A stretch of DNA of 64,000 nucleotides from Planctomycetaceae bacterium (lineage in GTDB: Bacteria > Planctomycetota > Planctomycetia > Planctomycetales > Planctomycetaceae). The first letter of the stretch is position 1. Each line of letters starts with the position of its first letter. A program made the position numbers and the translations under genes. The stretch spans positions 1-64,000 of the forward strand of contig JANSXP010000038.1 in the NCBI GenBank assembly GCA_024742875.1, given 5' to 3'. Below the pieces are notes generated by a model. The model ran no database searches, was not told the origin of the DNA, and worked only from the letters and a program-made list of their open reading frames with translations. This document shows positions 1 to 64,000 of the stretch, in pieces.

Positions 1-714
1 ATGCCCGATGGCGGCTCAGTCTTCATCAGCGCGCACGTGACCAGCGACGCCACGGGCGATGGCCCCCCGGGAGTGCGGCTCACCATCGCCGACGATGGTC
101 CGGGGTTTGATCGACAACAGCTCTCGCGTGTCTTCGAACCGTATTACTCCACCCGCAGCGACGGGCACGGACTGGGGCTCACCACCTGTTACTTTGTGGT
201 GGACAGCCACGGCGGGCGGATTGAAGCCACCAACGTCGATTCCGGCGGCGCGGAGATTTCCATCTGGCTGCCCGTGACCACAGCCACCGCGGCGGACGAC
301 GCGGTCAGGCAGCCTGCCATGGCTCCGCAGCCTGCCACCATTTTGCTGCTCGATGACGAGGATGTCGTGCGGCAGAGCGTCAGTATGATGCTGGAACTGG
401 ATGATCATACGGTCCTTGCCGCCGCCAACGGCGAGCAGGCCCTGGCTCTGGCAGAAGGATCTTCCTCCCCCGTGCAACTGGCCCTGCTCGACCTGACAGT
501 TCGCGGCGGGCTGGGTGGACTGGAAATTGTCCAGCGTTTGAAACAGCACTCCCCCAACACGCACTGTGTGGCCATGAGTGGCTACAGCGATCGTCAGGTG
601 ATGTCACGGCCGCAGCAATTTGGCTTTGATGCTGTGCTGCCCAAGCCATTCACCCGCGAGCAGATTTGCGGGCTTGTCGCCTCGGCGCTGCGACATGATC
701 GCCCGCGGCCCTGA
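1..714 (+). CDS. Hybrid sensor histidine kinase, C-terminal part (5' cut by window edge)
   Basis: This is the C-terminal end of a two-component hybrid kinase. Residues 1-95 are the back half of a HATPase_c domain: the G1 box DDGPGF, the F-box-like FEPYYSTR and the G2 box GLGL are present, but the N box and the phospho-accepting His domain would lie upstream of the window. The ATG at base 1 is therefore probably an internal Met. Residues 110-235 are a receiver domain with the acidic pair in LLLDDED, the likely phospho-Asp in LALLDL, the switch Ser in AMSGYSD and the conserved Lys in LPKPF. The receiver looks active, so the protein probably autophosphorylates and passes phosphate to its own receiver or a partner. 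The signal sensed cannot be judged from this part. Confidence 0.9.
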   Translation: MPDGGSVFISAHVTSDATGDGPPGVRLTIADDGPGFDRQQLSRVFEPYYSTRSDGHGLGLTTCYFVVDSHGGRIEATNVDSGGAEISIWLPVTTATAADDAVRQPAMAPQPATILLLDDEDVVRQSVSMMLELDDHTVLAAANGEQALALAEGSSSPVQLALLDLTVRGGLGGLEIVQRLKQHSPNTHCVAMSGYSDRQVMSRPQQFGFDAVLPKPFTREQICGLVASALRHDRPRP

Positions 715-994
715 CAGCTGAAATCAGCACGTTTAGCACAGCAACGCCAGACTGCGAAAGTGCCCCTAACCACCCCAGCTGCCACACTTAACGCCGTCCC
801 CTCGGACAGAGCAGGATATAGGACTTCTACCTCATCTCTCTGCCCGTCTGTCGCATTCTGCAGCAACCAGCACGTTGCGAGTAAGAATTTTCCATGTTAT
901 AAGCCGATGGCCTCCACGTCCTTAACAGCGTGTGGGCCGACCTGGATCAATCAGGACCCAGCCAATGGCAATAAAAAAGGTTAGGAGAAAAAAC

Positions 995-1360
995 GTGAGC
1001 GACGAAAAGACTGAAGACACACCAGCAGAAGCACCCGCCAGCGCCCCTCAGGATGCTGCCCAGACTCAGGAAGTCGTAGTGGATGACAGCGGCGCCAACG
1101 CTGGCTATGCCAACTTCTGTCGCGTTTCCAGCACACCGGAAGAACTCATTCTGGACCTCGGATTGAACCCCACCCCTTACGCAACTGGCAAAGTTGACGT
1201 AAAGGTCAATCAGCGAATCATCCTGAATCACTTCACCGCCAAGCGACTCTGGAGCGCACTGTCCATGGCTCTGCAGCGTCACGAGCAGGCCTTCGGCGTT
1301 CTGGAAACAGACGTTCGAAAACGCGTCAAAGCACCGGCTGTTGACAGCCCAGGCGCTTAA
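995..1360 (+). CDS. DUF3467 family protein
   Basis: A 121-residue cytoplasmic protein. The first 40 residues are acidic and Ala/Pro/Glu-rich and look disordered. From about residue 45 ([19 protein letters not shown]) to about 110 it matches the DUF3467 family, small proteins of unknown function. A GTG start at 995 is chosen over an in-frame upstream start at 932 because AGGAGA lies just upstream at 983-988. The gene is alone and is followed by a strong hairpin at 1425-1454. Family assignment is from recognised sequence pattern; no function is claimed. Confidence 0.85.
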
Positions 1361-1424
1361 CTGATCGGCGTGAATCCGTTGATGTGAGTGCCGTTGTGCC
1401 AATGGCGGCAACCAGTCCAAACAG

Positions 1425-1454
1425 CAAAGCCCGGGGCATACACCCCGGGCTTTG
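1425..1454. terminator. Strong hairpin between convergent genes
   Basis: Perfect 12-bp stem (CAAAGCCCGGGG with CCCCGGGCTTTG) and a 6-base loop, followed by a T-rich stretch. It lies between the DUF3467 gene and the convergent phosphoglycerate mutase gene and could end transcription from both sides. Confidence 0.8.
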
Positions 1455-1572
1455 TTCGTTTTCACATCCTGTTCGTTTTCACACCCTTCAGACTTCAGAC
1501 GCATGGCCCGATTGTGCCAGCGACCAGGACACCGTTCCCGAGCGGTCTGATGAGCACTCGGGCGGCCGTCGG

Positions 1573-2781
1573 TCAGGCGCCGTATTTTTCCAGTCGGCCT
1601 GCGTGAGCCAGGGCGTACAGCATCAGATACTTCGCTTCGAACTGCCCCAGTTCACCAACACGGCAGGCCGACTCACCGAATGTCTGAGAGCCGTCGAAGC
1701 GACAAATATCGGACGCGAGCAGTGTGGGCACCGCGTGACCACTGTGAGCTTTCATTTTGGCCGGTGTGCTGTGGTCCCCCGTCACAATCAGCACGTCGGG
1801 CTTGAGTGCATTCATTTTGGGAATCGCAGAATCCAGTTCCTCGGTGCGCTGCACCTTCGCATCGAAGTTTCCGTCTTCTCCCGTGCTGTCTGTGTACTTG
1901 AAGTGCACAAAGAAGAAGTCGTAGTCGTTCCAGTGCTTCTCCAGACAGGCCATCTGGTCGTCCAGCGTCTGGCCGGCATCCAGAATGTCCATGCCCACCA
2001 GCCGAGCCAGACCGCGATACATCGGATACACGGCAATGGCGGCAGCTTTGGTGCCGTACACCTCTTCGAATCGTGGAATCGGCGGCATCTTGGCGATACC
2101 CCGCATGGTCAGCAGATTGGCCGGCGCGTCATCTTTGAGGACCTCAGCCGCCTGCCGCAGAAACTCGGCACACACTTCAGCCGTTTTCGCTGACGCCTCG
2201 TCGTTACCGTGTGGTGCCAGAGGCGGAACGCCGGTTCGCTGAGGATCGGTGTCATCCACATCACCGCCCAGGCCTTCCTGACGGAAGACAATGACCAGGC
2301 GATATTCCTTCACATGATGGACGAAGACCTCCACGCCGGGAATCTCGATGGTGTCCAGTTTTTCGCACAGCTTCGCGCCAATGTCACTGCCAATGCGCCC
2401 GGCACGACGGTCGCTGATGTTTCCGTCACCGTCGATGGTGCAGAAGTTGCCGCGAATCGCCACGTCGTTGGGACCAAGGTCAAAGTCAATCCCCAGAGCT
2501 TCCAGCACACCACGGCCGATGTCGTACTTCAGCGGGTCGTATCCGAACAGCCCCAGATGACCTGGCCCACTGCCCGGCGCGATTCCCGGCAGCACGGGAA
2601 TGCTGCGCCCCAGCGACGAGCGTTTGGCCAGTTCGTCCAGGTGAGGCGTGCTGGCAGTCTCCAGCTCGGTTTTGCCACCTGGCTCCAGCGGCAGTCCGCC
2701 CAGTCCATCACCCACGTACATGATGATTTTGGAGTCGCTTTGGCGCTGCAGTTTTCGTGTCAGATCGTGAATGTCAGTCAT
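1573..2781 (-). CDS. apgM: 2,3-bisphosphoglycerate-independent phosphoglycerate mutase, archaeal type
   Basis: Interconverts 3- and 2-phosphoglycerate in glycolysis and gluconeogenesis; metal-dependent member of the alkaline phosphatase superfamily. At 402 residues it fits the ApgM type rather than the ~510-residue GpmI type. The N-terminal metal site MYVGDGLGG (residues 21-29), the nucleophile region GSGPGHLGLFGYDP and the C-terminal metal-ligand segment VTGDHSTPAKMKAHSGH are all present, so it should be active. The ATG at 2781 is used; no strong ribosome-binding site is visible. The gene stands alone and converges on the DUF3467 gene. Confidence 0.92.
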   Translation of the reverse strand: MTDIHDLTRKLQRQSDSKIIMYVGDGLGGLPLEPGGKTELETASTPHLDELAKRSSLGRSIPVLPGIAPGSGPGHLGLFGYDPLKYDIGRGVLEALGIDFDLGPNDVAIRGNFCTIDGDGNISDRRAGRIGSDIGAKLCEKLDTIEIPGVEVFVHHVKEYRLVIVFRQEGLGGDVDDTDPQRTGVPPLAPHGNDEASAKTAEVCAEFLRQAAEVLKDDAPANLLTMRGIAKMPPIPRFEEVYGTKAAAIAVYPMYRGLARLVGMDILDAGQTLDDQMACLEKHWNDYDFFFVHFKYTDSTGEDGNFDAKVQRTEELDSAIPKMNALKPDVLIVTGDHSTPAKMKAHSGHAVPTLLASDICRFDGSQTFGESACRVGELGQFEAKYLMLYALAHAGRLEKYGA

Positions 2782-3083
2782 TGTTCGTCGTAATCAAAAA
2801 TAGGTCAGGTTCCCTGTCCGGCCGTCTGGCGACCGCCACACGATAGCTACATCGGAGAATGGGTTCATGGCCGCCCGCACGATTTCAGGGTTTTTGCAGC
2901 GACAGAAAACTGGTCGTCTCGCAGTTTGGAGCGGAAAAACGCGGGGCCGGACCGGTGTCGTGCCCTCCCAGGACAGAAACACCCCCGCTTTTGTGTCGTT
3001 CACGAGCCAGATTGTGTCCGCCGGCCGGCCCCCGTGCGTTTGATACAGCAGACAACCAACCCTTCTTCGCCTGGAGCTCTCTG
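2782..3083. other. Divergent intergenic region, no gene seen
   Basis: About 300 bases between the divergent apgM and a secreted-protein gene. It must hold both promoters, but no convincing -35/-10 pair or operator was picked out. The short reading frames here are not gene-like. Confidence 0.5.
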
Positions 3084-3776
3084 ATGAAACTCACATCCCC
3101 CACTCGCCTGCTGATTGTTCTGGTTCTGTTCTGCCGTGTGACGGCTGTCTCCGTGCAGGCCGCCGACAGCCCCTCACGACTGACCATTCACGGCGCCGGT
3201 CACGATCTGGCCGTGCAGTTCCCCGATAAGTTTCGTCACACCGAAGAGAAAGACGGCGCCGCGGAGATCACCAAATACATCAGCGATGTCCCCGGTGAAG
3301 GTCGCTATCTGCTGGCCCATCAGGACTTTCCGGAAATTGACTTCTCCATTCCCGGGGGGCCGCTCAAAGCAACCAACATTCTGCTGCGTTCGTTTCAGGA
3401 GCGCACAGGCGCAGAGCTGAAGAGCAAAAAGACAATTCGAGTGCCCGGTGACCCAACCCGACAGGGCATCGAGTACGTGCTGCAGCACAGCAACGGCTGG
3501 TTTCGATCAAAGAGCTTTATCATTGGACAGCGGTGGTACAGCGTGATCATCGAAGGCACGGAGGACGACGTTCGCTCCGCGTCGGCCGATCGCTTCCTCC
3601 GCTCCGTCACCGTGACGATCGCCGCCCAGACGACGCCCCCTGCCCGACTCACGTCGGTCCGAAGCCAGACCCCCAACGACACAAATGCCACGACCACACG
3701 CCACCGTGCCGCGGCGACCACGACCGTGCGACAGTCGTCACACTGCCCGTCCAGCCGCACAGGCTGTCACAAGTAG
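3084..3776 (+). CDS. Exported protein of unknown function
   Basis: A 230-residue protein with a clear signal peptide (residues 1-27, hydrophobic core LLIVLVLFC, likely cleavage after VQAA). The middle part (residues 30-180) is a mixed alpha/beta domain with no motif I recognise. The last 50 residues are rich in Thr, Arg, Pro and His and look disordered. The ATG at 3084 is chosen because GGAG precedes it by about 8 bases and the signal peptide starts there; a longer frame back to 2859 adds only unlikely sequence. It is followed by a strong hairpin at 3888-3925. Confidence 0.75.
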   Translation: MKLTSPTRLLIVLVLFCRVTAVSVQAADSPSRLTIHGAGHDLAVQFPDKFRHTEEKDGAAEITKYISDVPGEGRYLLAHQDFPEIDFSIPGGPLKATNILLRSFQERTGAELKSKKTIRVPGDPTRQGIEYVLQHSNGWFRSKSFIIGQRWYSVIIEGTEDDVRSASADRFLRSVTVTIAAQTTPPARLTSVRSQTPNDTNATTTRHRAAATTTVRQSSHCPSSRTGCHK

Positions 3777-3887
3777 TGCCCCGGCGGACAACCTGAGCCG
3801 TCGATCGCGTGGCGGTCGACGGCTTTGTTCTGCGCATGTTGTCCGTGGTGTGATTACAGCGATGCCATCATGGCACTATGAAGAACA

Positions 3888-3925
3888 AACAGCGGCGCTG
3901 CGATCTCTCTCGCAGCGCCGCTGTT
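3888..3925. terminator. Strong bidirectional hairpin
   Basis: A perfect 16-bp stem (arms 3888-3903 and 3910-3925, core GCGGCGCTGCGA) with a 6-base loop TCTCTC. It lies between the exported-protein gene and the convergent rtcB gene. Confidence 0.8.
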
Positions 3926-4002
3926 GTCATTGCGTTCCGGCGGCTCAATCACGCAGTCCGAAACGGTCGACCTCATCACTCCACCAGTCCGCTGGTCGTC
4001 CG

Positions 4003-5493
4003 CTAGTCGTCCGCCCTGCCACCATCCTTGATGACAAACCGGGCCTTCAGGCGGGCCACCTCACTGGCCAGGCCGGCCGTCTTCACAGACTTGAGCACTT
4101 CGTCAAAGTCTTTATACGCGGCTGGCGCTTCATCCCGTGGATAGCGTCGGCAGTTGCTCAGGATGTCGGCATCATCAAACGACTGATCGACCTGTTTCTG
4201 ATCGAGCGTTCGAATGGCGTGCTTTCGTCCCAGCGCCCGTCCGGCTCCGTGGTTCACGCTGAAGCAGCTGCGGGCCGCCCCTTCATCAGCCACCATCACG
4301 GCCGATCCTGCCTGTGGATTTCCCGGCAGGAGAATCGGATGTCCGGTGGCCTCGTACATCGTGCCTTTCAGTTCGTGATGCCCAGCGGGAAAGGCGCGCG
4401 TCGCACCTTTGCGATGCACCCAGCTTACCTGGTTGTCCACGACTTCTTTGCGGGCGATGTTGTGGCTGATGAAGTACACCAGCTTCCCCGTCACCCCCGG
4501 GATGACAGACTGAAAGGCCTCCAGTACCAGCGCGTTAATCAACAGGTGATTCACGGTGGCAAAGTTGGCTCCCAAAGCCATGTCGTCCAGATAGTCATTC
4601 GCCGCCGATGTTCCCAGCGGCGCGTAAACCAGCTGACGATCATTGCCTGGCAGTGGGATATTCCACGTCTCAAACTGCTGCTGCAGGGTGCGAAACTGCC
4701 CGGACGCCAGATTGTGTCCGATCCCCCGCGATCCGCAGTGAGACAGAAATGCCACGTGGTTGTCCACCAGCCCAAACCGCTCAGCCGCCTTCACCGCCCG
4801 TTCGTCTTTGGCCACTTCCACCACTTCGCACTCTCCAAAGTGGTTTCCGCCTCCGTATGATCCGAGCTGCTGCATTTTGTCACTGAATCGATCCCGAAAG
4901 AACTTATCCGCAAAGTGACGATCCAGTCGCTCCCGCAGCGCATCCGAGGTGTCATCGTGCCCCACATGCAACGAGTCTTCGCAGCGATACGTCCAGTCGA
5001 ACGGAATCCCCAGCTGACGACACACGTCTCGAGAAGCTCCCTCCACGAGCAACTGCCGCCCCAATCCGGATCCCACATACCGCGAGAGCGGAGCGTGTCG
5101 CTGGCCACGTCCGGCTCCAGTCGGCGTGCGTTCGCAGATCGCATCGATGATCGCGCGTCGGGTCCGTCGATCCACAACCGCATCAGCCGGCAGATCCAGC
5201 TGCAGCAGACTCATCGAACACTTGATGTCGACGCCCACCGGTCCCGGATAGATGTGCGTGGGCGAGGCCATCACGCATCCGACTGGAGCTCCGTACCCGC
5301 AATGAGCATCCGGGTTCAGCACCAGATCACTCACTCCCGGCGCCATGCGAGAATTGATGGCCTGCGTCAGACACATGTCATCAAACGTGTGCCGGATGGC
5401 CTCGGTTCCGATCACTGTAATTGGCTTCGTGGCGGACTGCGGCGTTGGCAGGATGGCTGTCGCTGCTCCGGTTTCGATCATTTCGTGTACCAT
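4003..5493 (-). CDS. rtcB: RtcB-type RNA-splicing ligase
   Basis: Joins RNA 2',3'-cyclic phosphate (or 3'-phosphate) ends to 5'-OH ends using GTP and Mn2+; used in tRNA/rRNA repair. Family motifs are in order: NPDAHCGYGAPVG, PGPVGVDIKC, GGGNHFGE, SHCGSRGIGH and VNHGAGRALGRK, the last carrying the His that is guanylylated in known RtcB. At 496 residues it is longer than E. coli RtcB (408). The ATG at 5493 is chosen because AAGGAAG lies 6 bases upstream; a longer frame to 5631 would run through the promoter. It is divergent from rtcR and has a near-consensus sigma-54 promoter, so it is probably silent until RtcR is activated. Confidence 0.95.
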   Translation of the reverse strand: MVHEMIETGAATAILPTPQSATKPITVIGTEAIRHTFDDMCLTQAINSRMAPGVSDLVLNPDAHCGYGAPVGCVMASPTHIYPGPVGVDIKCSMSLLQLDLPADAVVDRRTRRAIIDAICERTPTGAGRGQRHAPLSRYVGSGLGRQLLVEGASRDVCRQLGIPFDWTYRCEDSLHVGHDDTSDALRERLDRHFADKFFRDRFSDKMQQLGSYGGGNHFGECEVVEVAKDERAVKAAERFGLVDNHVAFLSHCGSRGIGHNLASGQFRTLQQQFETWNIPLPGNDRQLVYAPLGTSAANDYLDDMALGANFATVNHLLINALVLEAFQSVIPGVTGKLVYFISHNIARKEVVDNQVSWVHRKGATRAFPAGHHELKGTMYEATGHPILLPGNPQAGSAVMVADEGAARSCFSVNHGAGRALGRKHAIRTLDQKQVDQSFDDADILSNCRRYPRDEAPAAYKDFDEVLKSVKTAGLASEVARLKARFVIKDGGRADD

Positions 5494-5537
5494 GTTGACT
5501 TCCTTTCTTTCGTTCGTTTGAAGTTGCCAACACGTAA

Positions 5538-5553
5538 AGCAGCGGCCGTGCCA
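5538..5553 (-). promoter_or_regulatory. Sigma-54 promoter of rtcB
   Basis: Reading the minus strand, TGGCACG-GCCG-CTGCT matches the sigma-54 consensus TGGCACG-N4-TTGCW, with the invariant GG and GC exactly 12 bases apart. The predicted start is near 5527, giving a ~34-base leader to the rtcB ATG. The neighbouring activator RtcR carries the GAFTGA loop needed for sigma-54 contact. Confidence 0.85.
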
Positions 5554-5563
5554 ACCAGAAACG

Positions 5564-5644
5564 CGATTAACTAATCGACCACAAGCCGTTTTCCAGAAAC
5601 CACTTACAGCAACACCACGCCAGATGGGCACATTTCTTGTGTCC
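5564..5644. promoter_or_regulatory. Candidate RtcR-binding inverted repeats
   Basis: Two inverted repeats lie upstream of the rtcB promoter: CGATTA-AC-TAATCG (5564-5577) and GGCACA-TTTCT-TGTGTCC (5627-5644, CACA/TGTG core). Enhancer-type sites are expected in this interval for a sigma-54 activator. The assignment is from position only. Confidence 0.35.
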
Positions 5645-5715
5645 GTGGCCGCCCCGACAGACGTATATTGTAGTATAGGTGCATATAACCCGCTCTATGA
5701 ATGTGCAGGCAGGCA

Positions 5716-7317
5716 ATGGCACGACAGAACGTTGTAATTGGATTGGTGGGCACACGGATCGACCAGTCGCCCCGCCGCAGCCGCTGGGACCGCTGGCGTC
5801 CGACCGTGGCCGTGTGTCGGCAGGAGGACTTTCTGGTCGATCGCTTCGAACTGCTGTATCCGTCCAGCCACACCACACTTGCCAAAGCTCTTCAGCAGGA
5901 CATTCACAGCTGCTCACCGGAAACGAACGTGATCCTGCACCCGGTCGACTTTGACGACCCGTGGGACTTTGAAGAAGTGTTTGGCACGCTGCACGACTTC
6001 ACCCGCCGCTATCCCTTTGACACAGAACAGAACGACTATTTCATCCATGTGACCACCGGCTCGCACGTGCAGCAGATCTGCCTGTTTCTGCTCACCGAAT
6101 CCCGCCACCTGCCTGGCGTCCTGCTGCAGACGAGCCCGCCGCGCGGCAAAACCCAAACTCATGACGCGGGCACCCTTTCCACCATCGATCTGAACCTGGC
6201 CCGATACGACGCCCTTGCCAATCGGTTTGCCTCGGAACAGCGAGAAGCCCAGCAGGTGCTCAAGTGCGGCATAGAGACTCGCAATCACGCCTTCAACCAA
6301 CTGATCGAACGCATCGAACGCGTGGCACTGGCCAGTAAAGCGCCGCTGCTGATCACCGGCCCCACGGGCGCCGGCAAGACCCAGCTGGCGCGACAGATTT
6401 ACGAACTCAAGCGTCGCCGGGAGCAGTTCACCGGCCCGCTGGTTGAGGTCAACTGCGCGACACTGCGAGGCGACCAGGCGATGTCCGCTCTGTTTGGACA
6501 CAGCAAAGGCGCGTTTACTGGAGCGGCTTCTGCGAGATCCGGCCTCCTGAAGCGAGCGCATGGCGGGCTGCTGTTTCTGGATGAAATTGGAGAACTGGGC
6601 AGCGATGAGCAGGCACTGCTGCTGCGGGCCATCGAGGAACAGCGTTTCCTCCCGGTCGGCAGCGATGAGGAGGTCGAGGTCGAGTTTCAGCTGATCGCCG
6701 GGACCAATCGCAATCTGGCAGACGACGTCGCGGCGGGCACCTTCCGTGAAGACCTGCTGGCCCGCATCAACCTGTGGTCCTTCCGCCTGCCCGGCCTGGC
6801 CGAACGGCGTGAAGACATCGCCCCCAACCTCGACTTCGAACTGGACCGCGCCAGTGACAGTCTGGAACGCCGTGTCCGCATGACGGCCGAAGCCAGGAGC
6901 GAATTCCTGCAGTGGGCCGAATCCCCGCACGCCGGATGGCCGGGCAATTTTCGCGACCTGTCTGCCTGCGTGACCCGCATGGCCACACTCAGCGATTCCG
7001 GCCGCATCTCCGAAGACTGCGTGCGGGAAGAGATTCAGCACCTCGCGACGCAGTGGCCCTCGGCCGCTTCCGGCGACGATGTGAGCACCATTGAACGCCT
7101 CCTGGGCGAAGGCGCCGCCGCGCGACTTGACCTGTTTGACGCAGCGCAGCTGGCAGCCGTGATTCGCTGCTGCCGCCGACACACCAGTCTGGCGGCCGCT
7201 GGGCGTGAGCTGTTTGCCGTCTCCCGCGCGGCCCGATCTTCCTCCAACGATTCGGACCGTCTGCGCAAATATCTGCAGCGGTTTGACATTGCGTGGGCCG
7301 ACCTGAAAGACGGCTGA
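5716..7317 (+). CDS. rtcR: RtcR, sigma-54-dependent activator of rtcB with N-terminal CARF-like domain
   Basis: Activates rtc genes when a ligand, in E. coli linked to RNA ends with 2',3'-cyclic phosphate, binds its N-terminal CARF-like domain. The first 180 residues match that domain (VVIGLVGTRID near the start, FIHVTTGSHVQQ near 110). Residues 200-440 are a sigma-54 AAA+ domain: Walker A GPTGAGKT, contact loop GAFTGA, Walker B GLLFLDEIGE and an Arg-finger region. The C-terminal ~60 residues form a helix-turn-helix region. ATG 5716 is used because the RtcR-like sequence MARQNVVIG starts there; an ATG five codons upstream (5701) is possible. The order rtcR/rtcB, divergent, matches the known system; no rtcA is present. 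Confidence 0.93.
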   Translation: MARQNVVIGLVGTRIDQSPRRSRWDRWRPTVAVCRQEDFLVDRFELLYPSSHTTLAKALQQDIHSCSPETNVILHPVDFDDPWDFEEVFGTLHDFTRRYPFDTEQNDYFIHVTTGSHVQQICLFLLTESRHLPGVLLQTSPPRGKTQTHDAGTLSTIDLNLARYDALANRFASEQREAQQVLKCGIETRNHAFNQLIERIERVALASKAPLLITGPTGAGKTQLARQIYELKRRREQFTGPLVEVNCATLRGDQAMSALFGHSKGAFTGAASARSGLLKRAHGGLLFLDEIGELGSDEQALLLRAIEEQRFLPVGSDEEVEVEFQLIAGTNRNLADDVAAGTFREDLLARINLWSFRLPGLAERREDIAPNLDFELDRASDSLERRVRMTAEARSEFLQWAESPHAGWPGNFRDLSACVTRMATLSDSGRISEDCVREEIQHLATQWPSAASGDDVSTIERLLGEGAAARLDLFDAAQLAAVIRCCRRHTSLAAAGRELFAVSRAARSSSNDSDRLRKYLQRFDIAWADLKDG

Positions 7318-7335
7318 ACGAACGCCCGGCGTCGG

Positions 7336-8523
7336 TCACTCCTCGGTACAGCGATGCAGCGTCATCAGCGCAAAGGCCGTTCCGTACGGCTCGTGATAGT
7401 CGTACAGCGGATAATCCCACCACGAACCGTTCTTCTCCTGACGATCAATCATCAGCTTCGCCAGCATGGGTTTGAATTCCTGCTGTTCGTCCTGCGGCAG
7501 CTGCGCCAGTGAAAGCCCGGCGTAGTAGTGTCCGTAGTAATAGAAGTATCCGGCAACCTGCATCCATGATTCATGTGGTACGGGGCGCTTGCGGCCAATG
7601 TCCAGCCAGCCGTTGCGAACGTACAGTCGGAACAGCCAGCTCTTGATGACGTTGTCCGTGATCGTATCATCGCCCCACATCCGCAAAGCGCAGTTGCAGC
7701 ACTGCGTTCGTCCCAGACTGCCGCCGGGACGATTGATGCCCCGCATCGGCGTCTTGTTCAGATACTCCCCGTACAGATAGCTGAAATCCGGCTTGCGCTG
7801 ACGGTTGATGGCCGCAATCGCCCGGTCCACGACGCGCTGAGGTGGCTCCAGTCCCAGATCGCGTGCTTCCGCAAACGCCACCAGCACGGTGCCATTGACA
7901 AAACTGATGGAGCTGGCCGTGGGACGCTGCGCTTCGTACCGAAAATCGTAATAGCCCCAGCCACCATCGACCGACTCGTACCGCGTCAGCCGATCAAACT
8001 GCAGACGAATCAACTCTTTGATGCGTTCCTGTTTTTCCGCGTCCCCGTCCCGATGAGCGTGCAGCCGCGCCAGCGCCTGAATGCTGTAAGCGTGCCCCCA
8101 GACGTTGTAGATCGCGTCTCCCTGGGCCCGTTTTAACTCCGGCAGCTTCTCGAACAGCCAGGCCTCGGCCCGGTCCACGGCCGCCATGCCATCCGCACTG
8201 CTTCCCGCCGTTTCCAAAAGAGCCGAAATGCACAGCGACGTGCAGGCTGCGCGAAATGCATGATGAGCGCCGGGAACGGGCGCGTAGATGTTCAGACTCT
8301 TGGTCCGCGTTGGTGATCCCCAGGACCCGTTTTTGTTCTGCTTGCCAATCAGAAAGGCGACACCACGGTCGATCGACGAGCGAATCTCGGCTTCCGCCGG
8401 CGCGTCGATTTTCGGCAGCACGGGCGGACGTGTGACATCAAACAGCTTGTTGTCTTCTGCCACCGCTGCTGACACAACAGCCAGCAAACAGCACCAGCGA
8501 CATACCTTCGTCCACTTCAGCAT
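7336..8523 (-). CDS. Exported prenyltransferase/squalene-cyclase-repeat protein
   Basis: A 395-residue protein with a signal peptide (residues 1-22, ending VVSAAVA). The rest is built of alpha/alpha repeats of the prenyltransferase/squalene oxidase type, with repeat motifs such as NKNGSWGSP and KNGSWWDYP and a WGYYDF segment. Many such exported proteins occur in planctomycetes; they lack evidence of cyclase activity and may be structural or binding proteins. The ATG at 8523 has AGGAG 8 bases upstream. It converges on rtcR with only 18 bases between the stops and has no visible terminator. Confidence 0.8.
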   Translation of the reverse strand: MLKWTKVCRWCCLLAVVSAAVAEDNKLFDVTRPPVLPKIDAPAEAEIRSSIDRGVAFLIGKQNKNGSWGSPTRTKSLNIYAPVPGAHHAFRAACTSLCISALLETAGSSADGMAAVDRAEAWLFEKLPELKRAQGDAIYNVWGHAYSIQALARLHAHRDGDAEKQERIKELIRLQFDRLTRYESVDGGWGYYDFRYEAQRPTASSISFVNGTVLVAFAEARDLGLEPPQRVVDRAIAAINRQRKPDFSYLYGEYLNKTPMRGINRPGGSLGRTQCCNCALRMWGDDTITDNVIKSWLFRLYVRNGWLDIGRKRPVPHESWMQVAGYFYYYGHYYAGLSLAQLPQDEQQEFKPMLAKLMIDRQEKNGSWWDYPLYDYHEPYGTAFALMTLHRCTEE

Positions 8524-8592
8524 GGTTGCGCTCCTGAATGGTAAGACCGGATGCCCGCTTCCGGGCCTCTCGCTACAGTCCGTGCGGCAGAA

Positions 8593-9798
8593 CTAAGGCA
8601 GAGTGATTTTGATCTGACAAGCGGTGGCCGGCACAACTCCGGCAGCCCCCTCCAGACTCAGGACGCAGTCAAACTTGTTGTTGGCATACGGAATACGTGA
8701 CACGCTTTTGACAGTCGCCGTCAATTCTTTATCGCCGGACACAGCAGCCGTGACTTTGGCCGTCTGTCCGACCTTCACCAGACTCACCTGAGCTTCAGTC
8801 AGCGTCGTACGAATCTGCAGCTGACCGGGATTCAGAACGGTCGCAATAACCTGTTCTGCGGTGACTGTGCTGTCGGCCTTCAGTGTGCTGGGTTTATCGC
8901 TCATCCGACCGCGAGTGAGAGCACCGTAATACACGATCCCATCAAATGGAGCAGCGATTGTCAGTTCACGGCGTTCCCTGCGAAGCGTCTCAAACGACTC
9001 CTTCTTCTTGTTGAAGGCTTTGACCTTCCCAGCCATTTCCAGTTCCTTCTTTTCCGCAGCGGCATCCAGATCGTGCATGGCTCGCTGGTGAGTCAGCTCT
9101 GCGCGACGCAGCTTGCTCTGCTCTTCGGCCACGCGCACAGGGATCGTCTGCTCGATCGTCCGCTGCGTGCTGATCTTTGTGCCTTCCAGGCGAAACAACG
9201 CGCTGTCCACGGACTGCTTCGCCCGCTTCAGCACGATCTCTTCCGACTCTTCGGTCAGTTCATCTTCTTTGTACATCTGCTCCAGCTGCTTCAACTCTTC
9301 CATGGCATTAGCGAGTGACGCTTCAGAAGACTTGAGGCTGAACTCAGCCGATTTAATCAGCCGATCGCGATCGGTCTGCTGAAAGTTGTCAAAGCTTTGC
9401 TGCGCAGATGCCCAGGCACGATCCGCCGCCTCCCGGTCCAGCTTCTGCGTTTCCACGAATTGCTCCATGGCGAACTCTTCGGAAGTGAACGTGATGATGG
9501 CTGACTTCAGTGACTGCTCGGCCTCTTCCAGCTTCTCATCCACCCGCTCGGCATCAAACGCGACCACGGTCTGACCGCTTTTGACCATTGTGCCGTGGGG
9601 AACCATCTTTTTGATCTTCAGCGAAGTCAGCTCTTCCGTGCCGGCTTTCAGCTCCACCGACTCAACGGCTTCAAACACGCCTGAGACAGTCAGCGCAGCG
9701 GACTCGGCTTTGGCCGCATCACCGGCGTCGCTCGCTTCGTCTGCTGAGACCACACCACACAGCAGCACCATCAACCAAAGAGCATTTGTGATTTTCAT
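8593..9798 (-). CDS. HlyD-like periplasmic adaptor protein
   Basis: A 401-residue exported protein with a signal peptide (residues 1-20). Residues 40-90 form the first half of a lipoyl-like/barrel-sandwich domain (VPHGTMVKSGQTVVAFD). Residues 90-270 are a long Glu/Lys/Gln-rich coiled coil. The second half of the sandwich (IAAPFDGIVYYG) and a beta-barrel region follow. This is the layout of membrane-fusion proteins of efflux systems. No transporter or outer-membrane partner is adjacent, so the substrate is unknown. ATG 9798 is preferred to a TTG at 9813 because the signal peptide starts there. Its upstream neighbour on the same strand is mnmE. Confidence 0.8.
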   Translation of the reverse strand: MKITNALWLMVLLCGVVSADEASDAGDAAKAESAALTVSGVFEAVESVELKAGTEELTSLKIKKMVPHGTMVKSGQTVVAFDAERVDEKLEEAEQSLKSAIITFTSEEFAMEQFVETQKLDREAADRAWASAQQSFDNFQQTDRDRLIKSAEFSLKSSEASLANAMEELKQLEQMYKEDELTEESEEIVLKRAKQSVDSALFRLEGTKISTQRTIEQTIPVRVAEEQSKLRRAELTHQRAMHDLDAAAEKKELEMAGKVKAFNKKKESFETLRRERRELTIAAPFDGIVYYGALTRGRMSDKPSTLKADSTVTAEQVIATVLNPGQLQIRTTLTEAQVSLVKVGQTAKVTAAVSGDKELTATVKSVSRIPYANNKFDCVLSLEGAAGVVPATACQIKITLP

Positions 9799-9949
9799 AA
9801 CGCAAATTCCCAAACACGGTTTCTAATTCAGCCTTCGTGACCGGACGCAGCCTAGCGGGTAACTGCCAGAAAGACCCGCCAGTGTCTGCGCCAATAACGG
9901 AGATTAAGCAGATGGACGAGCGTGTCTGCCCATCTCCCAATTCAGGCCA

Positions 9950-11338
9950 CTATTTGCCAATGCAGAAGCTGCTGAAAATGTGATCCAGAATATCGTCGGT
10001 GTAGACCTCACCCAGAATGATGCCCAGATGCTCCAGAGCGGCCCGCAGTTCGATGGCAATAATTTCATCACCAAACTGTCCGGCAACAGCGGCAATGGCA
10101 GCATCAATCGCCTGAATTGTCGCGTTCAGACTTTCACGGCATCGCGCTGTTGTGGACGCCAGCAGCTCCGACCGCTCCGAGGATTCCCGCTGAAAGAAAG
10201 CAGCCACGGCCGCTGCAAAGCCATCGAGCCCTCGTCCATCCTGCGCACACAGCGACGGCCGATCCGCACCGCCGCCAGCAGCATGGTTTTTGTCAGGCAG
10301 TCGATCGACCTGCGTTCGCACCCGCAGCACGTGCGCTTCGGGCAGAGCCTGCAGGCACTCTTCGTTTTCCTGCTGCAGTTCGGGCGTCAGCACACAGGAC
10401 TCGCACCAGACGATCAAATCTCCGCCCAGCGTCTGTTCGTTCCGCAACTGCTGGGCCTGCTGCATCACGACATCCGAGGCCGTCTCCCACCCAGCTGTGT
10501 CCACCAGTTGGACGTCCACACCTCCGATCGGCACGTCAGCCGTGAGGTAATCGCGGGTGGTCCCGGCCACTGGCGACACGATTGCTTTGGTGTCGCCGAT
10601 CAGTCGATTGAACAGCGTACTTTTGCCGGCATTGGGCAGGCCCGCCAGCACCACTCGTGGACGCCGGCCGGAAGGCAGTCTGGCCACCGACTGCCCCAGC
10701 AAAGCGGACACGGTTTCCCGACAGGCTGTGAGCCGCTGATGGATTTGATCGGCCGTAATGAACTCAATATCTTCTTCCACAAAGTCCAGACCGGCTTCCA
10801 GGTCACCCAGTAGCCCGATGACATCCCGCCGCACGCTGGCCAGCTGATGAGTGATGCCGCCTCCAAGCTGCGTAAGGGCCGTGGACAGCTCCTCGTGGTC
10901 GGCCGCATCAATCACGCCCAGCACGGCTTCCGCCTGCACCAGATCCATGCGGCCAGCCAGAAACGCCCGCAGTGTAAATTCGCCGCGTCCGGCACCCCGT
11001 GCGCCGGCGGCAAACAGGGACTCCAGAACGGCATCCAGCAGCGGCGGCGAACCCACCAGGTGCAGCTCAACCATGGGCTGCCCCGTGTAACTGCGACGGG
11101 TGGGCCAGATCATGGCGGCCGCTGGAATGGGTGTGCCAACGTCCGCTCCGGTGACGTGCCCGTCCAGACGCTGGGGTCGCCTGAGCTCCGGCAGCGACGG
11201 CTGATCGGCGGAGGGCTGAAAGCACTTTGCCACCACCGAAACGCTGTCCGCACCCGAGATGCGAATAATGCCCCGGGCTGAGGAGCCGGGTGCAGACGCG
11301 ATGGCGGCGATGGTTTGTTCCAGGTCTGTGGGAGCCAT
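9950..11338 (-). CDS. mnmE: tRNA modification GTPase MnmE
   Basis: With MnmG, MnmE installs the 5-carboxymethylaminomethyl group on U34 of certain tRNAs. The N-terminal tetrahydrofolate-binding domain (GIIRISG near residue 25, GRGEFTLRAFLAGRMDL near 120) is followed by a helical domain split by the G domain, with G1 GLPNAGKST, G2-region TTRD and G3 DTAGW. The C-terminal FCIGK motif, whose Cys is typical of the family, is intact. The usual G4 NKxD is not found; TQVD occurs where it is expected, and the G5 SA is CAQ. ATG 11338 is used rather than GTG 11350. It lies 106 bases after yidC, the conserved yidC-mnmE order. Confidence 0.93.
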   Translation of the reverse strand: MAPTDLEQTIAAIASAPGSSARGIIRISGADSVSVVAKCFQPSADQPSLPELRRPQRLDGHVTGADVGTPIPAAAMIWPTRRSYTGQPMVELHLVGSPPLLDAVLESLFAAGARGAGRGEFTLRAFLAGRMDLVQAEAVLGVIDAADHEELSTALTQLGGGITHQLASVRRDVIGLLGDLEAGLDFVEEDIEFITADQIHQRLTACRETVSALLGQSVARLPSGRRPRVVLAGLPNAGKSTLFNRLIGDTKAIVSPVAGTTRDYLTADVPIGGVDVQLVDTAGWETASDVVMQQAQQLRNEQTLGGDLIVWCESCVLTPELQQENEECLQALPEAHVLRVRTQVDRLPDKNHAAGGGADRPSLCAQDGRGLDGFAAAVAAFFQRESSERSELLASTTARCRESLNATIQAIDAAIAAVAGQFGDEIIAIELRAALEHLGIILGEVYTDDILDHIFSSFCIGK

Positions 11339-11444
11339 CAGACGTACCACGGTGGACAGAAACTGTCGGGGCGGCCTTCCATCTCAGAAATGACCAGACG
11401 TCACAACAGGGTGAACGATCGGCGCGGTTCCGGGCAACCGCGGA

Positions 11445-13538
11445 TCAGCGTTTGCCCTTGCCTTTTCCTTTGCCTTTGGCGCCCCTGCCTTTTCCCGCCT
11501 GCTGCTTCTGCTGTTCTTCCATTTGCTTTTGCAGTTCTTCCGCCTTGTCGGCGAGGCGTTCAAAGAAGCCCTTCTTCTTCGGCTCAGCCGTCGCTTTGCC
11601 TTTGCTTTTGACTTTGACGCTCGGCTGCTCTGCCACATCGGAGTCCGCATCTTCGAGCGCGGTGTCAGGCGTCAGTGCTCCAGTGCCCAGGAGCTTGCGT
11701 TCAGCGATTCCCCACAGGCTGGATGCGGTAAAGTAAATGCAGAGCCCGGCCGGCACATGCCAGAACATCACGCCCATGAAGATGGTCATGAAGTTCATCA
11801 TTTTCTGCTGAATCTCCGCCTGTTCGTCGGCGGGAGGCGGCATGAACAGCTTCTGCTGAATCAGAAACAGTACGACCGTGACGCAGGGCAGCAGGTTGAA
11901 GTCACTGCCCAGAAACGGCAGTGAGAACGGCATCTGAAACAGGGCATCGGGTGCAGCAAGGTTGTCGATCCACAGGAATCGTGACAGTCGCAGATCGACG
12001 GCCGTATTCAGACAGCTGTACAGCGCAACAAACACGGGAAACTGAAACAGCAGCGGCAGACACCCGCCAAACGGATTGATCTTATGCTTGCGCCACAGCT
12101 CCATTTGCGCTTTGGCAAACTTCTCTTTGTCGTCGCCGTAGCGCGCCTTGAGTTCGTTGATTTTGGGCTGCAGCTCTTTCATCCGCGCTGCGCTGATCGC
12201 CTGTTTGCGTGACAGCGGGAACATGCAGCCACGCACGATGACCGTCAGCCCAATAATGGCAAACACATAGGGCAGTCCGAAGCCGTGCAGCGTGTCCAGG
12301 AGCGTGTGCATGAACCGGGCGATAAAGCCAAACCACGAGCCATAGTCCAGCACCTGTTCGGCTTCCAGAGGTGGTGGGTCCAGCAGGGAACTGCGTTTGG
12401 GCCCCACAAAGAAACCAAACTTATGGGTGACTGAAGAATGGCCCTTCAGCGCCAGTGTGGTCGACTGCATACGAAAACTGATGTCACTGGCGTTGGGCAT
12501 CGCGTCGTCTTCGGAGATCAGCACCGGGTACGCCCGCTCAATCCACGGGCTGGCCGTCTGCTCTTCCACGGGACGCTCATCCAGCGGCGTAGTCAGGGCC
12601 GCAAAAAACTGCACATCCACGCCCACATAACGGAACGCGGCTGTCCACGCTTCTTCCTGCTGCACCTGCTGCCGCTTGAGGTCATCAGGCCCTGTGGCAT
12701 CGCCGTACAGACCGATCACCTTCTTGGCAGGCATGGTGACGGCGTCATCATCGCCGAGAAATTCCAGCTTAATATCGCGGTACTTGCGTGTGTGATCTTT
12801 GTTTTCCATGACCACGCCGACAGGCCCCTGGATTTCATACGTCACTTCCGTGGCGCTTTGGCCGAGATTGGCCACTGTCAGTTCCACTTCAATTGTGTAA
12901 GCGCCGGCGTTGCTTCGCAGTTCCTGCTGGCTGTTCGCTTCAGTTACCTCAACCTGTTTCAGCCGATAGGCTTTGGTCACCTTCAGCTGCCCGTCGGGGG
13001 ACGTGTAATCGAAAACCGCTTCCGCAGTATCGGAAGACACGACACGCCAGTCGGTCGTCTCCAGCGTCTGATCATACTCCGACAGCTGCGCGTCGATCGC
13101 CGAGACCGCCGTGGAGAACGAGCGATCTTCAGTAGCGTTGTTACCAACGACCTGCACCTGTCGCTGCTGATCCTCCAGGTCTTTGAATTTCGGATCTGCC
13201 AGCACGACGGACTCAATGGCGGCCCCTTTTGTGGTCAGGCGCACTTCCAGAAAATATCCCGAAGCATAATCCTGGGAGCCAATCGTCAACTGCAGGGAAG
13301 GATTCTGCTCCAGTTCCACGACCACTTCGGCCGGCGCCCCCTCCTCACCCGGCGGGCTGATTTCCTGGTCACTGGCCGCCGCGTCTTCCGCAGAAGCGTC
13401 ACCGTCCTGCTCGTCCTGACCTGCCGTCTCGACGGGAATTTCTGGCTGCGGGAAAAATCGCGGCGCTACGAAATTGGTGTACAGGAAGGAGAACGAAAAG
13501 AAGCAGACGAGAAATGTAATAAAACGACGATGGTCCAT
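11445..13538 (-). CDS. yidC: Membrane protein insertase YidC
   Basis: Inserts and folds inner-membrane proteins with or without the Sec translocon. The 697-residue protein has an N-terminal membrane segment (residues 6-23), a large periplasmic P1 domain (about 60-390), then the conserved 60KD_IMP core with hydrophobic segments and the expected basic residue in the first core helix (VIVRGCMFPLSRKQ). It ends in a strongly basic Gly/Lys tail that could contact ribosomes. An acidic linker (residues 38-68) follows the first segment. It sits directly upstream of mnmE on the same strand. Confidence 0.95.
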   Translation of the reverse strand: MDHRRFITFLVCFFSFSFLYTNFVAPRFFPQPEIPVETAGQDEQDGDASAEDAAASDQEISPPGEEGAPAEVVVELEQNPSLQLTIGSQDYASGYFLEVRLTTKGAAIESVVLADPKFKDLEDQQRQVQVVGNNATEDRSFSTAVSAIDAQLSEYDQTLETTDWRVVSSDTAEAVFDYTSPDGQLKVTKAYRLKQVEVTEANSQQELRSNAGAYTIEVELTVANLGQSATEVTYEIQGPVGVVMENKDHTRKYRDIKLEFLGDDDAVTMPAKKVIGLYGDATGPDDLKRQQVQQEEAWTAAFRYVGVDVQFFAALTTPLDERPVEEQTASPWIERAYPVLISEDDAMPNASDISFRMQSTTLALKGHSSVTHKFGFFVGPKRSSLLDPPPLEAEQVLDYGSWFGFIARFMHTLLDTLHGFGLPYVFAIIGLTVIVRGCMFPLSRKQAISAARMKELQPKINELKARYGDDKEKFAKAQMELWRKHKINPFGGCLPLLFQFPVFVALYSCLNTAVDLRLSRFLWIDNLAAPDALFQMPFSLPFLGSDFNLLPCVTVVLFLIQQKLFMPPPADEQAEIQQKMMNFMTIFMGVMFWHVPAGLCIYFTASSLWGIAERKLLGTGALTPDTALEDADSDVAEQPSVKVKSKGKATAEPKKKGFFERLADKAEELQKQMEEQQKQQAGKGRGAKGKGKGKGKR

Positions 13539-14097
13539 GGCGTGCTGACACGACTCTGGTCGTGTTCCCCATTGGAGGTGATCTGTTGGCGAGCAAAGAG
13601 CTCACCGGAAGATTCGCGGTGAAGGCCCGGATCCTGGCGAAAAACACCGGGACAGGCCGCGAAGAATACCGGCGGGCGACCCCATTGAGAACGACCAGTG
13701 GAGCCGTTCCGATGAATGGAATCACAATTCCAGGTCAGAATGTTCTCATAACGGACGGGAAAAGTGGGTCGTTTCTGGCGGATCGACCGGTTTGGCGGCC
13801 AGATTCTGCGATTTCCACGCTGGCCAAATGCTCGCTCACCCTTTCCTCGACGCGGAATGCCCCGCTTTTCTGTGCGGAAGCGGGCGATTTACCGCGGCAG
13901 GCAGCCGTCGCTCCCGCTGTCTCCATTCAGATCACGTCACTGAGGTGAGCCAGTCGATCAGGGAGCAGACGTAAGAGGCCCGCTCACCGACAGGCAGGCA
14001 GCCGGCCGAAGACGACCGCCCGGAAGATGGCCGGTGCACGCGGGCGACGGCACCGACTGCGGCATTGGTGATCCGAGGGGGCAGACGCCGCTGCCAC
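13539..14097. other. Intergenic region upstream of yidC, no gene seen
   Basis: About 560 bases without a convincing gene. No rnpA or rpmH is found here, although they often precede yidC in other bacteria. A 7-bp hairpin CCCGCTT/AAGCGGG lies at about 13861-13884; with no T-run it is at best a weak terminator. A 128-codon frame (13562-13948, plus strand) lacks gene-like composition. Confidence 0.5.
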
Positions 14098-14844
14098 CTA
14101 GCGACCTTCCCGCAGACGATCCCCGAGGAAGTTGTCCAGATCCGGAATGTTGTAGATCTTTTCCGCCGTCTTATTGATGTCGTAGTCCACCTGGTGGAAC
14201 TGAACCTCATCGCCGTCGACGGTGACGTAGGAGGACCGCGGATCATTGTTGCGGGGCTGGCCCACTGAACCCACGTTGATCATGACCTTGGTTTCGCACA
14301 GCTTGTAGCGTGCATCAATTTCTTTGGGGTCGAGAAATTCGAGCCCTTCAGTGAACACGCCAGGAATGTGCGTGTGCCCCTGAAAGCAATATTGTGGCAC
14401 CAGGGCGAAGATCTTTTCCATCTTCACCTGATTGTAGATGTCATCCGGGAAGACGTATTCGTTCAGCGGGTTGCGGGCCGAACCGTGAACGTACATCGTC
14501 TTCTCATCATCGCTCAGGTGACGCCGGTTCAGTTCGCCCAGAAACTCCCAGCGGTTTTCCGCTTTCGGTCCGGACGCTCGCTCCAGCACCGAACGTGTCC
14601 AGAAGATGGCTCGTTCGGCACCGGCGTTGAATCCTTCCGGATCAAACAAAGCGGCCTGGTCGTGGTTGCCCAGCAGACACATGTCCAGTCCCATGACCAG
14701 ATCAATGCATTCGCAGGGGTTGGGACCGTAGCCCACGATATCTCCAAGACAAAAAATCTCTTTGATACCCTTCGACTCGATGTCCGCCAGCACCGCCTCC
14801 AGCGCTTCGAGGTTGCCGTGTATGTCGCTAATCAGGGCTCTCAA
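14098..14844 (-). CDS. Calcineurin-like metallophosphoesterase
   Basis: A 248-residue cytoplasmic metal-dependent phosphoesterase. All the di-metal site motifs are present in order: SDIHGN (residues 6-11), [10 protein letters not shown] (near 38), GNHD (near 60) and GHTH (near 156). The [10 protein letters not shown] form and the length resemble the YfcE/diadenosine-tetraphosphatase-like group of small bacterial phosphodiesterases. The substrate cannot be told from sequence. The start is an ATG whose product opens [10 protein letters not shown] as usual for the family. No close operon partner. Confidence 0.88.
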
Positions 14845-15359
14845 GTCCGTAATCCTTCTTCGGCGTCTGTACCGTTGTCCCGCACGGGCGGTGTGTCGAT
14901 CTCATTGTGCGCCGCTCGATTCGCCTGAAAATCGGGGCTGCATCGACCGCAGATCGGCAAAGCGTCTACTGCCTGTTGTTGAATCGTCATAAGGTGCGAA
15001 GTCGTGAACGAGGTCTGCAGGAAAAATCGGGTCACCGTGAATTTTCTTTCACGTTCTGAATTAGGACTGATTCAGTCGTCGCCATCGCCTGCTGCGGAAA
15101 TGACCATCGCGAGGCGCAGACAGGTAATTTGCAGCCGTTTTTTCCAGTTAGGCAAAGTTTAGGCTCGCCGAAACACGCCAACAAGCCGCAGTCCGCCACA
15201 GATATCCCGTTTTGCCATAAACACGGCCACCGTGAGAGACGCCGCGTTCCGCTGCCGAGCCACGGCGCGGTCACTGAGGCCAGGCGGCTGACATCCCGCA
15301 ATTCGCGGCATTCTGATACAACGACGGGCGTTCGTTCTTTTTGAAACCAGGACGCCACC
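14845..15359. other. Divergent intergenic region, no gene seen
   Basis: About 515 bases between the divergent metallophosphoesterase and acyltransferase-like genes. No clear promoter, repeat or RNA element was recognised. Reading frames here are shadows or short. Confidence 0.45.
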
Positions 15360-16106
15360 TTGAATCGAGACGGTCACAGCTTTGCAGTTCCCCGACATCG
15401 CCGGCTCAGTTGGGATCTGCTGCACTACAACCATCGCGTGCCACTGTGCGCTCATGATCGGCAAATGGATCTTTCTGACCTGGCCAGGGTGCGATCGGAA
15501 TGTGCCAACCGCGTTTCGTGGCCGGCGCTGTTCATGAAAGCCTGGGCGCTGGTGGCCGCCGAAATACCCGAGTTTCGCCAGATCTGGTATCGCTGGCCCG
15601 TCGCACACATCTATCAACACCCCGTCAGTGTGGGCGTGCTGACTGTCAGCCGCGAATACCGCGATGCGACCTGGCTGTTCTGGAAGCTGATAAAAGCGCC
15701 CGACCAGTTGCCCTTGCTGGAGATACAAAAATCCATCAATCAGGCGGTGAACGACCCTCCTAAACGGGTGTTCCGCAATCAAGTCCGACTGGCGTCCCTG
15801 GCAACGTTTTTGCGGCGTCTGTGCTGGTCGTGGAATCTGGGTGTGGCCCACAAACGGCGTCCGGAACGTCTGGGCACGTTCTTTCTGTCCACGCTTTCCG
15901 GCAAGGGAGCGGAGATCCAACTGCCGCCGTCGATTCAAACCACCTGCCTCACGTACGGTCCTATCTCAGAAAGCGGAACGTGCCGGGTGACGGTCGGCTA
16001 TGACCATCGTCTCTTTGACGGAGCCCTCGCGGCTGAAGGCCTGGCCCGCCTCGAGAACGTTTTATTGGAAACACTTTTGGCCGAATTGTTGCACGAAAAC
16101 AGCTGA
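15360..16106 (+). CDS. Stand-alone 2-oxoacid dehydrogenase acyltransferase-like (E2 catalytic fold) protein
   Basis: A 248-residue protein resembling the catalytic domain of E2 acyltransferases (chloramphenicol acetyltransferase fold) with no lipoyl or subunit-binding domain. The C-terminal VGYDHRLFDGALAAEGL matches the E2 active-site signature (DHRxxDG with the catalytic His). The N-terminal RLSWDLLHYNHRVPLCAHD and the central VGVLTVSREYRDATW also fit the fold. It is not next to E1, E3 or a lipoylated protein, so it probably acts on another acyl donor or acceptor. The TTG at 15360 follows a CAGGA site; the next in-frame ATG is about 35 codons downstream and would remove part of the fold. Confidence 0.7.
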   Translation: MNRDGHSFAVPRHRRLSWDLLHYNHRVPLCAHDRQMDLSDLARVRSECANRVSWPALFMKAWALVAAEIPEFRQIWYRWPVAHIYQHPVSVGVLTVSREYRDATWLFWKLIKAPDQLPLLEIQKSINQAVNDPPKRVFRNQVRLASLATFLRRLCWSWNLGVAHKRRPERLGTFFLSTLSGKGAEIQLPPSIQTTCLTYGPISESGTCRVTVGYDHRLFDGALAAEGLARLENVLLETLLAELLHENS

Positions 16107-16217
16107 ACAGGCATCATTCGTGTTCCAGCATAGTTTCCCACCACACGATCCACACCTTTGATTTTCTATGCGTCCCTGAAATCAGGGCTCTAGCCGGGCA
16201 TTGAATCGAAGGACTGT

Positions 16218-16607
16218 GTGAACGTGAAAAAGAAATCCGCAAAGAAGGGTTCGAGTAAGAAAGCGACGTCCAAACTCCCCAAACGCACGGAAGCATCCCG
16301 CCCCCCGAAAGTGGGCGGACGCTCTGCGACTCCGGGTGCCACCTGGGCCAAACTGGGACGTCGTAAACTGGAGACTGAGGAAACATTCAGTCAACTGGGC
16401 ATCGAACTCAAGAAGATCCGTGAAGACCAGAAGATCAGCGTCAGCAAGCTGGCCAAAGATCTGGAGGTCGCCCCCGCGACGTTGATCAAGTTTGAAGATC
16501 GCGGTTACCCGATCTCGATCAAAGTGGTCTCCGCGATGGCGAACCGACTCGGCTACACGCTGAAGCTCTCACCCGTGTCATCCGGCACGCGCAAAAAGAA
16601 AAAATAG
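16218..16607 (+). CDS. XRE-family helix-turn-helix protein with basic tails
   Basis: A 129-residue putative DNA-binding protein. The first 50 residues are rich in Lys, Ser, Thr and Arg. Residues 60-120 are an XRE/Cro-type domain (LGIELKKIREDQKISVSKLAKDL, with recognition helix near APATLIKFEDRG). The C terminus is a run of Lys/Arg. The two basic tails suggest non-specific DNA contact or nucleoid association in addition to the HTH. Start is GTG 16218 with GAAGGA upstream. It is not paired with a toxin-like gene, so it is not obviously an antitoxin. Confidence 0.7.
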   Translation: MNVKKKSAKKGSSKKATSKLPKRTEASRPPKVGGRSATPGATWAKLGRRKLETEETFSQLGIELKKIREDQKISVSKLAKDLEVAPATLIKFEDRGYPISIKVVSAMANRLGYTLKLSPVSSGTRKKKK

Positions 16608-16925
16608 ACGCGTGCAGGTCAGCCGCTGTCCGCCTGATGCTGGAGGGGAGTGTTCCCCGTTGCGCTGTTTGCGCGACGCGGAATGCTTCCCAGCGGACTG
16701 CGCGTCCTGACGTGCCAGTCCTGTCACCCGATTGTCTGAAATGTCGAGAGCATCAAGCGCTCGTGCGTTTCGAGTTTCGCTTTGATTCTGCGTTCCGCCC
16801 CCGCCCAGCGCGACAGGTTCCCAGGAGGGCACGCTCGCGGCGGGTCTCTGCTGCGCTCATTCGCTCAGCATGCTTACGGACTGCCGCGCCGCACAGAACG
16901 CACGGCTCAGCCGTCGTTCAGCGTG
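16608..16925. other. Intergenic region, no gene seen
   Basis: About 320 bases between the XRE gene and the convergent exported-protein gene. Only a small GGGGA/TCCCC-type hairpin near 16655 was noticed. No convincing coding frame. Confidence 0.4.
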
Positions 16926-18509
16926 TCACGGTTTGCCGACAAACGTCACCTGACCTTCGTCACTGTCATTGAACCGCATTCGCGTGACATGGACGATCAG
17001 TGATTCGCTGCCGCGTTCTCCGAACACCCAGATTTCGTGCACAGACTGCGCGGACGCCACACGAATGATGCGTGACGGGTCGCCGCCAACAATCGTGGCC
17101 ACTTCCGAGGCCTTCATGCCTTTCACCACCCGCCGCTCCAGTAACGCCAGTGCCGGGTCGTTCTGAGGCAGTCGCGCCATTTGCTCTTTCGTCAGCCAGC
17201 GATCCCCCACCCGCTGCCAGCCGAACCGCCGCAGGCGATCATAGATTCGGGCCGCTTCGTCCGGGGCCACGTCCCTGACTTTCACCCACGCTGTCTTCAG
17301 CATTTCCACGCCCTTGTCCTCATGCCCCGGCAGATCCCAGCGATCGGCGGCAAACAGAAACGCGTCGGCCAGAGCGATCTGCTCTTCCAGTTTCGAAACG
17401 TCCAGACGCTGCTGCTGCGCCTGGAGCCACGCATCGACGGTGGGCCGCACCTGCTGCTTGCGCCCCGTACTGTTCAGCAAATCCACCAGGCTCGTCATTC
17501 CGGACTGCCCCAGCAAAGGAATTCGCTGCAGCCGGTAATCCACATAGCGACTTTGCATTTTGGCAATCGCCCGCGTTTCTTCCGGCAGTTCCTGACCAAT
17601 CACGGCCGCCACCACATCGCCGTTGCTGCCGTCCTCTTTCAGCCGCCCCTCTAACAGCGGCAAACGCACCAGGCGATAAATCCGGCGATGCATGCGGCGG
17701 CGATTTTCTGCCGTGGCTTTGTTGTACTCTCTCACCGGGTCCGCCAGAAAGGCGCGTTCCCGCGCGGCATCAGCAAACGCGTTGCTGACATCCCAGCCGC
17801 GCAGTTCCTTAACGGCGGTCAGTTGCTGTTGAGGGGTGGCCTGTGGATCCTTTCGCAGCGCAACGACCGCCTCAAACCGTACGGCCTGTGTCTGGCGATC
17901 GTCCAGTTTGAGTGACTCAGCAATCCTGGCCAGGCGATTCAAATCGTCAAAACTGTCTTTCCACTGCACGCGAGCGGCGGCGAAAGAATCTTCCCGCAAC
18001 AGCCGCAGTTCTGCCTCCAGTTCTTCGTCACCATAGAAATCAGAAATCTCCTGGTACTGCTTCGCCAGATCGAATCCGGCACCCGGTCGATCAGCCGGCA
18101 GGCGACGTTTGGCGGCCCTGACGCGGTCCGCATCCGAGGCGCCGACGGCAATCCGCTCGACCGCCATCTCAAAACGCGCCCCCGCCTGCCGGATCGTGCC
18201 GGTCACCACAATCCGCTGTCCGGACGACACATCCGCCGGCAGCACGACACTGCGTCCGGGCTTGAGCGTCACAGGCAGTTTGAGCAGTCGGAACTGGCGG
18301 GAAAATCGTCCTTCATAGCAACCGGTAATCGTCACCGCCCTGCCGGACTTTGCCCACTCCTGCAGCAGGTCCGGCTGTTCCGATATCTGCCGCACTGTCG
18401 TGGACTGCCCGCTGGCCGTCCCGCACAGGATGAGCATCAGAAGCAGGCGGCCAAAGATTCGAGCCCCTGGTGGCGTGACGAGCCGAGGTTTTGCGATCTG
18501 CCCTGTCAT
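16926..18509 (-). CDS. Exported protein of unknown function
   Basis: A 527-residue protein with a signal peptide (residues 1-37; core RLLLMLILCGTA, cut likely after SGQ). Residues 40-130 look like a beta-rich domain; the rest is largely helical with many charged residues. A C-terminal ~90-residue region (GMKASEVATIVGGDPSRI) looks like a small fold in which an SmpA/OmlA-like K-G-M/S-x-x-x-V pattern is possible. The ATG at 18509 overlaps the stop of the upstream gene in an ATGA arrangement with GAGGAGAA just before it, so the two are translationally coupled. Function unknown. Confidence 0.75.
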   Translation of the reverse strand: MTGQIAKPRLVTPPGARIFGRLLLMLILCGTASGQSTTVRQISEQPDLLQEWAKSGRAVTITGCYEGRFSRQFRLLKLPVTLKPGRSVVLPADVSSGQRIVVTGTIRQAGARFEMAVERIAVGASDADRVRAAKRRLPADRPGAGFDLAKQYQEISDFYGDEELEAELRLLREDSFAAARVQWKDSFDDLNRLARIAESLKLDDRQTQAVRFEAVVALRKDPQATPQQQLTAVKELRGWDVSNAFADAARERAFLADPVREYNKATAENRRRMHRRIYRLVRLPLLEGRLKEDGSNGDVVAAVIGQELPEETRAIAKMQSRYVDYRLQRIPLLGQSGMTSLVDLLNSTGRKQQVRPTVDAWLQAQQQRLDVSKLEEQIALADAFLFAADRWDLPGHEDKGVEMLKTAWVKVRDVAPDEAARIYDRLRRFGWQRVGDRWLTKEQMARLPQNDPALALLERRVVKGMKASEVATIVGGDPSRIIRVASAQSVHEIWVFGERGSESLIVHVTRMRFNDSDEGQVTFVGKP

Positions 18510-19795
18510 GGATTCTCCTCGGGGGAAGACGCTGATTGCGCATCCGCAGACATCGCCTGCCGATCCGACCATGCTTCCGACGTTCTCACAAACTCATCCT
18601 GCTCACTGAGCAACTGCTGCAGGCGCTCATCCCGCTCGCTGTCGAACCCAACGGCAGCGGCAACCTCCGCAGTGGAAATCAGCACAAAGGTGCGCGGATC
18701 CAGTTCCAGCCGCCACGCATCGCCGGTTGCCGCCGATGGCTGCTGTACGCGACGGATTGATGCGGCAAACAGACACCGCGTCTCTTTACGATCTCCCAGA
18801 AACTCGCTGAGTGCAGGTACCGGCAGGACGGCGTCCACCAGATGTCGGCCCGGTGCGGCAGGCAACTCACAGCGAAACGCCCCCGGACTGATATAGTCGG
18901 GCAGGATCCACGAATCAAAGACGTAAACGCCGCTGCCGGCGGCATACTCCAGCAGCCCCGCGGCCCCTGAGGTCAACTGCCCTTCCTCATTGTACGCCTC
19001 CTGAAAGGCCGTCAGCAGATCCACGGCCGCCAGTGTGTTGGCGGCCTCCGATTCACGCAGCAGATTCTGGACGTAACGCCACTCTCTGTCACTTTTGCCG
19101 AGCGTCTCGCCAGCGGCCACCGCCTCCTCCAGACAGGCCTGCAGCGCCACCAGATCACCTTCACCCAGCAGTTGCGAGATGCGGTCTGCTGAGTCCAGCC
19201 AGGTCTGGCGAGCGGCTTCCCGTGACTGCTGCTGACTTAGAAAGTAGCCCGTCGAGCCCACCACGCAGATCATCGCCACCATGACCAGGCGAAAAGGAGT
19301 GAACGTCGCCCGCGCGATTCGCCGCACATCAATCTGTGGGGGACGGATGGCTTTGAGCCTGGCAACGAGCCCGCCCGCCTGAACGTCCGCCTCCTCGGCG
19401 CTGTCCGCTGCGGCGCTGTCCGCTGCAGCGTCGCCCCCGCGGCCCGCCTTCGTTTCCGATGCGGTGGCCGCCTGTTTACTGGCCGCCTGTTTACTGGCCG
19501 CTTCCCGACGGCCGCCGAACACCAGTTCGCCCACCACGGTCCGCAGCCGATACGAAAAGGAACCGCCGATCACCTCGCTGGGCACCGACGGAGTGGACGG
19601 ATACACGTTGACAGGCAGCACGTACAGGACCGAGCCGCACACTTCGCAGTCCACCTGAATGGGCGAACTGCGGCGAACTCCCACAACCCGCGCATTGCAT
19701 TCGCAGCCGAGTTCGAAGGGAATCTCCACGGTCGGCTCTGTGTCACCGGAAAGCCGCGCCTTGATCCGTTTTAGTTTCTGTACTGTCGCCGCCAT
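18506..19795 (-). CDS. Membrane protein with N-terminal zinc-ribbon-like segment, unknown function
   Basis: A 429-residue protein. Residues 20-55 contain two Cys pairs (CECNARVV and CEVCGSVLYV) suggesting a metal-bound ribbon. An Ala/Ser/Asp-rich linker of 15-bp tandem repeats (SKQAA twice, ADSAA twice) leads to one membrane segment (LVMVAMICVVGSTGYFL, about residues 190-206). A ~220-residue extracytoplasmic domain follows. This predicts a cytoplasmic ribbon and an outside domain. ATG 19795 is preferred to a longer start at 19909 because AAAGGTG lies upstream. The stop overlaps the next start by four bases, so both proteins probably act together. Confidence 0.72.
   Translation of the reverse strand: MAATVQKLKRIKARLSGDTEPTVEIPFELGCECNARVVGVRRSSPIQVDCEVCGSVLYVLPVNVYPSTPSVPSEVIGGSFSYRLRTVVGELVFGGRREAASKQAASKQAATASETKAGRGGDAAADSAAADSAEEADVQAGGLVARLKAIRPPQIDVRRIARATFTPFRLVMVAMICVVGSTGYFLSQQQSREAARQTWLDSADRISQLLGEGDLVALQACLEEAVAAGETLGKSDREWRYVQNLLRESEAANTLAAVDLLTAFQEAYNEEGQLTSGAAGLLEYAAGSGVYVFDSWILPDYISPGAFRCELPAAPGRHLVDAVLPVPALSEFLGDRKETRCLFAASIRRVQQPSAATGDAWRLELDPRTFVLISTAEVAAAVGFDSERDERLQQLLSEQDEFVRTSEAWSDRQAMSADAQSASSPEENP
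19397..19501. repeat. 15-bp in-frame tandem duplications
   Basis: Two separate 15-bp direct duplications: GGCGCTGTCCGCTGC twice (19397-19426) and GGCCGCCTGTTTACT twice plus a partial copy (19466-19501). Both keep the reading frame of the overlying minus-strand gene and encode its Ala-rich linker. Confidence 0.9.
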
Positions 19796-20217
19796 GACAC
19801 CTTTGTCGCGCTGCCGTTGTCGCCTCTCAGATCCATCCCGCATCCGTTGGATCACTGCCCCTTCCACGGTTGCCTGCCCGACCCGGAAATTGGGCCCCGG
19901 ACAGGCCAATTCGTCACCATCGACGTTACCAAAGTCCCTGGCAAATCAGAAGTTAGACGGGAAACGCCATCCTCGGGACCTCTCGCCACTGCATCCCATC
20001 CGCAGAAAACTGTACACATGTCTCCTTCCGGTCAGGCAGACAGGGTAATTCAAAACACCCTGAGAAATCGGCTCAGAGAATAGTGCGCGGTTCTGCGACG
20101 TCTGATTTTTACGGTCCTGCCGAAGCTCCCGATAGTTCCCCCAGGTGGAAGCGATCCGCAACCGCCTTTTCGACGGATCGAACAGTTAGCCTGCGCACAA
20201 GGAACGGACGGACGGGC
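19796..20217. other. Divergent intergenic region, no gene seen
   Basis: About 420 bases between the zinc-ribbon membrane gene and the carboxypeptidase-regulatory-like gene. Nothing recognisable beyond its role as a promoter region. Confidence 0.45.
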
Positions 20218-20739
20218 ATGAGAAATCCCTTTATCATCACCGCACTGATTGCTTCGCTGGCGATGCAGACACTGGCCGTGGGCGGCGAAGGCACAGCGGC
20301 ACTGCAATATGCCAACATTCAGCTCAATGAGCAGGGCTTCCTGGAAGGCCAGGTCGTCGAGCCTACCGGCGCTCCCGTCTCGGCTGCCAGCGTCCAGATG
20401 ACGGACGGTCATCGCACCTACGCTGCCATCACTGACAGTGACGGACGATTCCGCTTTCAGGTGAGCGCCTGTCGCACGTGTATTCTGAAGATGGGCGACC
20501 GCTACTACGGCTGCCGCGTCTGGAAACGGACCACGGCCCCCAAAGGCGCCCTGACGTCCATCGCGCTGGTTAACGACGATTCCCAGGTCACTCGCGGAAA
20601 TCTGTTCGACAGATTCCGACGGAGGCCGGCCGGCCCCCACACGAGCCACCTGAGTTCTGACGCCAAATACGGCCTGGTCCTGCTGGCCGGTGGCGGTATC
20701 GCGGCCTACATGGCCCTTAGCCGCGACAACGGTTCGTAA
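20218..20739 (+). CDS. Exported carboxypeptidase-regulatory-like domain protein
   Basis: A 173-residue protein with a signal peptide (residues 1-20, cleavage near LAVGG). Residues 38-110 fit a carboxypeptidase regulatory-like/transthyretin-type beta domain (GFLEGQVVEPTGAPVSAA and TDSDGRFRFQV). A Cys pair RTCILKMGDRYYGC could form a disulphide. Residues 145-165 (YGLVLLAGGGIAAYMAL) form a hydrophobic C-terminal segment that may anchor it to a membrane. ATG 20218 is chosen because the signal peptide begins there. Function unknown; probably surface or periplasmic. Confidence 0.72.
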   Translation: MRNPFIITALIASLAMQTLAVGGEGTAALQYANIQLNEQGFLEGQVVEPTGAPVSAASVQMTDGHRTYAAITDSDGRFRFQVSACRTCILKMGDRYYGCRVWKRTTAPKGALTSIALVNDDSQVTRGNLFDRFRRRPAGPHTSHLSSDAKYGLVLLAGGGIAAYMALSRDNGS

Positions 20740-20858
20740 GCCTGTCCGGCGAGCCCTGTTCCGATGCGGACCGGGCCAGCCGTGCGTTTGTCGCTTCCCA
20801 ATGTCGCTGCGGCCGCTTATAACTGCCGCCGGTTTACGACGATTGACGGAGCAATTCC

Positions 20859-21515
20859 ATGAGCCAGCACTTCCATAAGGAAATGGAACACCTGCATCGC
20901 AACATTCTGGCGATGTGTTCCTCTGTTGAAGAGAACATCAACGAAGCTGTGAACGGGCTGAAAAATCGCAGTTCCGGACTGGCCGAAGAACTCAAGATCC
21001 GCGACCGCGAAGTCAACGATCTGGATGTCCGTATTGAAGAAGAGTGCCTGAAGATCCTCGCACTCTACAATCCGGTGGCCAATGATCTGCGACGCGTGTG
21101 CTCGGTACTGAAGATCATCGGTGAACTGGAGCGCGTGGGCGATCTGGCGGTCAGCATCGCAGAACGCTCGGCCGCCATTGCCGTGCACCCCAGCTTTCCT
21201 TTGCCGATGCGACTGAGCGAAATTTCCCGCGAATCGCTCACCATGCTGCACGACAGCATCGATTCCTATGTGGAACTCGACGCGGACAAAGCGCGCAGTG
21301 TCATTGTGCATGATGACGTGGTCGACGAACTGAACGTGGAACTGCTCAATGAACTGCGTGTGACCATGGCCGGCGATCCGGCCCATGTGGATCCTGGCAT
21401 GCATATCTTCTCCGCCATTCGTCACATCGAACGCGTGGCAGACCACGCGACCAACATTGCTGAAGATGTCGTGTACCTGATCAACGGTGAAATTATTCGC
21501 CATCGGCAGATCTGA
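20859..21515 (+). CDS. phoU: Phosphate transport regulator PhoU
   Basis: PhoU links the Pst phosphate transporter to the PhoR kinase and restrains the phosphate-starvation response. The 218-residue protein is all-helical with two PhoU repeats; each has the metal-binding pattern, ELERVGDLA (near 85) and HIERVADHATN (near 190). Length matches the family. No pst or phoBR genes are adjacent, so it is separated from its usual operon here. The start ATG gives the usual MSQHFHKEMEHLHRNI opening. Confidence 0.92.
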   Translation: MSQHFHKEMEHLHRNILAMCSSVEENINEAVNGLKNRSSGLAEELKIRDREVNDLDVRIEEECLKILALYNPVANDLRRVCSVLKIIGELERVGDLAVSIAERSAAIAVHPSFPLPMRLSEISRESLTMLHDSIDSYVELDADKARSVIVHDDVVDELNVELLNELRVTMAGDPAHVDPGMHIFSAIRHIERVADHATNIAEDVVYLINGEIIRHRQI

Positions 21516-21556
21516 TTGCCAGAATGGTTCCGCGGCTTTCTGTCGCCATTCCGGTA

Positions 21557-21579
21557 ACGGCCGTCTTTTCAACGGCCGT
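21557..21579. terminator. Hairpin between convergent genes
   Basis: ACGGCCGT, itself palindromic, occurs at 21557-21564 and 21572-21579 and can form an 8-bp stem; each copy is part of a longer direct repeat AACGGCCGTCTTT. It overlaps the stop of the convergent gene, so termination efficiency is uncertain. Confidence 0.45.
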
Positions 21580-22090
21580 CTTTGCGCCGGGAAAAATTCC
21601 ACGCCCTCGGCAGTTCCGCGTCGCAGACCACGCAGACATACCAGTCGTCCTTCACGATGCTGATCTGACTGCAGTCCTCGCACAGGCGAAACACGACCTC
21701 TGTGGTGAAGCGCCCCGGGTGGCGTACGCCGATCGCGTCCAGAGCCCCCTCAACCGCGGGCCACGAATCTGGCTCCGGGCAGAACCCTGTGGACTGATTG
21801 GAGACTGCCACCACGGCCGGGCCGGCAGCAAACGTCATTTCCCCGGCGGACAATACCGGGCCGCCCTGTGCGCACGCCACGTGTTCGGAACGTCGCGGCG
21901 CCAAAAGCAGCTGCTGTTGTTGGTCAATGACGAACGTCGCCACCCATTCTCCGTCGACCGTCTGCTCTGTCGGGCAGGTCCGCAGCCAGTCAGCCAGATC
22001 ATGCTGCGAGTGCATCACGGCCCCGGCGGGCTGGGTGCGGGCGGCCTCACGAAGAGAAGCCGGTCCCACGTACTGATAGCGGCGTACCAT
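21569..22090 (-). CDS. Conserved hypothetical protein with C-terminal zinc-ribbon-like motif
   Basis: A 173-residue protein without signal peptide or membrane segment. The N-terminal part (RRYQYVGPASLREAA) is basic. Near the C terminus, CEDC and CVVC pairs (about residues 134-155) make a four-Cys putative metal site. I do not recognise a family with known function. ATG 22090 is used, with GGAGGGAG upstream; an alternative GTG lies at 22111. The product ends in a basic segment. Confidence 0.65.
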   Translation of the reverse strand: MVRRYQYVGPASLREAARTQPAGAVMHSQHDLADWLRTCPTEQTVDGEWVATFVIDQQQQLLLAPRRSEHVACAQGGPVLSAGEMTFAAGPAVVAVSNQSTGFCPEPDSWPAVEGALDAIGVRHPGRFTTEVVFRLCEDCSQISIVKDDWYVCVVCDAELPRAWNFSRRKDGR

Positions 22091-22198
22091 TGATGGATGC
22101 TCCCTCCACACCGGGAGGACAAACGGACTGAGCAGTGCCGACGGCGTCGACGGTCATCACCAACCCGACAAACGGACGCCATCATCCTGCCGCGAACG

Positions 22199-24049
22199 TC
22201 ACACGTCCAGCCCCATCATCCGCATGAGTTCAATGGCGTTGCTCTTGCGAACCACGCCTTCCCGCAGTCGGTAGTCAAACGACATCCGGCCGTTGTCGAC
22301 GTGGTCTTCAAAGTGCCGGTTAACCGCACGGCCATCCATCGTGTCCACGATCTCGGTCAGTGACAAATCGTGCGTGGTGACGATGCCCAGCCCACCGGCT
22401 TCCACGAGGTTGCGTATCACGGCCTCGGCTCCGCGACGACGGTCGTGGGAGTTGGTGCCACTGAGAATCTCGTCCAGCAGAAACAGGACCGGCCGGTCGG
22501 CTCTTGTGAAATCGACAACGGATTTCAGACGCTGTACGACCGAATAAAAATAGGATCGCCCTTCCTGCAGTGAATCACTGATTCGCATCGCGGTCGCGAT
22601 TTGAAACGGATAGGCGCGAAATGACCGGGCGTGCACGCGGGCCCCGCAGGCCGCCAGCACCAGATTGACGCCCACTGAACGCAGATACGTGCTTTTACCG
22701 GACATATTGGAACCGCTGATCAGCAGCAGCGGCTGGTCGGCAGTCAGCAGCACCGGATTGCAGACACAGTCTTCCGCGTCGATCAACGGGTGCCCCACGT
22801 CCTCGGCCACCAGTTCCACCTGATCCTCGGAGATCTCAGGCATCACATAATCGGGCTGCTCATAGTTGAATGCGGCCAGGCTGTTGAGCACCTCCAGCGT
22901 GGACACCGCGTCAATCCAGTCGTTCACACGATCGCCGTAGCAGACGCGCCAGCGCTGAATGCGGTGCGGCAAATGAATGAACAGCCCCAGCATCCAGGCG
23001 AGAGGCAGAAAGAACTGATTCCGCAAAGAGTTATTGAGCCACTGAATCTGCCGACTCAGTGCGGCGATTCGCTCGGACGCAATTTCTCCATCGGCCGTCA
23101 GCCGCTGCTGCAGCATCTGCAGCGATTTGTCGCGAAAGGGAAACTCTTCGCACACGCGGGTGACGTCCGCCAGTTGCCGCAGCGGCTTATCAACCGAATC
23201 CACATGATCCATGACCACGCGAATCCGACGGCGATTGGCGTAGATAAACGGTGCCTGCAGCACCATCATGAGCAAAATGGTGGACCCCGTCAGCCCGCCA
23301 CCAAACACCAAAAACAGGATCACAAACGACACCAGTCCCAGGATGCGGGAACCCCACAGAGCCCAGGTGGGAAACGGCTTGACCGGTTCGGCCAGCCACC
23401 GCGTGATGGTGGATTCCGCTTTGGACCAGTCCACCTCGCCGTCCACGATGGCCATCGCTTCCCGCAGATCCAGCTGATCACGCAAAGACTCCGTCTGCGT
23501 CTGACGCTGCTCGATTTCCTCCACCGTCGCGAGGCTGGTCAGCCAGGACGCCAGCTTGCGACGTCCGGGCAGCGTGCGGCACAGGTTGATTCGCTGAAAC
23601 AGTGACCCCGCCCCCAGCACGTCCAGGTCACTGCACCAGGCGTGTCCAGGCGGTTCAAACTCGGCGCCCGTTTCTCCGGTGGTCCTCCAGTCGCCCGCCA
23701 GGCGACACAGACTGGTGATGTAAAAATCGCGGGCGGCCACCGCTCGCTGCAGACGACTGACGATGGGGGCGTGCAGTCTCAGCACCAGAGCAAACAGTGC
23801 CAGCGGCACCAGAACCCACCACAAAGACACGTCCGCATCGCCCACACAAACAGTGGCGATCGCCACCAGCAGCAGGAACATGCCCACGCGAATTCGCGAG
23901 AACAACCGATCCGTGGATGCCAGATCCGTCGAACGTTTCTTGAAGGATTCAAGCCGCAGCCGATACTCGCGGGCCGCTTCAGACTGATCAGCACCGGGAC
24001 CGGGCTGAGATGCGATTTCAACGGAAGACAAAAAAAGGCCTCTCTCCAT
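22199..24049 (-). CDS. Membrane-anchored MutS-family ATPase
   Basis: A 616-residue protein with the C-terminal MutS ATPase domain: Walker A SGSNMSGKST (near 445), Walker B PVLFLLDEILSGTNS (near 525) and the following TTHDLSL His motif. It lacks the mismatch-recognition domain and instead has two pairs of hydrophobic segments (about residues 55-90 and 230-265). Such MutS relatives with membrane segments are a known but uncharacterised branch; a role in canonical mismatch repair is unlikely. The ATPase looks intact. The start ATG has no strong ribosome-binding site. The GspE-like gene lies 199 bases upstream on the same strand. Confidence 0.85.
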   Translation of the reverse strand: MERGLFLSSVEIASQPGPGADQSEAAREYRLRLESFKKRSTDLASTDRLFSRIRVGMFLLLVAIATVCVGDADVSLWWVLVPLALFALVLRLHAPIVSRLQRAVAARDFYITSLCRLAGDWRTTGETGAEFEPPGHAWCSDLDVLGAGSLFQRINLCRTLPGRRKLASWLTSLATVEEIEQRQTQTESLRDQLDLREAMAIVDGEVDWSKAESTITRWLAEPVKPFPTWALWGSRILGLVSFVILFLVFGGGLTGSTILLMMVLQAPFIYANRRRIRVVMDHVDSVDKPLRQLADVTRVCEEFPFRDKSLQMLQQRLTADGEIASERIAALSRQIQWLNNSLRNQFFLPLAWMLGLFIHLPHRIQRWRVCYGDRVNDWIDAVSTLEVLNSLAAFNYEQPDYVMPEISEDQVELVAEDVGHPLIDAEDCVCNPVLLTADQPLLLISGSNMSGKSTYLRSVGVNLVLAACGARVHARSFRAYPFQIATAMRISDSLQEGRSYFYSVVQRLKSVVDFTRADRPVLFLLDEILSGTNSHDRRRGAEAVIRNLVEAGGLGIVTTHDLSLTEIVDTMDGRAVNRHFEDHVDNGRMSFDYRLREGVVRKSNAIELMRMMGLDV

Positions 24050-24248
24050 ACGGCGACCGCCAGCTCGTCACGCTGTCACACGGTCTTAAACACTGTCCTG
24101 GCCGCCAATGCAGCGTTTTCCATCGATGGCAAGTCGGCAAACAGGAGGTCCGTCCCGTGGCCGCACGCCGTTTCCTTTTGATGATTTTGGCACGCGCCCG
24201 TCTGCCAGCGTCAAACCCTTCTTCCGGACGCGTCGCTCACTTTGCGAC

Positions 24249-25592
24249 CTATGACGGACGCGGTCGACGTTTGGGACGTCTTTTGGGCTGACCGGGCGGC
24301 CGAAAGGAACGCTGCACCTCTTCGAGGGACGTCTTGCCTTCGGCAACCAGCCGAATGGCGTCAGTCTGCAGCATCCGCATCCGCTCCTTCACCATTTGGG
24401 CCCGCATGGCGGCCGGATCAGCGCTTTCCATCACCACAGACTGCATCCCTTCGGACAATTCCAGCAGTTCGTACACGGGCGCTCGCCCGTGGTATGGCAC
24501 ACCGTCACAGTCTTCGCACAGTTCTTCAATCGTGAGCGCATCCGGATCTTCCGGATCGGGGGGCGGCGGAGCACGATACAGCACGGATGTCTCGGGCGGC
24601 AGGCGCAGTTTTTTGAGTAGCTGTGGGTTCGGGCGGAACGCCTGCTTGCAGTCGTCGCACAGGGTGCGGACCAGTTTTTGTCCAATGATGCCCTTCACCC
24701 GCTGAGCCACCTGATCTTTGCCAACCCACGCAATCAGCTGCGCGATGGCTTCAAACGGGTTGGCGGCGGGAATCTCGGCCACAAAGCAGATGCGATCCGC
24801 GAACTGGAACATCGTCTGGACGACGGCCGGATCCGTCAGCGGATCCATAAACACAAGGTCCGCCTCACGACGAATCATGCGATCAAAACTCAGTTCCAGG
24901 TCGTGGCCTTCTTCCGGCTCAAAATCGGTGACGTTGATCAGCTCGATGCCTTCGGTTTCCGCCATCGAGAACACAGAGTACAGATAGGGATCCACACAGT
25001 GCAGTGTGGTCACTGCCAGTGACGTGCGTCCGCTGTCCGGCCCGCCGCAGGCCAGAATGATGCCCGTGCTGTCTTCAGTGAACCCCCGCAGCTGTTCCGA
25101 CAGATCGTCCGGCATCCCCGCGGTTTTGGCCGTCAGGAAGGTCACCTTGGGGTTGGAGACCTTGATCTTCATCCGCTCCACACCGGGCTTGATCGGCACG
25201 GCGGTGACATGCAGTTCGTATTTGACTTCTTCGTGCTCCAGCCGGATTCCCCCCGACTGCACCTGACTGCGTTCCTGGGGATTCAGGCCTGCCAGCACCT
25301 TCACCATCTGCAGCATGGCCATGCCGCGCTGCCCGGGCAGGGCACCGGCCGGATAAGGGATACCATCCACCACAAAGCGAATCGCCACGCGACCGTTGGC
25401 TGGTTCAATGAGAATGGTGTGGGCACGCCGCGACAGCGCATCGGAAATCATCGTCTTGACGGGGACCAGTGCCGCTTTCACCAAACGAGGATTCTGCTTC
25501 AGATCGGCGTCTCGGCCAAACATCGGCCCCTGAAACAGGACCTGCTCGAATTCTTCCTCGAAATCTTCGTCATCTTCAACGTCGCTTGCCAC
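24249..25592 (-). CDS. GspE/PilB-family secretion ATPase paralogue, probably inactive
   Basis: A 447-residue relative of type II secretion/type IV pilus ATPases. The N2-like region (ILIEPANGRVAIRFVVDGI) and the C-terminal tetracysteine (CDDC near 315, CEDC near 360) are present. The nucleotide-binding motifs are eroded: the Walker A position reads GGPDSGRTS, with Arg for the essential Lys, and the Walker B/GEIRD region reads ADLVFMDPLTDP without the catalytic Glu. This suggests a regulatory or structural paralogue. GTG 25592 has AGAGGAAA upstream. No pilin or secretin gene is nearby. Confidence 0.82.
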   Translation of the reverse strand: MASDVEDDEDFEEEFEQVLFQGPMFGRDADLKQNPRLVKAALVPVKTMISDALSRRAHTILIEPANGRVAIRFVVDGIPYPAGALPGQRGMAMLQMVKVLAGLNPQERSQVQSGGIRLEHEEVKYELHVTAVPIKPGVERMKIKVSNPKVTFLTAKTAGMPDDLSEQLRGFTEDSTGIILACGGPDSGRTSLAVTTLHCVDPYLYSVFSMAETEGIELINVTDFEPEEGHDLELSFDRMIRREADLVFMDPLTDPAVVQTMFQFADRICFVAEIPAANPFEAIAQLIAWVGKDQVAQRVKGIIGQKLVRTLCDDCKQAFRPNPQLLKKLRLPPETSVLYRAPPPPDPEDPDALTIEELCEDCDGVPYHGRAPVYELLELSEGMQSVVMESADPAAMRAQMVKERMRMLQTDAIRLVAEGKTSLEEVQRSFRPPGQPKRRPKRRPRPS

Positions 25593-25804
25593 GTGGTTTC
25601 CTCTTCATGTCAGGCAGGTTTTCCGAGGGCGTCATTCTGATCTGCATCCCGGCAGATGACCAGAGTCACGCCCGGCCGGACGCCGATTTGCCCCGCTTTT
25701 TGTGGCATCTGGTCCGGATGTGACAAAGCCACGGCGTGCACTCCCGACGGCCGGTCGGCCGCCTGGCCGCAACGATGCCAAACCGCAACACACCGCCAGA
25801 TTCG

Positions 25805-27304
25805 TCAGTCCGCGTCCATCGCCTCTGCAGCAAACTGCTCGCCCAGTTCGGCAATATTCTGCAGCGCGCTGGCCACCTTCTGCTCGGTCGTGGCGGGATT
25901 CATAAAACACATCCGCAGGCACACCTGTCCGGCGATTGTCGTCTGCACGATGTAAAAATCGCCCGAGCGGATCAACGCGGCGCGAATCTTCCGCTGCACA
26001 GCATTCACCAGATCAGGCGCTGCGGCCCGCAGGGACTCGGGCAGATAGCGGAACACAAGAATATTGCAGTCCGGCTCGTGCAGCGACTCGAAGCGTTCGT
26101 CATCGCAAACCGTCTGCCAGGCAAATCGGCAGCGGTCAAACACCCGGTCGACCAGTCGTTCAAACACCTCGTCTCCGTACAGACTCCACATGCCCCACAG
26201 TCCAAAACCCAGCGATCGCTTGGTGCATTCCACCGTTCGTACGCCGTTATCGTACTCTGCCATTCCTGGATTATCCGGATCAAACAGATACGGAGCGTCC
26301 TGCTCAAACGTATGAAAGCGGTGCTCGCGATTCTTCAGCAGCACAGCCGCGCACAACGCCGGCACAAACATCATCTTGTGGGCATCCCACACCACGCTGT
26401 CCGCCCGCTCCACACCGCGAAGCAAACCACGATGCTGCCGACTCATCAGCGCGGCTCCCCCATGAGCGGCATCCACGTGCAGCCAGACCTGGTATTGCTC
26501 ACACACGTCCGCGATGCGATCGAGAGGGTCGAACGCTCCGATCGGCGTGGCACAGGCGCACGCCACCACAGCCAGCGGCTGCTGCCCGTCGTCCCGGGCC
26601 TGCTGCAGCACGCGCTCCAGTCTTTCCGGACACATCCGTCGCTGGTCATCCACGTCAACCGCCAAAATGCGTTTGGTGCCCAGCCCCAGAATACCGGCCG
26701 AGCGGGCCACGCAGTAATGCGCGTCCGACTGTGAAATCAACACGGCGTTGTCCGGCGTACCGTTTCGCCAGCTGTCCGGAAACACCACATTGCGAGCGGT
26801 CAACAGCGCCGTCAAATTGGCCAGAGATCCGCCGTGTGTCAAAACGCCGGTCGACTGTTCCGGATCCCAGCCAACCTTCCGGCACATCGCCCGCACTATG
26901 GCGTGCTCCACGGCGGTTGCCCACGGCCCCATTTCGTAAACGGCCATCGGCTGATTGGTCATCGATCCGACCGCATCGAACAGCCCCGCGATGGGCGCGT
27001 TAGCCGGAACCTGGTGTCCGATGTATCCGCTGTGATGCAGGTTGTGGCCGGACCGCAGCATCTGCGTGAGCAGACTTTCAAACCGCTCGCCTCGATCCGC
27101 CGTCGCAGTCCCGCCAGCCATCAACGACTCTGCCAGCGCGACCGCATCTGCTGGCTCGGTCCAGTTCAGAACGCGGGTGTCGCCAGCGAGCACCTGTTGA
27201 AAATGGTGCCCCATCGCCTGCTGCCAAATCGCAGACATGCGGTCAAAGTCTTCCGAAGAATAGATCCGGTCCAGCAGATCCAGGGCAGAATCGACAGCAG
27301 GCAC
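25805..27304 (-). CDS. Group II PLP-dependent decarboxylase
   Basis: A ~499-residue pyridoxal-phosphate enzyme of the glutamate/aromatic amino acid/diaminobutyrate decarboxylase family. The PLP-phosphate region THGGSLANLTAL, the ring-stacking/Asp region HVDAAHGGAAL and the Schiff-base Lys in WDAHKMMFVP are all present, so it should bind PLP. The substrate amino acid cannot be assigned; the acidic amino acid or diaminobutyrate groups are possible. GTG 27304 is chosen because GGAAAG precedes it by 6 bases; a GTG at 27349 is the alternative. It lies just upstream of the GspE-like gene on the same strand but 212 bases away. Confidence 0.88.
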   Translation of the reverse strand: MPAVDSALDLLDRIYSSEDFDRMSAIWQQAMGHHFQQVLAGDTRVLNWTEPADAVALAESLMAGGTATADRGERFESLLTQMLRSGHNLHHSGYIGHQVPANAPIAGLFDAVGSMTNQPMAVYEMGPWATAVEHAIVRAMCRKVGWDPEQSTGVLTHGGSLANLTALLTARNVVFPDSWRNGTPDNAVLISQSDAHYCVARSAGILGLGTKRILAVDVDDQRRMCPERLERVLQQARDDGQQPLAVVACACATPIGAFDPLDRIADVCEQYQVWLHVDAAHGGAALMSRQHRGLLRGVERADSVVWDAHKMMFVPALCAAVLLKNREHRFHTFEQDAPYLFDPDNPGMAEYDNGVRTVECTKRSLGFGLWGMWSLYGDEVFERLVDRVFDRCRFAWQTVCDDERFESLHEPDCNILVFRYLPESLRAAAPDLVNAVQRKIRAALIRSGDFYIVQTTIAGQVCLRMCFMNPATTEQKVASALQNIAELGEQFAAEAMDAD

Positions 27305-27498
27305 GTTCGTCTTTCCAGGTACAGTCCCATAAGCCGTGGCCAGCGCCACGGGCGAAGGATGTCAGACGCCCGCGTGCCTGGCAACCACGGGAACCGCTGC
27401 GGCGAAGAAATCGCTCACTGGTGGGTGGAAAAGACAGCAGAGACGACCAGCCAGTCCGCCTTTTGTGAGCTGCGCTGCCATTTCAATGATGACGACTT

Positions 27499-29409
27499 TT
27501 AAGACTCGGTCCCCGCCGCCGTGCTTTCGGTGGCAGGCTGCTCACCGGCATCCGCAGCCGTCGCGGGTTTTTCCGGAGTCTTCGCTGCGGCCGCTTTTAG
27601 ATCCATCGTCATTACAGAAGAAGCGTCTTCCTCTTCCTTCTCGTTCTGCTCCTGCGGCGAACTGGTGATTTTCCACATCTTCTGGTCGCCCATTTTGCTG
27701 GCACATTTCGGGCACTTGGCTTTGGCAATTCCTTTGCCGGCGGCTCCCCCCAGCTTTTTGCGAGCGCGGGCCTCTTCCGTGATGACGATGCCGCAGGTGG
27801 CACACAGAAAACCCGAGATCTCCAGTTCGAACTCCGGATCGTTCTCGTAATAGACAACGTTCTGCAGTCCTTCCACCTTCACTTCACTCAGGTGGCACAT
27901 GTTGATGTCGAAGGTTTCTTTCTCCGGAACTCCGTTGGCTTCAGCCCCCAGCTCCCGTTCGAAGTAGCTTTGCAGATGCCGCGAGACCCGACGATAGTTG
28001 GACAGCGTCATGGCAAGAAAAGCCTGCTTACTGTCGGGCAAAGTGAGCGGCAGATAGACGGCAATCCGACCTTCGCCAAACACCGGGACGCCGGCAAACA
28101 TGCTTTCGTGAGCTTCCGCCACCGGTTGCACCAACCGCAGACTGGCGACTGCCTCTGTGGGTACAGACATCAGTTCCACGTGAGGCAGGTCGGCAATTTT
28201 GCCCGACTTGTTGATGTGCTCACGGATCAGCTTCTTCTGCTCCGCCACGTCCGGTGGACCATCACTGGCCTTGCCGAACAGGCTCTTTTTGGGTGCAGCG
28301 TACCTGATCAGGTGCAGGCCGGACTCGTGAAAGCACAAGTCCACCGTCTCGGCCGTTTTTTCCAGGCTGCCTGGCTTCAGCGTCACGTCCGTCGGCGAGA
28401 CCATATTCAGACGAATGTCTTCCAGCCAGTCCAGCTTCACGGCAGAACCGCCGCCAGCGGACTTCTTCTTCTTCTTTTTGGCCTTCATGGTGGGAACCAC
28501 CATGGGCGCTTTGCACTGTCGGCAGCGGACTGTACGACCACCCTGATCCTGCCGCACGCGAATCCACGAGCCACACGAATTACAGGGCAGCAGGATGCGG
28601 CGTTTGCGGGCCTCTTCCAGTTTGCTGCGTTTGCGGCGTCGGCTTTCCCGCTCGTCCTGCATGGCGATGCCGACAAAATCGTCATCGTCGAGATCCCCCG
28701 GTTTGGCATTGCCATTGCCGGATTTGCGGGACTCCCCGTTGGCTTTTTCACTGTTGGCTTTTTCACTGCCGGCCGCTTCGCCGGTCGGGGGGGCCGTCTG
28801 AGCCGCGGCCGTCTGAGCCGCGGCCGTCTGAGCTGCAGTTTCCGCGGCGGGGGCCGGAGTCGCTTCGGCCGGAGTCGCTTCGGCCGGCACAGCGGCGGGA
28901 GTTTGTGGAGCGGCCGTCTGAGCCACTGGAGACGAAGCGCCCACTGAGTCGCTCAGCTCAAATCCGTCATCATCGGCGACAGCACTCGTCGAGGAGGCCT
29001 GCCCAACCGAGGCGCGCAGCGTGAACTCGCTGTCGTCCATCGCATCGAACACACTCACGCGATTGGCGAGGCGCTGACGTTCTTCGGGCGTCAGGTATTC
29101 GCTGCGACTGTCGGTCTCACTGAAGATAATGGGCTTCGGTGTGGACTGCAGCTCTTTGTATTTGTTCTCAACGTCGGTGCGCATGAAAGCATTACACTTC
29201 CAGCACCGCACCAGACCGTCCCGCACCTGTTCTCCACAGCTGCGACACGTGTTGTAAATCTGCTGTGATTTCAGATCGCGAGAATCGTCTGCCGAAGAGA
29301 TGGCGGCCGCGCGAGCCTTATCAAATACGTGCCCGCACTCAGGGCAGGAGGCAGTATCTGACAGGATGAATGAGTCACATCCCGGACAGGATTGAAAAGA
29401 AGAGGACAT
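27499..29409 (-). CDS. Multi-zinc-ribbon protein with low-complexity linker, unknown function
   Basis: A 636-residue protein. Three Cys-pair clusters lie in the N-terminal half (CPGC/CPEC near 8-25, CRSC/CWKC near 55-75, and CNSC/CRQC near 290-315) and a fourth near the C terminus (CATC/CPKC). A linker of Ala, Thr, Pro, Gln and Glu (about 160-235) is built from 15-bp tandem repeats. The region 330-560 is a globular alpha/beta domain I do not recognise. ATG 29409 is preferred over 29511 because the first ribbon starts there. Probably cytoplasmic; binding to nucleic acid or protein is possible. Confidence 0.65.
   Translation of the reverse strand: MSSSFQSCPGCDSFILSDTASCPECGHVFDKARAAAISSADDSRDLKSQQIYNTCRSCGEQVRDGLVRCWKCNAFMRTDVENKYKELQSTPKPIIFSETDSRSEYLTPEERQRLANRVSVFDAMDDSEFTLRASVGQASSTSAVADDDGFELSDSVGASSPVAQTAAPQTPAAVPAEATPAEATPAPAAETAAQTAAAQTAAAQTAPPTGEAAGSEKANSEKANGESRKSGNGNAKPGDLDDDDFVGIAMQDERESRRRKRSKLEEARKRRILLPCNSCGSWIRVRQDQGGRTVRCRQCKAPMVVPTMKAKKKKKKSAGGGSAVKLDWLEDIRLNMVSPTDVTLKPGSLEKTAETVDLCFHESGLHLIRYAAPKKSLFGKASDGPPDVAEQKKLIREHINKSGKIADLPHVELMSVPTEAVASLRLVQPVAEAHESMFAGVPVFGEGRIAVYLPLTLPDSKQAFLAMTLSNYRRVSRHLQSYFERELGAEANGVPEKETFDINMCHLSEVKVEGLQNVVYYENDPEFELEISGFLCATCGIVITEEARARKKLGGAAGKGIAKAKCPKCASKMGDQKMWKITSSPQEQNEKEEEDASSVMTMDLKAAAAKTPEKPATAADAGEQPATESTAAGTES
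28738..28885. repeat. Cluster of 15-bp in-frame tandem duplications
   Basis: Three neighbouring 15-bp duplications: GTTGGCTTTTTCACT twice (28738-28767), a GCCGTCTGAGCCGCG unit about three times (about 28793-28836), and GGAGTCGCTTCGGCC twice (about 28856-28885). All preserve frame and encode the linker repeats SEKAN, QTAAA and PAEAT. Confidence 0.9.
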
Positions 29410-29725
29410 GGAGCTGAGTATTTTATGAAGTGTCTGCCGCCGGCGGACAGGTCGGTGGAGACCGCAAAACACAACGTTCGGCCGCTTAAAAACAGTGTCG
29501 CTGCCAAACACGGATGATGCAAATCTTCTCTGTTGGCTTCTCGGGTGGAACCCGCATGCGCAGCGAAACCACTGTCATAATCACAATTTACGTAGTTTCA
29601 CGTCGTTTGCGGTGACTTTTTTTGCTCTGCCTGCACCGATTCCAGCGAAATCACTGAAAAACTGGCCCCTGGCGGCTGTTCGGCTCACAACGGACTGGCC
29701 GGATTTACAGGTTCTACGGGGTATC

Positions 29726-30994
29726 TCACCGGGGGCTGCGGAGACGCTTCACATACCTGAGGACAGTCGATTCGCCGTCGGCCAGGCTCTCACCGAGCGC
29801 GTCTTCCAGCAGTTCGGTGTGTCGCTCTGCGCCCAGGCCGACGCCCGGTTTGGCCTGCTGATAGGCCTTGAGCAGTCGCATCAGCGCCTGTTTTTGCCGC
29901 GATGCGAGGTAATGAAAGGTCGCCCAGCTTTCCGCGTAGGCCCGGGCGGCCTGACGTTCGTCCAGAAACGCCTCGGGAGAAACCGCGAGGGACTCCAGAA
30001 AGACGGGCGTCCCGGCGACCACCCGCAGTGACTTCAGCGTGGGCAAATGCAGACGACTGACCTCTCCCGGACGCCCCCAGCCGAGGCTGGCGCGTCCGCT
30101 GGTTGATTCGAAAAACACGGCCAGCCCTTCCGAAAGCCAGACCGGGTTGTCGGCGTAGCGGACCTGCAGCCCCGAATTGTAGGACAGTTGATGGACGGCC
30201 TCATGCACAATGGTCTCCACCTGGCGAACATGCTCACGCATTTCCCGCGCAACATCCGTGACCCGTCGAAACGACCCGGCAGCCGCCGCCCCGCTGATCA
30301 GCATTTGATTGTGACGCACCGAATAGTAACCGGGCGTATCGGCAAAGTCGGTTTCCGGATGCTGCCGGCTGGCGAAAGCCTGCAGCGAGGCCGCGTCACG
30401 CATCACGATCACGGGCAGTTTGTTTCGCAGGGGCTGCAGCGTCAGACCGCGATCTTCAAAAAACTCGTAAAACTCCTCGTGGACGCGTTCGAGCAGTTTG
30501 CCACAGTATTCTGTAAACAGATCGCCGGCCTGCGAGCACAGCACATAATGCTCCGTCTGGACGACGCGAAACGACTCTCCCATCTGCTGCTTCAGGAAGG
30601 CGGCCATCTGCTCGTCGGTCAGGTATTGGAATGGCTCTTCAACCGCCCGGCGGTTATCGGGCCGCACTCCGGGAATGATGTAAATCGCGCCGGTGGATTC
30701 TTCCACCATCAGCTGGTCGTCGCTCATTTCGGCAAGCAACTGGCCTCGCAGGACCTGCTGCGTGCCGTCCGCCAGCGGGACGTCCAGCTCGATATGCGGA
30801 GGACCGTCGTCGTCGCGAGGTGATCCCGTCCCGGTGCCTCCCGTCATCGCCGACAATTCGTCGCCCGCAGCGACCGCAGGCAAAAAGACGGCCCAGGGGG
30901 CAGTCACCGCACACATCAGGCACAGCCACGCCGCGGGTGACAAAGCTCGCCGATCACAGGAACAGATGGCAGAAGGAGAACGCGATTTTCGCAC
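29726..30994 (-). CDS. DUF1570 exported metallopeptidase-like protein
   Basis: An exported protein with the zinc-peptidase-like motif TIVHEAVHQLSYN (HExxH) and a downstream Glu-containing helix (PVWLSEGLAVFFE), the layout of DUF1570/gluzincin-like planctomycete proteins. The N terminus has a hydrophobic signal (WLCLMCAVTAPWAVFLPAVAAG). The start is uncertain: GTG 30994 places a basic n-region RKSRS before the signal; a frame to 31111 would reach within 16 bases of the divergent gene's start and leave no room for a promoter; an ATG at 30913 lies inside the signal. Peptidase activity is possible from HExxH but unproven. Confidence 0.78.
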   Translation of the reverse strand: MRKSRSPSAICSCDRRALSPAAWLCLMCAVTAPWAVFLPAVAAGDELSAMTGGTGTGSPRDDDGPPHIELDVPLADGTQQVLRGQLLAEMSDDQLMVEESTGAIYIIPGVRPDNRRAVEEPFQYLTDEQMAAFLKQQMGESFRVVQTEHYVLCSQAGDLFTEYCGKLLERVHEEFYEFFEDRGLTLQPLRNKLPVIVMRDAASLQAFASRQHPETDFADTPGYYSVRHNQMLISGAAAAGSFRRVTDVAREMREHVRQVETIVHEAVHQLSYNSGLQVRYADNPVWLSEGLAVFFESTSGRASLGWGRPGEVSRLHLPTLKSLRVVAGTPVFLESLAVSPEAFLDERQAARAYAESWATFHYLASRQKQALMRLLKAYQQAKPGVGLGAERHTELLEDALGESLADGESTVLRYVKRLRSPR

Positions 30995-31126
30995 AGCAGT
31001 ATGGCCGATTGTTAACAAAAACCGACAGATGCCGACTATACGTTCGTCGACGACGCTAACATCATAACCGCGAGCAGCAGCCGTGCCATCCGGCACTTTG
31101 ACTTCAGGCACTCAACAGGCAGACCC

Positions 31127-32155
31127 ATGAAAGCCATTCAACTTCAGGAACCCGGACGCTTCGAACATGTCGACATTCCCGAGCCGGAAGATCCGGGCGC
31201 GGGATTGGCAGTTGTGCGGACCCATCGTATGGGCATCTGCGGCACAGATATCAGCGGTTACCTGGGTAAGATGCCGTTTTTCAGCTACCCCCGCGTGCCC
31301 GGCCACGAACTGGGTGTCGAAGTGGTGGCTGTGGGGGAAGGTGTCACAAATGTCAAAGTGGGCGATCGCTGCAGTGTCGAACCCTACATGAATTGCGGAC
31401 AGTGCTACGCCTGTCGCACGGGCAGTCCCAACTGCTGTGAGAACCTCAAGGTCATCGGTGTGATGTCCGACGGAGGCCTGTGTGAACGCTTTGCCATTCG
31501 CGCAGAAAAACTTCACCCCTCCGAGAAGCTCAGCATGGAGCAGCTTGCGCTCGTTGAGACACTCGCCATAGGCTGCCACGCCAACGATCGCGGCAACCCC
31601 ACCACCGGAGATCACGCGCTGATCATTGGTGCCGGTCCCATTGGTCTGGCCACGCTGGAATTTGCCCGACTCACGGGCGCCACCATCACTGTCATGGACA
31701 TGAATCAGGACCGGCTGGATTTCTGCCGTCGCAACTACGGCATCGAAAACACGATTCTGTTCAAAGGTGACGGCAGCGAAATGCAGCAGGTCATGGACAT
31801 CACCGGCGGAGACAGGTACGCCGTCGTGACGGACGCCACGGGTAGTAATAAGTCGATGTCCACCGCCTTTCAGTACGTCGCACACACCGGTTCGCTGGTT
31901 TACGTGGGCATCACGACACAGGAAGTCAGTTTCCTGCATCCCATCCTGCACAAGCCGGAAATCACACTCAAGGCGTCACGTAACGCTCTGCCGGCGGACT
32001 TCACACGCATCATCGGGCTGATCGAAGACGGCACCATCAACACGGACACGTGGATCACGCATCGCACCAGTTTCGACGCCGTTGTGGACGAGTTTGAAAC
32101 CCTCACCAAACCGGAAACAGGCGTCATCAAGGCCGTTATTGAAGTGGCCAACTAA
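31127..32155 (+). CDS. Zinc-dependent MDR-family alcohol/polyol dehydrogenase
   Basis: A 342-residue medium-chain dehydrogenase. The catalytic zinc ligands (CGTD near 37 and GHE near 61), the four-Cys structural zinc loop (NCGQCYACRTGSPNCC) and the nucleotide-binding GAGPIGLA (near 170) are intact, so it should be an active NAD(P)-dependent oxidoreductase. The overall pattern is near sorbitol/threonine/galactonate-type dehydrogenases; the exact substrate cannot be fixed. It is followed by a strong terminator. Confidence 0.88.
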   Translation: MKAIQLQEPGRFEHVDIPEPEDPGAGLAVVRTHRMGICGTDISGYLGKMPFFSYPRVPGHELGVEVVAVGEGVTNVKVGDRCSVEPYMNCGQCYACRTGSPNCCENLKVIGVMSDGGLCERFAIRAEKLHPSEKLSMEQLALVETLAIGCHANDRGNPTTGDHALIIGAGPIGLATLEFARLTGATITVMDMNQDRLDFCRRNYGIENTILFKGDGSEMQQVMDITGGDRYAVVTDATGSNKSMSTAFQYVAHTGSLVYVGITTQEVSFLHPILHKPEITLKASRNALPADFTRIIGLIEDGTINTDTWITHRTSFDAVVDEFETLTKPETGVIKAVIEVAN

Positions 32156-32196
32156 GCCGCGAAGCCGCCGAGCGGCCCTGTTTCACGGTCTCCGCG

Positions 32197-32239
32197 AATG
32201 AGCGAGGCCCGCCATCCCGGCGGGCCTCGCTCATTTTTT
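32197..32239 (+). terminator. Rho-independent terminator
   Basis: A perfect 17-bp stem (arms 32197-32213 and 32219-32235, core GAGCGAGGCCCGCC) with a 5-base loop followed by TTTTTT. It ends the dehydrogenase transcript and separates it from the DUF1501 gene. Confidence 0.92.
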
Positions 32240-32450
32240 GCGCACGTGGGAGGCGGAGTCTTTCAGGCCAAACCGACGGCAAACCGAGGGCCAAAAGGGC
32301 GGCCTTCCGCCTGCCTGGAGCGATTTCGCACTCAGGTCGGCTGTTTTCCGCACACATTCGTTCCGTTAGGCTCGACGCCGGGCAAACACGCCCCCGATAA
32401 TACGGATATCCCACCTGCCAATCCCTCCACATCCTGCCACGGGGATTTTC

Positions 32451-33887
32451 ATGACGATTCCATACTACGCCTCGCGGCGTTCGATGCTGCAGTCCGCCGG
32501 AGCTGGCTTCGGCTGGCTGGCCGCCCGCGGGCTGACTCAGGCCGCGATCCCCTCCACTGCGTCCGCCACTGGTCCGGCCGTCAGCCCAACGTCAGCCGTA
32601 CCACGGGGGCTGCATTTCCCCGCCAAAGCCAAACGCGTCATCTTTCTGTTTATGAATGGCGCGCCATCGCATGTGGACACGTTTGATCCCAAACCGGCAC
32701 TCGCCAGATATGCGGGGCAGTCGCCCTCCGAAAAAGTCGAGCGTTCTTCAAAGGCCAGTGGCTACATGCCATCGCCGTTTCGCTTTCGCCCGCACGGAGA
32801 AAGTGGGGTCGTGATGAGCGAACTGCTGCCCCATCTGGGCCGACACGCGGACGACCTGTGTGTCATTCGCTCGATGCACACCAACGAGCCCAATCATGAG
32901 CCGGGACTGTTGATCATGCATTCCGGTCACCCGCAGCCGGTGCGACCGAGTCTGGGATCGTGGGCGTCATACGGACTGGGCAGCGAGAACGAAAACCTGC
33001 CCGCGTTTGTCGCCCTGTGCCCCGGGCGCCCCGTGGTGGGGCCACAGCTGTGGTCCAGCGGTTTTCTGCCGGCCGTCCATCAGGGTACGGCCGTCGACAC
33101 CAACCATCTGGAAGTTGACAAACTGGTGGCCAACATTCGCCACCCCAGCATGGGCCGCAGCAAACAGCGCGACCAGATTGATTTGCTGCAGATGCTCAAC
33201 CGACGGCACGCCGCACAGCGACAGAACGAAGACACGTTTGACGCTCACATCAAAGCCATGGAGATGGCGTTCCGCATGCAAAGCGAAGCGGAAGAAGCGT
33301 TCGATGTGTCAAAAGAACCAAAGCACGTTCGCGACTCCTACGGCGAAACTGTCTTTGGACAAAGCTGCCTGCTGGCTCGAAGACTGTGCGAACGCGGCGT
33401 GCGGTTTGTGCAGGTCTACTATGTGGACAAAAAGGGCAAGCAGCCGTGGGACACGCACAACAAAAACAACGCCCGGCACCGCACCCTGTGCGCAGACAGT
33501 GACCGTGCGTCGGCGGCACTGCTCACCGACCTGAAGAACGCCGGCCTGCTGGATGACACGCTCGTCGTCTGGGGAGGAGAGTTTGGTCGCACGCCGTTTG
33601 CTCAAAAAGACAAAAGCGGCAACATGGCCAATGCAGGCCGCGACCACCACGCAACCGGCTTTTCCATGTTTATGGCCGGCGGCGGCGTGAAGGGGGGGAC
33701 GATGTACGGCAACACGGACGAATTTGGCATGCACGCTGTGGAAAATCGCGTGCACGTGCACGATCTTCACGCCACAATTCTGCATCAGCTGGGCGTCGAC
33801 CACACCAAACTGACCTACCGCTACTCGGGACGAGACTTCCGCCTGACGGACGTCCACGGCGAAGTGGTACAAGACATTCTGGCTTAG
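32451..33887 (+). CDS. DUF1501 (sulfatase-like fold) exported protein
   Basis: A 478-residue DUF1501 protein with a Tat-like signal (SRRSMLQSAGAGFGWLAA; the RR sits near residues 9-10). Family features are the FMNGAPSHVDTFDPKP segment, the GGEFGRTPF segment and the DHHATGFSMFMAGGG segment, which line up with metal-site regions of the alkaline-phosphatase superfamily. Unlike the second DUF1501 gene here, it is not next to a DUF1549/DUF1553 gene. Function of DUF1501 is not established; these proteins are abundant in planctomycetes. Confidence 0.88.
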   Translation: MTIPYYASRRSMLQSAGAGFGWLAARGLTQAAIPSTASATGPAVSPTSAVPRGLHFPAKAKRVIFLFMNGAPSHVDTFDPKPALARYAGQSPSEKVERSSKASGYMPSPFRFRPHGESGVVMSELLPHLGRHADDLCVIRSMHTNEPNHEPGLLIMHSGHPQPVRPSLGSWASYGLGSENENLPAFVALCPGRPVVGPQLWSSGFLPAVHQGTAVDTNHLEVDKLVANIRHPSMGRSKQRDQIDLLQMLNRRHAAQRQNEDTFDAHIKAMEMAFRMQSEAEEAFDVSKEPKHVRDSYGETVFGQSCLLARRLCERGVRFVQVYYVDKKGKQPWDTHNKNNARHRTLCADSDRASAALLTDLKNAGLLDDTLVVWGGEFGRTPFAQKDKSGNMANAGRDHHATGFSMFMAGGGVKGGTMYGNTDEFGMHAVENRVHVHDLHATILHQLGVDHTKLTYRYSGRDFRLTDVHGEVVQDILA

Positions 33888-33925
33888 CGACCAGTGGGCC
33901 GGGCGGACCGGAAAGTCCCATGACC

Positions 33926-35557
33926 TCAGCGGGCAGGCACCGTCAGCCACAGATCGCCGGTTCTGCCGTTGCCGGCGGGAAGTGTGACGGTGGCTTTCAC
34001 GTCCTGCTGTGGGGCCGTAATCTGCACCACACCCTGAAATCCGCCCGCCAGCTCGTCAGCAGCCACCGACAGTTTCAGCACCACCTTCTTTGCCGAGTCC
34101 CCTTTCGGCTCACTCACCACCGGCTCACAGAGCACGCCCTTCGGCAGACCGACGACAGCCATCGTGACAGGCGACGCATGCCCGTTGCTGCGAGTCATGG
34201 TGACGGGAATCTCCAGCGGCTTGTCACGCGGCAGCACAAAAGCGTCCGCAGCCACCGTGGCGGTCACTGAAGGCAACAACGGCCGTATCGTCAGTCGATA
34301 AAAGTGTCGTGCACTGCCTGCCTGGTAGCGGTCCGCAATGCGGACGCGGTAAGTCCCATCCTCTGAAATGGTCACAGCCAGCCGGGCATCAAAGTTATCG
34401 CGGGCGATGTCATCGGCCGTCTTTAAGACTTTGCCGCTTTCATTCAACAGCGTCAGCACGGCGTCCAGCGACGAATGCTGCGCAAATGCCGCCACGAGAA
34501 ACTCCAGTTTGTCGCCCTTTTGCGCTCGAAAAGAAAACTCGTCTTCTTCGCCACTTTGCGAGATCACGCCGGAAACGGACAGCGGCACGCTCAACGGACC
34601 TGGAGCGTCGTCAATTTCGGCTTCGGCAAAGCTGGGCAGTGATGACCGTCCAATCTCCACAGGCACTGTCACATCCTCGATGGCAAACGACTTTGGCCGC
34701 AGCGGACTGACGACCACTGTCTGCAGATGTTCCGGGATGTTCCAGCCCGACAGCCGAACTCTCGACTCCACGCTGCCATCCACCGCGGGAGGACGTACAT
34801 GATCGACGAACGCCTCTGTCGTCGTCGTCAGTCGATAGACATAAGTGCTCGCCCCGGCCAGACGAATCGTGCTATTGGGGCTGGACGGAAAACCAAACAC
34901 ACGCACGAAGTATTCCCCGGTCGTTGCAGCGGTAAACACCAGTTCGGGATCGAGCTGATGGTCGTCATCATTGTGGGACAGCACAGTCCCCGAGGCATCG
35001 ACAATCTGCAGCACCGCATCCACGGGAGAATTCAGGACCTGGCTGGCCGTCAGCGAACACACGACCGTCTGTCCGGCAGTCAAAGACAGGCCGTACACAT
35101 CCACATCTCCCGATTTGCCAAGTGTTCCGTTGACGGTGGTCGCGGAATTATCCAGTTTCATCGCGGACGCCACCCGATCGTTGGGTTCCGTTTCAGACAC
35201 CTCCTCAATGACGCCCACCACAAACGGAACACGGGGGCCGGCACCAGCACGATTGTGGCACCGCAGCCAGTGCAGTCCGCCACTGGCGTCTGGCGGAATG
35301 TGCACCACTGCCGACTTGCCATCCTCGGCGAGCGTCAGCGACAGCTGCCCGCGATCCGTCCAGAATACACCGGCGGGTGTCCCGGGGCTTCCGGTCAGAC
35401 GGACATCCACCCGAGTGCCCCGCTGTCCTCCGGGCGGAAACACGCGGGAGATGGTCGGAGGCTTGTGTTCCGCGGTCGCCCCGTTCTCATCGGCCGCAAC
35501 ACGCCTGCTGCCCAGCAGCAGCAACGTGAGCACGAATGCTGTGACTGCCGTTCGCAC
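33926..35557 (-). CDS. Exported PPC-domain protein
   Basis: A 543-residue exported protein with a signal peptide (residues 1-22). Pre-peptidase C-terminal (PPC) beta-sandwich domains are likely at about 120-235 (SETEPNDRVASAM, then DVDVYGLSLTAGQ) and 300-430 (EDEFSFRAQKGDKLEF, SLDAVLTLLNESG). An N-terminal IPT/Ig-like domain is possible (ISRVFPPGGQRGTRVDVRL). It starts two bases after the stop of the upstream DUF1501 gene, and the three genes form one operon. A surface binding role is inferred from the domain types. Confidence 0.82.
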   Translation of the reverse strand: MRTAVTAFVLTLLLLGSRRVAADENGATAEHKPPTISRVFPPGGQRGTRVDVRLTGSPGTPAGVFWTDRGQLSLTLAEDGKSAVVHIPPDASGGLHWLRCHNRAGAGPRVPFVVGVIEEVSETEPNDRVASAMKLDNSATTVNGTLGKSGDVDVYGLSLTAGQTVVCSLTASQVLNSPVDAVLQIVDASGTVLSHNDDDHQLDPELVFTAATTGEYFVRVFGFPSSPNSTIRLAGASTYVYRLTTTTEAFVDHVRPPAVDGSVESRVRLSGWNIPEHLQTVVVSPLRPKSFAIEDVTVPVEIGRSSLPSFAEAEIDDAPGPLSVPLSVSGVISQSGEEDEFSFRAQKGDKLEFLVAAFAQHSSLDAVLTLLNESGKVLKTADDIARDNFDARLAVTISEDGTYRVRIADRYQAGSARHFYRLTIRPLLPSVTATVAADAFVLPRDKPLEIPVTMTRSNGHASPVTMAVVGLPKGVLCEPVVSEPKGDSAKKVVLKLSVAADELAGGFQGVVQITAPQQDVKATVTLPAGNGRTGDLWLTVPAR

Positions 35558-35559
35558 GT

Positions 35560-36903
35560 TCAGATCAACTCCCGAATGGGTGTTGGGTCGCTCACCAGAT
35601 GCGTAGGTCGCCCCTGCGGTGTGTAAAGAATCTGGCCGGGATCGATGCCCAGTTTGTGATAAATGGTCGAGACAAAATTCTCCGGCGACAGCACCCGATC
35701 CACGGCCGAATAGCCCTTGCGATCTGTCGCCCCCACCACCGTTCCACCGGGCGTCCCGCCGCCAGCCATTAGCACGCTCATGGCGTTGGCCCAGTGGTCA
35801 CGTCCCGCTTTGGTGGCATCGGACAGCACGCTCAGTTTGGGCGTGCGGCCAAATTCGCCAAGAGCGACCACCAGCGTATCGTCCAGCATCCCGCGGTCCT
35901 TCAAGTCGCCGATCAGGGCGGCGACGGAGCTGTCCCAGCCAGGCAGACGTTTTCGCAGCAGCCCAAAGATATCCCGATGGTGATCCCAGCCGCCGTCGTA
36001 GACAGTCACAAACGGCACGCCCGCTTCCACCAGTCGCCTTGCCAGCAGACATCGCTGACCAAACGGATTGCGACCGTAACGTGTGCGTGTGGCGCCCGAT
36101 TCCTGTTCAATGTCAAACGCCGCCTGAGCTTCCGGCGAGGTGACCAGATTGTACCCCTGTTCGAAGTACTGATCGAAGGCAGCCACCGGATCGGCGGCCG
36201 CCTCATCGTTCAGACGCACCATGCGGTCAACCTGCTGTCGCAGGCCCGTTCGCACACCAAAGCGATCCTCCGACAATCCTTTAGGCAGCGCTACGTCCCG
36301 CACCTGAAAGGCCGAGCGATTGGGGTCATCGGCCACCACAAACGGAGCGTAGCGAGCGCCCAGAAAGTTGGGCCCACCGGAGCGGGACATTCGTGGCATA
36401 CTGAAATACGGTGGCAGCCCGTTGTCTTTGCCCAGTTGCCGTGCGGCGACCGACCCGATGCTGGGGTGGAAACTGACGAAGGCCCCGCAGCCGACCGGAA
36501 TGCGGGGTGGAGCGCCCGTCATCATGTAATGATTGCCGGCGCCGTGATTGCCCTGGTTGTGCCGAATCGAACGAATCATCGCGCAGTCATCCAGCATCCC
36601 GGCCAGCTGCGTCATGTGTTCTGAATAGTGCACGCCCGCCACCGACGTGGGGATGCTGCCGAACTCGCCTTTAAATTCTGCCGGAGCATCGGGCTTGGGA
36701 TCGAACGTTTCAAAGTGCGAAGGCCCGCCATCCATCCAGATGAGGATACATCGCTTTGCGGTGGGAACCGGCCCTGTGCCGCTGTGCTGAGATTCGCCCA
36801 CAGCGCGAAGACTGTTCACAAGGCCCGTTCCCAGCAATGCCCCCACACCCAGTTGCACGGCGTTACGACGAGTGATGCCTTCACAGTTTCTGAAATTTGC
36901 CAT
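35560..36903 (-). CDS. DUF1501 exported protein
   Basis: A 447-residue DUF1501 protein. The Tat-like N terminus contains TRRNAVQLGVGALLGTG. Conserved segments are WMDGGPSHFETFDPKP, RHNQGNHGAGNHYMMTG, GEFGRTPK and GRDHWANAMSVLMAGGG. ATG 36903 is chosen; it starts 13 bases after the stop of the DUF1549/DUF1553 gene, and the PPC gene follows after two bases. This gene order is a typical planctomycete unit often suggested to act in polymer or metabolite breakdown, but the reaction is unknown. Confidence 0.88.
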   Translation of the reverse strand: MANFRNCEGITRRNAVQLGVGALLGTGLVNSLRAVGESQHSGTGPVPTAKRCILIWMDGGPSHFETFDPKPDAPAEFKGEFGSIPTSVAGVHYSEHMTQLAGMLDDCAMIRSIRHNQGNHGAGNHYMMTGAPPRIPVGCGAFVSFHPSIGSVAARQLGKDNGLPPYFSMPRMSRSGGPNFLGARYAPFVVADDPNRSAFQVRDVALPKGLSEDRFGVRTGLRQQVDRMVRLNDEAAADPVAAFDQYFEQGYNLVTSPEAQAAFDIEQESGATRTRYGRNPFGQRCLLARRLVEAGVPFVTVYDGGWDHHRDIFGLLRKRLPGWDSSVAALIGDLKDRGMLDDTLVVALGEFGRTPKLSVLSDATKAGRDHWANAMSVLMAGGGTPGGTVVGATDRKGYSAVDRVLSPENFVSTIYHKLGIDPGQILYTPQGRPTHLVSDPTPIRELI

Positions 36904-36916
36904 GGCGTTCGCTGTA

Positions 36917-39184
36917 TTAGTTTTGAAAGACAAACTCGGGAGAATTCACCATCGCCCACACCAAATCCTGCACGGCTTCCGACAACTGCTGTGGATTCTC
37001 CTCCACCACAGACCTCACCAGCACCCGTTCTTCGGCCGACGGCGGCCGGGCGTAGACCAAATGATAGACCTCATCGGCCAGCTGTCCGGCATCCTTAAAA
37101 TGCGACACCAGCTGCGACACGCGGCCGTCTTTGCTTAACAGTTCGCTGTGCAGCTGCTGCGAATTCATCAAATGCAGCGACTGCACAACAGTGGAATCCC
37201 GCGTGCGTTCGCAGGGAGGATCCTGATTGGGATCCGGCCGCCCAAACGCATCCAGAAAGTACGACTGCGTGCGATGCGTCCAGATCTGCCTTGCCGAGGT
37301 GCCCGGCGGCATCGCATCGAACGCCGGCTCCACGCCGGAGACGTAGGTGAAGCCGTCCCGGAGGACTTCCGCCCGCAGTCGATGGCGATAGTGTCGCGAG
37401 TAGTTGCGGGTGTCGGCCGTATTGGTGTCATTCGGCAGTGAGCTGAGTTGATAAACGTGAGATTTGGCAATCACCCTGACCAGCTCAGTCAGCGAGTAGT
37501 CGTGCTCTGCAAAGTGTTCTCCGAGTGCCGCCAGCAGCGCCGCATTGGACGGCGGATTGGTGGCCCGCAAATCGTCGACCGGCTCCACCAGTCCGCGGGA
37601 CATCAGATCAGCCCAGACGCGGTTGGCCATCACCTGGGCAAAGTAAGTGTTGTCGCCGGAGGTCATCCACTTCGCGAGCACGTCGCGAGGATCCGTGTCA
37701 TCCGACGTGACGGGGGCCTCACCGTACAGCGGACGGGGCGTCATGACTTCACCGGTGGCCGGATGGGTCACGCTGCCTTTGGTTCCCGCGTAGACAAATT
37801 CTTCAGAACCGGAGATGGGAGGCGAAACGCCCCGCCCCTTGCGACCGATCTTCGCAAAGTACGCGGCAAAGCTGTAAAAGTCGTCCTGCCCCCATTTTTC
37901 AAACGGATGATGATGGCACTTGGCGCAATCCAGCCGGATGCCCAGAAACAGCTGACTGACCAGCGTCGTCACTTCATCTGGAGTGCGACGGTCCCGAAAC
38001 AACGTCACCGCTCCATTGCGCCATGTTCCACCACGAGCCGTGACCAGTTCAGTTACAAACTGATCCCACGGCATCCGCTGATGAAATCGCTGGCGAATCC
38101 ACTGGTCATAGTTGAGCACCGTCTTGATGCCCACGCGATAGGGGTTGGGCCGCAGCAGATCCATCCACTTGTTTGCCCAGTGGTCCGCAAAGTCGGGCTC
38201 CTGGACGAGACGATCGACCAGCCGCGAGCGTTTGTCGTCTGACTCATCGGCCAGAAACTTCCGCACCTCGTCGGCATGCGGCAAACGCCCGCAGATATCT
38301 GTCGTCGCCCGCCGCAGAAAAGTCGCGTCGTCACACACGCCGGATGGCGTAATATTCAGTCGCTGCAGCTTATCCCAGACCAGTTCGTCAACGAAGTTCT
38401 GCCGTGGCAGTGCGGCGTACACAGCACCCTCGACCGTCTGCTGCCGCGGAATCGTGACTTCACAAACGGCAATCTGCCCCATGAACCGCGCCATGATGGC
38501 CGCCTCACCCGTGATGGAGCCAGCCGTCACCTGTCCGGCTTCCGTGACCGCGGCGATAGGCGCTTCGTTAGACTGGAAGGCAGCCAGCCGCGTCACGTCT
38601 TTTTTAGAGCCGTCACTGTACCGGGCCGTCACGATCAACCGCTGCTCGGCCCTGGGCTTAAGCACAACACTCGGCGGCGAAACGGAGATGCCCGTCAGCT
38701 TCGGCGTGCCGTCGATACGCCGCGGGGCGCCCGAACGAATCCAGTTCAGAATTGTCTGAAACTCAGGTCCGTCCGGAGCAAAACGACGGCCGCCCCCGTG
38801 AGGCACCAGACCGGATGGTTTCGTCAGCAGCAGGCTGCGCCGAGGCACGGCGGGAAACAAGCGCCGCCCCCGGCCCTCTTTGACGATGGCGTCGTAGTCG
38901 AAATCGGAATCAAAGCCCAGCAGAGACAGTTGAAATCCCCCCTGACCGCGGGCCTTGCCGTGACACGGGCCAGACGTACAGCCGAAACGCGTAAAAATTG
39001 GCTGCAGGTCGTTGTCAAAATCGATGCCAGACGGTTCGTTGGCGACATCCTTCTGCGCCGCAGCCGTCGTCTCGTCCTCTGTGACACGGCCCTCGCCTGC
39101 AACGCCTGCCGCACGCACAGATCGCCCCGACAACGCCAGCAGGGCGCACGCGAAAAGCAGCGGGTATCGATGGGAAATCGACAT
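36917..39184 (-). CDS. DUF1549/DUF1553 exported protein with haem-type motif
   Basis: A ~755-residue exported protein with a signal peptide (starting MSISHRYPLLFACALLALSG). An N-terminal haem-type motif GCTSGPCHG (C-x4-CH) is followed by an Ig-like (BIG2-type) domain at about 165-250 (LTGISVSPPSVVLKPRAEQ), DUF1549 (about 260-470, FVDELVWDKLQRLNI) and DUF1553 (about 500-745, ATNPPSNAALLAALGEHF). The DCAKCHHHPFEKW segment adds a CxxCHHHPF motif. It heads a three-gene operon with DUF1501 and PPC genes. A redox or sugar-polymer role has been proposed for such proteins but is not proven. ATG 39184 is used since the signal starts there. Confidence 0.88.
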   Translation of the reverse strand: MSISHRYPLLFACALLALSGRSVRAAGVAGEGRVTEDETTAAAQKDVANEPSGIDFDNDLQPIFTRFGCTSGPCHGKARGQGGFQLSLLGFDSDFDYDAIVKEGRGRRLFPAVPRRSLLLTKPSGLVPHGGGRRFAPDGPEFQTILNWIRSGAPRRIDGTPKLTGISVSPPSVVLKPRAEQRLIVTARYSDGSKKDVTRLAAFQSNEAPIAAVTEAGQVTAGSITGEAAIMARFMGQIAVCEVTIPRQQTVEGAVYAALPRQNFVDELVWDKLQRLNITPSGVCDDATFLRRATTDICGRLPHADEVRKFLADESDDKRSRLVDRLVQEPDFADHWANKWMDLLRPNPYRVGIKTVLNYDQWIRQRFHQRMPWDQFVTELVTARGGTWRNGAVTLFRDRRTPDEVTTLVSQLFLGIRLDCAKCHHHPFEKWGQDDFYSFAAYFAKIGRKGRGVSPPISGSEEFVYAGTKGSVTHPATGEVMTPRPLYGEAPVTSDDTDPRDVLAKWMTSGDNTYFAQVMANRVWADLMSRGLVEPVDDLRATNPPSNAALLAALGEHFAEHDYSLTELVRVIAKSHVYQLSSLPNDTNTADTRNYSRHYRHRLRAEVLRDGFTYVSGVEPAFDAMPPGTSARQIWTHRTQSYFLDAFGRPDPNQDPPCERTRDSTVVQSLHLMNSQQLHSELLSKDGRVSQLVSHFKDAGQLADEVYHLVYARPPSAEERVLVRSVVEENPQQLSEAVQDLVWAMVNSPEFVFQN

Positions 39185-39369
39185 ATCGGTTGCCGGATGG
39201 AAGGTGGGAGGCTCAGGCAGGGACCTGAAGCTTACCACATCCGTTCCGACAGACGCCACCAATTCTGTTGATTACCACGTGCCTGTGCGGATTTGCGGCC
39301 CTCGGCGGTCGCGCTCCCAGACCTGCGGCCCTGCCTCAGCTGAGCCGCATCAGCCGCCTCGGCCGCCCA

Positions 39370-41484
39370 CTAGCTGACTGTGAATGCAAACGCTGCGCTC
39401 CAGTCACCCGCCGTGCCGCTTTCAGAGAATCCCCGCAGCCACGCGCGGTATCCGCCAGCTGCCAGAACTTCTGTGGCGGTATACGTCAGGGCCGTCAGAT
39501 CGGTCAGATGGATCACCCGCGGGGTCCCCCCGTTTTGATTGACCCACAGCTCATAGCGGACTGCGTTTTCAATCGCGTTCCAGGTAAAGAGGGGGCTCGT
39601 GTTGTCGGACACACTTGTGATTTCACCGCGTCCGGGCACGCCGGACGAAGCCACCACAAAGCTGAACGCCGCACTCCAGGCACCGGGTGTCTGCCCCGGA
39701 TTGCGCAGCCGCACCCAGCCGCGATATTCACCATCTCCCAAATCGACAGACGGTGTGTGAGCGAAGCCTTCAATCGCCGTTTCATGCACCACGCGTGCCG
39801 CCCCACCGACCTGATTGACCCACAGCTCATAGGTGCCTGCCGGCCCCTTCCACTGAATTTCCGGACGGGCGGTGGACTGCGTTCCCACCGGGGCGATCAG
39901 CCGACCGGTCGACACAACTTCAAACGTCAAACCGTTACTCCAGGCCGCCTGCACGTTGTCATCTTCTGCCTGCACCCAGATGCGGTACTCGCCGTCCAGC
40001 AATGGCTCGGTCGGCGTAAATGATGTCCCTGACACCCGCGTGCGGATCACCTGATTCTCGACACCGATGTGATTCACCCACACGTCGTATTCCGTGGCGC
40101 CGTTTGAGGCCGTCCACTCAATGGTGGGCGTGTTGTCAGAGGTCTCGCCGCCGCTGGTGGTAATCGTGGCGGCCTCAAGCCCGATGGAAAACGAGCTGGC
40201 CGCACTCCACACGGCTGACGCCTGTCCGTTGTAGGCCCGCACCCAGACCACGTAATCGCCGGTCGGCAGATCTTCGCCAGGCGTAAACGAAGTGCTCGTC
40301 AGAGTCTGCTCGCGAATAATGGCAGCCGGCCCTCCCGTGCGATTCACCCACAGTTCATAGTGAGTCGCACCCGTGCTTTCCGTAAAGGTAAACACGGGGC
40401 GCCGTTCCACCCCATCCCCAGGCGCCGTGATGGACGAAGACAGCGGTGCCTCCACGGCCACTTCAATTTGTTCGGTGACCACGTTGCCCTGCAGGTCGGT
40501 GGCCGTGACGGTCAGGTATGTGGTCCCCGCGACGCCCTGATTTGTGACCAGTTGAAGCTGTCCATCGACAATCGAAGGTGTGACCAGCTCAGGATTGCTG
40601 TTGCCGGTGACAGCGTACGTCAGTTCTGAAACCACATGCGTGTCCATGAAGATCAGATTCTCACGCAGCACATCGTTCTCAACCTCGCCCTGAATGGGCA
40701 GCTCTGCAAAAACGCCCTGCGCATTGACGATTTCCAGATCCCCAATCGCGTCCACCACCGTCATGCCGTCAAACAGCACCCGACCAAACACGGTGAAGCC
40801 GCCGTTTTGCGGATCCAGAATCGACGCATTGTCGCTCATGTTGATGAACCACTGAGACGTGGCACTGTCGGGATTGTTGGCCACCTTGGCCATGGCCACC
40901 GTGCCTCGCACGTTCAGCGGTGTGCCCGCTTCCAGTCCGCCGATTTCCGGGTCAAACCAGCGATCAAATTCATTCACCACCGTACCGTTGTTGGGCACAG
41001 CTTCCACACTGCTGCCGTCCGGCCAGCGAAACCCGCCGCCCTGAATGATGGCCAGCGGATCGACAGGATCACTGCGGTGCAAAAACATGTTGTCGTAGCT
41101 GCCGGCATTGGTCAGATCGACAAAGTTCTGTGCCGTAACCGGCGTGATCTCGTCGTAGGTTTCGATGATAATGTTGCCCAGCACCGTATCGAGCTGCACG
41201 GTGGACCCGGTCACCTCCGGATCATCAAAAAAGTGGCTCAGCGTCAGGCGGGACGTCTCTCCACTGGTTGGCACGTGCACGTCGGGCAGCGGCACCAGAC
41301 TGGTGGCCACCAGCAACTGGCGGACTTCCAAAGCGTCCACGCCGCGACAAAACGTAACGCCATGTCGGCCCCTGCGCCGGTCACGACGATATATGGCCGT
41401 ACCAATGACCGTCCCATTCAAGGTCCCCGCGACAGCGGCAACCAGCGAACGCTTAAGTAATTTCAACAGCGAACGGACAGACAT
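39370..41484 (-). CDS. Exported cyclophilin-type prolyl isomerase with four Ig/FN3-like repeats
   Basis: A 704-residue surface protein. The N terminus carries the planctomycete export-associated motif ALEVRQLLVA (near 50). Residues ~90-270 are a cyclophilin domain (TVLGNIIIETYDEITPVTAQNFV, FGRVLFDGM). An Ig-like region follows (300-340), then four ~95-residue repeats, each with a Y-E-L/D-V/L-W-V-N signature (ELWVNRTGG, DVWVNHIGV, ELWVNQVGG, ELWVNQNGG) and a GxYxxWV/L close. ATG 41484 has GGAG five bases upstream; a GTG two codons earlier is an alternative. Likely a cell-envelope or secreted folding/adhesion protein. Confidence 0.85.
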   Translation of the reverse strand: MSVRSLLKLLKRSLVAAVAGTLNGTVIGTAIYRRDRRRGRHGVTFCRGVDALEVRQLLVATSLVPLPDVHVPTSGETSRLTLSHFFDDPEVTGSTVQLDTVLGNIIIETYDEITPVTAQNFVDLTNAGSYDNMFLHRSDPVDPLAIIQGGGFRWPDGSSVEAVPNNGTVVNEFDRWFDPEIGGLEAGTPLNVRGTVAMAKVANNPDSATSQWFINMSDNASILDPQNGGFTVFGRVLFDGMTVVDAIGDLEIVNAQGVFAELPIQGEVENDVLRENLIFMDTHVVSELTYAVTGNSNPELVTPSIVDGQLQLVTNQGVAGTTYLTVTATDLQGNVVTEQIEVAVEAPLSSSITAPGDGVERRPVFTFTESTGATHYELWVNRTGGPAAIIREQTLTSTSFTPGEDLPTGDYVVWVRAYNGQASAVWSAASSFSIGLEAATITTSGGETSDNTPTIEWTASNGATEYDVWVNHIGVENQVIRTRVSGTSFTPTEPLLDGEYRIWVQAEDDNVQAAWSNGLTFEVVSTGRLIAPVGTQSTARPEIQWKGPAGTYELWVNQVGGAARVVHETAIEGFAHTPSVDLGDGEYRGWVRLRNPGQTPGAWSAAFSFVVASSGVPGRGEITSVSDNTSPLFTWNAIENAVRYELWVNQNGGTPRVIHLTDLTALTYTATEVLAAGGYRAWLRGFSESGTAGDWSAAFAFTVS

Positions 41485-41652
41485 ACTCACTCCATTGAGT
41501 CATCAGCACCGGGACCGGAAACGCCTTCGTGGCAGCAAATTGTTGCACAGTTGCGTCCCTGGAAGCAAGATGATCTGATGACTGCCGTCTCGTGATCCGC
41601 CTGTGATCGGACCGTCGCCCCCCGTTCTCCTTCTCACCTGGAGAGTTACTGC

Positions 41653-43137
41653 ATGCTTCGTTTCCTGCCTGTTTTACTGGTTCTGACTGGCCCTGCTTCA
41701 TCGCTGTGCGCTCAAACGGCCATCGCCCCATCGGGGGTCCCTCAATCTGCGGCCCCTCAATCGGGGGGCCCTCAATCTGCGGCCGAACAAATCAAGCCCA
41801 TCACAAACTTCGTGTTCATCATCTCTGACGACCTGAAGGCCAGCGTGCTGGGATGCTACGGAGACAAAATCTGCAACACCCCGAACATCGATCGACTCGC
41901 GGCCGAATCCGTCGTGTTCGATCGAGCCTACTGTCAGGGTGTGGTCTGCGCGCCGTCTCGCAAGAGCCTGATGTTCAGCCGCTATCAGGGCAAAGGGGCG
42001 GTCAACATGGGCCAGTACTTTCGTGAGCACGGCCACTACTCGGCGCGGGTTGGCAAGATCTATCACATGAAAGTCCCCGGGGATATTATCGCGGGTACCG
42101 ACGGGCAGGACGAGCCGTCTTCATGGACCGAGAAGTTCAACTCCCCAGGTCGTGAGGCCCATACGCCCGGCGATTACGCGTGCCTGAATCTCAACATCTT
42201 CACAACCGATGAAGAGAATCGTCAGTCGACCGCCATGCCGCATCGCATGTTTGTCTCTGTGCAGTACGACGGCAGCGGCGCTGATCAGCCGGACCACAAA
42301 TCGGCCACCAAAGCCATCGAACTGCTGCAGCAGCATCACAAGAATCCCTTCTTCCTCGCGGTGGGCCTGATTCGTCCACACTATCCGATGGTGGCCCCCC
42401 GACAGTTCTTTGATCCCTATCCGTGGCACGACATGCCGCTGCCGGCCACGGTCGACAATGACCTGGAAGACATTCCCAAACTGGGCATCGCGCGAACCAA
42501 CAATACAAGGAATGACATCGGCAAGTATCCGGACAATCAAAAGCGGATGTGGTCTGCCTACTACGCGTCTGTCTCCTTCATGGATCAGCAGGTGGGCCGA
42601 ATACTGGACGAACTGGAACGCCTGAGGCTTCGCGACACCACCGCCATCGTGTTCTGCAGCGATCACGGCTATCACCTGGGCGAACACGGCTTCTGGCAGA
42701 AGTCCAACCTGCACGACGAAGTCACCCGGGTCCCGCTGATGATGTCCGTCCCCGGCATGACACCTGGCCGCAGTCGCTCTCTGGTGGAACTGGTGGACAT
42801 CTTCCCCACTCTGGCCGAGCTTTCCGGCCTGCCGGCTCCCGTCGGTCTGGACGGCCGCAGCCTGGTGCCACTGCTGAAAGATCCCACCGCGAAAGTTAAG
42901 GACAGCACACTGTCCTTTAACAACGGCTACGGCCTGCGAACCGACGGCTTCGCCTATACACGCTACAAAGACAGTACTGAAGAACTGTATGACATGACGG
43001 TCGATCCGGAGCAGTTCACCAATCTGGTGACCAACCCCGTGCACAAAAAGACGCTGACCGCACACCGACTGATGCTGCGCAACCGACTGAAGATGCTCGG
43101 CATAACGCTCAACGCCCGCCTGCCGGCCAATCGCTGA
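41653..43137 (+). CDS. Type I sulfatase (iduronate-2-sulfatase-like)
   Basis: A 494-residue exported sulfatase. A signal peptide (residues 1-20) is followed by a Pro/Gln/Ser linker with 15-bp repeats (PQSAA, PQSGG, PQSAA). The metal-site ISDDLKASVLGCYG and the formylglycine motif CAPSR (Cys near 99) are present, so an activating enzyme could convert the Cys. The CSDHGYHLGEHGFW segment carries further metal ligands. The pattern resembles iduronate-2-sulfatase types that act on sulfated polysaccharides. GGAGAG lies 7 bases before the ATG. It is followed by a bidirectional hairpin. Confidence 0.9.
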   Translation: MLRFLPVLLVLTGPASSLCAQTAIAPSGVPQSAAPQSGGPQSAAEQIKPITNFVFIISDDLKASVLGCYGDKICNTPNIDRLAAESVVFDRAYCQGVVCAPSRKSLMFSRYQGKGAVNMGQYFREHGHYSARVGKIYHMKVPGDIIAGTDGQDEPSSWTEKFNSPGREAHTPGDYACLNLNIFTTDEENRQSTAMPHRMFVSVQYDGSGADQPDHKSATKAIELLQQHHKNPFFLAVGLIRPHYPMVAPRQFFDPYPWHDMPLPATVDNDLEDIPKLGIARTNNTRNDIGKYPDNQKRMWSAYYASVSFMDQQVGRILDELERLRLRDTTAIVFCSDHGYHLGEHGFWQKSNLHDEVTRVPLMMSVPGMTPGRSRSLVELVDIFPTLAELSGLPAPVGLDGRSLVPLLKDPTAKVKDSTLSFNNGYGLRTDGFAYTRYKDSTEELYDMTVDPEQFTNLVTNPVHKKTLTAHRLMLRNRLKMLGITLNARLPANR

Positions 43138-43167
43138 CGGATCGGGAACAAGGTCACACCGCGCACA

Positions 43168-43201
43168 GAAAGGCCTCACCCGCAGACGGATGAGGCCTTT
43201 G
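43168..43201. terminator. Bidirectional hairpin terminator
   Basis: AAAGGCCTCA (43169-43178) pairs with TGAGGCCTTT (43191-43200) over a 12-base loop, giving an A-rich flank on one side and T-rich on the other. It lies between the convergent sulfatase and oxidoreductase genes. Confidence 0.8.
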
Positions 43202-43229
43202 TGCTTGTTCGTGCGACAGCAACTTCCTG

Positions 43230-44432
43230 CTAGGAGCGGGCCCCGGAATATTTCATGGGCAGCCACGCGCCGTTTTCGGCACTACTGGCCACACACTGCT
43301 GAATGAAGTACATGCCTTCGGCACCGTCATAGACGTTCGGGTAGATGGTGTCTTTCTTCTCAAACGACTCTCCGGAGGCACGTGCCACCATCGCGTCGTA
43401 AGCAAAGCGGTACACGTTGGCGAAGGCTTCAAAGAAAGCTTCCGGGTGACCTGACGGCAGGCGGCAGGCCGACGCGCCCATCTCATTCATGAACGGAGCG
43501 TTCGGGTCGCGAGTGTACATCTGATGCGGTGAGCCATTCTTACGAACGATCATCACGTTGGGCTCTTCCTGACGCCACTGCAGTGCGCCTTTTGTGCCGT
43601 CCACTTCGATGAACAGATCGTTCTCACGTCCGTGGGAAATCTGGCTGGCGGTGACCGTTCCCAGGGCACCATTGCTGTAACGAACCACGGCATGGCCGTA
43701 GTCATCCAGCGCCCGTCCGTCGGCAAAAATCTTCAGGTTGCAGCTGATCTCTTCGGGAATCAGGCCCGTCATATAGCGCCCCAGGTTGTAGGCGTGCGTG
43801 CCGATGTCTCCAAACGCGCCGGCGGCTCCTGATTTCGACGGGTCCGTTCGCCACGCGGCCTGCTTCTGATCTTCAGACTCCAGACGGGTTCGCAGCCAGC
43901 CCTGAATGTAGTTGGAGCGAATCGCATTGATCTCACCCAGTTCACCGCTAAGGATCATTTCCCGCGCCTGACGCACCAGCGGGTAGCCCGTGTAATTGTG
44001 AGACACAGCGAAGACCACGTCGCTGCCTTCCACCGCTTTGACGAGTTCTTCCGCCTGCGCCAGGTCGAACGTCATCGGCTTGTCGCAGATCACGTTAAAA
44101 CCGGCTTCCACGGCCGCTTTGGCAATGTCAAAGTGCGTGTGATTGGGCGTAGCCACACTGACAAAATCAATGCGTTCGCCTTCCGGCAGAGCGGCTTCTT
44201 TCTCCAGCATTTCGCCATAGGACGTGTAAGCGCGGGACTCGGCAATGTCGTAGGCGGGAGCCGAAGCCTTCGCCCGCTCCGGGTTGGACGACAGGGCTCC
44301 GGCCACCAGCGCAGCTCGGTTGTCCAGCACGGCAGCCGTCGCATGAACGCGGCCGATGAAGGATCCCTGACCGCCTCCGACCAGCGCCATCTTGAGTTTG
44401 CGATTGAGTGCCCCGTTGGTTGTGTCCGTCAC
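43230..44432 (-). CDS. Gfo/Idh/MocA-family NAD(P)-dependent oxidoreductase
   Basis: A 400-residue protein with an N-terminal Rossmann fold (ALVGGGQGSFIGRVHATA) and the family motif CDKPMTFDLAQAEELV (the catalytic-site EKP becomes DKP). The region GAFGDIGTHAYNLGRYMTG carries the conserved GxxxDxGxHxxxL pattern. Such enzymes oxidise or isomerise sugars or inositols; the substrate is unknown. GTG 44432 is chosen because AAAGGAAC lies upstream and the longer frame to 44642 adds atypical sequence. Its neighbour the sulfatase fits a sugar-breakdown setting. Confidence 0.88.
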   Translation of the reverse strand: MTDTTNGALNRKLKMALVGGGQGSFIGRVHATAAVLDNRAALVAGALSSNPERAKASAPAYDIAESRAYTSYGEMLEKEAALPEGERIDFVSVATPNHTHFDIAKAAVEAGFNVICDKPMTFDLAQAEELVKAVEGSDVVFAVSHNYTGYPLVRQAREMILSGELGEINAIRSNYIQGWLRTRLESEDQKQAAWRTDPSKSGAAGAFGDIGTHAYNLGRYMTGLIPEEISCNLKIFADGRALDDYGHAVVRYSNGALGTVTASQISHGRENDLFIEVDGTKGALQWRQEEPNVMIVRKNGSPHQMYTRDPNAPFMNEMGASACRLPSGHPEAFFEAFANVYRFAYDAMVARASGESFEKKDTIYPNVYDGAEGMYFIQQCVASSAENGAWLPMKYSGARS

Positions 44433-44734
44433 TGCGGTTCCTTTCCCTGCGATCGATGGCCGATCGACTTTTGAATCTGCGTAAATGATTTTCCGCCCAG
44501 CCGCGATCTTCTGGCCCCGCCAGCCGGACCCGCAAAAATATACTGCGACCCTCGTGCAAAACAACTCAACGCCTGCCCGGAACACATTCCCACGGGATTC
44601 CTCGCCCCTCGGCCAGCCAGCCACTTGGAATGCTGCCCGCAATCCACTCCAATTCGGCGGTGGGAAAATAGTTTCATCCGTCGGCCGATCGTCGACGTTT
44701 CTTCAGGGACCGCTCACTCTCAGAACAAGTCTCT
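44433..44734. other. Divergent intergenic region, no gene seen
   Basis: About 300 bases between the divergent oxidoreductase and permease genes. No operator or promoter could be picked with confidence. Confidence 0.4.
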
Positions 44735-45778
44735 ATGTCGGAAACCGAACCCAACCAGCCGTCAGGCCCCAATTCTGCAAACGCAGAGCCACAGGCACCA
44801 GGCTCTGCAAACGCAGAGCCACAGGCACCAGACGCTGCGAACGCAGCCTCCCCCCAGACCAGTGCTGCGGCAGGCTCACTGTTTCAACTGCGGCACGAAC
44901 CGCCCCGCTGGCTGGGCATTCTGGCCGGCTGCCTGTGTATGGTGCTGTGCGGCGTGGCGTGGTTTGTGGCGACCACGGGGGCCGGAGAGGATCGCTGGCT
45001 GGGACACAATCAGCTGCCGTCGATTCCGGAAACTCTGGAACGCCTGCCCGAAGTGCTCGACAGCGACAGCCCGGAGCGTCACATCTGGGACAACACGCTC
45101 GTTTCGCTCAAACGCGTGATCATCGGCTTTGCTCTCGCCGTGGCCATCGGCATACCGGTGGGTGTGGCGGCCGGCTGCTTCCCCATCATCCGCAACTTCT
45201 TTGCGCCGCTGGTTCTGTTTGGACGCAACATTCCCATCGCCGCGCTGATCCCGCTGGTGCTGGCCCTGTTTGGGACAGACGAAACCCAGAAGTATATGTT
45301 CATCTTCGTGGCCTGCGTGTCGTTTATTATCGCAGACACCATTGATGCTGTCAGCGAAGTGGCTCAGCGTTATGTCGAAACCGCCATGACGCTGGGCGCT
45401 GCCCGACTGCAGATCGTCTTTAAAGTCCTTGTGCCCCTGGCCATGCCGATGGTCTTCAATTCGCTGCGAGTGCTGTTTGGCCTGGCGTTTGGCTACATCA
45501 TGCTGGTTGAGTTCATGCACGAGGGCGAGGGGGCCGGGGGACTGGGTTTTCTGCTGAACATCGCCCGCCGGCGTTCGCTGACCGAATACACGGTCATCAT
45601 CATCCTCACGATTCCCATTGTCGCGTACCTGATTGATCAGATACTGTTTGTCACTCAGTGCTGGCTGTTTCGCTGGAAGTACGCGGCCGTCGCTGAAAAA
45701 AGCATGTCTTATCGGCTGGCGCGCTTTGTTGTCCAACTGTTCTGGAAAGGCAAAGCACCGGCCAGACCCGTTTCCTGA
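44735..45778 (+). CDS. NitT/TauT-family ABC transporter permease (stand-alone)
   Basis: A 347-residue inner-membrane permease of the SsuC/TauC/NrtB type with about six membrane segments and the EAA-loop region (VAQRYVETAMTLGAARLQIVFKVLVP). The cytoplasmic N terminus (about 50 residues) is low-complexity and built from a 30-bp direct duplication (ANAEPQAPGS and ANAEPQAPDA), unusual for the family. No ATPase or binding-protein gene is adjacent, so partners must be encoded elsewhere. The substrate (nitrate, sulfonate, taurine or other) cannot be assigned. Confidence 0.85.
   Translation: MSETEPNQPSGPNSANAEPQAPGSANAEPQAPDAANAASPQTSAAAGSLFQLRHEPPRWLGILAGCLCMVLCGVAWFVATTGAGEDRWLGHNQLPSIPETLERLPEVLDSDSPERHIWDNTLVSLKRVIIGFALAVAIGIPVGVAAGCFPIIRNFFAPLVLFGRNIPIAALIPLVLALFGTDETQKYMFIFVACVSFIIADTIDAVSEVAQRYVETAMTLGAARLQIVFKVLVPLAMPMVFNSLRVLFGLAFGYIMLVEFMHEGEGAGGLGFLLNIARRRSLTEYTVIIILTIPIVAYLIDQILFVTQCWLFRWKYAAVAEKSMSYRLARFVVQLFWKGKAPARPVS
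44774..44839. repeat. 30-bp in-frame tandem duplication
   Basis: A 30-base unit containing TCTGCAAACGCAGAGCCACA occurs twice in tandem, followed by a partial copy. It encodes the NAEPQAP repeats of the permease N terminus. Confidence 0.9.
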
Positions 45779-45811
45779 CAGCCTCGCTGTCTTCCCGTCA
45801 TGAGGGCCGCC

Positions 45812-46849
45812 ATGACAGCCAGTGCACCCCGATCAATGGCACGGATCTTACATTACGCCTGGGTGAGTGGGTCACTGAGCCTGCTGTTTGCCTCCGTGGG
45901 ATGTTTGTCCGGCGGTTCCGCGAGTCCTCTGCCGACACTGGCCGACGTCTCCCAGCTTTCAGTGAAGATCCCGGCACGGTTTGCCTCTTTCTCCCCTCAG
46001 GCGGGCCGCACAGCAGCACAGACCAGCACCGCGGACGAAAGCACCACCGGCGGGCCCGCCGCAAAGCCACGGTACGTCGCCCGCCCACTCATCGACAATA
46101 TCCTGTTTGGCCCTCGACGTTCGGCAGAACACGGCACCTGGACGCTGCCCCCCAATACCGAGGACGTCCGATTCTCATCGGCCGATGGTACCCGACTGCA
46201 CGGATGGCTGACGCGCGTGCGGCAGCCGCGACACGTCATCCTGTTTACTCATGGCAACGGCGGCAATGTGGCCTATTGCGGCGGCATCCTGCGAGTCATC
46301 AGCGAACGCTTTCAGGCCACCTGCCTTGCGTTCGACTACCGCGGCTATGGCCGAAGCCAGGGGCAACCAACGCTGGAAGGCGTTGTGGCCGATGCTTCCG
46401 CGGCCCGTGCGTTTCTTGCGAAAACGGCGGGCGTGCCGCCCGAGCGGGTGATACTCTGGGGCCACTCCATGGGTGGTGCCATTGCCATTCAACTGACGCA
46501 GGAGCTGGCCCCCCAGGCCCTCATCCTGGACAGCACCTTCTCCAGCCTGCGAGACGAAGCGGCGCACATCAGCCCCAACCTCGCCTGGATGGTCAGCCGC
46601 AAGCTGTGGAATTCAGCGGATGTCATCTCCAGTTACACGGGCCCGCTGTTCATTATGCATGGAGATGCGGATCGCGTGATTCCCTGGACCCAGGGACGCG
46701 CCCTGTTTGAAGCCGCCAGCGAGCCGAAGCAGTTTCTCAAACTGCCGGGCGGCCAGCACAACACCAGTCTGCGACATCCGGACGCTCTGCAGCCGCTGAC
46801 AGACTTTCTTCGCCGAAGTCAGAGCGGCAACGCCAATACCACCCCCTGA
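45812..46849 (+). CDS. Alpha/beta hydrolase, predicted lipoprotein
   Basis: A ~345-residue hydrolase of the BEM46-like type. The N-terminal hydrophobic segment ends in a lipobox-like ASVGC, so the protein is probably lipid-anchored outside the cytoplasm. The oxyanion motif THGNGGN, the nucleophile GHSMGG (Ser), the Asp in MHGDADRVIP and the His in GGQHN complete a catalytic triad. ATG 45812 with GAGGG upstream is preferred over ATG 45800. The gene follows the permease by 33 bases on the same strand, so the two may be co-transcribed. Confidence 0.85.
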   Translation: MTASAPRSMARILHYAWVSGSLSLLFASVGCLSGGSASPLPTLADVSQLSVKIPARFASFSPQAGRTAAQTSTADESTTGGPAAKPRYVARPLIDNILFGPRRSAEHGTWTLPPNTEDVRFSSADGTRLHGWLTRVRQPRHVILFTHGNGGNVAYCGGILRVISERFQATCLAFDYRGYGRSQGQPTLEGVVADASAARAFLAKTAGVPPERVILWGHSMGGAIAIQLTQELAPQALILDSTFSSLRDEAAHISPNLAWMVSRKLWNSADVISSYTGPLFIMHGDADRVIPWTQGRALFEAASEPKQFLKLPGGQHNTSLRHPDALQPLTDFLRRSQSGNANTTP

Positions 46850-47851
46850 TTTCCACAGAGGCAGGCCCAACAGATCAGAAATTTCGGGACGATGGACGGA
46901 ATGACTTCGCGATGAACAGTGTCAACGCAAAAAAACACCGGCTCCGGGACAAGCCCGAGGCCGGTGTGGAGTCGTTTCAGTCAGCAAGGAGAAAACCAAA
47001 AAAGGAAGCTGTTGCAATTCATGGTGTCAAATCAGCGCTTCCTAATGACCTGGAGAGGAACATTCGACGCCGTTGCTATTTAAGCAGTCGCACCGATTTT
47101 GGTCCTGGCCATATGGCAAGTCTTCATTCCCATTTTGGCACACAGACTGACATCAGTAATTCAGTCAATTGTACCTTTTTGTCATTCACCACACCCCTAG
47201 GGGAAAAACACCGGCCGAACAGCACTCGGCCGGCGCGACCTCGAAAGATGACGTGCATCCGGTGAGGACACCCTCGCAGGATGGTTCAAGCATCGAGAAA
47301 TCGGTTTCAAATGTGCAGCGTGTTGTGTATCGCCTTGTAATTCTGCAGATTGGGACAGCTCCCCGGTGGAATGTTCCCTAAGGCCCGCCCTGAGCGCCAT
47401 AGCCCGCAGCGCACCCGTACGTGCGAGTTCCCACGCACGTACGTAGTCGGATCCACAAGCTAGGCCGCGGCCTCACAAGCATCCCTCTGGCAGCCTGCCG
47501 CGGAATCCAGAAGTCGCACCGTCAGACCAGTCGCCCCCGACCACTGCCCGGACGGCTCCCCCGCCGTGGACGGATCGAGGCTTCTTCTCACCGGCCGTTC
47601 TTTGGTGCGGAGTCTGTTCCGCCCTATCTGCCTGACCTCCTTTTCAACGGACCCGTTTTGAACCAGATCGATGGCCCGCGTGTCCTGTTTGCTTCGATCG
47701 AACGTCAGTCTGGCCAGCAAAATTGCAGGTTTCCCTTAAATTTTCGCCTCCAGACACCCGATTGATGTGCGAACAGTGGCAGGAATCGTTAAGGTTCCCC
47801 CTCGGCCGCCGCCCGATCTTGAATCAGAGATCAGCGTCGACCACAAGATCC
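46850..47851. other. One-kilobase gene-free region before tRNA-Arg with several hairpins
   Basis: No convincing protein gene; a 117-codon frame (46912-47265) looks like chance. Perfect inverted repeats stand out: the terminator-like element 46935-46967, the palindrome CCCCTAGGGG (47194-47203), CCGGCCGA/TCGGCCGG (47211-47233) and CGTACGTGCG/CGCACGTACG (47416-47443). One or more non-coding RNAs are possible, but no family was recognised. Confidence 0.5.
46935..46967 (+). terminator. Terminator-like hairpin after the hydrolase gene
   Basis: ACACCGGC (46935-46942) pairs with GCCGGTGT (46960-46967); an inner imperfect stem (CTCCGGG/CCCGAG) extends it. An A-run precedes it; there is no T-run on the plus side. 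Confidence 0.5.
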
Positions 47852-47925
47852 GCACCTGTAGCTCAACTGGATAGAGCACCGGTCTACGAAACCGGAGGTT
47901 GGAGGTTCGAACCCTCCCAGGTGTA
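47852..47925 (+). tRNA. tRNA-Arg (anticodon ACG)
   Basis: A complete 74-base cloverleaf. The acceptor arm GCACCTG pairs with CAGGTGT; the anticodon stem CCGGT/ACCGG holds the loop CTACGAA with anticodon ACG at 47886-47888; the T arm GGAGG-TTCGAAC-CCTCC is standard. CCA is not encoded. The A at position 34 would be converted to inosine by TadA. A rho-independent terminator follows 9 bases later. Confidence 0.97.
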
Positions 47926-47933
47926 CTGCTTTT

Positions 47934-47964
47934 TCCCACGTCAAACCGACGTGGGATTTTTTTT
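47934..47964 (+). terminator. Rho-independent terminator of tRNA-Arg
   Basis: TCCCACGTC (47934-47942) pairs with GACGTGGGA (47948-47956), 5-base loop AAACC, then a run of eight T. Typical strong terminator directly after the tRNA. Confidence 0.92.
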
Positions 47965-48005
47965 GTACTCACCGTTTGTACTCACCAGCTTTCTCGTGCA
48001 CCGGC

Positions 48006-49175
48006 TCACTGCTCCAATTCGCCGCCAAAAAGATCTGAGAGCTTGTCAGAGGCGGCAGCCTGAGCACCTTGCATGAGGTGGACATACATGTTGGCAGTGG
48101 TGCTAAAGTCTGCGTGACCAAGGCGGGCTTGGATGACCTTCATGTCGACCCCCTGAGCCAGCAGAAGACTTGCTTGTGTGTGACGCAGGTCATGGAATCG
48201 GACCGAATCCCGTATTCCAAGCTCGTCCCTGATAGGGTTCCAGCACATTCGATTGAAATTTGAGCCACGCAGTCGCCCACCAATCGTGTCTGGATAGACA
48301 AGGGGGCAGTTCTCAGGGCTCATGCCTTCAGAAACGGCCGCCTCTCGTCGCTTCACAAGCGTCTTCAGAGTGAGATCATCCAGAGTAACAACCCGGTAGC
48401 TCTGCCGGGTCTTTGGAGCTTTCTCATTGTTGCTTGATTTCGTCCCCGTGGCTTTCATCGTCTTTTTGGTAAGCTCTTCAAGCGACTTTCGCACGATCAG
48501 TTCTCTCCTTCCGAAATCGACGGCAGACCATTCAAGCGCGAAAATCTCACGTAAACGCAGTCCGGTAGTTATGCCAAGAATGATCACTCCACCAAGCCTG
48601 TTCTCACTGCAAAGTCGCATCAGGCTTCGGCACTCGTCAAGTTCGAGTGGACGGACCTCCCGTCGTTGAACTCTTGGCTTATCAATGGCGGCAGTTGGAT
48701 TGTGCGATATCAGATTGAGTTTTATGGCCTTGTTGAGAGCGTTCCGGAGAATGCGAATCGACTTTGCTCTTTGATTGTCGCTGTATCCCTTTCGTTTCTG
48801 GTCGGCCTGCCATCGCTGAAGATGCTCCCCGTTTAACTGCGACATTTTCAAGTGACCAATGAATGGAACGACGTGTAATCGAGTGACCGATTCGTATTCT
48901 TCATAAGTTTTCGCCGCCTTGTTGACTGCAACGTCATCAGCGAGCCAGCGGCTCAGATACGACTCCAGTGAATCGTTCGAAGCTACCGCATCTTGCCCCT
49001 TTCGAGCTTGCTGACGGAGCACTTCCAGCTTTGCAGCCACATCGGCCTGACGCTGACCGTAAACAGTTCGTTGACGCCGCTTCCCTTCAGAGTCGTTTCC
49101 AAGACTGATTCTTCCCACCCAAACGCCATCCTTTCGCTGAAAGATCGTTCCCTCTCCATTCGCTCTCTTGCTCAT
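48006..49175 (-). CDS. int: Tyrosine-type site-specific recombinase (integrase)
   Basis: Catalyses integration and excision through a Tyr-linked DNA intermediate. The 389-residue protein has an N-terminal AP2-like/arm-binding domain (GTIFQRKDGVWVGRISLG), a SAM-like core-binding domain (about 70-170) and the catalytic domain with Arg in GITTGLRLREI, HxxR in FHDLRHTQASL, His in LGHADFSTT and the nucleophile Tyr in ANMYVHL. All key residues are present, so it should be active. The ATG overlaps the stop of the upstream sigma-like gene in ATGA fashion. Its 3' end faces tRNA-Arg, the likely att site. Confidence 0.95.
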   Translation of the reverse strand: MSKRANGEGTIFQRKDGVWVGRISLGNDSEGKRRQRTVYGQRQADVAAKLEVLRQQARKGQDAVASNDSLESYLSRWLADDVAVNKAAKTYEEYESVTRLHVVPFIGHLKMSQLNGEHLQRWQADQKRKGYSDNQRAKSIRILRNALNKAIKLNLISHNPTAAIDKPRVQRREVRPLELDECRSLMRLCSENRLGGVIILGITTGLRLREIFALEWSAVDFGRRELIVRKSLEELTKKTMKATGTKSSNNEKAPKTRQSYRVVTLDDLTLKTLVKRREAAVSEGMSPENCPLVYPDTIGGRLRGSNFNRMCWNPIRDELGIRDSVRFHDLRHTQASLLLAQGVDMKVIQARLGHADFSTTANMYVHLMQGAQAAASDKLSDLFGGELEQ

Positions 49176-49891
49176 ACTGCCATCTCCTGAGAAGACTTGC
49201 TCGATCTTGTTAACGCTTGATGCTGCATCACAAAACGCCGTGTTTCCGTATGCGACTGAAGCATGTGCACGACAGAATCAGCCCCCCATTTTTCGATCAG
49301 CACTCTCCCGGCAGACCTCATGATTTGCAGCAGCGTCTTCTTGAAGTCTCTCTTGATCCCCAGTGCATCCGCTATCCGTCGTCGATCCTTCGCATCACCT
49401 AAGTGCAGGTCGTTCTGATAGACCAGCTTGGCAACTTCGATTGCTCGGCTGTCCACGAGATGCCCTCGACAGATCCTCTCGAGTTCACGGAGTATCACTT
49501 CAGCGTCACCATCTCCCGGGCACTCATCCATTGAGATCAGTTGGTCATCGGAGATCTCAGGCGTGAATCGGATTTTCAGGGAGTCGATCGCTGGGCTTCG
49601 CCAACGCATGCCGTCGTTGATTGCGTTTTCAATGGACTTCCAGAGCTGCTGTTCGAAGAAGGGCGACGTCGCTTCCAGTGTTGCCCGATTGGAATCAGGG
49701 TCACCCAAGACTGACTGTACAAGCCCCCAAAATGCATCACTTTCGACTTCTTCGAACAGCTGTGATTCGGTGTCGATTCGGTTTTGGATGCAGTAGTGCC
49801 GGGCAACGTTTCTTGCAAATGGCACGTACTTCGTAACAACCTCATTCGGTGTCAGGTCTGCGTTCGGATCGTCTTCACTCTCTTCACTCAT
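49172..49891 (-). CDS. Sigma-70-like protein coupled to the integrase
   Basis: A 239-residue protein with a divergent sigma-70 region 2 pattern (residues 20-110: YVPFARNVARHYC, then SDAFWGLVQSVLG and FEQQLWKSIENAIND) and a C-terminal helix-turn-helix resembling region 4 (about 155-205: RRIADALGIKRDFKKTLLQIM). The region 2 promoter-melting aromatic positions are weakly conserved, so it may be an anti-/co-regulator rather than a true sigma factor. It starts with ATG 49891 behind a strong GGGGGAAG site, and its stop overlaps the integrase start, so both proteins are made together. Confidence 0.65.
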   Translation of the reverse strand: MSEESEDDPNADLTPNEVVTKYVPFARNVARHYCIQNRIDTESQLFEEVESDAFWGLVQSVLGDPDSNRATLEATSPFFEQQLWKSIENAINDGMRWRSPAIDSLKIRFTPEISDDQLISMDECPGDGDAEVILRELERICRGHLVDSRAIEVAKLVYQNDLHLGDAKDRRRIADALGIKRDFKKTLLQIMRSAGRVLIEKWGADSVVHMLQSHTETRRFVMQHQALTRSSKSSQEMAV

Positions 49892-49905
49892 AAGCTTCCC
49901 CCACC

Positions 49906-49958
49906 TTCCCCATCAGAAAGAAAGCACACGGGCAGTCAGGCGATGGGGAAAACCTGAC
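49906..49958 (-). promoter_or_regulatory. Leader with mutually exclusive pairings before the sigma-like/integrase operon
   Basis: In the minus-strand transcript, GTCAGG (from 49958-49953) can pair with CCTGAC (49940-49935), placing TTTTCCCCATCG in the loop. That loop is perfectly complementary over 9 bases to GATGGGGAA (49914-49906), which sits beside the ribosome-binding site. The two pairings could compete or form a pseudoknot. The pairing is seen in sequence; regulation is inferred. Confidence 0.4.
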
Positions 49959-50655
49959 GCTTCGGTCCGTCGACCTAGCCCGGTGCGTGAAGGCACAAAA
50001 CCGCGCATGCGCGTGCAAAAGAACGCTCGGAGTTCCGAGCATGTGATCTAGTCCGTCACGGCTCAACGCTATGCAGGTACAATGCCCGACAAGTGAAGTC
50101 CGTTGGTGCAGCGAGCGAAGGCAAGGCTCGCATGGTCGGCAGAAGTACCGAGAATGAAGTCAATCAACATAGAAGCTCGCGACAAATCAGTCGTCTGATT
50201 TATGGCTTCCCAGCCGAGACAGCGGTGTTTTCTACACCTGAACGAAGGTCCGCGATTCAATCACGGATCTTCGACGATACTCCTCTCCTTTGTCTTTCAC
50301 AACGCCACAACCACTCACCCCTGTTTTTCTGTTTAGGCAGTCGCGGAGGCACCAGATATTGTGGTCGGAGTTTCCCGCCATGATGCTGTACTAATCGAAC
50401 CCTGCCCGACCTTGCAGCTCACGTCGAGTTACTGCTGGCGACAGCTACTTCCAGGACAGCAGAGTGAAATCGGTAAACTTCAGCAATCTCAGGACTCTCC
50501 GAGATCATCGTCTGCAAGCCTGCAATGACCTATTCACCTGTGACCAGAGACCTAGTGTCATCACGTCGAAGACGCATTGCTACAATTCCACAGTGATTTC
50601 ACTGAACCGAAGAAGACACCAACACAGAGTCAGTGTCCTCCTCCCTGCCGAAACG
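49959..50655. other. Intergenic region with palindromes, no gene seen
   Basis: About 700 bases without a convincing gene. It holds a 12-bp palindrome CGCGCATGCGCG (50002-50013), the inverted repeat GCTCGG-AGTT-CCGAGC (50025-50040), and a near-perfect 14-bp inverted repeat at 50244-50272 (core GATT-C-AATC). The first two lie upstream of the sigma-like gene and could be binding sites. Confidence 0.45.
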
Positions 50656-51339
50656 CTAAGCCACACGAAGCCGATAGCAGACGAGGTTCACGTGATGCTC
50701 AGGTATTCCGAGTTCCTCAGCAATCTGCTCATCCGTGTAGAAATGCTCCCAAAGCTCACGAATCATGTGATTTCGAACCGTGACCAAGGCCTTCCTTTTT
50801 CTGACCCCAACGTTGGTTGAGGATCGCGAAGTCAGCACTGCAATCTCATCCTCAGTCTTTCCCTGACAATACGCTTCAAGAATCTGGCGGTTAAGCCCAT
50901 CGAGCTCTTTCAATGCCTTCCTGAATCGAAGGACACTGTCAGGCTCCTCAATGTCATCTGGAATCGGTCTCTCACCGGAAGCAATATCCTCTTCAGCCAA
51001 TGTCCCATTGGCCCTCGCCTCTTCTCGAATTGCAAACTGAACCGGCTGAGTCTGCTTCCGCTGCCGCTTAATCTCCGAAAGCATCCTCCAGACGATCAGT
51101 TTCCAGCAGTAACTCTCAAGCTTGACCCCGCGTGACGTGTCGAAGTTCTTGGTGGCGTCCCATAGAGCGAGGTCACCGACCTGAACAAGGTCGTCAAAGA
51201 TTGACGGCCATCCATGGCAACGAGCAAGGTGCTTGACGACTCCTCTGTGCTCTGTGAACACCTTGAGGCGAACCTCGATGCTGTTGGTGGGGCGTTCGCT
51301 TGTTGGGGTGTCCTGGTGGGTTATTTCGTTGGCTTTCAT
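50656..51339 (-). CDS. Compact sigma-70-family factor with extra C-terminal HTH
   Basis: A 227-residue sigma factor. Region 2 is clear (about 45-105: FDDLVQVGDLALWDATKNFD with the following SYCWKLIVWRMLSEIKRQ), region 3 is absent or short, and region 4 lies at about 150-190 (LNRQILEAYCQGKTEDEIAV). A further short HTH-like segment (YTDEQIAEELGIPEHHVNLV) forms the C terminus, which standard ECF factors lack. No anti-sigma gene is adjacent. ATG 51339 is used; upstream in-frame starts at 51366 and 51507 would add atypical residues. A structured leader and a promoter with an operator-like repeat lie upstream. Confidence 0.8.
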   Translation of the reverse strand: MKANEITHQDTPTSERPTNSIEVRLKVFTEHRGVVKHLARCHGWPSIFDDLVQVGDLALWDATKNFDTSRGVKLESYCWKLIVWRMLSEIKRQRKQTQPVQFAIREEARANGTLAEEDIASGERPIPDDIEEPDSVLRFRKALKELDGLNRQILEAYCQGKTEDEIAVLTSRSSTNVGVRKRKALVTVRNHMIRELWEHFYTDEQIAEELGIPEHHVNLVCYRLRVA

Positions 51340-51375
51340 TATTGTCGACGTTCCGTGTCGCACCATGAAATGAAA

Positions 51376-51409
51376 CCGGCCAGGGGGCAACGTCGCCCCC
51401 TGCAGCCGG
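51376..51409 (-). promoter_or_regulatory. Hairpin in the leader of the compact sigma-factor gene
   Basis: AGGGGGC (51382-51388) pairs with GCCCCCT (51395-51401) around a 6-base loop, extended by CCGGC/GCCGG outer arms. It sits about 40 bases before the start codon and could slow translation or terminate transcription; it has no T-run. Confidence 0.4.
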
Positions 51410-51635
51410 CAACCAACACCCTCGGAAGGATGAACCCGTGTTGTATTGGTGCGCAGACCTCTCCCACGAGTGGGGTCTTTGCGGGGAACACTCGCTAGCC
51501 GAAGCAATTGGCCGAGCGTGGAATTGCGAGCAATAGAATGCGTGCGTAGACTGCATCGCAGCCACCGTCCTTCTCTCTGAGGTTGGGCGTTGGTTAGGCG
51601 AGGCCGGGAGGTGCGATCTCTCGGTCTCGCTGATT

Positions 51636-51666
51636 TTTATCTTGCCAGGTTCTCGGCAAGTGTCAA
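51636..51666 (-). promoter_or_regulatory. Sigma-70-type promoter with an inverted repeat in the spacer
   Basis: On the minus strand TTGACA (51666-51661) is followed after 19 bases by GATAAA (51641-51636). The spacer is spanned by the perfect inverted repeat CTTGCC-N8-GGCAAG (51641-51660), a typical place for a repressor site. The spacing is slightly long. It would drive the sigma-factor gene with a leader near 290 bases. Confidence 0.45.
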
Positions 51667-52045
51667 GTGCCAGATGAGTCAGGCTTTCGATGCCTGAACA
51701 TGCTTCCAGGTTTGACATTAACGTACGAGGAATCAACTGCACGGAGTGGACCGTCGATGCATTTGCGGGGTTCGACGGTCTGACCACGCCGTTTGAGATT
51801 GTGCGATTTCGCGTGAGGAGCAGCTGTGCAGTGAAGCGAGAATGAACGGCACCGCTTTAATTGGACTGAATGAATGTGCCTCAGCACAGACCCGGCTTGC
51901 ACGTAGAGTTTGCTAGGCTACGGCCGAGTGCTGGTCGCTGATCAGGCAGGGGCGGTTTGTTTCGGATTATCTGCACATTGACTTGCCAACGACTCTGCGC
52001 ACTACGGTACAACCAAGATCGCAAAGAGCCATTCTGGACTCAAAT
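51667..52045. other. Intergenic region, no gene seen
   Basis: About 380 bases between the divergent sigma-factor promoter and the duplicated-domain gene. No recognisable element. Confidence 0.4.
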
Positions 52046-53923
52046 ATGTTCTGCTATCAGCCACGCATAGTACCCTTCGCGCAGAATCATCTACGTATCA
52101 TCTCAGCGTTCGCCGCCTGCCTTTGGATACTGCCGGCAGACGCAGGCATGTCGGAAGATGAGGGTGACCCACGTCAGTATGAACAAGGCTATTTATGGAT
52201 TGAAGAGATTCCAGGAGGTATCCCAGAGATACCTGATGACGCATGGGGCAAACCTCTCAATGGACTACAGGCTGCACTGACCGTTCCGTCGACCATTAGA
52301 CTGAATGAGGTCGCTATGGGTTACGTTGTTATAAGAAACGTCAGCGGTCGGACGATTCGCCTGACGCACCCACGGCATATCGAGGTGCTAGGCTTTACGG
52401 GAGCATCGACTCCGAGAACGCCTCGTGGTCAGATCGGCCACTGGGAATTGAAGCCTGGGCATCAGATTGCCATTCCATTGCCCCCTATTCAGGTGATTGC
52501 AGCAGGCGATATTGGTCGAATCCGTGCGTTCACGAGGGTGACTCCCGGACCTCACAGTCTGTATGCATATGTTGCCACCGTAAACGCCAACGACTACTGG
52601 CCGGTCACTGGCGTCGATGGCACGATTCGCAAAATTTCTCCGCGCAAGGATGAATGGACCGGTATGCTCACAATGCCGCGACAACCGATCCAGGTGCTCG
52701 GTGAGAAAGTCCCGTTCCATATTACGCCCCCCAAGTGTCTGCCGTCGGATCATGGATTGAGCTATGTGGCTGGACGACCGCCGTCAATAAGTCGAGAGCA
52801 CACCGCGTGGATCGAAATGGGCGAAGGTCTGAAAATCGCGATCGATTCCTCTCAGGACGCTCATTGGCTGGTGGACTATGGAACATACAGTCGTTCAATC
52901 TCATGGGGGCCGATCCCGAGCTCAAGGCTTAAGGATCTGAAGCTACTGGAACGTCTTCGCAGACAAGCGTTCCCATTAATGAAAGAGATCCCCCATGAAG
53001 GCAAACTCAGCAAAGAATACTGGCCTGCCAAGCATCACAATCGTTACATGAGCCTGCGGATCAGAGCTCTTGTCGAGAGCGGCCAGCCCCTCGCTGAAAT
53101 GGGGCTGCAGTTTATCCCGAGCATGAAACTTCCGGGACCAGAACTAACTGTACCTCCAGATGATCTCCTGGTCAGGGCTATACGTGACCGGCGCGTTGAA
53201 TTGGAACGTTTGGGCCTAGGCCTGCCAATGGAACGTGCTTTGGAGGTTCTCTCAGCTGACGCTGCCCCTATGCCGGACGAATCGCTGTTCGAAATCATTG
53301 CCGACACGCAGGTCCCCCAAGGACTCGAAGATGAAGCCTGGGGACCTGCCAACGCCGGACTTCAGGCGGCTGCATTGATGCCCGATCGGCTGATTCCCGA
53401 TGTGCCATCCAATGTTCGCCTATTCATTCGCAATGTGAGTGATCACGATATCCGATTCGCCGTCAGCGACCTCGCCGGATACGACTACGCCACAGCGGTT
53501 GATACCAATGGCAATGTGTTGGAGACAGTAAGGCCTTGGGTTGATCCCATTGCATTTCGTATTATGGGCGGATACGAATCCTATCCTGGTCAATTTCGTC
53601 CCAAACCGACACTACAGAACATCCTCCTGAGATCAGGGGCGATCTTCGAACTCGCTACGAAATCAAGTCTTTGCTTTCACCTACCAAAAACGAAGACGGC
53701 CCCGTCCTACGTGTTGCCGGAGCACGGGGCGATTGCCGTGACACACGTTACAGCAGAGCCCATGGCTGCCCGCGTCACATGGCATTTGCATACGGCAAAC
53801 GGAACGGCCTACTCGAAAGATTGGAAACGTCGCATCTGGCCGGCAAAAGGGGCGTGGGCCGGCGTTCTGACAACAGCTCCCACCGAGATTTCGCTGCACC
53901 CCGACCAATCTGAAACACCGTAG
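52046..53923 (+). CDS. Exported protein with a duplicated domain, unknown function
   Basis: A ~625-residue protein with a hydrophobic N-terminal signal (about residues 18-32). Two homologous halves are visible: WGKPLNGLQAALTVPSTIRL with VVIRNVSGRTIRL in the first and WGPANAGLQAAALMPDRLIP with LFIRNVSDHDIRF in the second, each followed by a segment ending in a WxGxLTxxP-type motif (WTGMLTMPRQPI and WAGVLTTAPTEI). The WGxxxNGLQxxL segment recurs in planctomycete exported proteins, often next to regulators, but has no known role. ATG 52046 is chosen because the signal starts there; codon use is less GC-rich than the core genes. Confidence 0.72.
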   Translation: MFCYQPRIVPFAQNHLRIISAFAACLWILPADAGMSEDEGDPRQYEQGYLWIEEIPGGIPEIPDDAWGKPLNGLQAALTVPSTIRLNEVAMGYVVIRNVSGRTIRLTHPRHIEVLGFTGASTPRTPRGQIGHWELKPGHQIAIPLPPIQVIAAGDIGRIRAFTRVTPGPHSLYAYVATVNANDYWPVTGVDGTIRKISPRKDEWTGMLTMPRQPIQVLGEKVPFHITPPKCLPSDHGLSYVAGRPPSISREHTAWIEMGEGLKIAIDSSQDAHWLVDYGTYSRSISWGPIPSSRLKDLKLLERLRRQAFPLMKEIPHEGKLSKEYWPAKHHNRYMSLRIRALVESGQPLAEMGLQFIPSMKLPGPELTVPPDDLLVRAIRDRRVELERLGLGLPMERALEVLSADAAPMPDESLFEIIADTQVPQGLEDEAWGPANAGLQAAALMPDRLIPDVPSNVRLFIRNVSDHDIRFAVSDLAGYDYATAVDTNGNVLETVRPWVDPIAFRIMGGYESYPGQFRPKPTLQNILLRSGAIFELATKSSLCFHLPKTKTAPSYVLPEHGAIAVTHVTAEPMAARVTWHLHTANGTAYSKDWKRRIWPAKGAWAGVLTTAPTEISLHPDQSETP

Positions 53924-54230
53924 AGAAGACACTCACGACAAGTCTAAGCTCATTCTTCGGGTGTTATCTGACGGTCCTACTGCTCACATCAGTTCCGTTA
54001 GTGGAGCCCCCTATTGGCCGCAAACTGATCGTGTTGCCTTGGTGAACATCGCTTGCAGCCAATGAAATGGAAGGACCCACACTTCGGCTGAAGCTTCTCT
54101 GTGCGCAAGAAAAAACGCGACATGTCGCCACGACGCTTGACACAGGTTGCCCCGTCCTGTTGCTGAAGGGGGATCGAGGGGCGGGAGTGGAGGCCACCAC
54201 CCTACGCAGACAATTTGCCGCCTTCGTCGT
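53924..54230. other. Intergenic region, no gene seen
   Basis: About 300 bases between convergent genes. Short frames only; no clear hairpin with a T-run. Confidence 0.4.
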
Positions 54231-54443
54231 TTACTCTGCAGGCTCATCGAATTCGGGAGTGGGGAAGGTGACATCTAACGGTGGCCATTTCTCCGAAATC
54301 CCGCGCCTCTCAATGCTAACGATGGCCTCAACGCTGATTGCATGAGCACCGGCCACATAGTCCCGCGAATCTGTGACAGATCTCCCGGCATCTTGTGCTT
54401 CGACCAATCGGCTAAATATTTCTCGTTCGTCTTCCGGAGACAT
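54231..54443 (-). CDS. Small hypothetical protein
   Basis: A 70-residue acidic protein (MSPEDEREIFSRLVEAQDAG at the start), predicted helical in the first two-thirds and Pro-rich at the end. AAAGGT lies 7 bases before ATG 54443, which supports this start over ATG 54449. No known family. It lies downstream of the RRM gene on the same strand, separated by two hairpins. Confidence 0.5.
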   Translation of the reverse strand: MSPEDEREIFSRLVEAQDAGRSVTDSRDYVAGAHAISVEAIVSIERRGISEKWPPLDVTFPTPEFDEPAE

Positions 54444-54472
54444 GAGCATACCTTTGTTTCAGAGTTGAAGAA

Positions 54473-54540
54473 ACGCCAGCCCGGCATCGAGCCCGACTGG
54501 CGTCACCACCCAGGTGAATGACCCGTAAAGGATTCACCTG
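54473..54540 (-). terminator. Two hairpins after the RRM-protein gene
   Basis: CAGGTGAAT (54511-54519) pairs with ATTCACCTG (54532-54540), and ACGCCAG (54473-54479) with CTGGCGT (54498-54504). They follow the RRM gene stop within 30 bases on the minus strand. The second one is followed by TTTCTTC, so it is the more terminator-like. Confidence 0.6.
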
Positions 54541-54566
54541 ATCTGCACTAAATTAAGTTCCGACAA

Positions 54567-54833
54567 CTACCAGCGTTTAGGGCGTTCGCTTTTCGGGCGT
54601 GCTTCGTTCACTTTTATGTTGCGGCCGCCCAGCGGGCGCTCATTTAGAGCTTCAATCGCTGATTGAGCTTCAGTCGAATCCGACATTTCCACGAAGCCGA
54701 AGCCCTTCGACTGGCCGGAGTCTCTGTCGGTTATCACGTTCGCTTTTGCCACCTGGCCAAACTGGCTGAATGCCTCTTGGAGGTCGTCTGATGTGGTCTG
54801 ATACGAAAGATTTCCTACGTAAATACTTGTCAC
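54567..54833 (-). CDS. RRM-type RNA-binding protein
   Basis: An 88-residue single RNA-recognition-motif protein. RNP2 is IYVGNL (residues 4-9) and RNP1 is KGFGFVEM (near 43-50), with the aromatic residues that stack on RNA. Bacterial single-RRM proteins of this type are often cold-induced or abundant RNA-binding factors. A GTG start at 54833 has GAGGAAG 7 bases upstream. The basic C-terminal tail (RPKSERPKRW) can aid RNA contact. Confidence 0.93.
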   Translation of the reverse strand: MTSIYVGNLSYQTTSDDLQEAFSQFGQVAKANVITDRDSGQSKGFGFVEMSDSTEAQSAIEALNERPLGGRNIKVNEARPKSERPKRW

Positions 54834-55471
54834 TTTGTTTCTTCCTCTCAGGTTAGTGATGTGTCAGCTGCAGCAGGTCTGGTCGCTACGGAAGCTTTGT
54901 CGAATCAATCGACGAAGTGCACGAGCAAGAGACGCGTCAGGATCGACGCACCGCGCGTTCAAACCAAGCGAAGCACTACAAACCCAGTTTGGAGGCGACA
55001 CAGCGAGAATCGCGGAAGATCCTCGGGGCGGAAGAAGGACACGTTGCAAGAATTCTGAAGGCAACGGATGAAAGCTATCAGGCAGATCGACGTTTGCTCA
55101 GACCAAATCCGGGAATATGAACGATAATGGCTCCGATTGTCGAAGTTGCCGCAAACTGCTCGGCCCTCTGAGGCATTGGGCACTTTAGCAGGTGTGGGGC
55201 GGTGACTGGCGCGCAGAAGACCAAAGGGAAGCTCTATCCAACCTCGGAAGATTCCGACCTCAATCCGAACGCTGTCGGTGCATGGTCAAAGGGTTTCAAT
55301 GAGCGGAGAGGTGAACTGCTGCCGTTTGTTATGGAATCCATCAGGCCGGCAGTGCGTACCGGTTTCCCATTGAAGGAAAACCGACTTTAGCAAGGCAATC
55401 GAGCTCGGAGACTAGACCTGCCCGCGGGGCGCGAGTCGAAAAGTGTCCGCGATCGGGCGCTACGAGAGCTT
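54834..55471. other. Long region upstream of the RRM gene, no gene seen
   Basis: About 640 bases. A 62-codon plus-strand frame at 55202-55390 has neither a ribosome-binding site nor a recognisable family. A long leader for the RRM gene, as in cold-shock genes, is possible but no structure was established. Confidence 0.4.
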
Positions 55472-55660
55472 CTAACTGAGTTCTTTCTGTGACTTCCGAA
55501 TGCGTGTGGCAGTCCGTTTTCGTTCGCTCCTGCGAATGTCACTCGGCTTCTCGTAAGTGTTGATCTGCCGACACTGCGACTTTATACCGGACGTCAATTT
55601 TCGAAAACGTCGCAAGGCGTCGCTGAGTTTTTCGTTTGGTCTTAACTTCACTTTGAACAT
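55472..55660 (-). CDS. rpsU: Ribosomal protein bS21 (accessory paralogue)
   Basis: A 62-residue basic protein matching bS21: FKVKLRPNEKLSDALRRFRK at the start, YEKPSDIRRSERKRTATRIR in the middle. bS21 sits near the mRNA exit channel and anti-Shine-Dalgarno helix of the 30S subunit and helps initiation. GGAGG lies 6 bases before the ATG, a near-ideal site. It follows a small basic-protein gene by 74 bases on the same strand. Being on an island, it is probably an additional copy; extra bS21 genes are known on mobile elements and phages and may bias translation. Confidence 0.92.
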   Translation of the reverse strand: MFKVKLRPNEKLSDALRRFRKLTSGIKSQCRQINTYEKPSDIRRSERKRTATRIRKSQKELS

Positions 55661-55734
55661 GTATAGCCTCCTGCTTTGGGCAATTACGACACTGCCGACT
55701 CGTTGATTTCGGAAACAACCTGAACAGCGTGATG

Positions 55735-55893
55735 CTATGACTGCACCGAACTGACGTTTTCGCTACTCGCAGCGATTGTTTTTCCTTTTCGAGCCGCGCG
55801 CTCTCGACGTTTCTTCGCAGCTTTGGCCTTCTTGTCCATTTCTCGTTTTCGCTTTTCATAGGTGTTCTGATTCGATGCGATAGGGAACTCCAT
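55735..55893 (-). CDS. Small very basic protein of the NTYEKRxRE type
   Basis: A 52-residue protein not long enough for usual ORF cut-offs. About a third of its residues are Lys or Arg, concentrated in NTYEKRKREMDKKAKAAKK (residues 10-28) and the following KRRERAARKGK. Similar short proteins with an NTYEKRxREMxKKxK core occur in several bacterial groups and are often seen near bS21 or cold-shock genes; this is from memory of the pattern. Helical and likely RNA- or ribosome-binding. ATG 55893 has a weak ribosome-binding site. It is followed by bS21 in the same direction. Confidence 0.65.
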   Translation of the reverse strand: MEFPIASNQNTYEKRKREMDKKAKAAKKRRERAARKGKTIAASSENVSSVQS

Positions 55894-56570
55894 TCAAGTG
55901 AGAATTTGATTGAGGTGACACTAAATCGAGAACTCCGGTCGCTCATACAAGGACCGTCAATGTTGCCGAACCGCACATAAAATAGAGGCACATGGTTCGT
56001 GTTGATCCCGCAGTAAGCATCATGCCGCAATTGGCCCCGACAAGGACCAGAACAGCAGTGCATAAGCCTTCACTGTTCGCCTGCAGGTGTGAAGTTAGCG
56101 GTGACCAGAACACGAACGCCGCCCACATTCCTGGTGGAAAACAGCACAGGTACCACCGAACTGAAGCAGCGAAGTCACAGAAAGGACGCGTCCGGATCGA
56201 AGCAGCATGTGCGGCCAGAGTGATCGAAGACGAACTATTGGCCGTCAGATCAAGAATGGGACTCAAGAATCAGTCGCACCATTCTTGCAGCGGAAGCATT
56301 AGATCTGCGATACACAATGCTGAATTCAACACAGCTGGGCGAAGCCTACCAAAAATCGGCTGGAAGGCCACCCGAAAATCCCACCAAAGAGCCAGAGTGT
56401 GGTGCTTACCTCACGATTCCTGACTTGCTGGGAGCGCAATTCACCCACGGACGATGCAATCTGAAAACATTCGGCCATAAGTCATTCCTCACGCATCGCT
56501 TACGAGCAGTGACACTATTGTGACTCGAACTTTGGCAAGTTGGCAGTGTGGAACCCCCAACGAGAAGCTA
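55894..56570. other. Region upstream of the bS21 unit and helicase remnant, no gene seen
   Basis: About 680 bases. Plus-strand frames at 55992-56423 and 56317-56523 lack family resemblance and good start signals. It must contain the promoter of the small-protein/bS21 pair. No repeat recognised. Confidence 0.4.
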
Positions 56571-57108
56571 GACTATCACCTGTTGGAACAAGGATTCGAC
56601 CCGACTCTGCGTTTCATTCCTCCGTTGAGGGAGAAACGCGTTGTGCAGCGGTCGCCGGAGTAGGCTTCCTCGGGCACTCGCCGACTTTCGCGATGCGAAG
56701 ATCACGGTACTGGTCGCAACAGATGTCGCCTCCCGCGGTATTGACATTGAAGGCATCACTCACGTTGTGAATTATGACCTTCCCCGCGAGCCCGAATCCT
56801 ATGTACATCGGATCGGGCGGACTGGTCGAGCAGGGCGTAAGGGGACAGCAATTGCATTTTGCACTGCGTCCGAAAGCGGCGAGCTGAGAGCCATCGAGCG
56901 GTTGATTGGCCATAAGCTTCCCGTTGAAGTCAATGAGATCACTCATCAGACGCTAGACCAACCCGAATACAGCTCACAGCCCGCCACGGACAAGACACGC
57001 CGGCGCGAAACGAACGACGATCAGACAGCTGCAGTGAAGCCAGCTTCCAATCGTTCGCGGCAAAGACGGCATCGCACACGAGAAAACGTGAATGGCGGTT
57101 TGAAGTAG
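56571..57108 (+). pseudogene. Remnant of a DEAD-box RNA helicase (RhlE type)
   Basis: The last ~140 codons (from about 56660) encode the end of a helicase: [20 protein letters not shown] (motif V), [15 protein letters not shown] (motif VI) and a basic RNA-binding tail with TRRRETNDD and [10 protein letters not shown] short segment before it (56577-56640, another frame) reads [20 protein letters not shown], which resembles the post-DEAD region (GFxPxLRxI...LPxxR). The DEAD box, SAT motif and motifs I-III are missing. An internal deletion with a frameshift, plus loss of the 5' end, explains this. An ATG at 56641 could still produce the C-terminal fragment, but it would lack ATPase activity. Confidence 0.75.
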
Positions 57109-57197
57109 CGTGCTGAGATAGACGATTGGATTCGCGTGTTCACGAAGCTGAGCGTTTCAGCCGAACGAACACGCTCTTATTGAAGCGAAATTGAGAG

Positions 57198-57395
57198 ATG
57201 GCAGAAGGCACGATTAAGCGAATCACCGACAAAGGGTTCGGTTTCATAGACACAGGAAGTGACAAAGACTTGTTCTTCCATTCATCCCAGGTCAGCGGCG
57301 ACGGCTTCGATAATCTTCGGGAAGGGCAACGCGTTTCCTACGACATAGGTAGTGGCCCCAAGGGCCCGCAAGCAGAAAATGTCTGCAGTACCTAA
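57198..57395 (+). CDS. CspA-family cold-shock protein
   Basis: A 65-residue single cold-shock-domain protein. RNP1 is KGFGFID (near 12-18) and RNP2 is DLFFHSS (near 24-30), so the nucleic-acid-binding surface is intact. These proteins melt mRNA structure at low temperature or act as general RNA chaperones. It lies 89 bases after the helicase remnant on the same strand; csp-rhlE pairings are common. ATG 57198 has a GAGAG stretch directly before it, close for a ribosome-binding site. Confidence 0.92.
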
Positions 57396-57569
57396 TCGTG
57401 GCAAGTTGCAGCGAGAAGTGCGTGGGAGAGTGCTCGCTCCCGCGCATCTCATTCCATGAGCGATGGTCAAACGGCATTGTCTCGCGGCTGCAACTGCTAA
57501 GGAAAGTGTGCCGCGGATTACAAAGGTTGCATCCCACGGCGCTTTTTACTCACTCGAACCTGCCTCTGG

Positions 57570-57875
57570 ATGATTAACATCGTGGCTGACAATTCGCCGC
57601 AACCGAACCGGGAAGAATCGCTCGTCGGAAACGTCATCATTGCGGTTCTGGCATGTGTTGTTCTGATGCTTCTTGGAACCTGTTCGCTTCTCTGGGCTCA
57701 GGCCCAGGACGTAGCACTGAAGGCACATGTGCGAGCCCGCATCCAGACTCTCAAGGCCGAACATGAAGCCGCGGAAGCAAAGCACGAGGCCGCATTGCTC
57801 CGCAAACGCATAGTAGAACTTGAAGACAGGTATGAACGAGAGACGAGCGGAACGACCAGTGCCCCAGACTTATGA
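57570..57875 (+). CDS. Small membrane-anchored coiled-coil protein
   Basis: A 101-residue protein with one membrane segment (NVIIAVLACVVLMLLGTCSLLWA, about residues 21-43) and a Glu/Lys/Ala-rich helical tail (about 50-92) with a heptad-like pattern. No known family. The start at 57570 is the first ATG in frame; no strong ribosome-binding site. It could interact with the other small proteins of the region, but there is no direct evidence. Confidence 0.5.
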   Translation: MINIVADNSPQPNREESLVGNVIIAVLACVVLMLLGTCSLLWAQAQDVALKAHVRARIQTLKAEHEAAEAKHEAALLRKRIVELEDRYERETSGTTSAPDL

Positions 57876-58509
57876 TGTGCTTCAGTGTGAGCGATCCACA
57901 GCAGCCAAGCTCGAAATCGGAGTCGCATCACCTCGCTCTCTCAGCTTGGCAAGGGCGCACTGCGCTTTTGGAATATCTCCATGTCCGGTGTCCCGTCGTT
58001 GCTTTCTCTTCCTTATAGTATAGCCAAAGTACTCGGAATGAGGTCCTAGAGCTTCTGCGGCGCATATGAAGCAAGTATAGGCATCTCAAGACTGACTCAG
58101 TGTTGGGAATCTCGACATCCAAGGCATCGGGAACAGAAACGTTGCCGTTCACTCCTCGAAGAAAAGGGAATTCGTGCAAATCGCCGAGCAAACGTCCCGG
58201 CGGCATATCTAATTCCCACGAATTTCAAATTTGCTATTCACGTATTGGATCAGCGTTTTCGTCCGTGGCAAGCACGATCGAACAAGGAAACGCCTAAATT
58301 GTCGATGGCAGACTCCTATTGTGGACGCGTCAAATCCACGCGAGACTCAATTCAAGTTCTCACGGATGTTCGCATCTTTCGAGGTCACACTGCTGTCTTC
58401 CGGTGTTCGAAGTTCATTTCGATGTTCCTATACGGGCATCTGCTCCAATGTGCGCGCTTGCAAAATGCATATACGTCGCGCGCGTATTCACTTCGTTGAA
58501 AGAATTCAC
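57876..58509. other. Gene-poor region, nothing recognised
   Basis: About 630 bases. Several short overlapping frames in all phases, none with family resemblance. No clear repeat or hairpin found. Confidence 0.4.
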
Positions 58510-58686
58510 TTGTTCCTCCAACTCGAGTCAGATACCGGCTCACCTGTCGCCATAAACGTCGAACAGATTCTGCAGATTCGACCGTCACGCGATGACAGAA
58601 AACTCACGGTGATTCACATTCCGGGGAGCAGCATCACAGTGAAGATGCCCTTCTCCGATCTCTTGGTGGCTTTGGATGACTTCTAG
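58510..58686 (+). CDS. Small FlbD-like hypothetical protein
   Basis: A 58-residue protein whose pattern (FLQLESDTGSPVAINVEQIL, then a central charged loop and SSITVKMPFSDLLVALDDF) resembles the small FlbD-like/YlzI beta-rich proteins. TTG 58510 is chosen because GAAAG lies upstream and homology-like sequence starts there; an ATG at 58465 would add 15 residues. Function unknown. The next gene starts 12 bases after its stop, so the two form a pair. Confidence 0.5.
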   Translation: MFLQLESDTGSPVAINVEQILQIRPSRDDRKLTVIHIPGSSITVKMPFSDLLVALDDF

Positions 58687-58698
58687 CCGGGAGCACTC

Positions 58699-58947
58699 AT
58701 GATTGGAACGGTCATACAAGTCTCAGGGCGTTACGTCGTCTTCCAGTGTTCTCTTGGCTACGGCACATTGGAACTGCTGGGAGTTCACGCAGTAGTGTGC
58801 GGTGAAAAGATTGAGGGGAATTTCTTGCAACTTGGCGCATTGAGCATGGAACGCATCTCAACTGGCCAAATGGAGTTTGCAATTTTGCGAGTAGTGAGCC
58901 AGAGCAAGCAGCATGCGGTATTTGCCGCAACGTCATCGCGGGAATAG
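58699..58947 (+). CDS. Small hypothetical protein, second gene of a pair
   Basis: An 82-residue protein predicted mostly beta (MIGTVIQVSGRYVVFQCSLG at the start), without signal peptide or membrane segment. A GGGAG site lies 7 bases before the ATG, and only 12 bases separate it from the FlbD-like gene, so co-expression is likely. Not recognised. Confidence 0.55.
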   Translation: MIGTVIQVSGRYVVFQCSLGYGTLELLGVHAVVCGEKIEGNFLQLGALSMERISTGQMEFAILRVVSQSKQHAVFAATSSRE

Positions 58948-59237
58948 CTCCCCCGGTACCACGCGATACTGGAGCAACGTGACCCGTGGCATTCAACGGC
59001 GTTTTCAGCCACGCGGTCGTTTAACGCTTCGATCGTAGCTATAAGCCAGTTGCCTTGTACTAGCCTGCAGTCAGTCCCAATCCTGTCACCAGTCGTCGCG
59101 ACAGGACTCTTCTTGTACATGGAACTGTTAAGAGAGAACGCTTCGCGAACTCAGCGTGTTTTCGTGCCTATCAATGAGCAAGGTGGACGTGTCCGTGATT
59201 ATTTGGAGAGACTGGTTAAACGTGCGTGGGTGAGGCC

Positions 59238-59288
59238 AACCGCTGTGACCTCGGTCGTGACCACCGACGCGCTGAGCACGGCGTCTCC
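59238..59288. repeat. 51-bp imperfect direct repeat, copy A
   Basis: The sequence around TGACCTCGGTCGTGACCA recurs at 61208-61258 with no gaps and about 44 of 51 identical bases. It contains GGTC-GT-GACC, an inverted repeat. Copy A lies 167 bases beyond the stop of the DUF4236-TerB gene. The rest of the 58948-59454 gap shows nothing gene-like. Confidence 0.85.
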
Positions 59289-59454
59289 ACGTGAGATTTG
59301 TCGCCCAAGACGATTCAACATGAACTCCTCTGAAAAACTGGTACACGGTCGCGCAACCATCATTTCCCATAGTCAAAGTCACGACGCGGAGTAGCCCTGT
59401 TTATCTTTCCGCAACACGAAAGACGAGGGGCCCGTGTGGGACTTCCATAGGAAG

Positions 59455-61089
59455 TTACTCGCGGTCTTTTAGGCTCTTCCGCAACCTCGCGAACATCGCT
59501 TTCTCTGCCCTGCAGACTTTGCCGTCCGCCATCGCCACCAATTTCAAGCATCTTAGGACCAGTTTCTTGTCGTGATCGTCTAGGTGTCGAAGCTTTGCCG
59601 ACGTATACCCAACCGCTGCATGGGGCCCCTCCTGTTCAACAGCGTTGACGAATGAGTTGAGGTCTCGCTTGACGCGTTTCGGCTTAAGTTCAAATCGTTC
59701 AGTGAGAATCTTGACGATTTGAAATTTCTCTTCCTGCGCGACCACTTTATCTGCGACCATCATGCAGCCAAGAGCATTGAGCGCCCCTCGATAGGCCTCC
59801 GACTCTGGATCCGAAAAAATCCCATACGAAAACATGCACTGAAAAACTACCCCTCCGACGAATATCGGAACTCCAATTGGTGGAATGAATGATGCGAGAA
59901 TGCCAGCGACATAGACGGATACCAACTGCCAGCGAGCAAATCGAATTCCACTTTCTTCAAAGTATACTTCCGACGCCTTGGGCTTCGGGGGTGAGGGGAC
60001 GCAATCCTCTGACAACCCGCCGACTGCCTGCATTGCCTTCAGGGCCGCTGCGACGGCTTCTATGCTTTGCGCTCGGACATTCAAGAGCGTTCTGTCGAGT
60101 CCGGCGGCACTTTGCACGCGTAAAGTGTGGTAAAGGATACTGAACCGTTGGGGATTGACTGCAAATCGCTTGTCTGGTCCGCCGTCCTTGTTCGTGTATT
60201 GCCAAGTTGTGCTGACAACTTTCGCCCCATCAGGCACTTGGTTTTCGATGATAACGCGGGAGTCAACGGCGGTCATGAGTTCCGAATAGGAGAGATTACT
60301 CATTTTGCCATTATCGACCCGAATCACTCTGTCCGGCATGATGACATAGCAGATTCGGCCGATACGAAGCGCAATCGGGGTCACGTTCACGCGAGTATTG
60401 GCGAATCGATACTCGTAAACAGCCACGTTTCGACTCGTGCTGACAATTCCACTGGCCCCAGCGTGGTACTTGGAATCATATACCTCCCCGGCACTTTCGA
60501 GGAGTTGAGAGCCTCTAAGGGACATTACGGCAGTCTGTAGCTGCTGAAACGATCCTTCCCATTCGTCTGCCAATTCGTAGGTTAACTCTACGGTAGCGTC
60601 TCTATACGCCCTATAAGAGGCGAGCCAGAAAAACAGGAGTGGCCAAGCAGCGATGTTCCACCAGCGCCAGCCCAGCTGAAAATGAATGATCCAACAAATG
60701 GTGGCGAGGCTCGCAAGCAACGGCCAAACAAGCTTCCACCATGCTTTACGGGACTCCGCCAACGCCCTCAAGAGTTCATCTGACGCATCTGACGCATCAC
60801 CACACGAGCCAATTGCAAATTGCGGGCCGGCGGTTACCCGACCAGTCGTCTTGGTCGTTGGCAAGAAGCCAACTTGCATTTTACTGCCGGAGTCTGGTCG
60901 CCGAGGCGGTTCGGCCGTCCCCAAGTATTGCTTGTAATAGAAGCCTCTGCGCCCTGCGTGAACATAGGAACGCCCTTTTGCATCTATCCCTATTCGGAAG
61001 CCGGTTATCCCACCCGATACTCCAACACCAGACTTGGAGAGGCTGAATCTCACTGGCCCGAGTTTTACTGATTTGCGAAAAGAGAACAT
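59455..61089 (-). CDS. DUF4236-membrane-TerB domain protein
   Basis: A ~544-residue protein. Residues 1-58 match DUF4236 (FSFRKSVKLGPVRFSLSKSG, then GFRIGIDAKGRSYVHAGRRG). Two hydrophobic segments lie near 120-165 (WKLVWPLLASLATICWI and WWNIAAWPLLFFWLASY) and two more near 390-430 (VYVAGILASFIPPIGVPIF, GGVVFQCMFSYGIF). The C-terminal ~110 residues look like a TerB-type helical domain (LGCMMVADKVVAQEEKF, VAMADGKVCRAEKAMF), a putative metal-binding fold found in tellurite-resistance and stress/phage-defence contexts. ATG 61089 has GAGGGG upstream. Flanking 51-bp direct repeats suggest a cassette. A defence role is a guess from the domains. Confidence 0.75.
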   Translation of the reverse strand: MFSFRKSVKLGPVRFSLSKSGVGVSGGITGFRIGIDAKGRSYVHAGRRGFYYKQYLGTAEPPRRPDSGSKMQVGFLPTTKTTGRVTAGPQFAIGSCGDASDASDELLRALAESRKAWWKLVWPLLASLATICWIIHFQLGWRWWNIAAWPLLFFWLASYRAYRDATVELTYELADEWEGSFQQLQTAVMSLRGSQLLESAGEVYDSKYHAGASGIVSTSRNVAVYEYRFANTRVNVTPIALRIGRICYVIMPDRVIRVDNGKMSNLSYSELMTAVDSRVIIENQVPDGAKVVSTTWQYTNKDGGPDKRFAVNPQRFSILYHTLRVQSAAGLDRTLLNVRAQSIEAVAAALKAMQAVGGLSEDCVPSPPKPKASEVYFEESGIRFARWQLVSVYVAGILASFIPPIGVPIFVGGVVFQCMFSYGIFSDPESEAYRGALNALGCMMVADKVVAQEEKFQIVKILTERFELKPKRVKRDLNSFVNAVEQEGPHAAVGYTSAKLRHLDDHDKKLVLRCLKLVAMADGKVCRAEKAMFARLRKSLKDRE

Positions 61090-61207
61090 CTGCCCCTCAA
61101 CCAATCGTGGATTCTGAATGACTTGAATCGAGCATTGCCATTAAGCCAATAGACGTGTCATACTGCAAGCGTACGGTTGTACATGTCTTAAGATTCCTTC
61201 AGCGAAC

Positions 61208-61258
61208 AACCGATGTGACCTCGGTCGTGACCAACGACGCGCTGAAAGCAGCCTCTCG
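61208..61258. repeat. 51-bp imperfect direct repeat, copy B
   Basis: Second copy of the element at 59238-59288, exactly 1970 bases downstream. It lies 119 bases upstream of the start of the DUF4236-TerB gene, in a 460-base region (61090-61551) that otherwise shows nothing gene-like. Confidence 0.85.
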
Positions 61259-61551
61259 TCGTCTGCAGGCAATTGTGCTCCGACATAAAGACCAGCGATA
61301 ACGCTGCAATCCAACCCAAGAATGTCACGCGATCCTCTGGCCGACGGAAATACCCTTACAGCATGCCGATTCAGGCGTAGTCTCATTCGCGATGCCGCTA
61401 TTCGAAGCGATTCCGCCAGCAATCACGCAGAACGTCAGGCAATGCACAGAACTCGTTGCCAGGAACGCAGATCAGTGCATTACTCTGGACATTTGAATAG
61501 ACAAATCACTTTCGAGTTCTCGCCGGCCATCTGACGAGCTATACTGCGGGG

Positions 61552-61953
61552 ATGGGGAAGGCACTCGTCGCATCTACGTTGATCATCAATCTGCTGATTT
61601 GCCCGTTTCGCTGCGCGGCCAGTGAGTGGGGGGCGGCGGGTGAACATTGTGCTGCGCGTTCGACGTGTGCTTGCTGCTGCCTGGACAACGATTGCGACGA
61701 TTCACCGTCGAAGGATCATGAGCCGGAACACGATTGCTCATGCCCGAATTGCATCTGTGAAGGCGCAACGCTTCAGAACAGCCCGGAGGTTACAGCTGTC
61801 GACATCCAGTTTGCCTTGGCAAGCTGGTTGATCGCTGCGGATGTTGCTACCGAATGCGAGGTAAATTCCTACCCAGCCTGCTGGGCGGATCACGCGACAC
61901 TCCCCGTTGGTGGTCGCATTGCGCGCATTGGTTTCCAGGTCTGGCTGATCTAG
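61552..61953 (+). CDS. Cys-rich exported protein
   Basis: A 133-residue protein with a short signal peptide (MGKALVASTLIINLLIC). Residues 20-75 carry a dense Cys/His/Asp cluster (CACCCLDNDCDDSP, HDCSCPNCIC) suited to metal binding or disulphides. It is the first gene on the plus strand of an export region (FtsX-type permease, lipoprotein, adaptor). Similar small Cys-rich proteins occur beside heavy-metal efflux genes in planctomycetes, which is recalled pattern only. Start ATG 61552 has a G-rich stretch before it; no strong ribosome-binding site. Confidence 0.6.
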   Translation: MGKALVASTLIINLLICPFRCAASEWGAAGEHCAARSTCACCCLDNDCDDSPSKDHEPEHDCSCPNCICEGATLQNSPEVTAVDIQFALASWLIAADVATECEVNSYPACWADHATLPVGGRIARIGFQVWLI

Positions 61954-62148
61954 CCGTCTCGCAGCCGTTGTTCTCTTCGGCTGCTTGCCGACCTGTGACT
62001 CGACACGCCAGTTGGGCGTGCGGACTCTGCGATGGCTGTTCGCATGTGAGTTCCTTCCATGAAGCTCAGCGAACCTATGGCTGCGCGTTGTCCAACGATG
62101 TCGTTAATGATCTTCATGCATTTGTTGTATCAGACTCAGACGCAAATG

Positions 62149-63300
62149 ATGCTCCCCTGGGAATATGGTGTTCGGAATTTGGCCCGACGTCCGGTACGTA
62201 CGGCACTCACACTCGTTGCTCTGGCGACGGTCGTAATGCTTGTGTTCGTAGTTGTGGGTTTCATTCGTGGGTTGGAGCTTTCGCTCGCGATCAGTGGAGA
62301 TCGAGACGTCGCCCTGGTCTATTCGGTAAACTCCGAAGAAAACATCGAAAACTCGTCCATTGAGGCTAGGACTCCGGACTTGCTCACCGCCAGCATTGAA
62401 GGTGTTTGGAATCGCTTTGGCGTGCCGCATGTCTCTCCTGAGTTGTACATGGGGACGCGTGTCAGATTGCGTGACGGCTCCACTGGACTGGGATTGGTGC
62501 GAGGTGTCACTCGCAACGCCCCACTCGTAAGACGTAGCGTTCGACTAACGTCAGGCCATTGGCCGCAGGCGCACGAGGTCATGGTTGGGCGTTTGGCTGC
62601 TGCGAAGCTGGGAATCAACAATAACGAATTGGCGATTGGCCAAACAATTGAGTTTGAGGGGCAGTCCTGGACGATAAGCGGCGAATTCTCGGCGGGGGGG
62701 GCTGCGTACGAATCCGAGATATGGTGTCGCTTAACGGATTTCCAGACCGCCACCAAACGACAGGACCTCAGCCTGGTTGCGATTCTGCTCACGTCTGGAG
62801 CGACGCCAGCCGAAGTGTCGCTGTTCTGTAAGGAACGCACCGATCTGGAACTCCGGGCCATCCGCGAGACCGACTATTACGGACTACTGCAACAGCATTA
62901 TCGCCCCGTCCAGCTACTGGCCTGGCTGGTCGTCTTCCTGGTCGCCGGGGCCGGCGTCTTCGCTGGATTGAACATGATGTATGGGGCGGTCGCCGGGAGA
63001 GTCCGTGAGATCGCGACCTTGCAGGCGATCGGATACCGACGCCGTGCGATTCTGTTGAGTCTCGTCCAGGAAGGGGTTCTGCTGGCAGCGGCCGCTTCAC
63101 TCCTCGCTGGCCTTGTGTCGCTGACGGTCCTGAACGGGACGGCCGTGCGATTCACCATGGGCGCATTTGTTTTGCGCATCGATAGCGTGGCAATCCTCTG
63201 GGGTTGCGGCGTGGGAATCTTGTTAGGGGGCCTGGGTGCACTGCCACCGGCACTCAAGGCACTTCGCGAATCTGTGGCAATTTCACTCAAGGCAATGTAA
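62149..63300 (+). CDS. FtsX/MacB-type ABC transporter permease
   Basis: A ~383-residue permease of the lipoprotein/MacB export type: N-terminal membrane helix ([20 protein letters not shown]), a large extracytoplasmic domain (about 40-255), then three membrane helices with the FtsX core ([40 protein letters not shown]). Conserved segments match known MacB/LolC relatives. The start is the ATG at 62149 (an ATG lies one codon earlier), giving the usual [11 protein letters not shown] opening; a longer frame to 62059 is unlikely. The ATPase gene is not in view; the operon may continue beyond the window. Confidence 0.85.
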
Positions 63301-63311
63301 GGATGATTGAA

Positions 63312-63833
63312 ATGAAAACGTTAAATGGAACATTACTGAGCACGTTGGCGCTCGTTGTGGGGTGTGGCACATCCGATGTGAGCGAACCTTCGGCTTCATC
63401 GCAGCCAAGTGCCGAAGGTGCACAATTCGTCGCGACAACTGAACCCGACAATGCTGTCCCGGTCGGAACAGCCCGCGAGTCCACCGAAGATGAGCAGGAA
63501 GTGACGCTTGTTGGGAGGATTGGTGGATCGTCAGAGCCGTTCGTCGAGGGACTCGCTGCGTTCACCATCGTTGATCCGAAGGTTCCTTACTGTTCAGCGG
63601 ACGAAGGTTGCCCAACCCCATGGGACTACTGCTGTACGCAGGACCAGGTCAAGGACAACATCGCCACGGTGAAGGTCGTGGATGGCGAAGGTAAGCCAGT
63701 CACTGGCGATGCTCGCCAGCTACTAGGTGTAAAAGAGCTTTCGACCGTCGTCATCAAGGGAAAGGCGACACGTGACGATCGGGGAAATCTGACGGTCGCG
63801 GCAACCAAAGTGTTTGTAAGGCCTAGTGAGTAA
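63312..63833 (+). CDS. Predicted lipoprotein of an export operon
   Basis: A 173-residue protein with a lipoprotein signal ending in the lipobox LVVGC. After an acidic linker (about 25-65) comes a small beta-rich domain with Cys pairs (VPYCSADEGCPTPWDYCC) and a C-terminal segment (STVVIKGKATRDDRGNLTV) that resembles an OB-like strand pattern. ATG 63312 is chosen over 63303 because AAGGA lies nine bases upstream. It begins 11 bases after the permease stop and 3 bases before the next start, so the genes are co-transcribed. Possible metal-binding or periplasmic helper. Confidence 0.7.
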   Translation: MKTLNGTLLSTLALVVGCGTSDVSEPSASSQPSAEGAQFVATTEPDNAVPVGTARESTEDEQEVTLVGRIGGSSEPFVEGLAAFTIVDPKVPYCSADEGCPTPWDYCCTQDQVKDNIATVKVVDGEGKPVTGDARQLLGVKELSTVVIKGKATRDDRGNLTVAATKVFVRPSE

Positions 63834-63836
63834 TCC

Positions 63837-64000
63837 ATGGGTGACGCGCAATTCGACTTGAGGCAACTCGCGCTCAATCGGCCACACTCGTCAGCCAGAG
63901 GGACGAGACCGCGACACCGGCGGTGGGTGTCGCGGTACGCCCTTTCACTCGCTATTCTGGGTGGATTCGTCACGCTTCTCGCAGCGACAGTCGGTCGCCA
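63837..64000 (+). CDS. Periplasmic adaptor (HlyD-type) protein, 5' part, cut by window edge
   Basis: The first 54 codons of a gene continuing past the window. The N terminus is basic (RHRRWVSRYALSLAILGGF) and leads into one membrane segment (LAILGGFVTLLAATVG). This matches the N-terminal anchor of membrane-fusion/HlyD-type adaptors that accompany MacB-type permeases. It starts 3 bases after the lipoprotein stop. The assignment depends on the unseen rest of the gene. Confidence 0.5.
   Translation, partial: MGDAQFDLRQLALNRPHSSARGTRPRHRRWVSRYALSLAILGGFVTLLAATVGR

What the first reader, a model, noticed from the sequence alone, without database searches (positions are those of the whole stretch)
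54567..57395. Compact set of RNA-binding/cold-response genes on an apparent island
Within 3 kb lie an RRM protein, a bS21 paralogue, a 52-residue basic protein, a DEAD-box helicase remnant and a CspA protein. These functions meet at mRNA unfolding and translation initiation. As a set on mobile-looking DNA they may be a transferable module that remodels host translation.
Basis: partly seen in the sequence, partly recalled or inferred. Interest (0 to 1): 0.62.

Follow-up and report, generated by a model that had tools for sequence, protein, structure and literature searches.

The report
Hidden AUC-start gene in cold-shock operon
One of the five RNA-handling genes in this stretch belongs to an unnamed family of very small proteins that tends to sit beside cold-shock and RNA-helicase genes and in most of the relatives read here appears to start at an AUC codon that gene finders ignore, which suggests that the cell sets its dose by how strictly ribosomes choose start codons.

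Summary
The five features are real. The genome (a Fuerstiella relative) has one csp and one basic-protein gene, both here, two S21 and four RRM matches. In relatives the basic gene lies next to a DEAD helicase and/or csp gene in 44 of 59 Ile-start loci, 25 with the full order helicase - basic - csp. Here that operon is broken: the helicase lost its N-terminal part and the basic gene lies inverted beside S21 and RRM. A 'transferable module' is only partly supported.

The main result is another. The basic protein has no match in the family libraries or PDB searched, and in 59 of 82 distinct loci its frame begins at an Ile codon (55 ATC, 4 ATT), with a Shine-Dalgarno in 56 of 59, against 69 of 1090 internal Ile codons. 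Deeper relatives have ATG there. infC (IF3) in a sample of these genomes mostly also has an ATC/ATT start (26 of 29 loci, lenient criterion). I propose an IF3-gated AUC start for a small RNA- or ribosome-binding helix. The start is well supported; gating and function are inferred.

The parts
   Evidence: Alignments A1/A2 begin at this codon; start analysis over 82 distinct loci
55888..55891 (-). GGAG Shine-Dalgarno of BASIC, 6 nt before the ATC; overlaps the last base of the upstream in-frame ATG
   Evidence: Upstream sequence printed; similar spacing in relatives
55472..55660 (-). bS21 paralogue, downstream of BASIC on the same strand, AGGAGG in front of its ATG
   Evidence: PF01165 and TIGR00030 over cut-off; second S21 of the genome; sequence
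54567..54833 (-). RRM RNA-binding protein, GTG start
   Evidence: PF00076, NF058537; one of four RRM matches in the genome
56671..57108 (+). C-terminal remnant of a DEAD-box RNA helicase of the kind that precedes BASIC in relatives
   Evidence: Helicase_C only; tblastn with three full-length relatives: homology begins near 56671 and no convincing N-terminal piece in 47-64 kb
57198..57395 (+). CspA-like cold-shock protein, only CSD match of the genome
   Evidence: PF00313; own-genome search
47852..47926 (+). tRNA-Arg(acg) at the point where GC drops
   Evidence: ARAGORN, composition
48006..49175 (-). tyrosine recombinase/integrase
   Evidence: PF00589, phrog_1

Best explanation
The set is a rearranged, partly decayed descendant of a planctomycete RNA-chaperone operon (DEAD-box helicase - BASIC - csp), here placed with a second bS21 and an RRM gene some 5 kb from an integrase. 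BASIC is a very basic, single-helix protein expected to bind RNA or the small ribosomal subunit. In most Planctomycetia relatives read here its gene starts at AUC (rarely AUU) behind a Shine-Dalgarno. IF3 rejects such codons in other bacteria, and infC mostly has the same kind of start in these genomes, so BASIC should be made at a low dose that follows IF3-controlled start fidelity, separately from its partners (DEAD mostly UUG, csp mostly AUG). In E. coli IF3 auto-repression of infC weakens in the cold, so the AUC may work as a cold-released start. Shown by sequence: gene order, start codon, Shine-Dalgarno, coding selection. Inferred: IF3 gating, cold release, RNA or 30S binding.
For: 82 distinct BASIC loci: ATC 55, ATT 4, ATG 19, GTG 3, TTG 1 (the script took the first start-like codon, Ile codons included, at a fixed distance before the conserved T[YF]xKR). 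Of the 59 Ile starts, 56 have GGAG/GAGG/AGGA at the right distance against 69 of 1090 internal Ile codons of 45 DEAD ORFs; GGAG ends 6-8 nt before the codon in 50 of the 52 that have it; 33 of 59 have no ATG/GTG/TTG between the in-frame stop and the Ile codon; 13 of 59 have none through codon 20 either. ATC share 55/59 against 56.7% of Ile codons (binomial 5e-10, relatedness ignored). In 57 loci the third base of codon 1 differs in 0.13 of pairs, against 0.41-0.73 at codons with an (almost) invariant residue; differences by codon position over codons 2-20 are 0.15/0.18/0.56, as in coding DNA. Mean Shine-Dalgarno energy is -7.6 for BASIC Ile starts, -4.1 for csp, -5.1 for DEAD. Deeper relatives and two Kiritimatiellia loci have ATG at the same residue. 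DEAD before and/or csp after in 44 of 59 Ile-start loci. infC: 14 of 29 loci have no ATG/GTG/TTG before the conserved core; 26 of 29 have an ATC/ATT with Shine-Dalgarno support (lenient), 3 of these also a supported canonical codon. AlphaFold2: one helix, residues 3-44.
Against: No ribosome profiling, proteomics or reporter data. The window copy has an in-frame ATG four codons upstream and could use it; 26 of 59 loci have some canonical codon upstream in frame, 6 of them within 10 codons. The loci are related, so counts are not independent. BASIC genes with canonical starts have nearly as strong a Shine-Dalgarno (-7.1, n = 23), so its strength is not special to the Ile starts. infC has ATC/ATT also in G110, G128, G140 and G163, whose BASIC genes start with ATG or GTG, so the two starts do not change together. 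One DEAD-BASIC-csp locus (L084) and one DEAD-BASIC locus (L128) have ATG. BASIC was not found in many relatives (found in 40 of 148; 33 of 392, where at most 16 candidates a genome were scored), including genus members G003 and G006. IF3 control of an AUC start in planctomycetes is inferred from other phyla. A lysine/arginine-rich helix need not act on ribosomes. Cold-related expression is untested; the cspA thermoregulator hit is far below cut-off.
Confidence: 0.55

Rival explanations
1. The ATC is only a conserved isoleucine; translation starts at an upstream codon, or by coupling or frameshift from the helicase gene.
For: 26 of 59 Ile-start loci have an ATG/GTG/TTG somewhere upstream in frame; the window has ATG four codons before.
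Against: 33 of 59 have none between stop and Ile codon; the residues before it vary while a Shine-Dalgarno at near-fixed spacing is kept; the residue is M in deeper relatives; codon choice is far more restricted than at other codons.
Confidence: 0.07
2. The AUC start is real, but only a fixed means of keeping a toxic or costly basic peptide at low level, with no IF3 or temperature signal.
For: In S. aureus non-canonical starts gave about 10% of the AUG output in poor medium, and cvfC1 AUU showed no medium effect (PMC13009471, passages). infC keeps its Ile start where BASIC has ATG or GTG, so no tight link between the two is visible.
Against: infC mostly has the same kind of start in genomes with Ile-start BASIC, and IF3 represses such codons in E. 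coli and sigR GTC in Streptomyces (PMC5472188, passages).
Confidence: 0.3
3. One reading: a mobile module that remodels host translation.
For: tRNA-Arg, integrase and GC step upstream; all five genes belong to, or keep company with, RNA- or ribosome-related families.
Against: Helicase truncated; five-gene arrangement in no other locus read; no relative of BASIC or S21 confirmed on viral contigs or plasmids; csp and BASIC are single copies.
Confidence: 0.12
4. BASIC is a shortened bS21 (its C-terminal half) acting beside the anti-Shine-Dalgarno.
For: Shared NTYEK string in the window's S21 and BASIC.
Against: Profile comparison gives probability 0.1-0.2%.
Confidence: 0.03

Closest known systems
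infC (IF3) with AUU/AUC/AUA start, auto-repressed by IF3
   Same: Ile-type start codon behind a Shine-Dalgarno; the same kind of start is found here for infC in a sample of the genomes
   Different: BASIC is not an initiation factor; its neighbours are helicase, csp or RRM genes; control by IF3 not tested
sigR (GTC start) of Streptomyces, IF3-repressed (PMC5472188, passages)
   Same: a gene other than infC with a non-canonical start, tied to IF3
   Different: different codon, protein and phylum; tested there, not here
cvfC1 (AUU, 61-residue protein) and ccpN (AUA) of S. aureus (PMC13009471, passages)
   Same: conserved non-canonical start with strong Shine-Dalgarno; cvfC1 is also a small protein
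   Different: not compared by sequence here; not described there, in the passages seen, as part of an RNA-chaperone operon
Bacterial cold-shock RNA-chaperone genes (DEAD-box helicases of the CshA/SrmB/RhlE kinds, CspA)
   Same: the operon partners match these families
   Different: a BASIC gene between them is not part of the E. coli genes as I recall them
Cyanobacterial rbp-rpsU pairs (recalled; one search listed only an abstract on cold-related Rbps, PMC9333190)
   Same: RRM protein and S21 genes as neighbours
   Different: BASIC and the AUC start are not part of it as far as I recall

Membership tests
Genes with IF3-controlled non-canonical start codons | start codon other than ATG/GTG/TTG | tested here: met
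   59 of 82 distinct loci ATC/ATT, by sequence only; 33 of the 59 without any canonical codon upstream
Genes with IF3-controlled non-canonical start codons | Shine-Dalgarno at proper spacing | tested here: met
   56 of 59; GGAG spacing 6-8 nt in 50 of 52; mean duplex energy -7.6, but -7.1 for BASIC genes with canonical starts
Genes with IF3-controlled non-canonical start codons | output rises when IF3 falls | not testable with these tools
   needs a reporter and IF3 titration
DEAD - BASIC - csp operon | full-length DEAD gene, BASIC and csp on one strand in this order | tested here: not met
   window: DEAD truncated, BASIC on the other strand; intact order in relatives
bS21 (BASIC as a derivative) | profile similarity to bS21 | tested here: not met
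   hhalign probability 0.1-0.2%
bS21 (gene at 55472-55660) | match over the family cut-off | tested here: met
   PF01165 35 bits, cut-off 27; TIGR00030 35.7, cut-off 28.95
Integrated mobile element | integrase next to a tRNA gene | tested here: met
Integrated mobile element | repeated tRNA end at the far side | tested here: inconclusive
   no 13-base match on the contig, which ends at 68,431
Integrated mobile element | empty site in relatives | tested here: inconclusive
   the flanking hydrolase has no close orthologue in the genus (best 38%)

The most novel reading that the evidence does not exclude
A conserved AUC start codon is a built-in cold and fidelity switch: within one operon the helicase (UUG), BASIC (AUC) and csp (AUG) are dosed by start codon, and IF3 ties BASIC, and through it RNA chaperoning or 30S activity, to initiation fidelity, so that infC and BASIC form an IF3 regulon in planctomycetes.
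Probability: 0.35. Interest if true: 0.82.

Novelty: new variant of a known kind. Interest (0 to 1): 0.62.

Why it matters
infC is described as a rare example of a well-characterised gene with a non-canonical start (PMC5472188, passage). A whole small-protein family with such a start, kept across planctomycetes that include record titles of Planctomycetaceae and Pirellulaceae and lying among cold-shock and RNA-helicase genes, makes it directly testable whether start-codon identity is used as a regulatory input. It also points to real genes that gene finders may misplace or skip, because they accept only ATG, GTG and TTG; how BASIC is annotated in public records was not checked. The family has no match in the libraries searched (window protein; profile against PDB).

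Tried and rejected
BASIC as a bS21 fragment: rejected. N-terminal part of the helicase elsewhere in 47-64 kb: none convincing. Intact cassette elsewhere in the genome: the best full-length helicase (C1:192280) has no BASIC or csp within its 4.2 kb locus. Mobile relatives: none confirmed on viral contigs for BASIC or S21, none on plasmids, one weak S21 match in phages; PADLOC matched only csp, to a CSD_V model. Attachment-site repeat: none (one search lists no long repeat at the tRNA). Empty-site test: flank not conserved. RNA thermosensor: Rfam cspA at 16.9 bits, cut-off 78. Known family for BASIC: window protein without hits in Pfam, NCBIfam and PHROGs, profile without hits in PDB; Pfam hits of the 25 members are scattered and weak (best E 0.007).

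In the neighbour table the window's own copy, represented by a short locus, is among the 14 'none', and 'none' also includes cut contigs. Confidence in the best explanation was lowered from 0.6 to 0.55, and that of the fixed-low-dose rival raised from 0.28 to 0.3, on re-reading: infC keeps an Ile start where BASIC has ATG/GTG, and canonical BASIC starts have almost as strong a Shine-Dalgarno.

Mistakes: one search used the accession of S20 instead of S21; one search was a wrong-frame translation and was not used; searches had faulty motif patterns and were replaced; one search contains one false entry (L029, a csp ORF). Not done: a search for RRM in relatives, a phylogenetic test of start-codon changes, a search for BASIC in phages, a check of public annotation.

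Papers: PMC13009471, PMC5472188, PMC9845219 and PMC6511841 were seen as passages only; others only as search listings. PMC1924895 is not held. Searches showed no description of this operon or of an AUC-start gene in planctomycetes, but only 20 of 123, 10 of 157, 0 of 0 and 10 of 67 papers were listed, and most subscription journals are not in that library.
Full report
What is in the window. All five features are present at the stated places: an RRM protein (54567-54833, minus), a bS21 (55472-55660, minus), a small basic protein (55735-55893, minus), the C-terminal part of a DEAD-box helicase (56641-57108, plus) and a CspA-like protein (57198-57395, plus). The genome holds one CSD match, this one, four RRM matches on three contigs, two S21 matches of which the window's is the weaker (33.7 against 50.4 bits), and one copy of the basic protein by single-sequence search and by profile. 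So csp is not a spare copy, while S21 and RRM have paralogues.

The surroundings. A tRNA-Arg at 47852-47926 is followed by a tyrosine integrase at 48006-49175, and GC falls from 0.599 to 0.538. Three contigs fetched by name as Fuerstiella MAGs (L088, L089, L091) have the contig lengths of contigs of G002, G007 and G001, which genome search lists as the same genus, so the window's genome is a Fuerstiella relative. Stretches read from seven genus genomes have GC 0.517-0.568, and of five other stretches of the own genome four are 0.596-0.599 and one (L010) is 0.557, so the low-GC part is unusual for this genome but not for the genus. The contig ends at 68,431 without a second copy of the tRNA end. 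An integrated element is likely; its far end, and whether the five genes lie inside it, cannot be told.

The operon in relatives. Homologues of the basic protein (called BASIC here) were found in 40 of 148 relatives, in 45 loci of a named collection, out of 84 stretches that matched the search pattern, and in 33 of 392 genomes drawn from the phylum (at most 16 candidates a genome scored). Many sit in the order DEAD helicase - BASIC - csp on one strand. Over 82 distinct loci, Ile-start BASIC genes have DEAD before and csp after in 25, csp after only in 11, DEAD before only in 8, csp before in 1 and none of these in 14 of 59; some loci are short, so 'none' includes cut contigs and the window's own copy. 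Genes with ATG/GTG/TTG starts have RRM before in 8, csp before in 2, DEAD before in 2 (one of them with csp after) and none in 11 of 23. In the genus, G001, G002, G005 and G007 have the intact order, G004 has BASIC - csp, G003 has DEAD - csp without BASIC, and in G006 neither csp nor BASIC was found. In the window the helicase has lost everything before position 56671, with no convincing N-terminal piece in 47-64 kb; csp follows the remnant after 89 bases, and BASIC lies on the other strand, followed by S21 and RRM. A full-length helicase on contig C1 (62% identical to the genus query) has no BASIC or csp in its 4.2 kb locus.

The start codon. When the BASIC sequences are lined up, conservation begins with I-A-K-N-Q-N-T (A1 and A2 were cut at that residue, and the open frames before it, printed, look unrelated). 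In many loci a stop codon lies a few codons upstream with no ATG, GTG or TTG in between. Over 82 distinct loci the first codon is ATC in 55, ATT in 4, ATG in 19, GTG in 3 and TTG in 1. The rule of that script was to take the first start-like codon, Ile codons included, at 6, 8, 7, 5 or 9 residues before the conserved T[YF]xKR; 57 of the 59 Ile starts are at 6. Among the 45 named loci, which overlap with the others, it is ATC in 35, ATT in 3 and ATG in 7. ATC is seen in records titled Fuerstiella (L088, L089, L091; Planctomycetaceae) and Pirellulaceae (L069, L071, L082) and in Rhodopirellula maiorica (L081), ATT in Stieleria sedimenti (L086; Pirellulaceae); the two Kiritimatiellia loci (L103, L104) have ATG.

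Controls. (1) Of the 59 Ile starts, 56 have a Shine-Dalgarno word at the right distance, against 69 of 1090 internal Ile codons in 45 helicase ORFs of the same collection of loci. (2) GGAG is present in 52 and ends 6-8 nt before the codon in 50. (3) 33 of 59 have no canonical start between stop and Ile codon, and 13 have none through codon 20 either. (4) ATC makes up 56.7% of Ile codons in the helicase genes but 55 of 59 here (binomial 5e-10, which ignores relatedness). (5) In 57 loci the third base of codon 1 differs in 13% of pairs, against 41-73% at codons with an (almost) invariant residue, while codons 2-20 show the pattern of coding DNA (0.15, 0.18, 0.56 by codon position). (6) Neighbouring genes do not share the start: csp ATG in 46 of 46 and DEAD TTG in 20 of 21 placed starts (the csp pattern there requires Met and the DEAD pattern Leu; a count of csp without that demand gave ATG in 45 of 48, and its DEAD list shows TTG in most of 22). 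(7) Mean Shine-Dalgarno energy, against a generic anti-Shine-Dalgarno string, is -7.6 for BASIC Ile starts, -4.1 for csp and -5.1 for DEAD, but -7.1 for the 23 BASIC genes with canonical starts, so strength is a mark of the gene rather than of the codon. In the window the sequence reads TGA ATG GAG TTC CCT ATC: the ATG overlaps the GGAG site, so the ATC at 55881-55879 is the likelier start, giving 48 residues with 15 K/R and 5 D/E.

Link to IF3. infC was sought in 30 genomes and found in 27 (29 loci). In 14 of 29 there is no ATG, GTG or TTG between the in-frame stop and the conserved core; in 26 of 29 an ATC or ATT has Shine-Dalgarno support by a lenient criterion, in 3 of them together with a supported canonical codon; 3 of 29 have only a canonical one. 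In the window's genome the supported infC starts are ATC or the ATT before it (L165). infC has such a start also in G110, G128, G140 and G163, whose BASIC genes begin with ATG or GTG, so the two do not change together. [quoted passage not shown] coli and ATC in Streptomyces, and that sigR (GTC) is repressed by IF3 (PMC5472188); that conserved AUU/AUA starts with strong Shine-Dalgarno sites lower output to about 10% of AUG in poor medium in S. aureus (PMC13009471); and that in E. coli IF3 rises relative to ribosomes in the cold while its auto-repression is reduced (PMC6511841). The last two facts pull in opposite directions for BASIC (more IF3, less repression), so the direction of a cold response is open; I favour release.

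What BASIC is. The window protein has no match in Pfam, NCBIfam or PHROGs and the profile none in PDB. AlphaFold2 on the window protein with 25 named relatives gives one helix (3-44), confident in residues 11-30. It is not a piece of bS21 by profile comparison. RNA or ribosome binding is inferred from charge and from its frequent company of helicase, csp and RRM genes.

Judgement. As a transferable module it is weak: broken helicase, sole copies, no confirmed relatives of BASIC or of this S21 on viral contigs or plasmids. The overlooked point is the start codon of the least conspicuous gene. I rate the AUC start of the family at about 0.9, IF3 gating at about 0.6 given the start, and a cold switch at about 0.35.

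Noticed in passing
L142-L170 (infC loci of 27 genomes); L165 for the window's genome: infC of these planctomycetes mostly begins at ATC or ATT; 14 of 29 loci have no canonical start before the conserved core.
   Followed up: partly
helicase genes in L018-L127: The DEAD helicase gene of the operon has a conserved TTG start (20 of 21 placed starts), so the three genes have three kinds of start codon.
   Followed up: partly
window 59237-59292 and 61207-61262: Two 56-base direct repeats, 84% identical, on either side of a gene with DUF4236 and TerB domains (59455-61104, minus).
   Followed up: no
window 50656-51507 and 49172-49891: A sigma-70-like gene (PF04542, PF08281) and an unassigned ORF beyond the integrase; could belong to the element.
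   Followed up: no
window 62059-63300 and L009:41-3235: A MacB/FtsX permease gene followed by an HlyD-like gene (Pfam) and, judged by eye from the ORFs, an ABC ATPase and a second permease: an exporter near the contig end.
   Followed up: no
G100 (class relative): Eight S21 matches in one genome, where most relatives have one.
   Followed up: no
L061:8494-9284: In class relative G140 an S21 gene lies about 0.2 kb behind a csp gene on the same strand.
   Followed up: no
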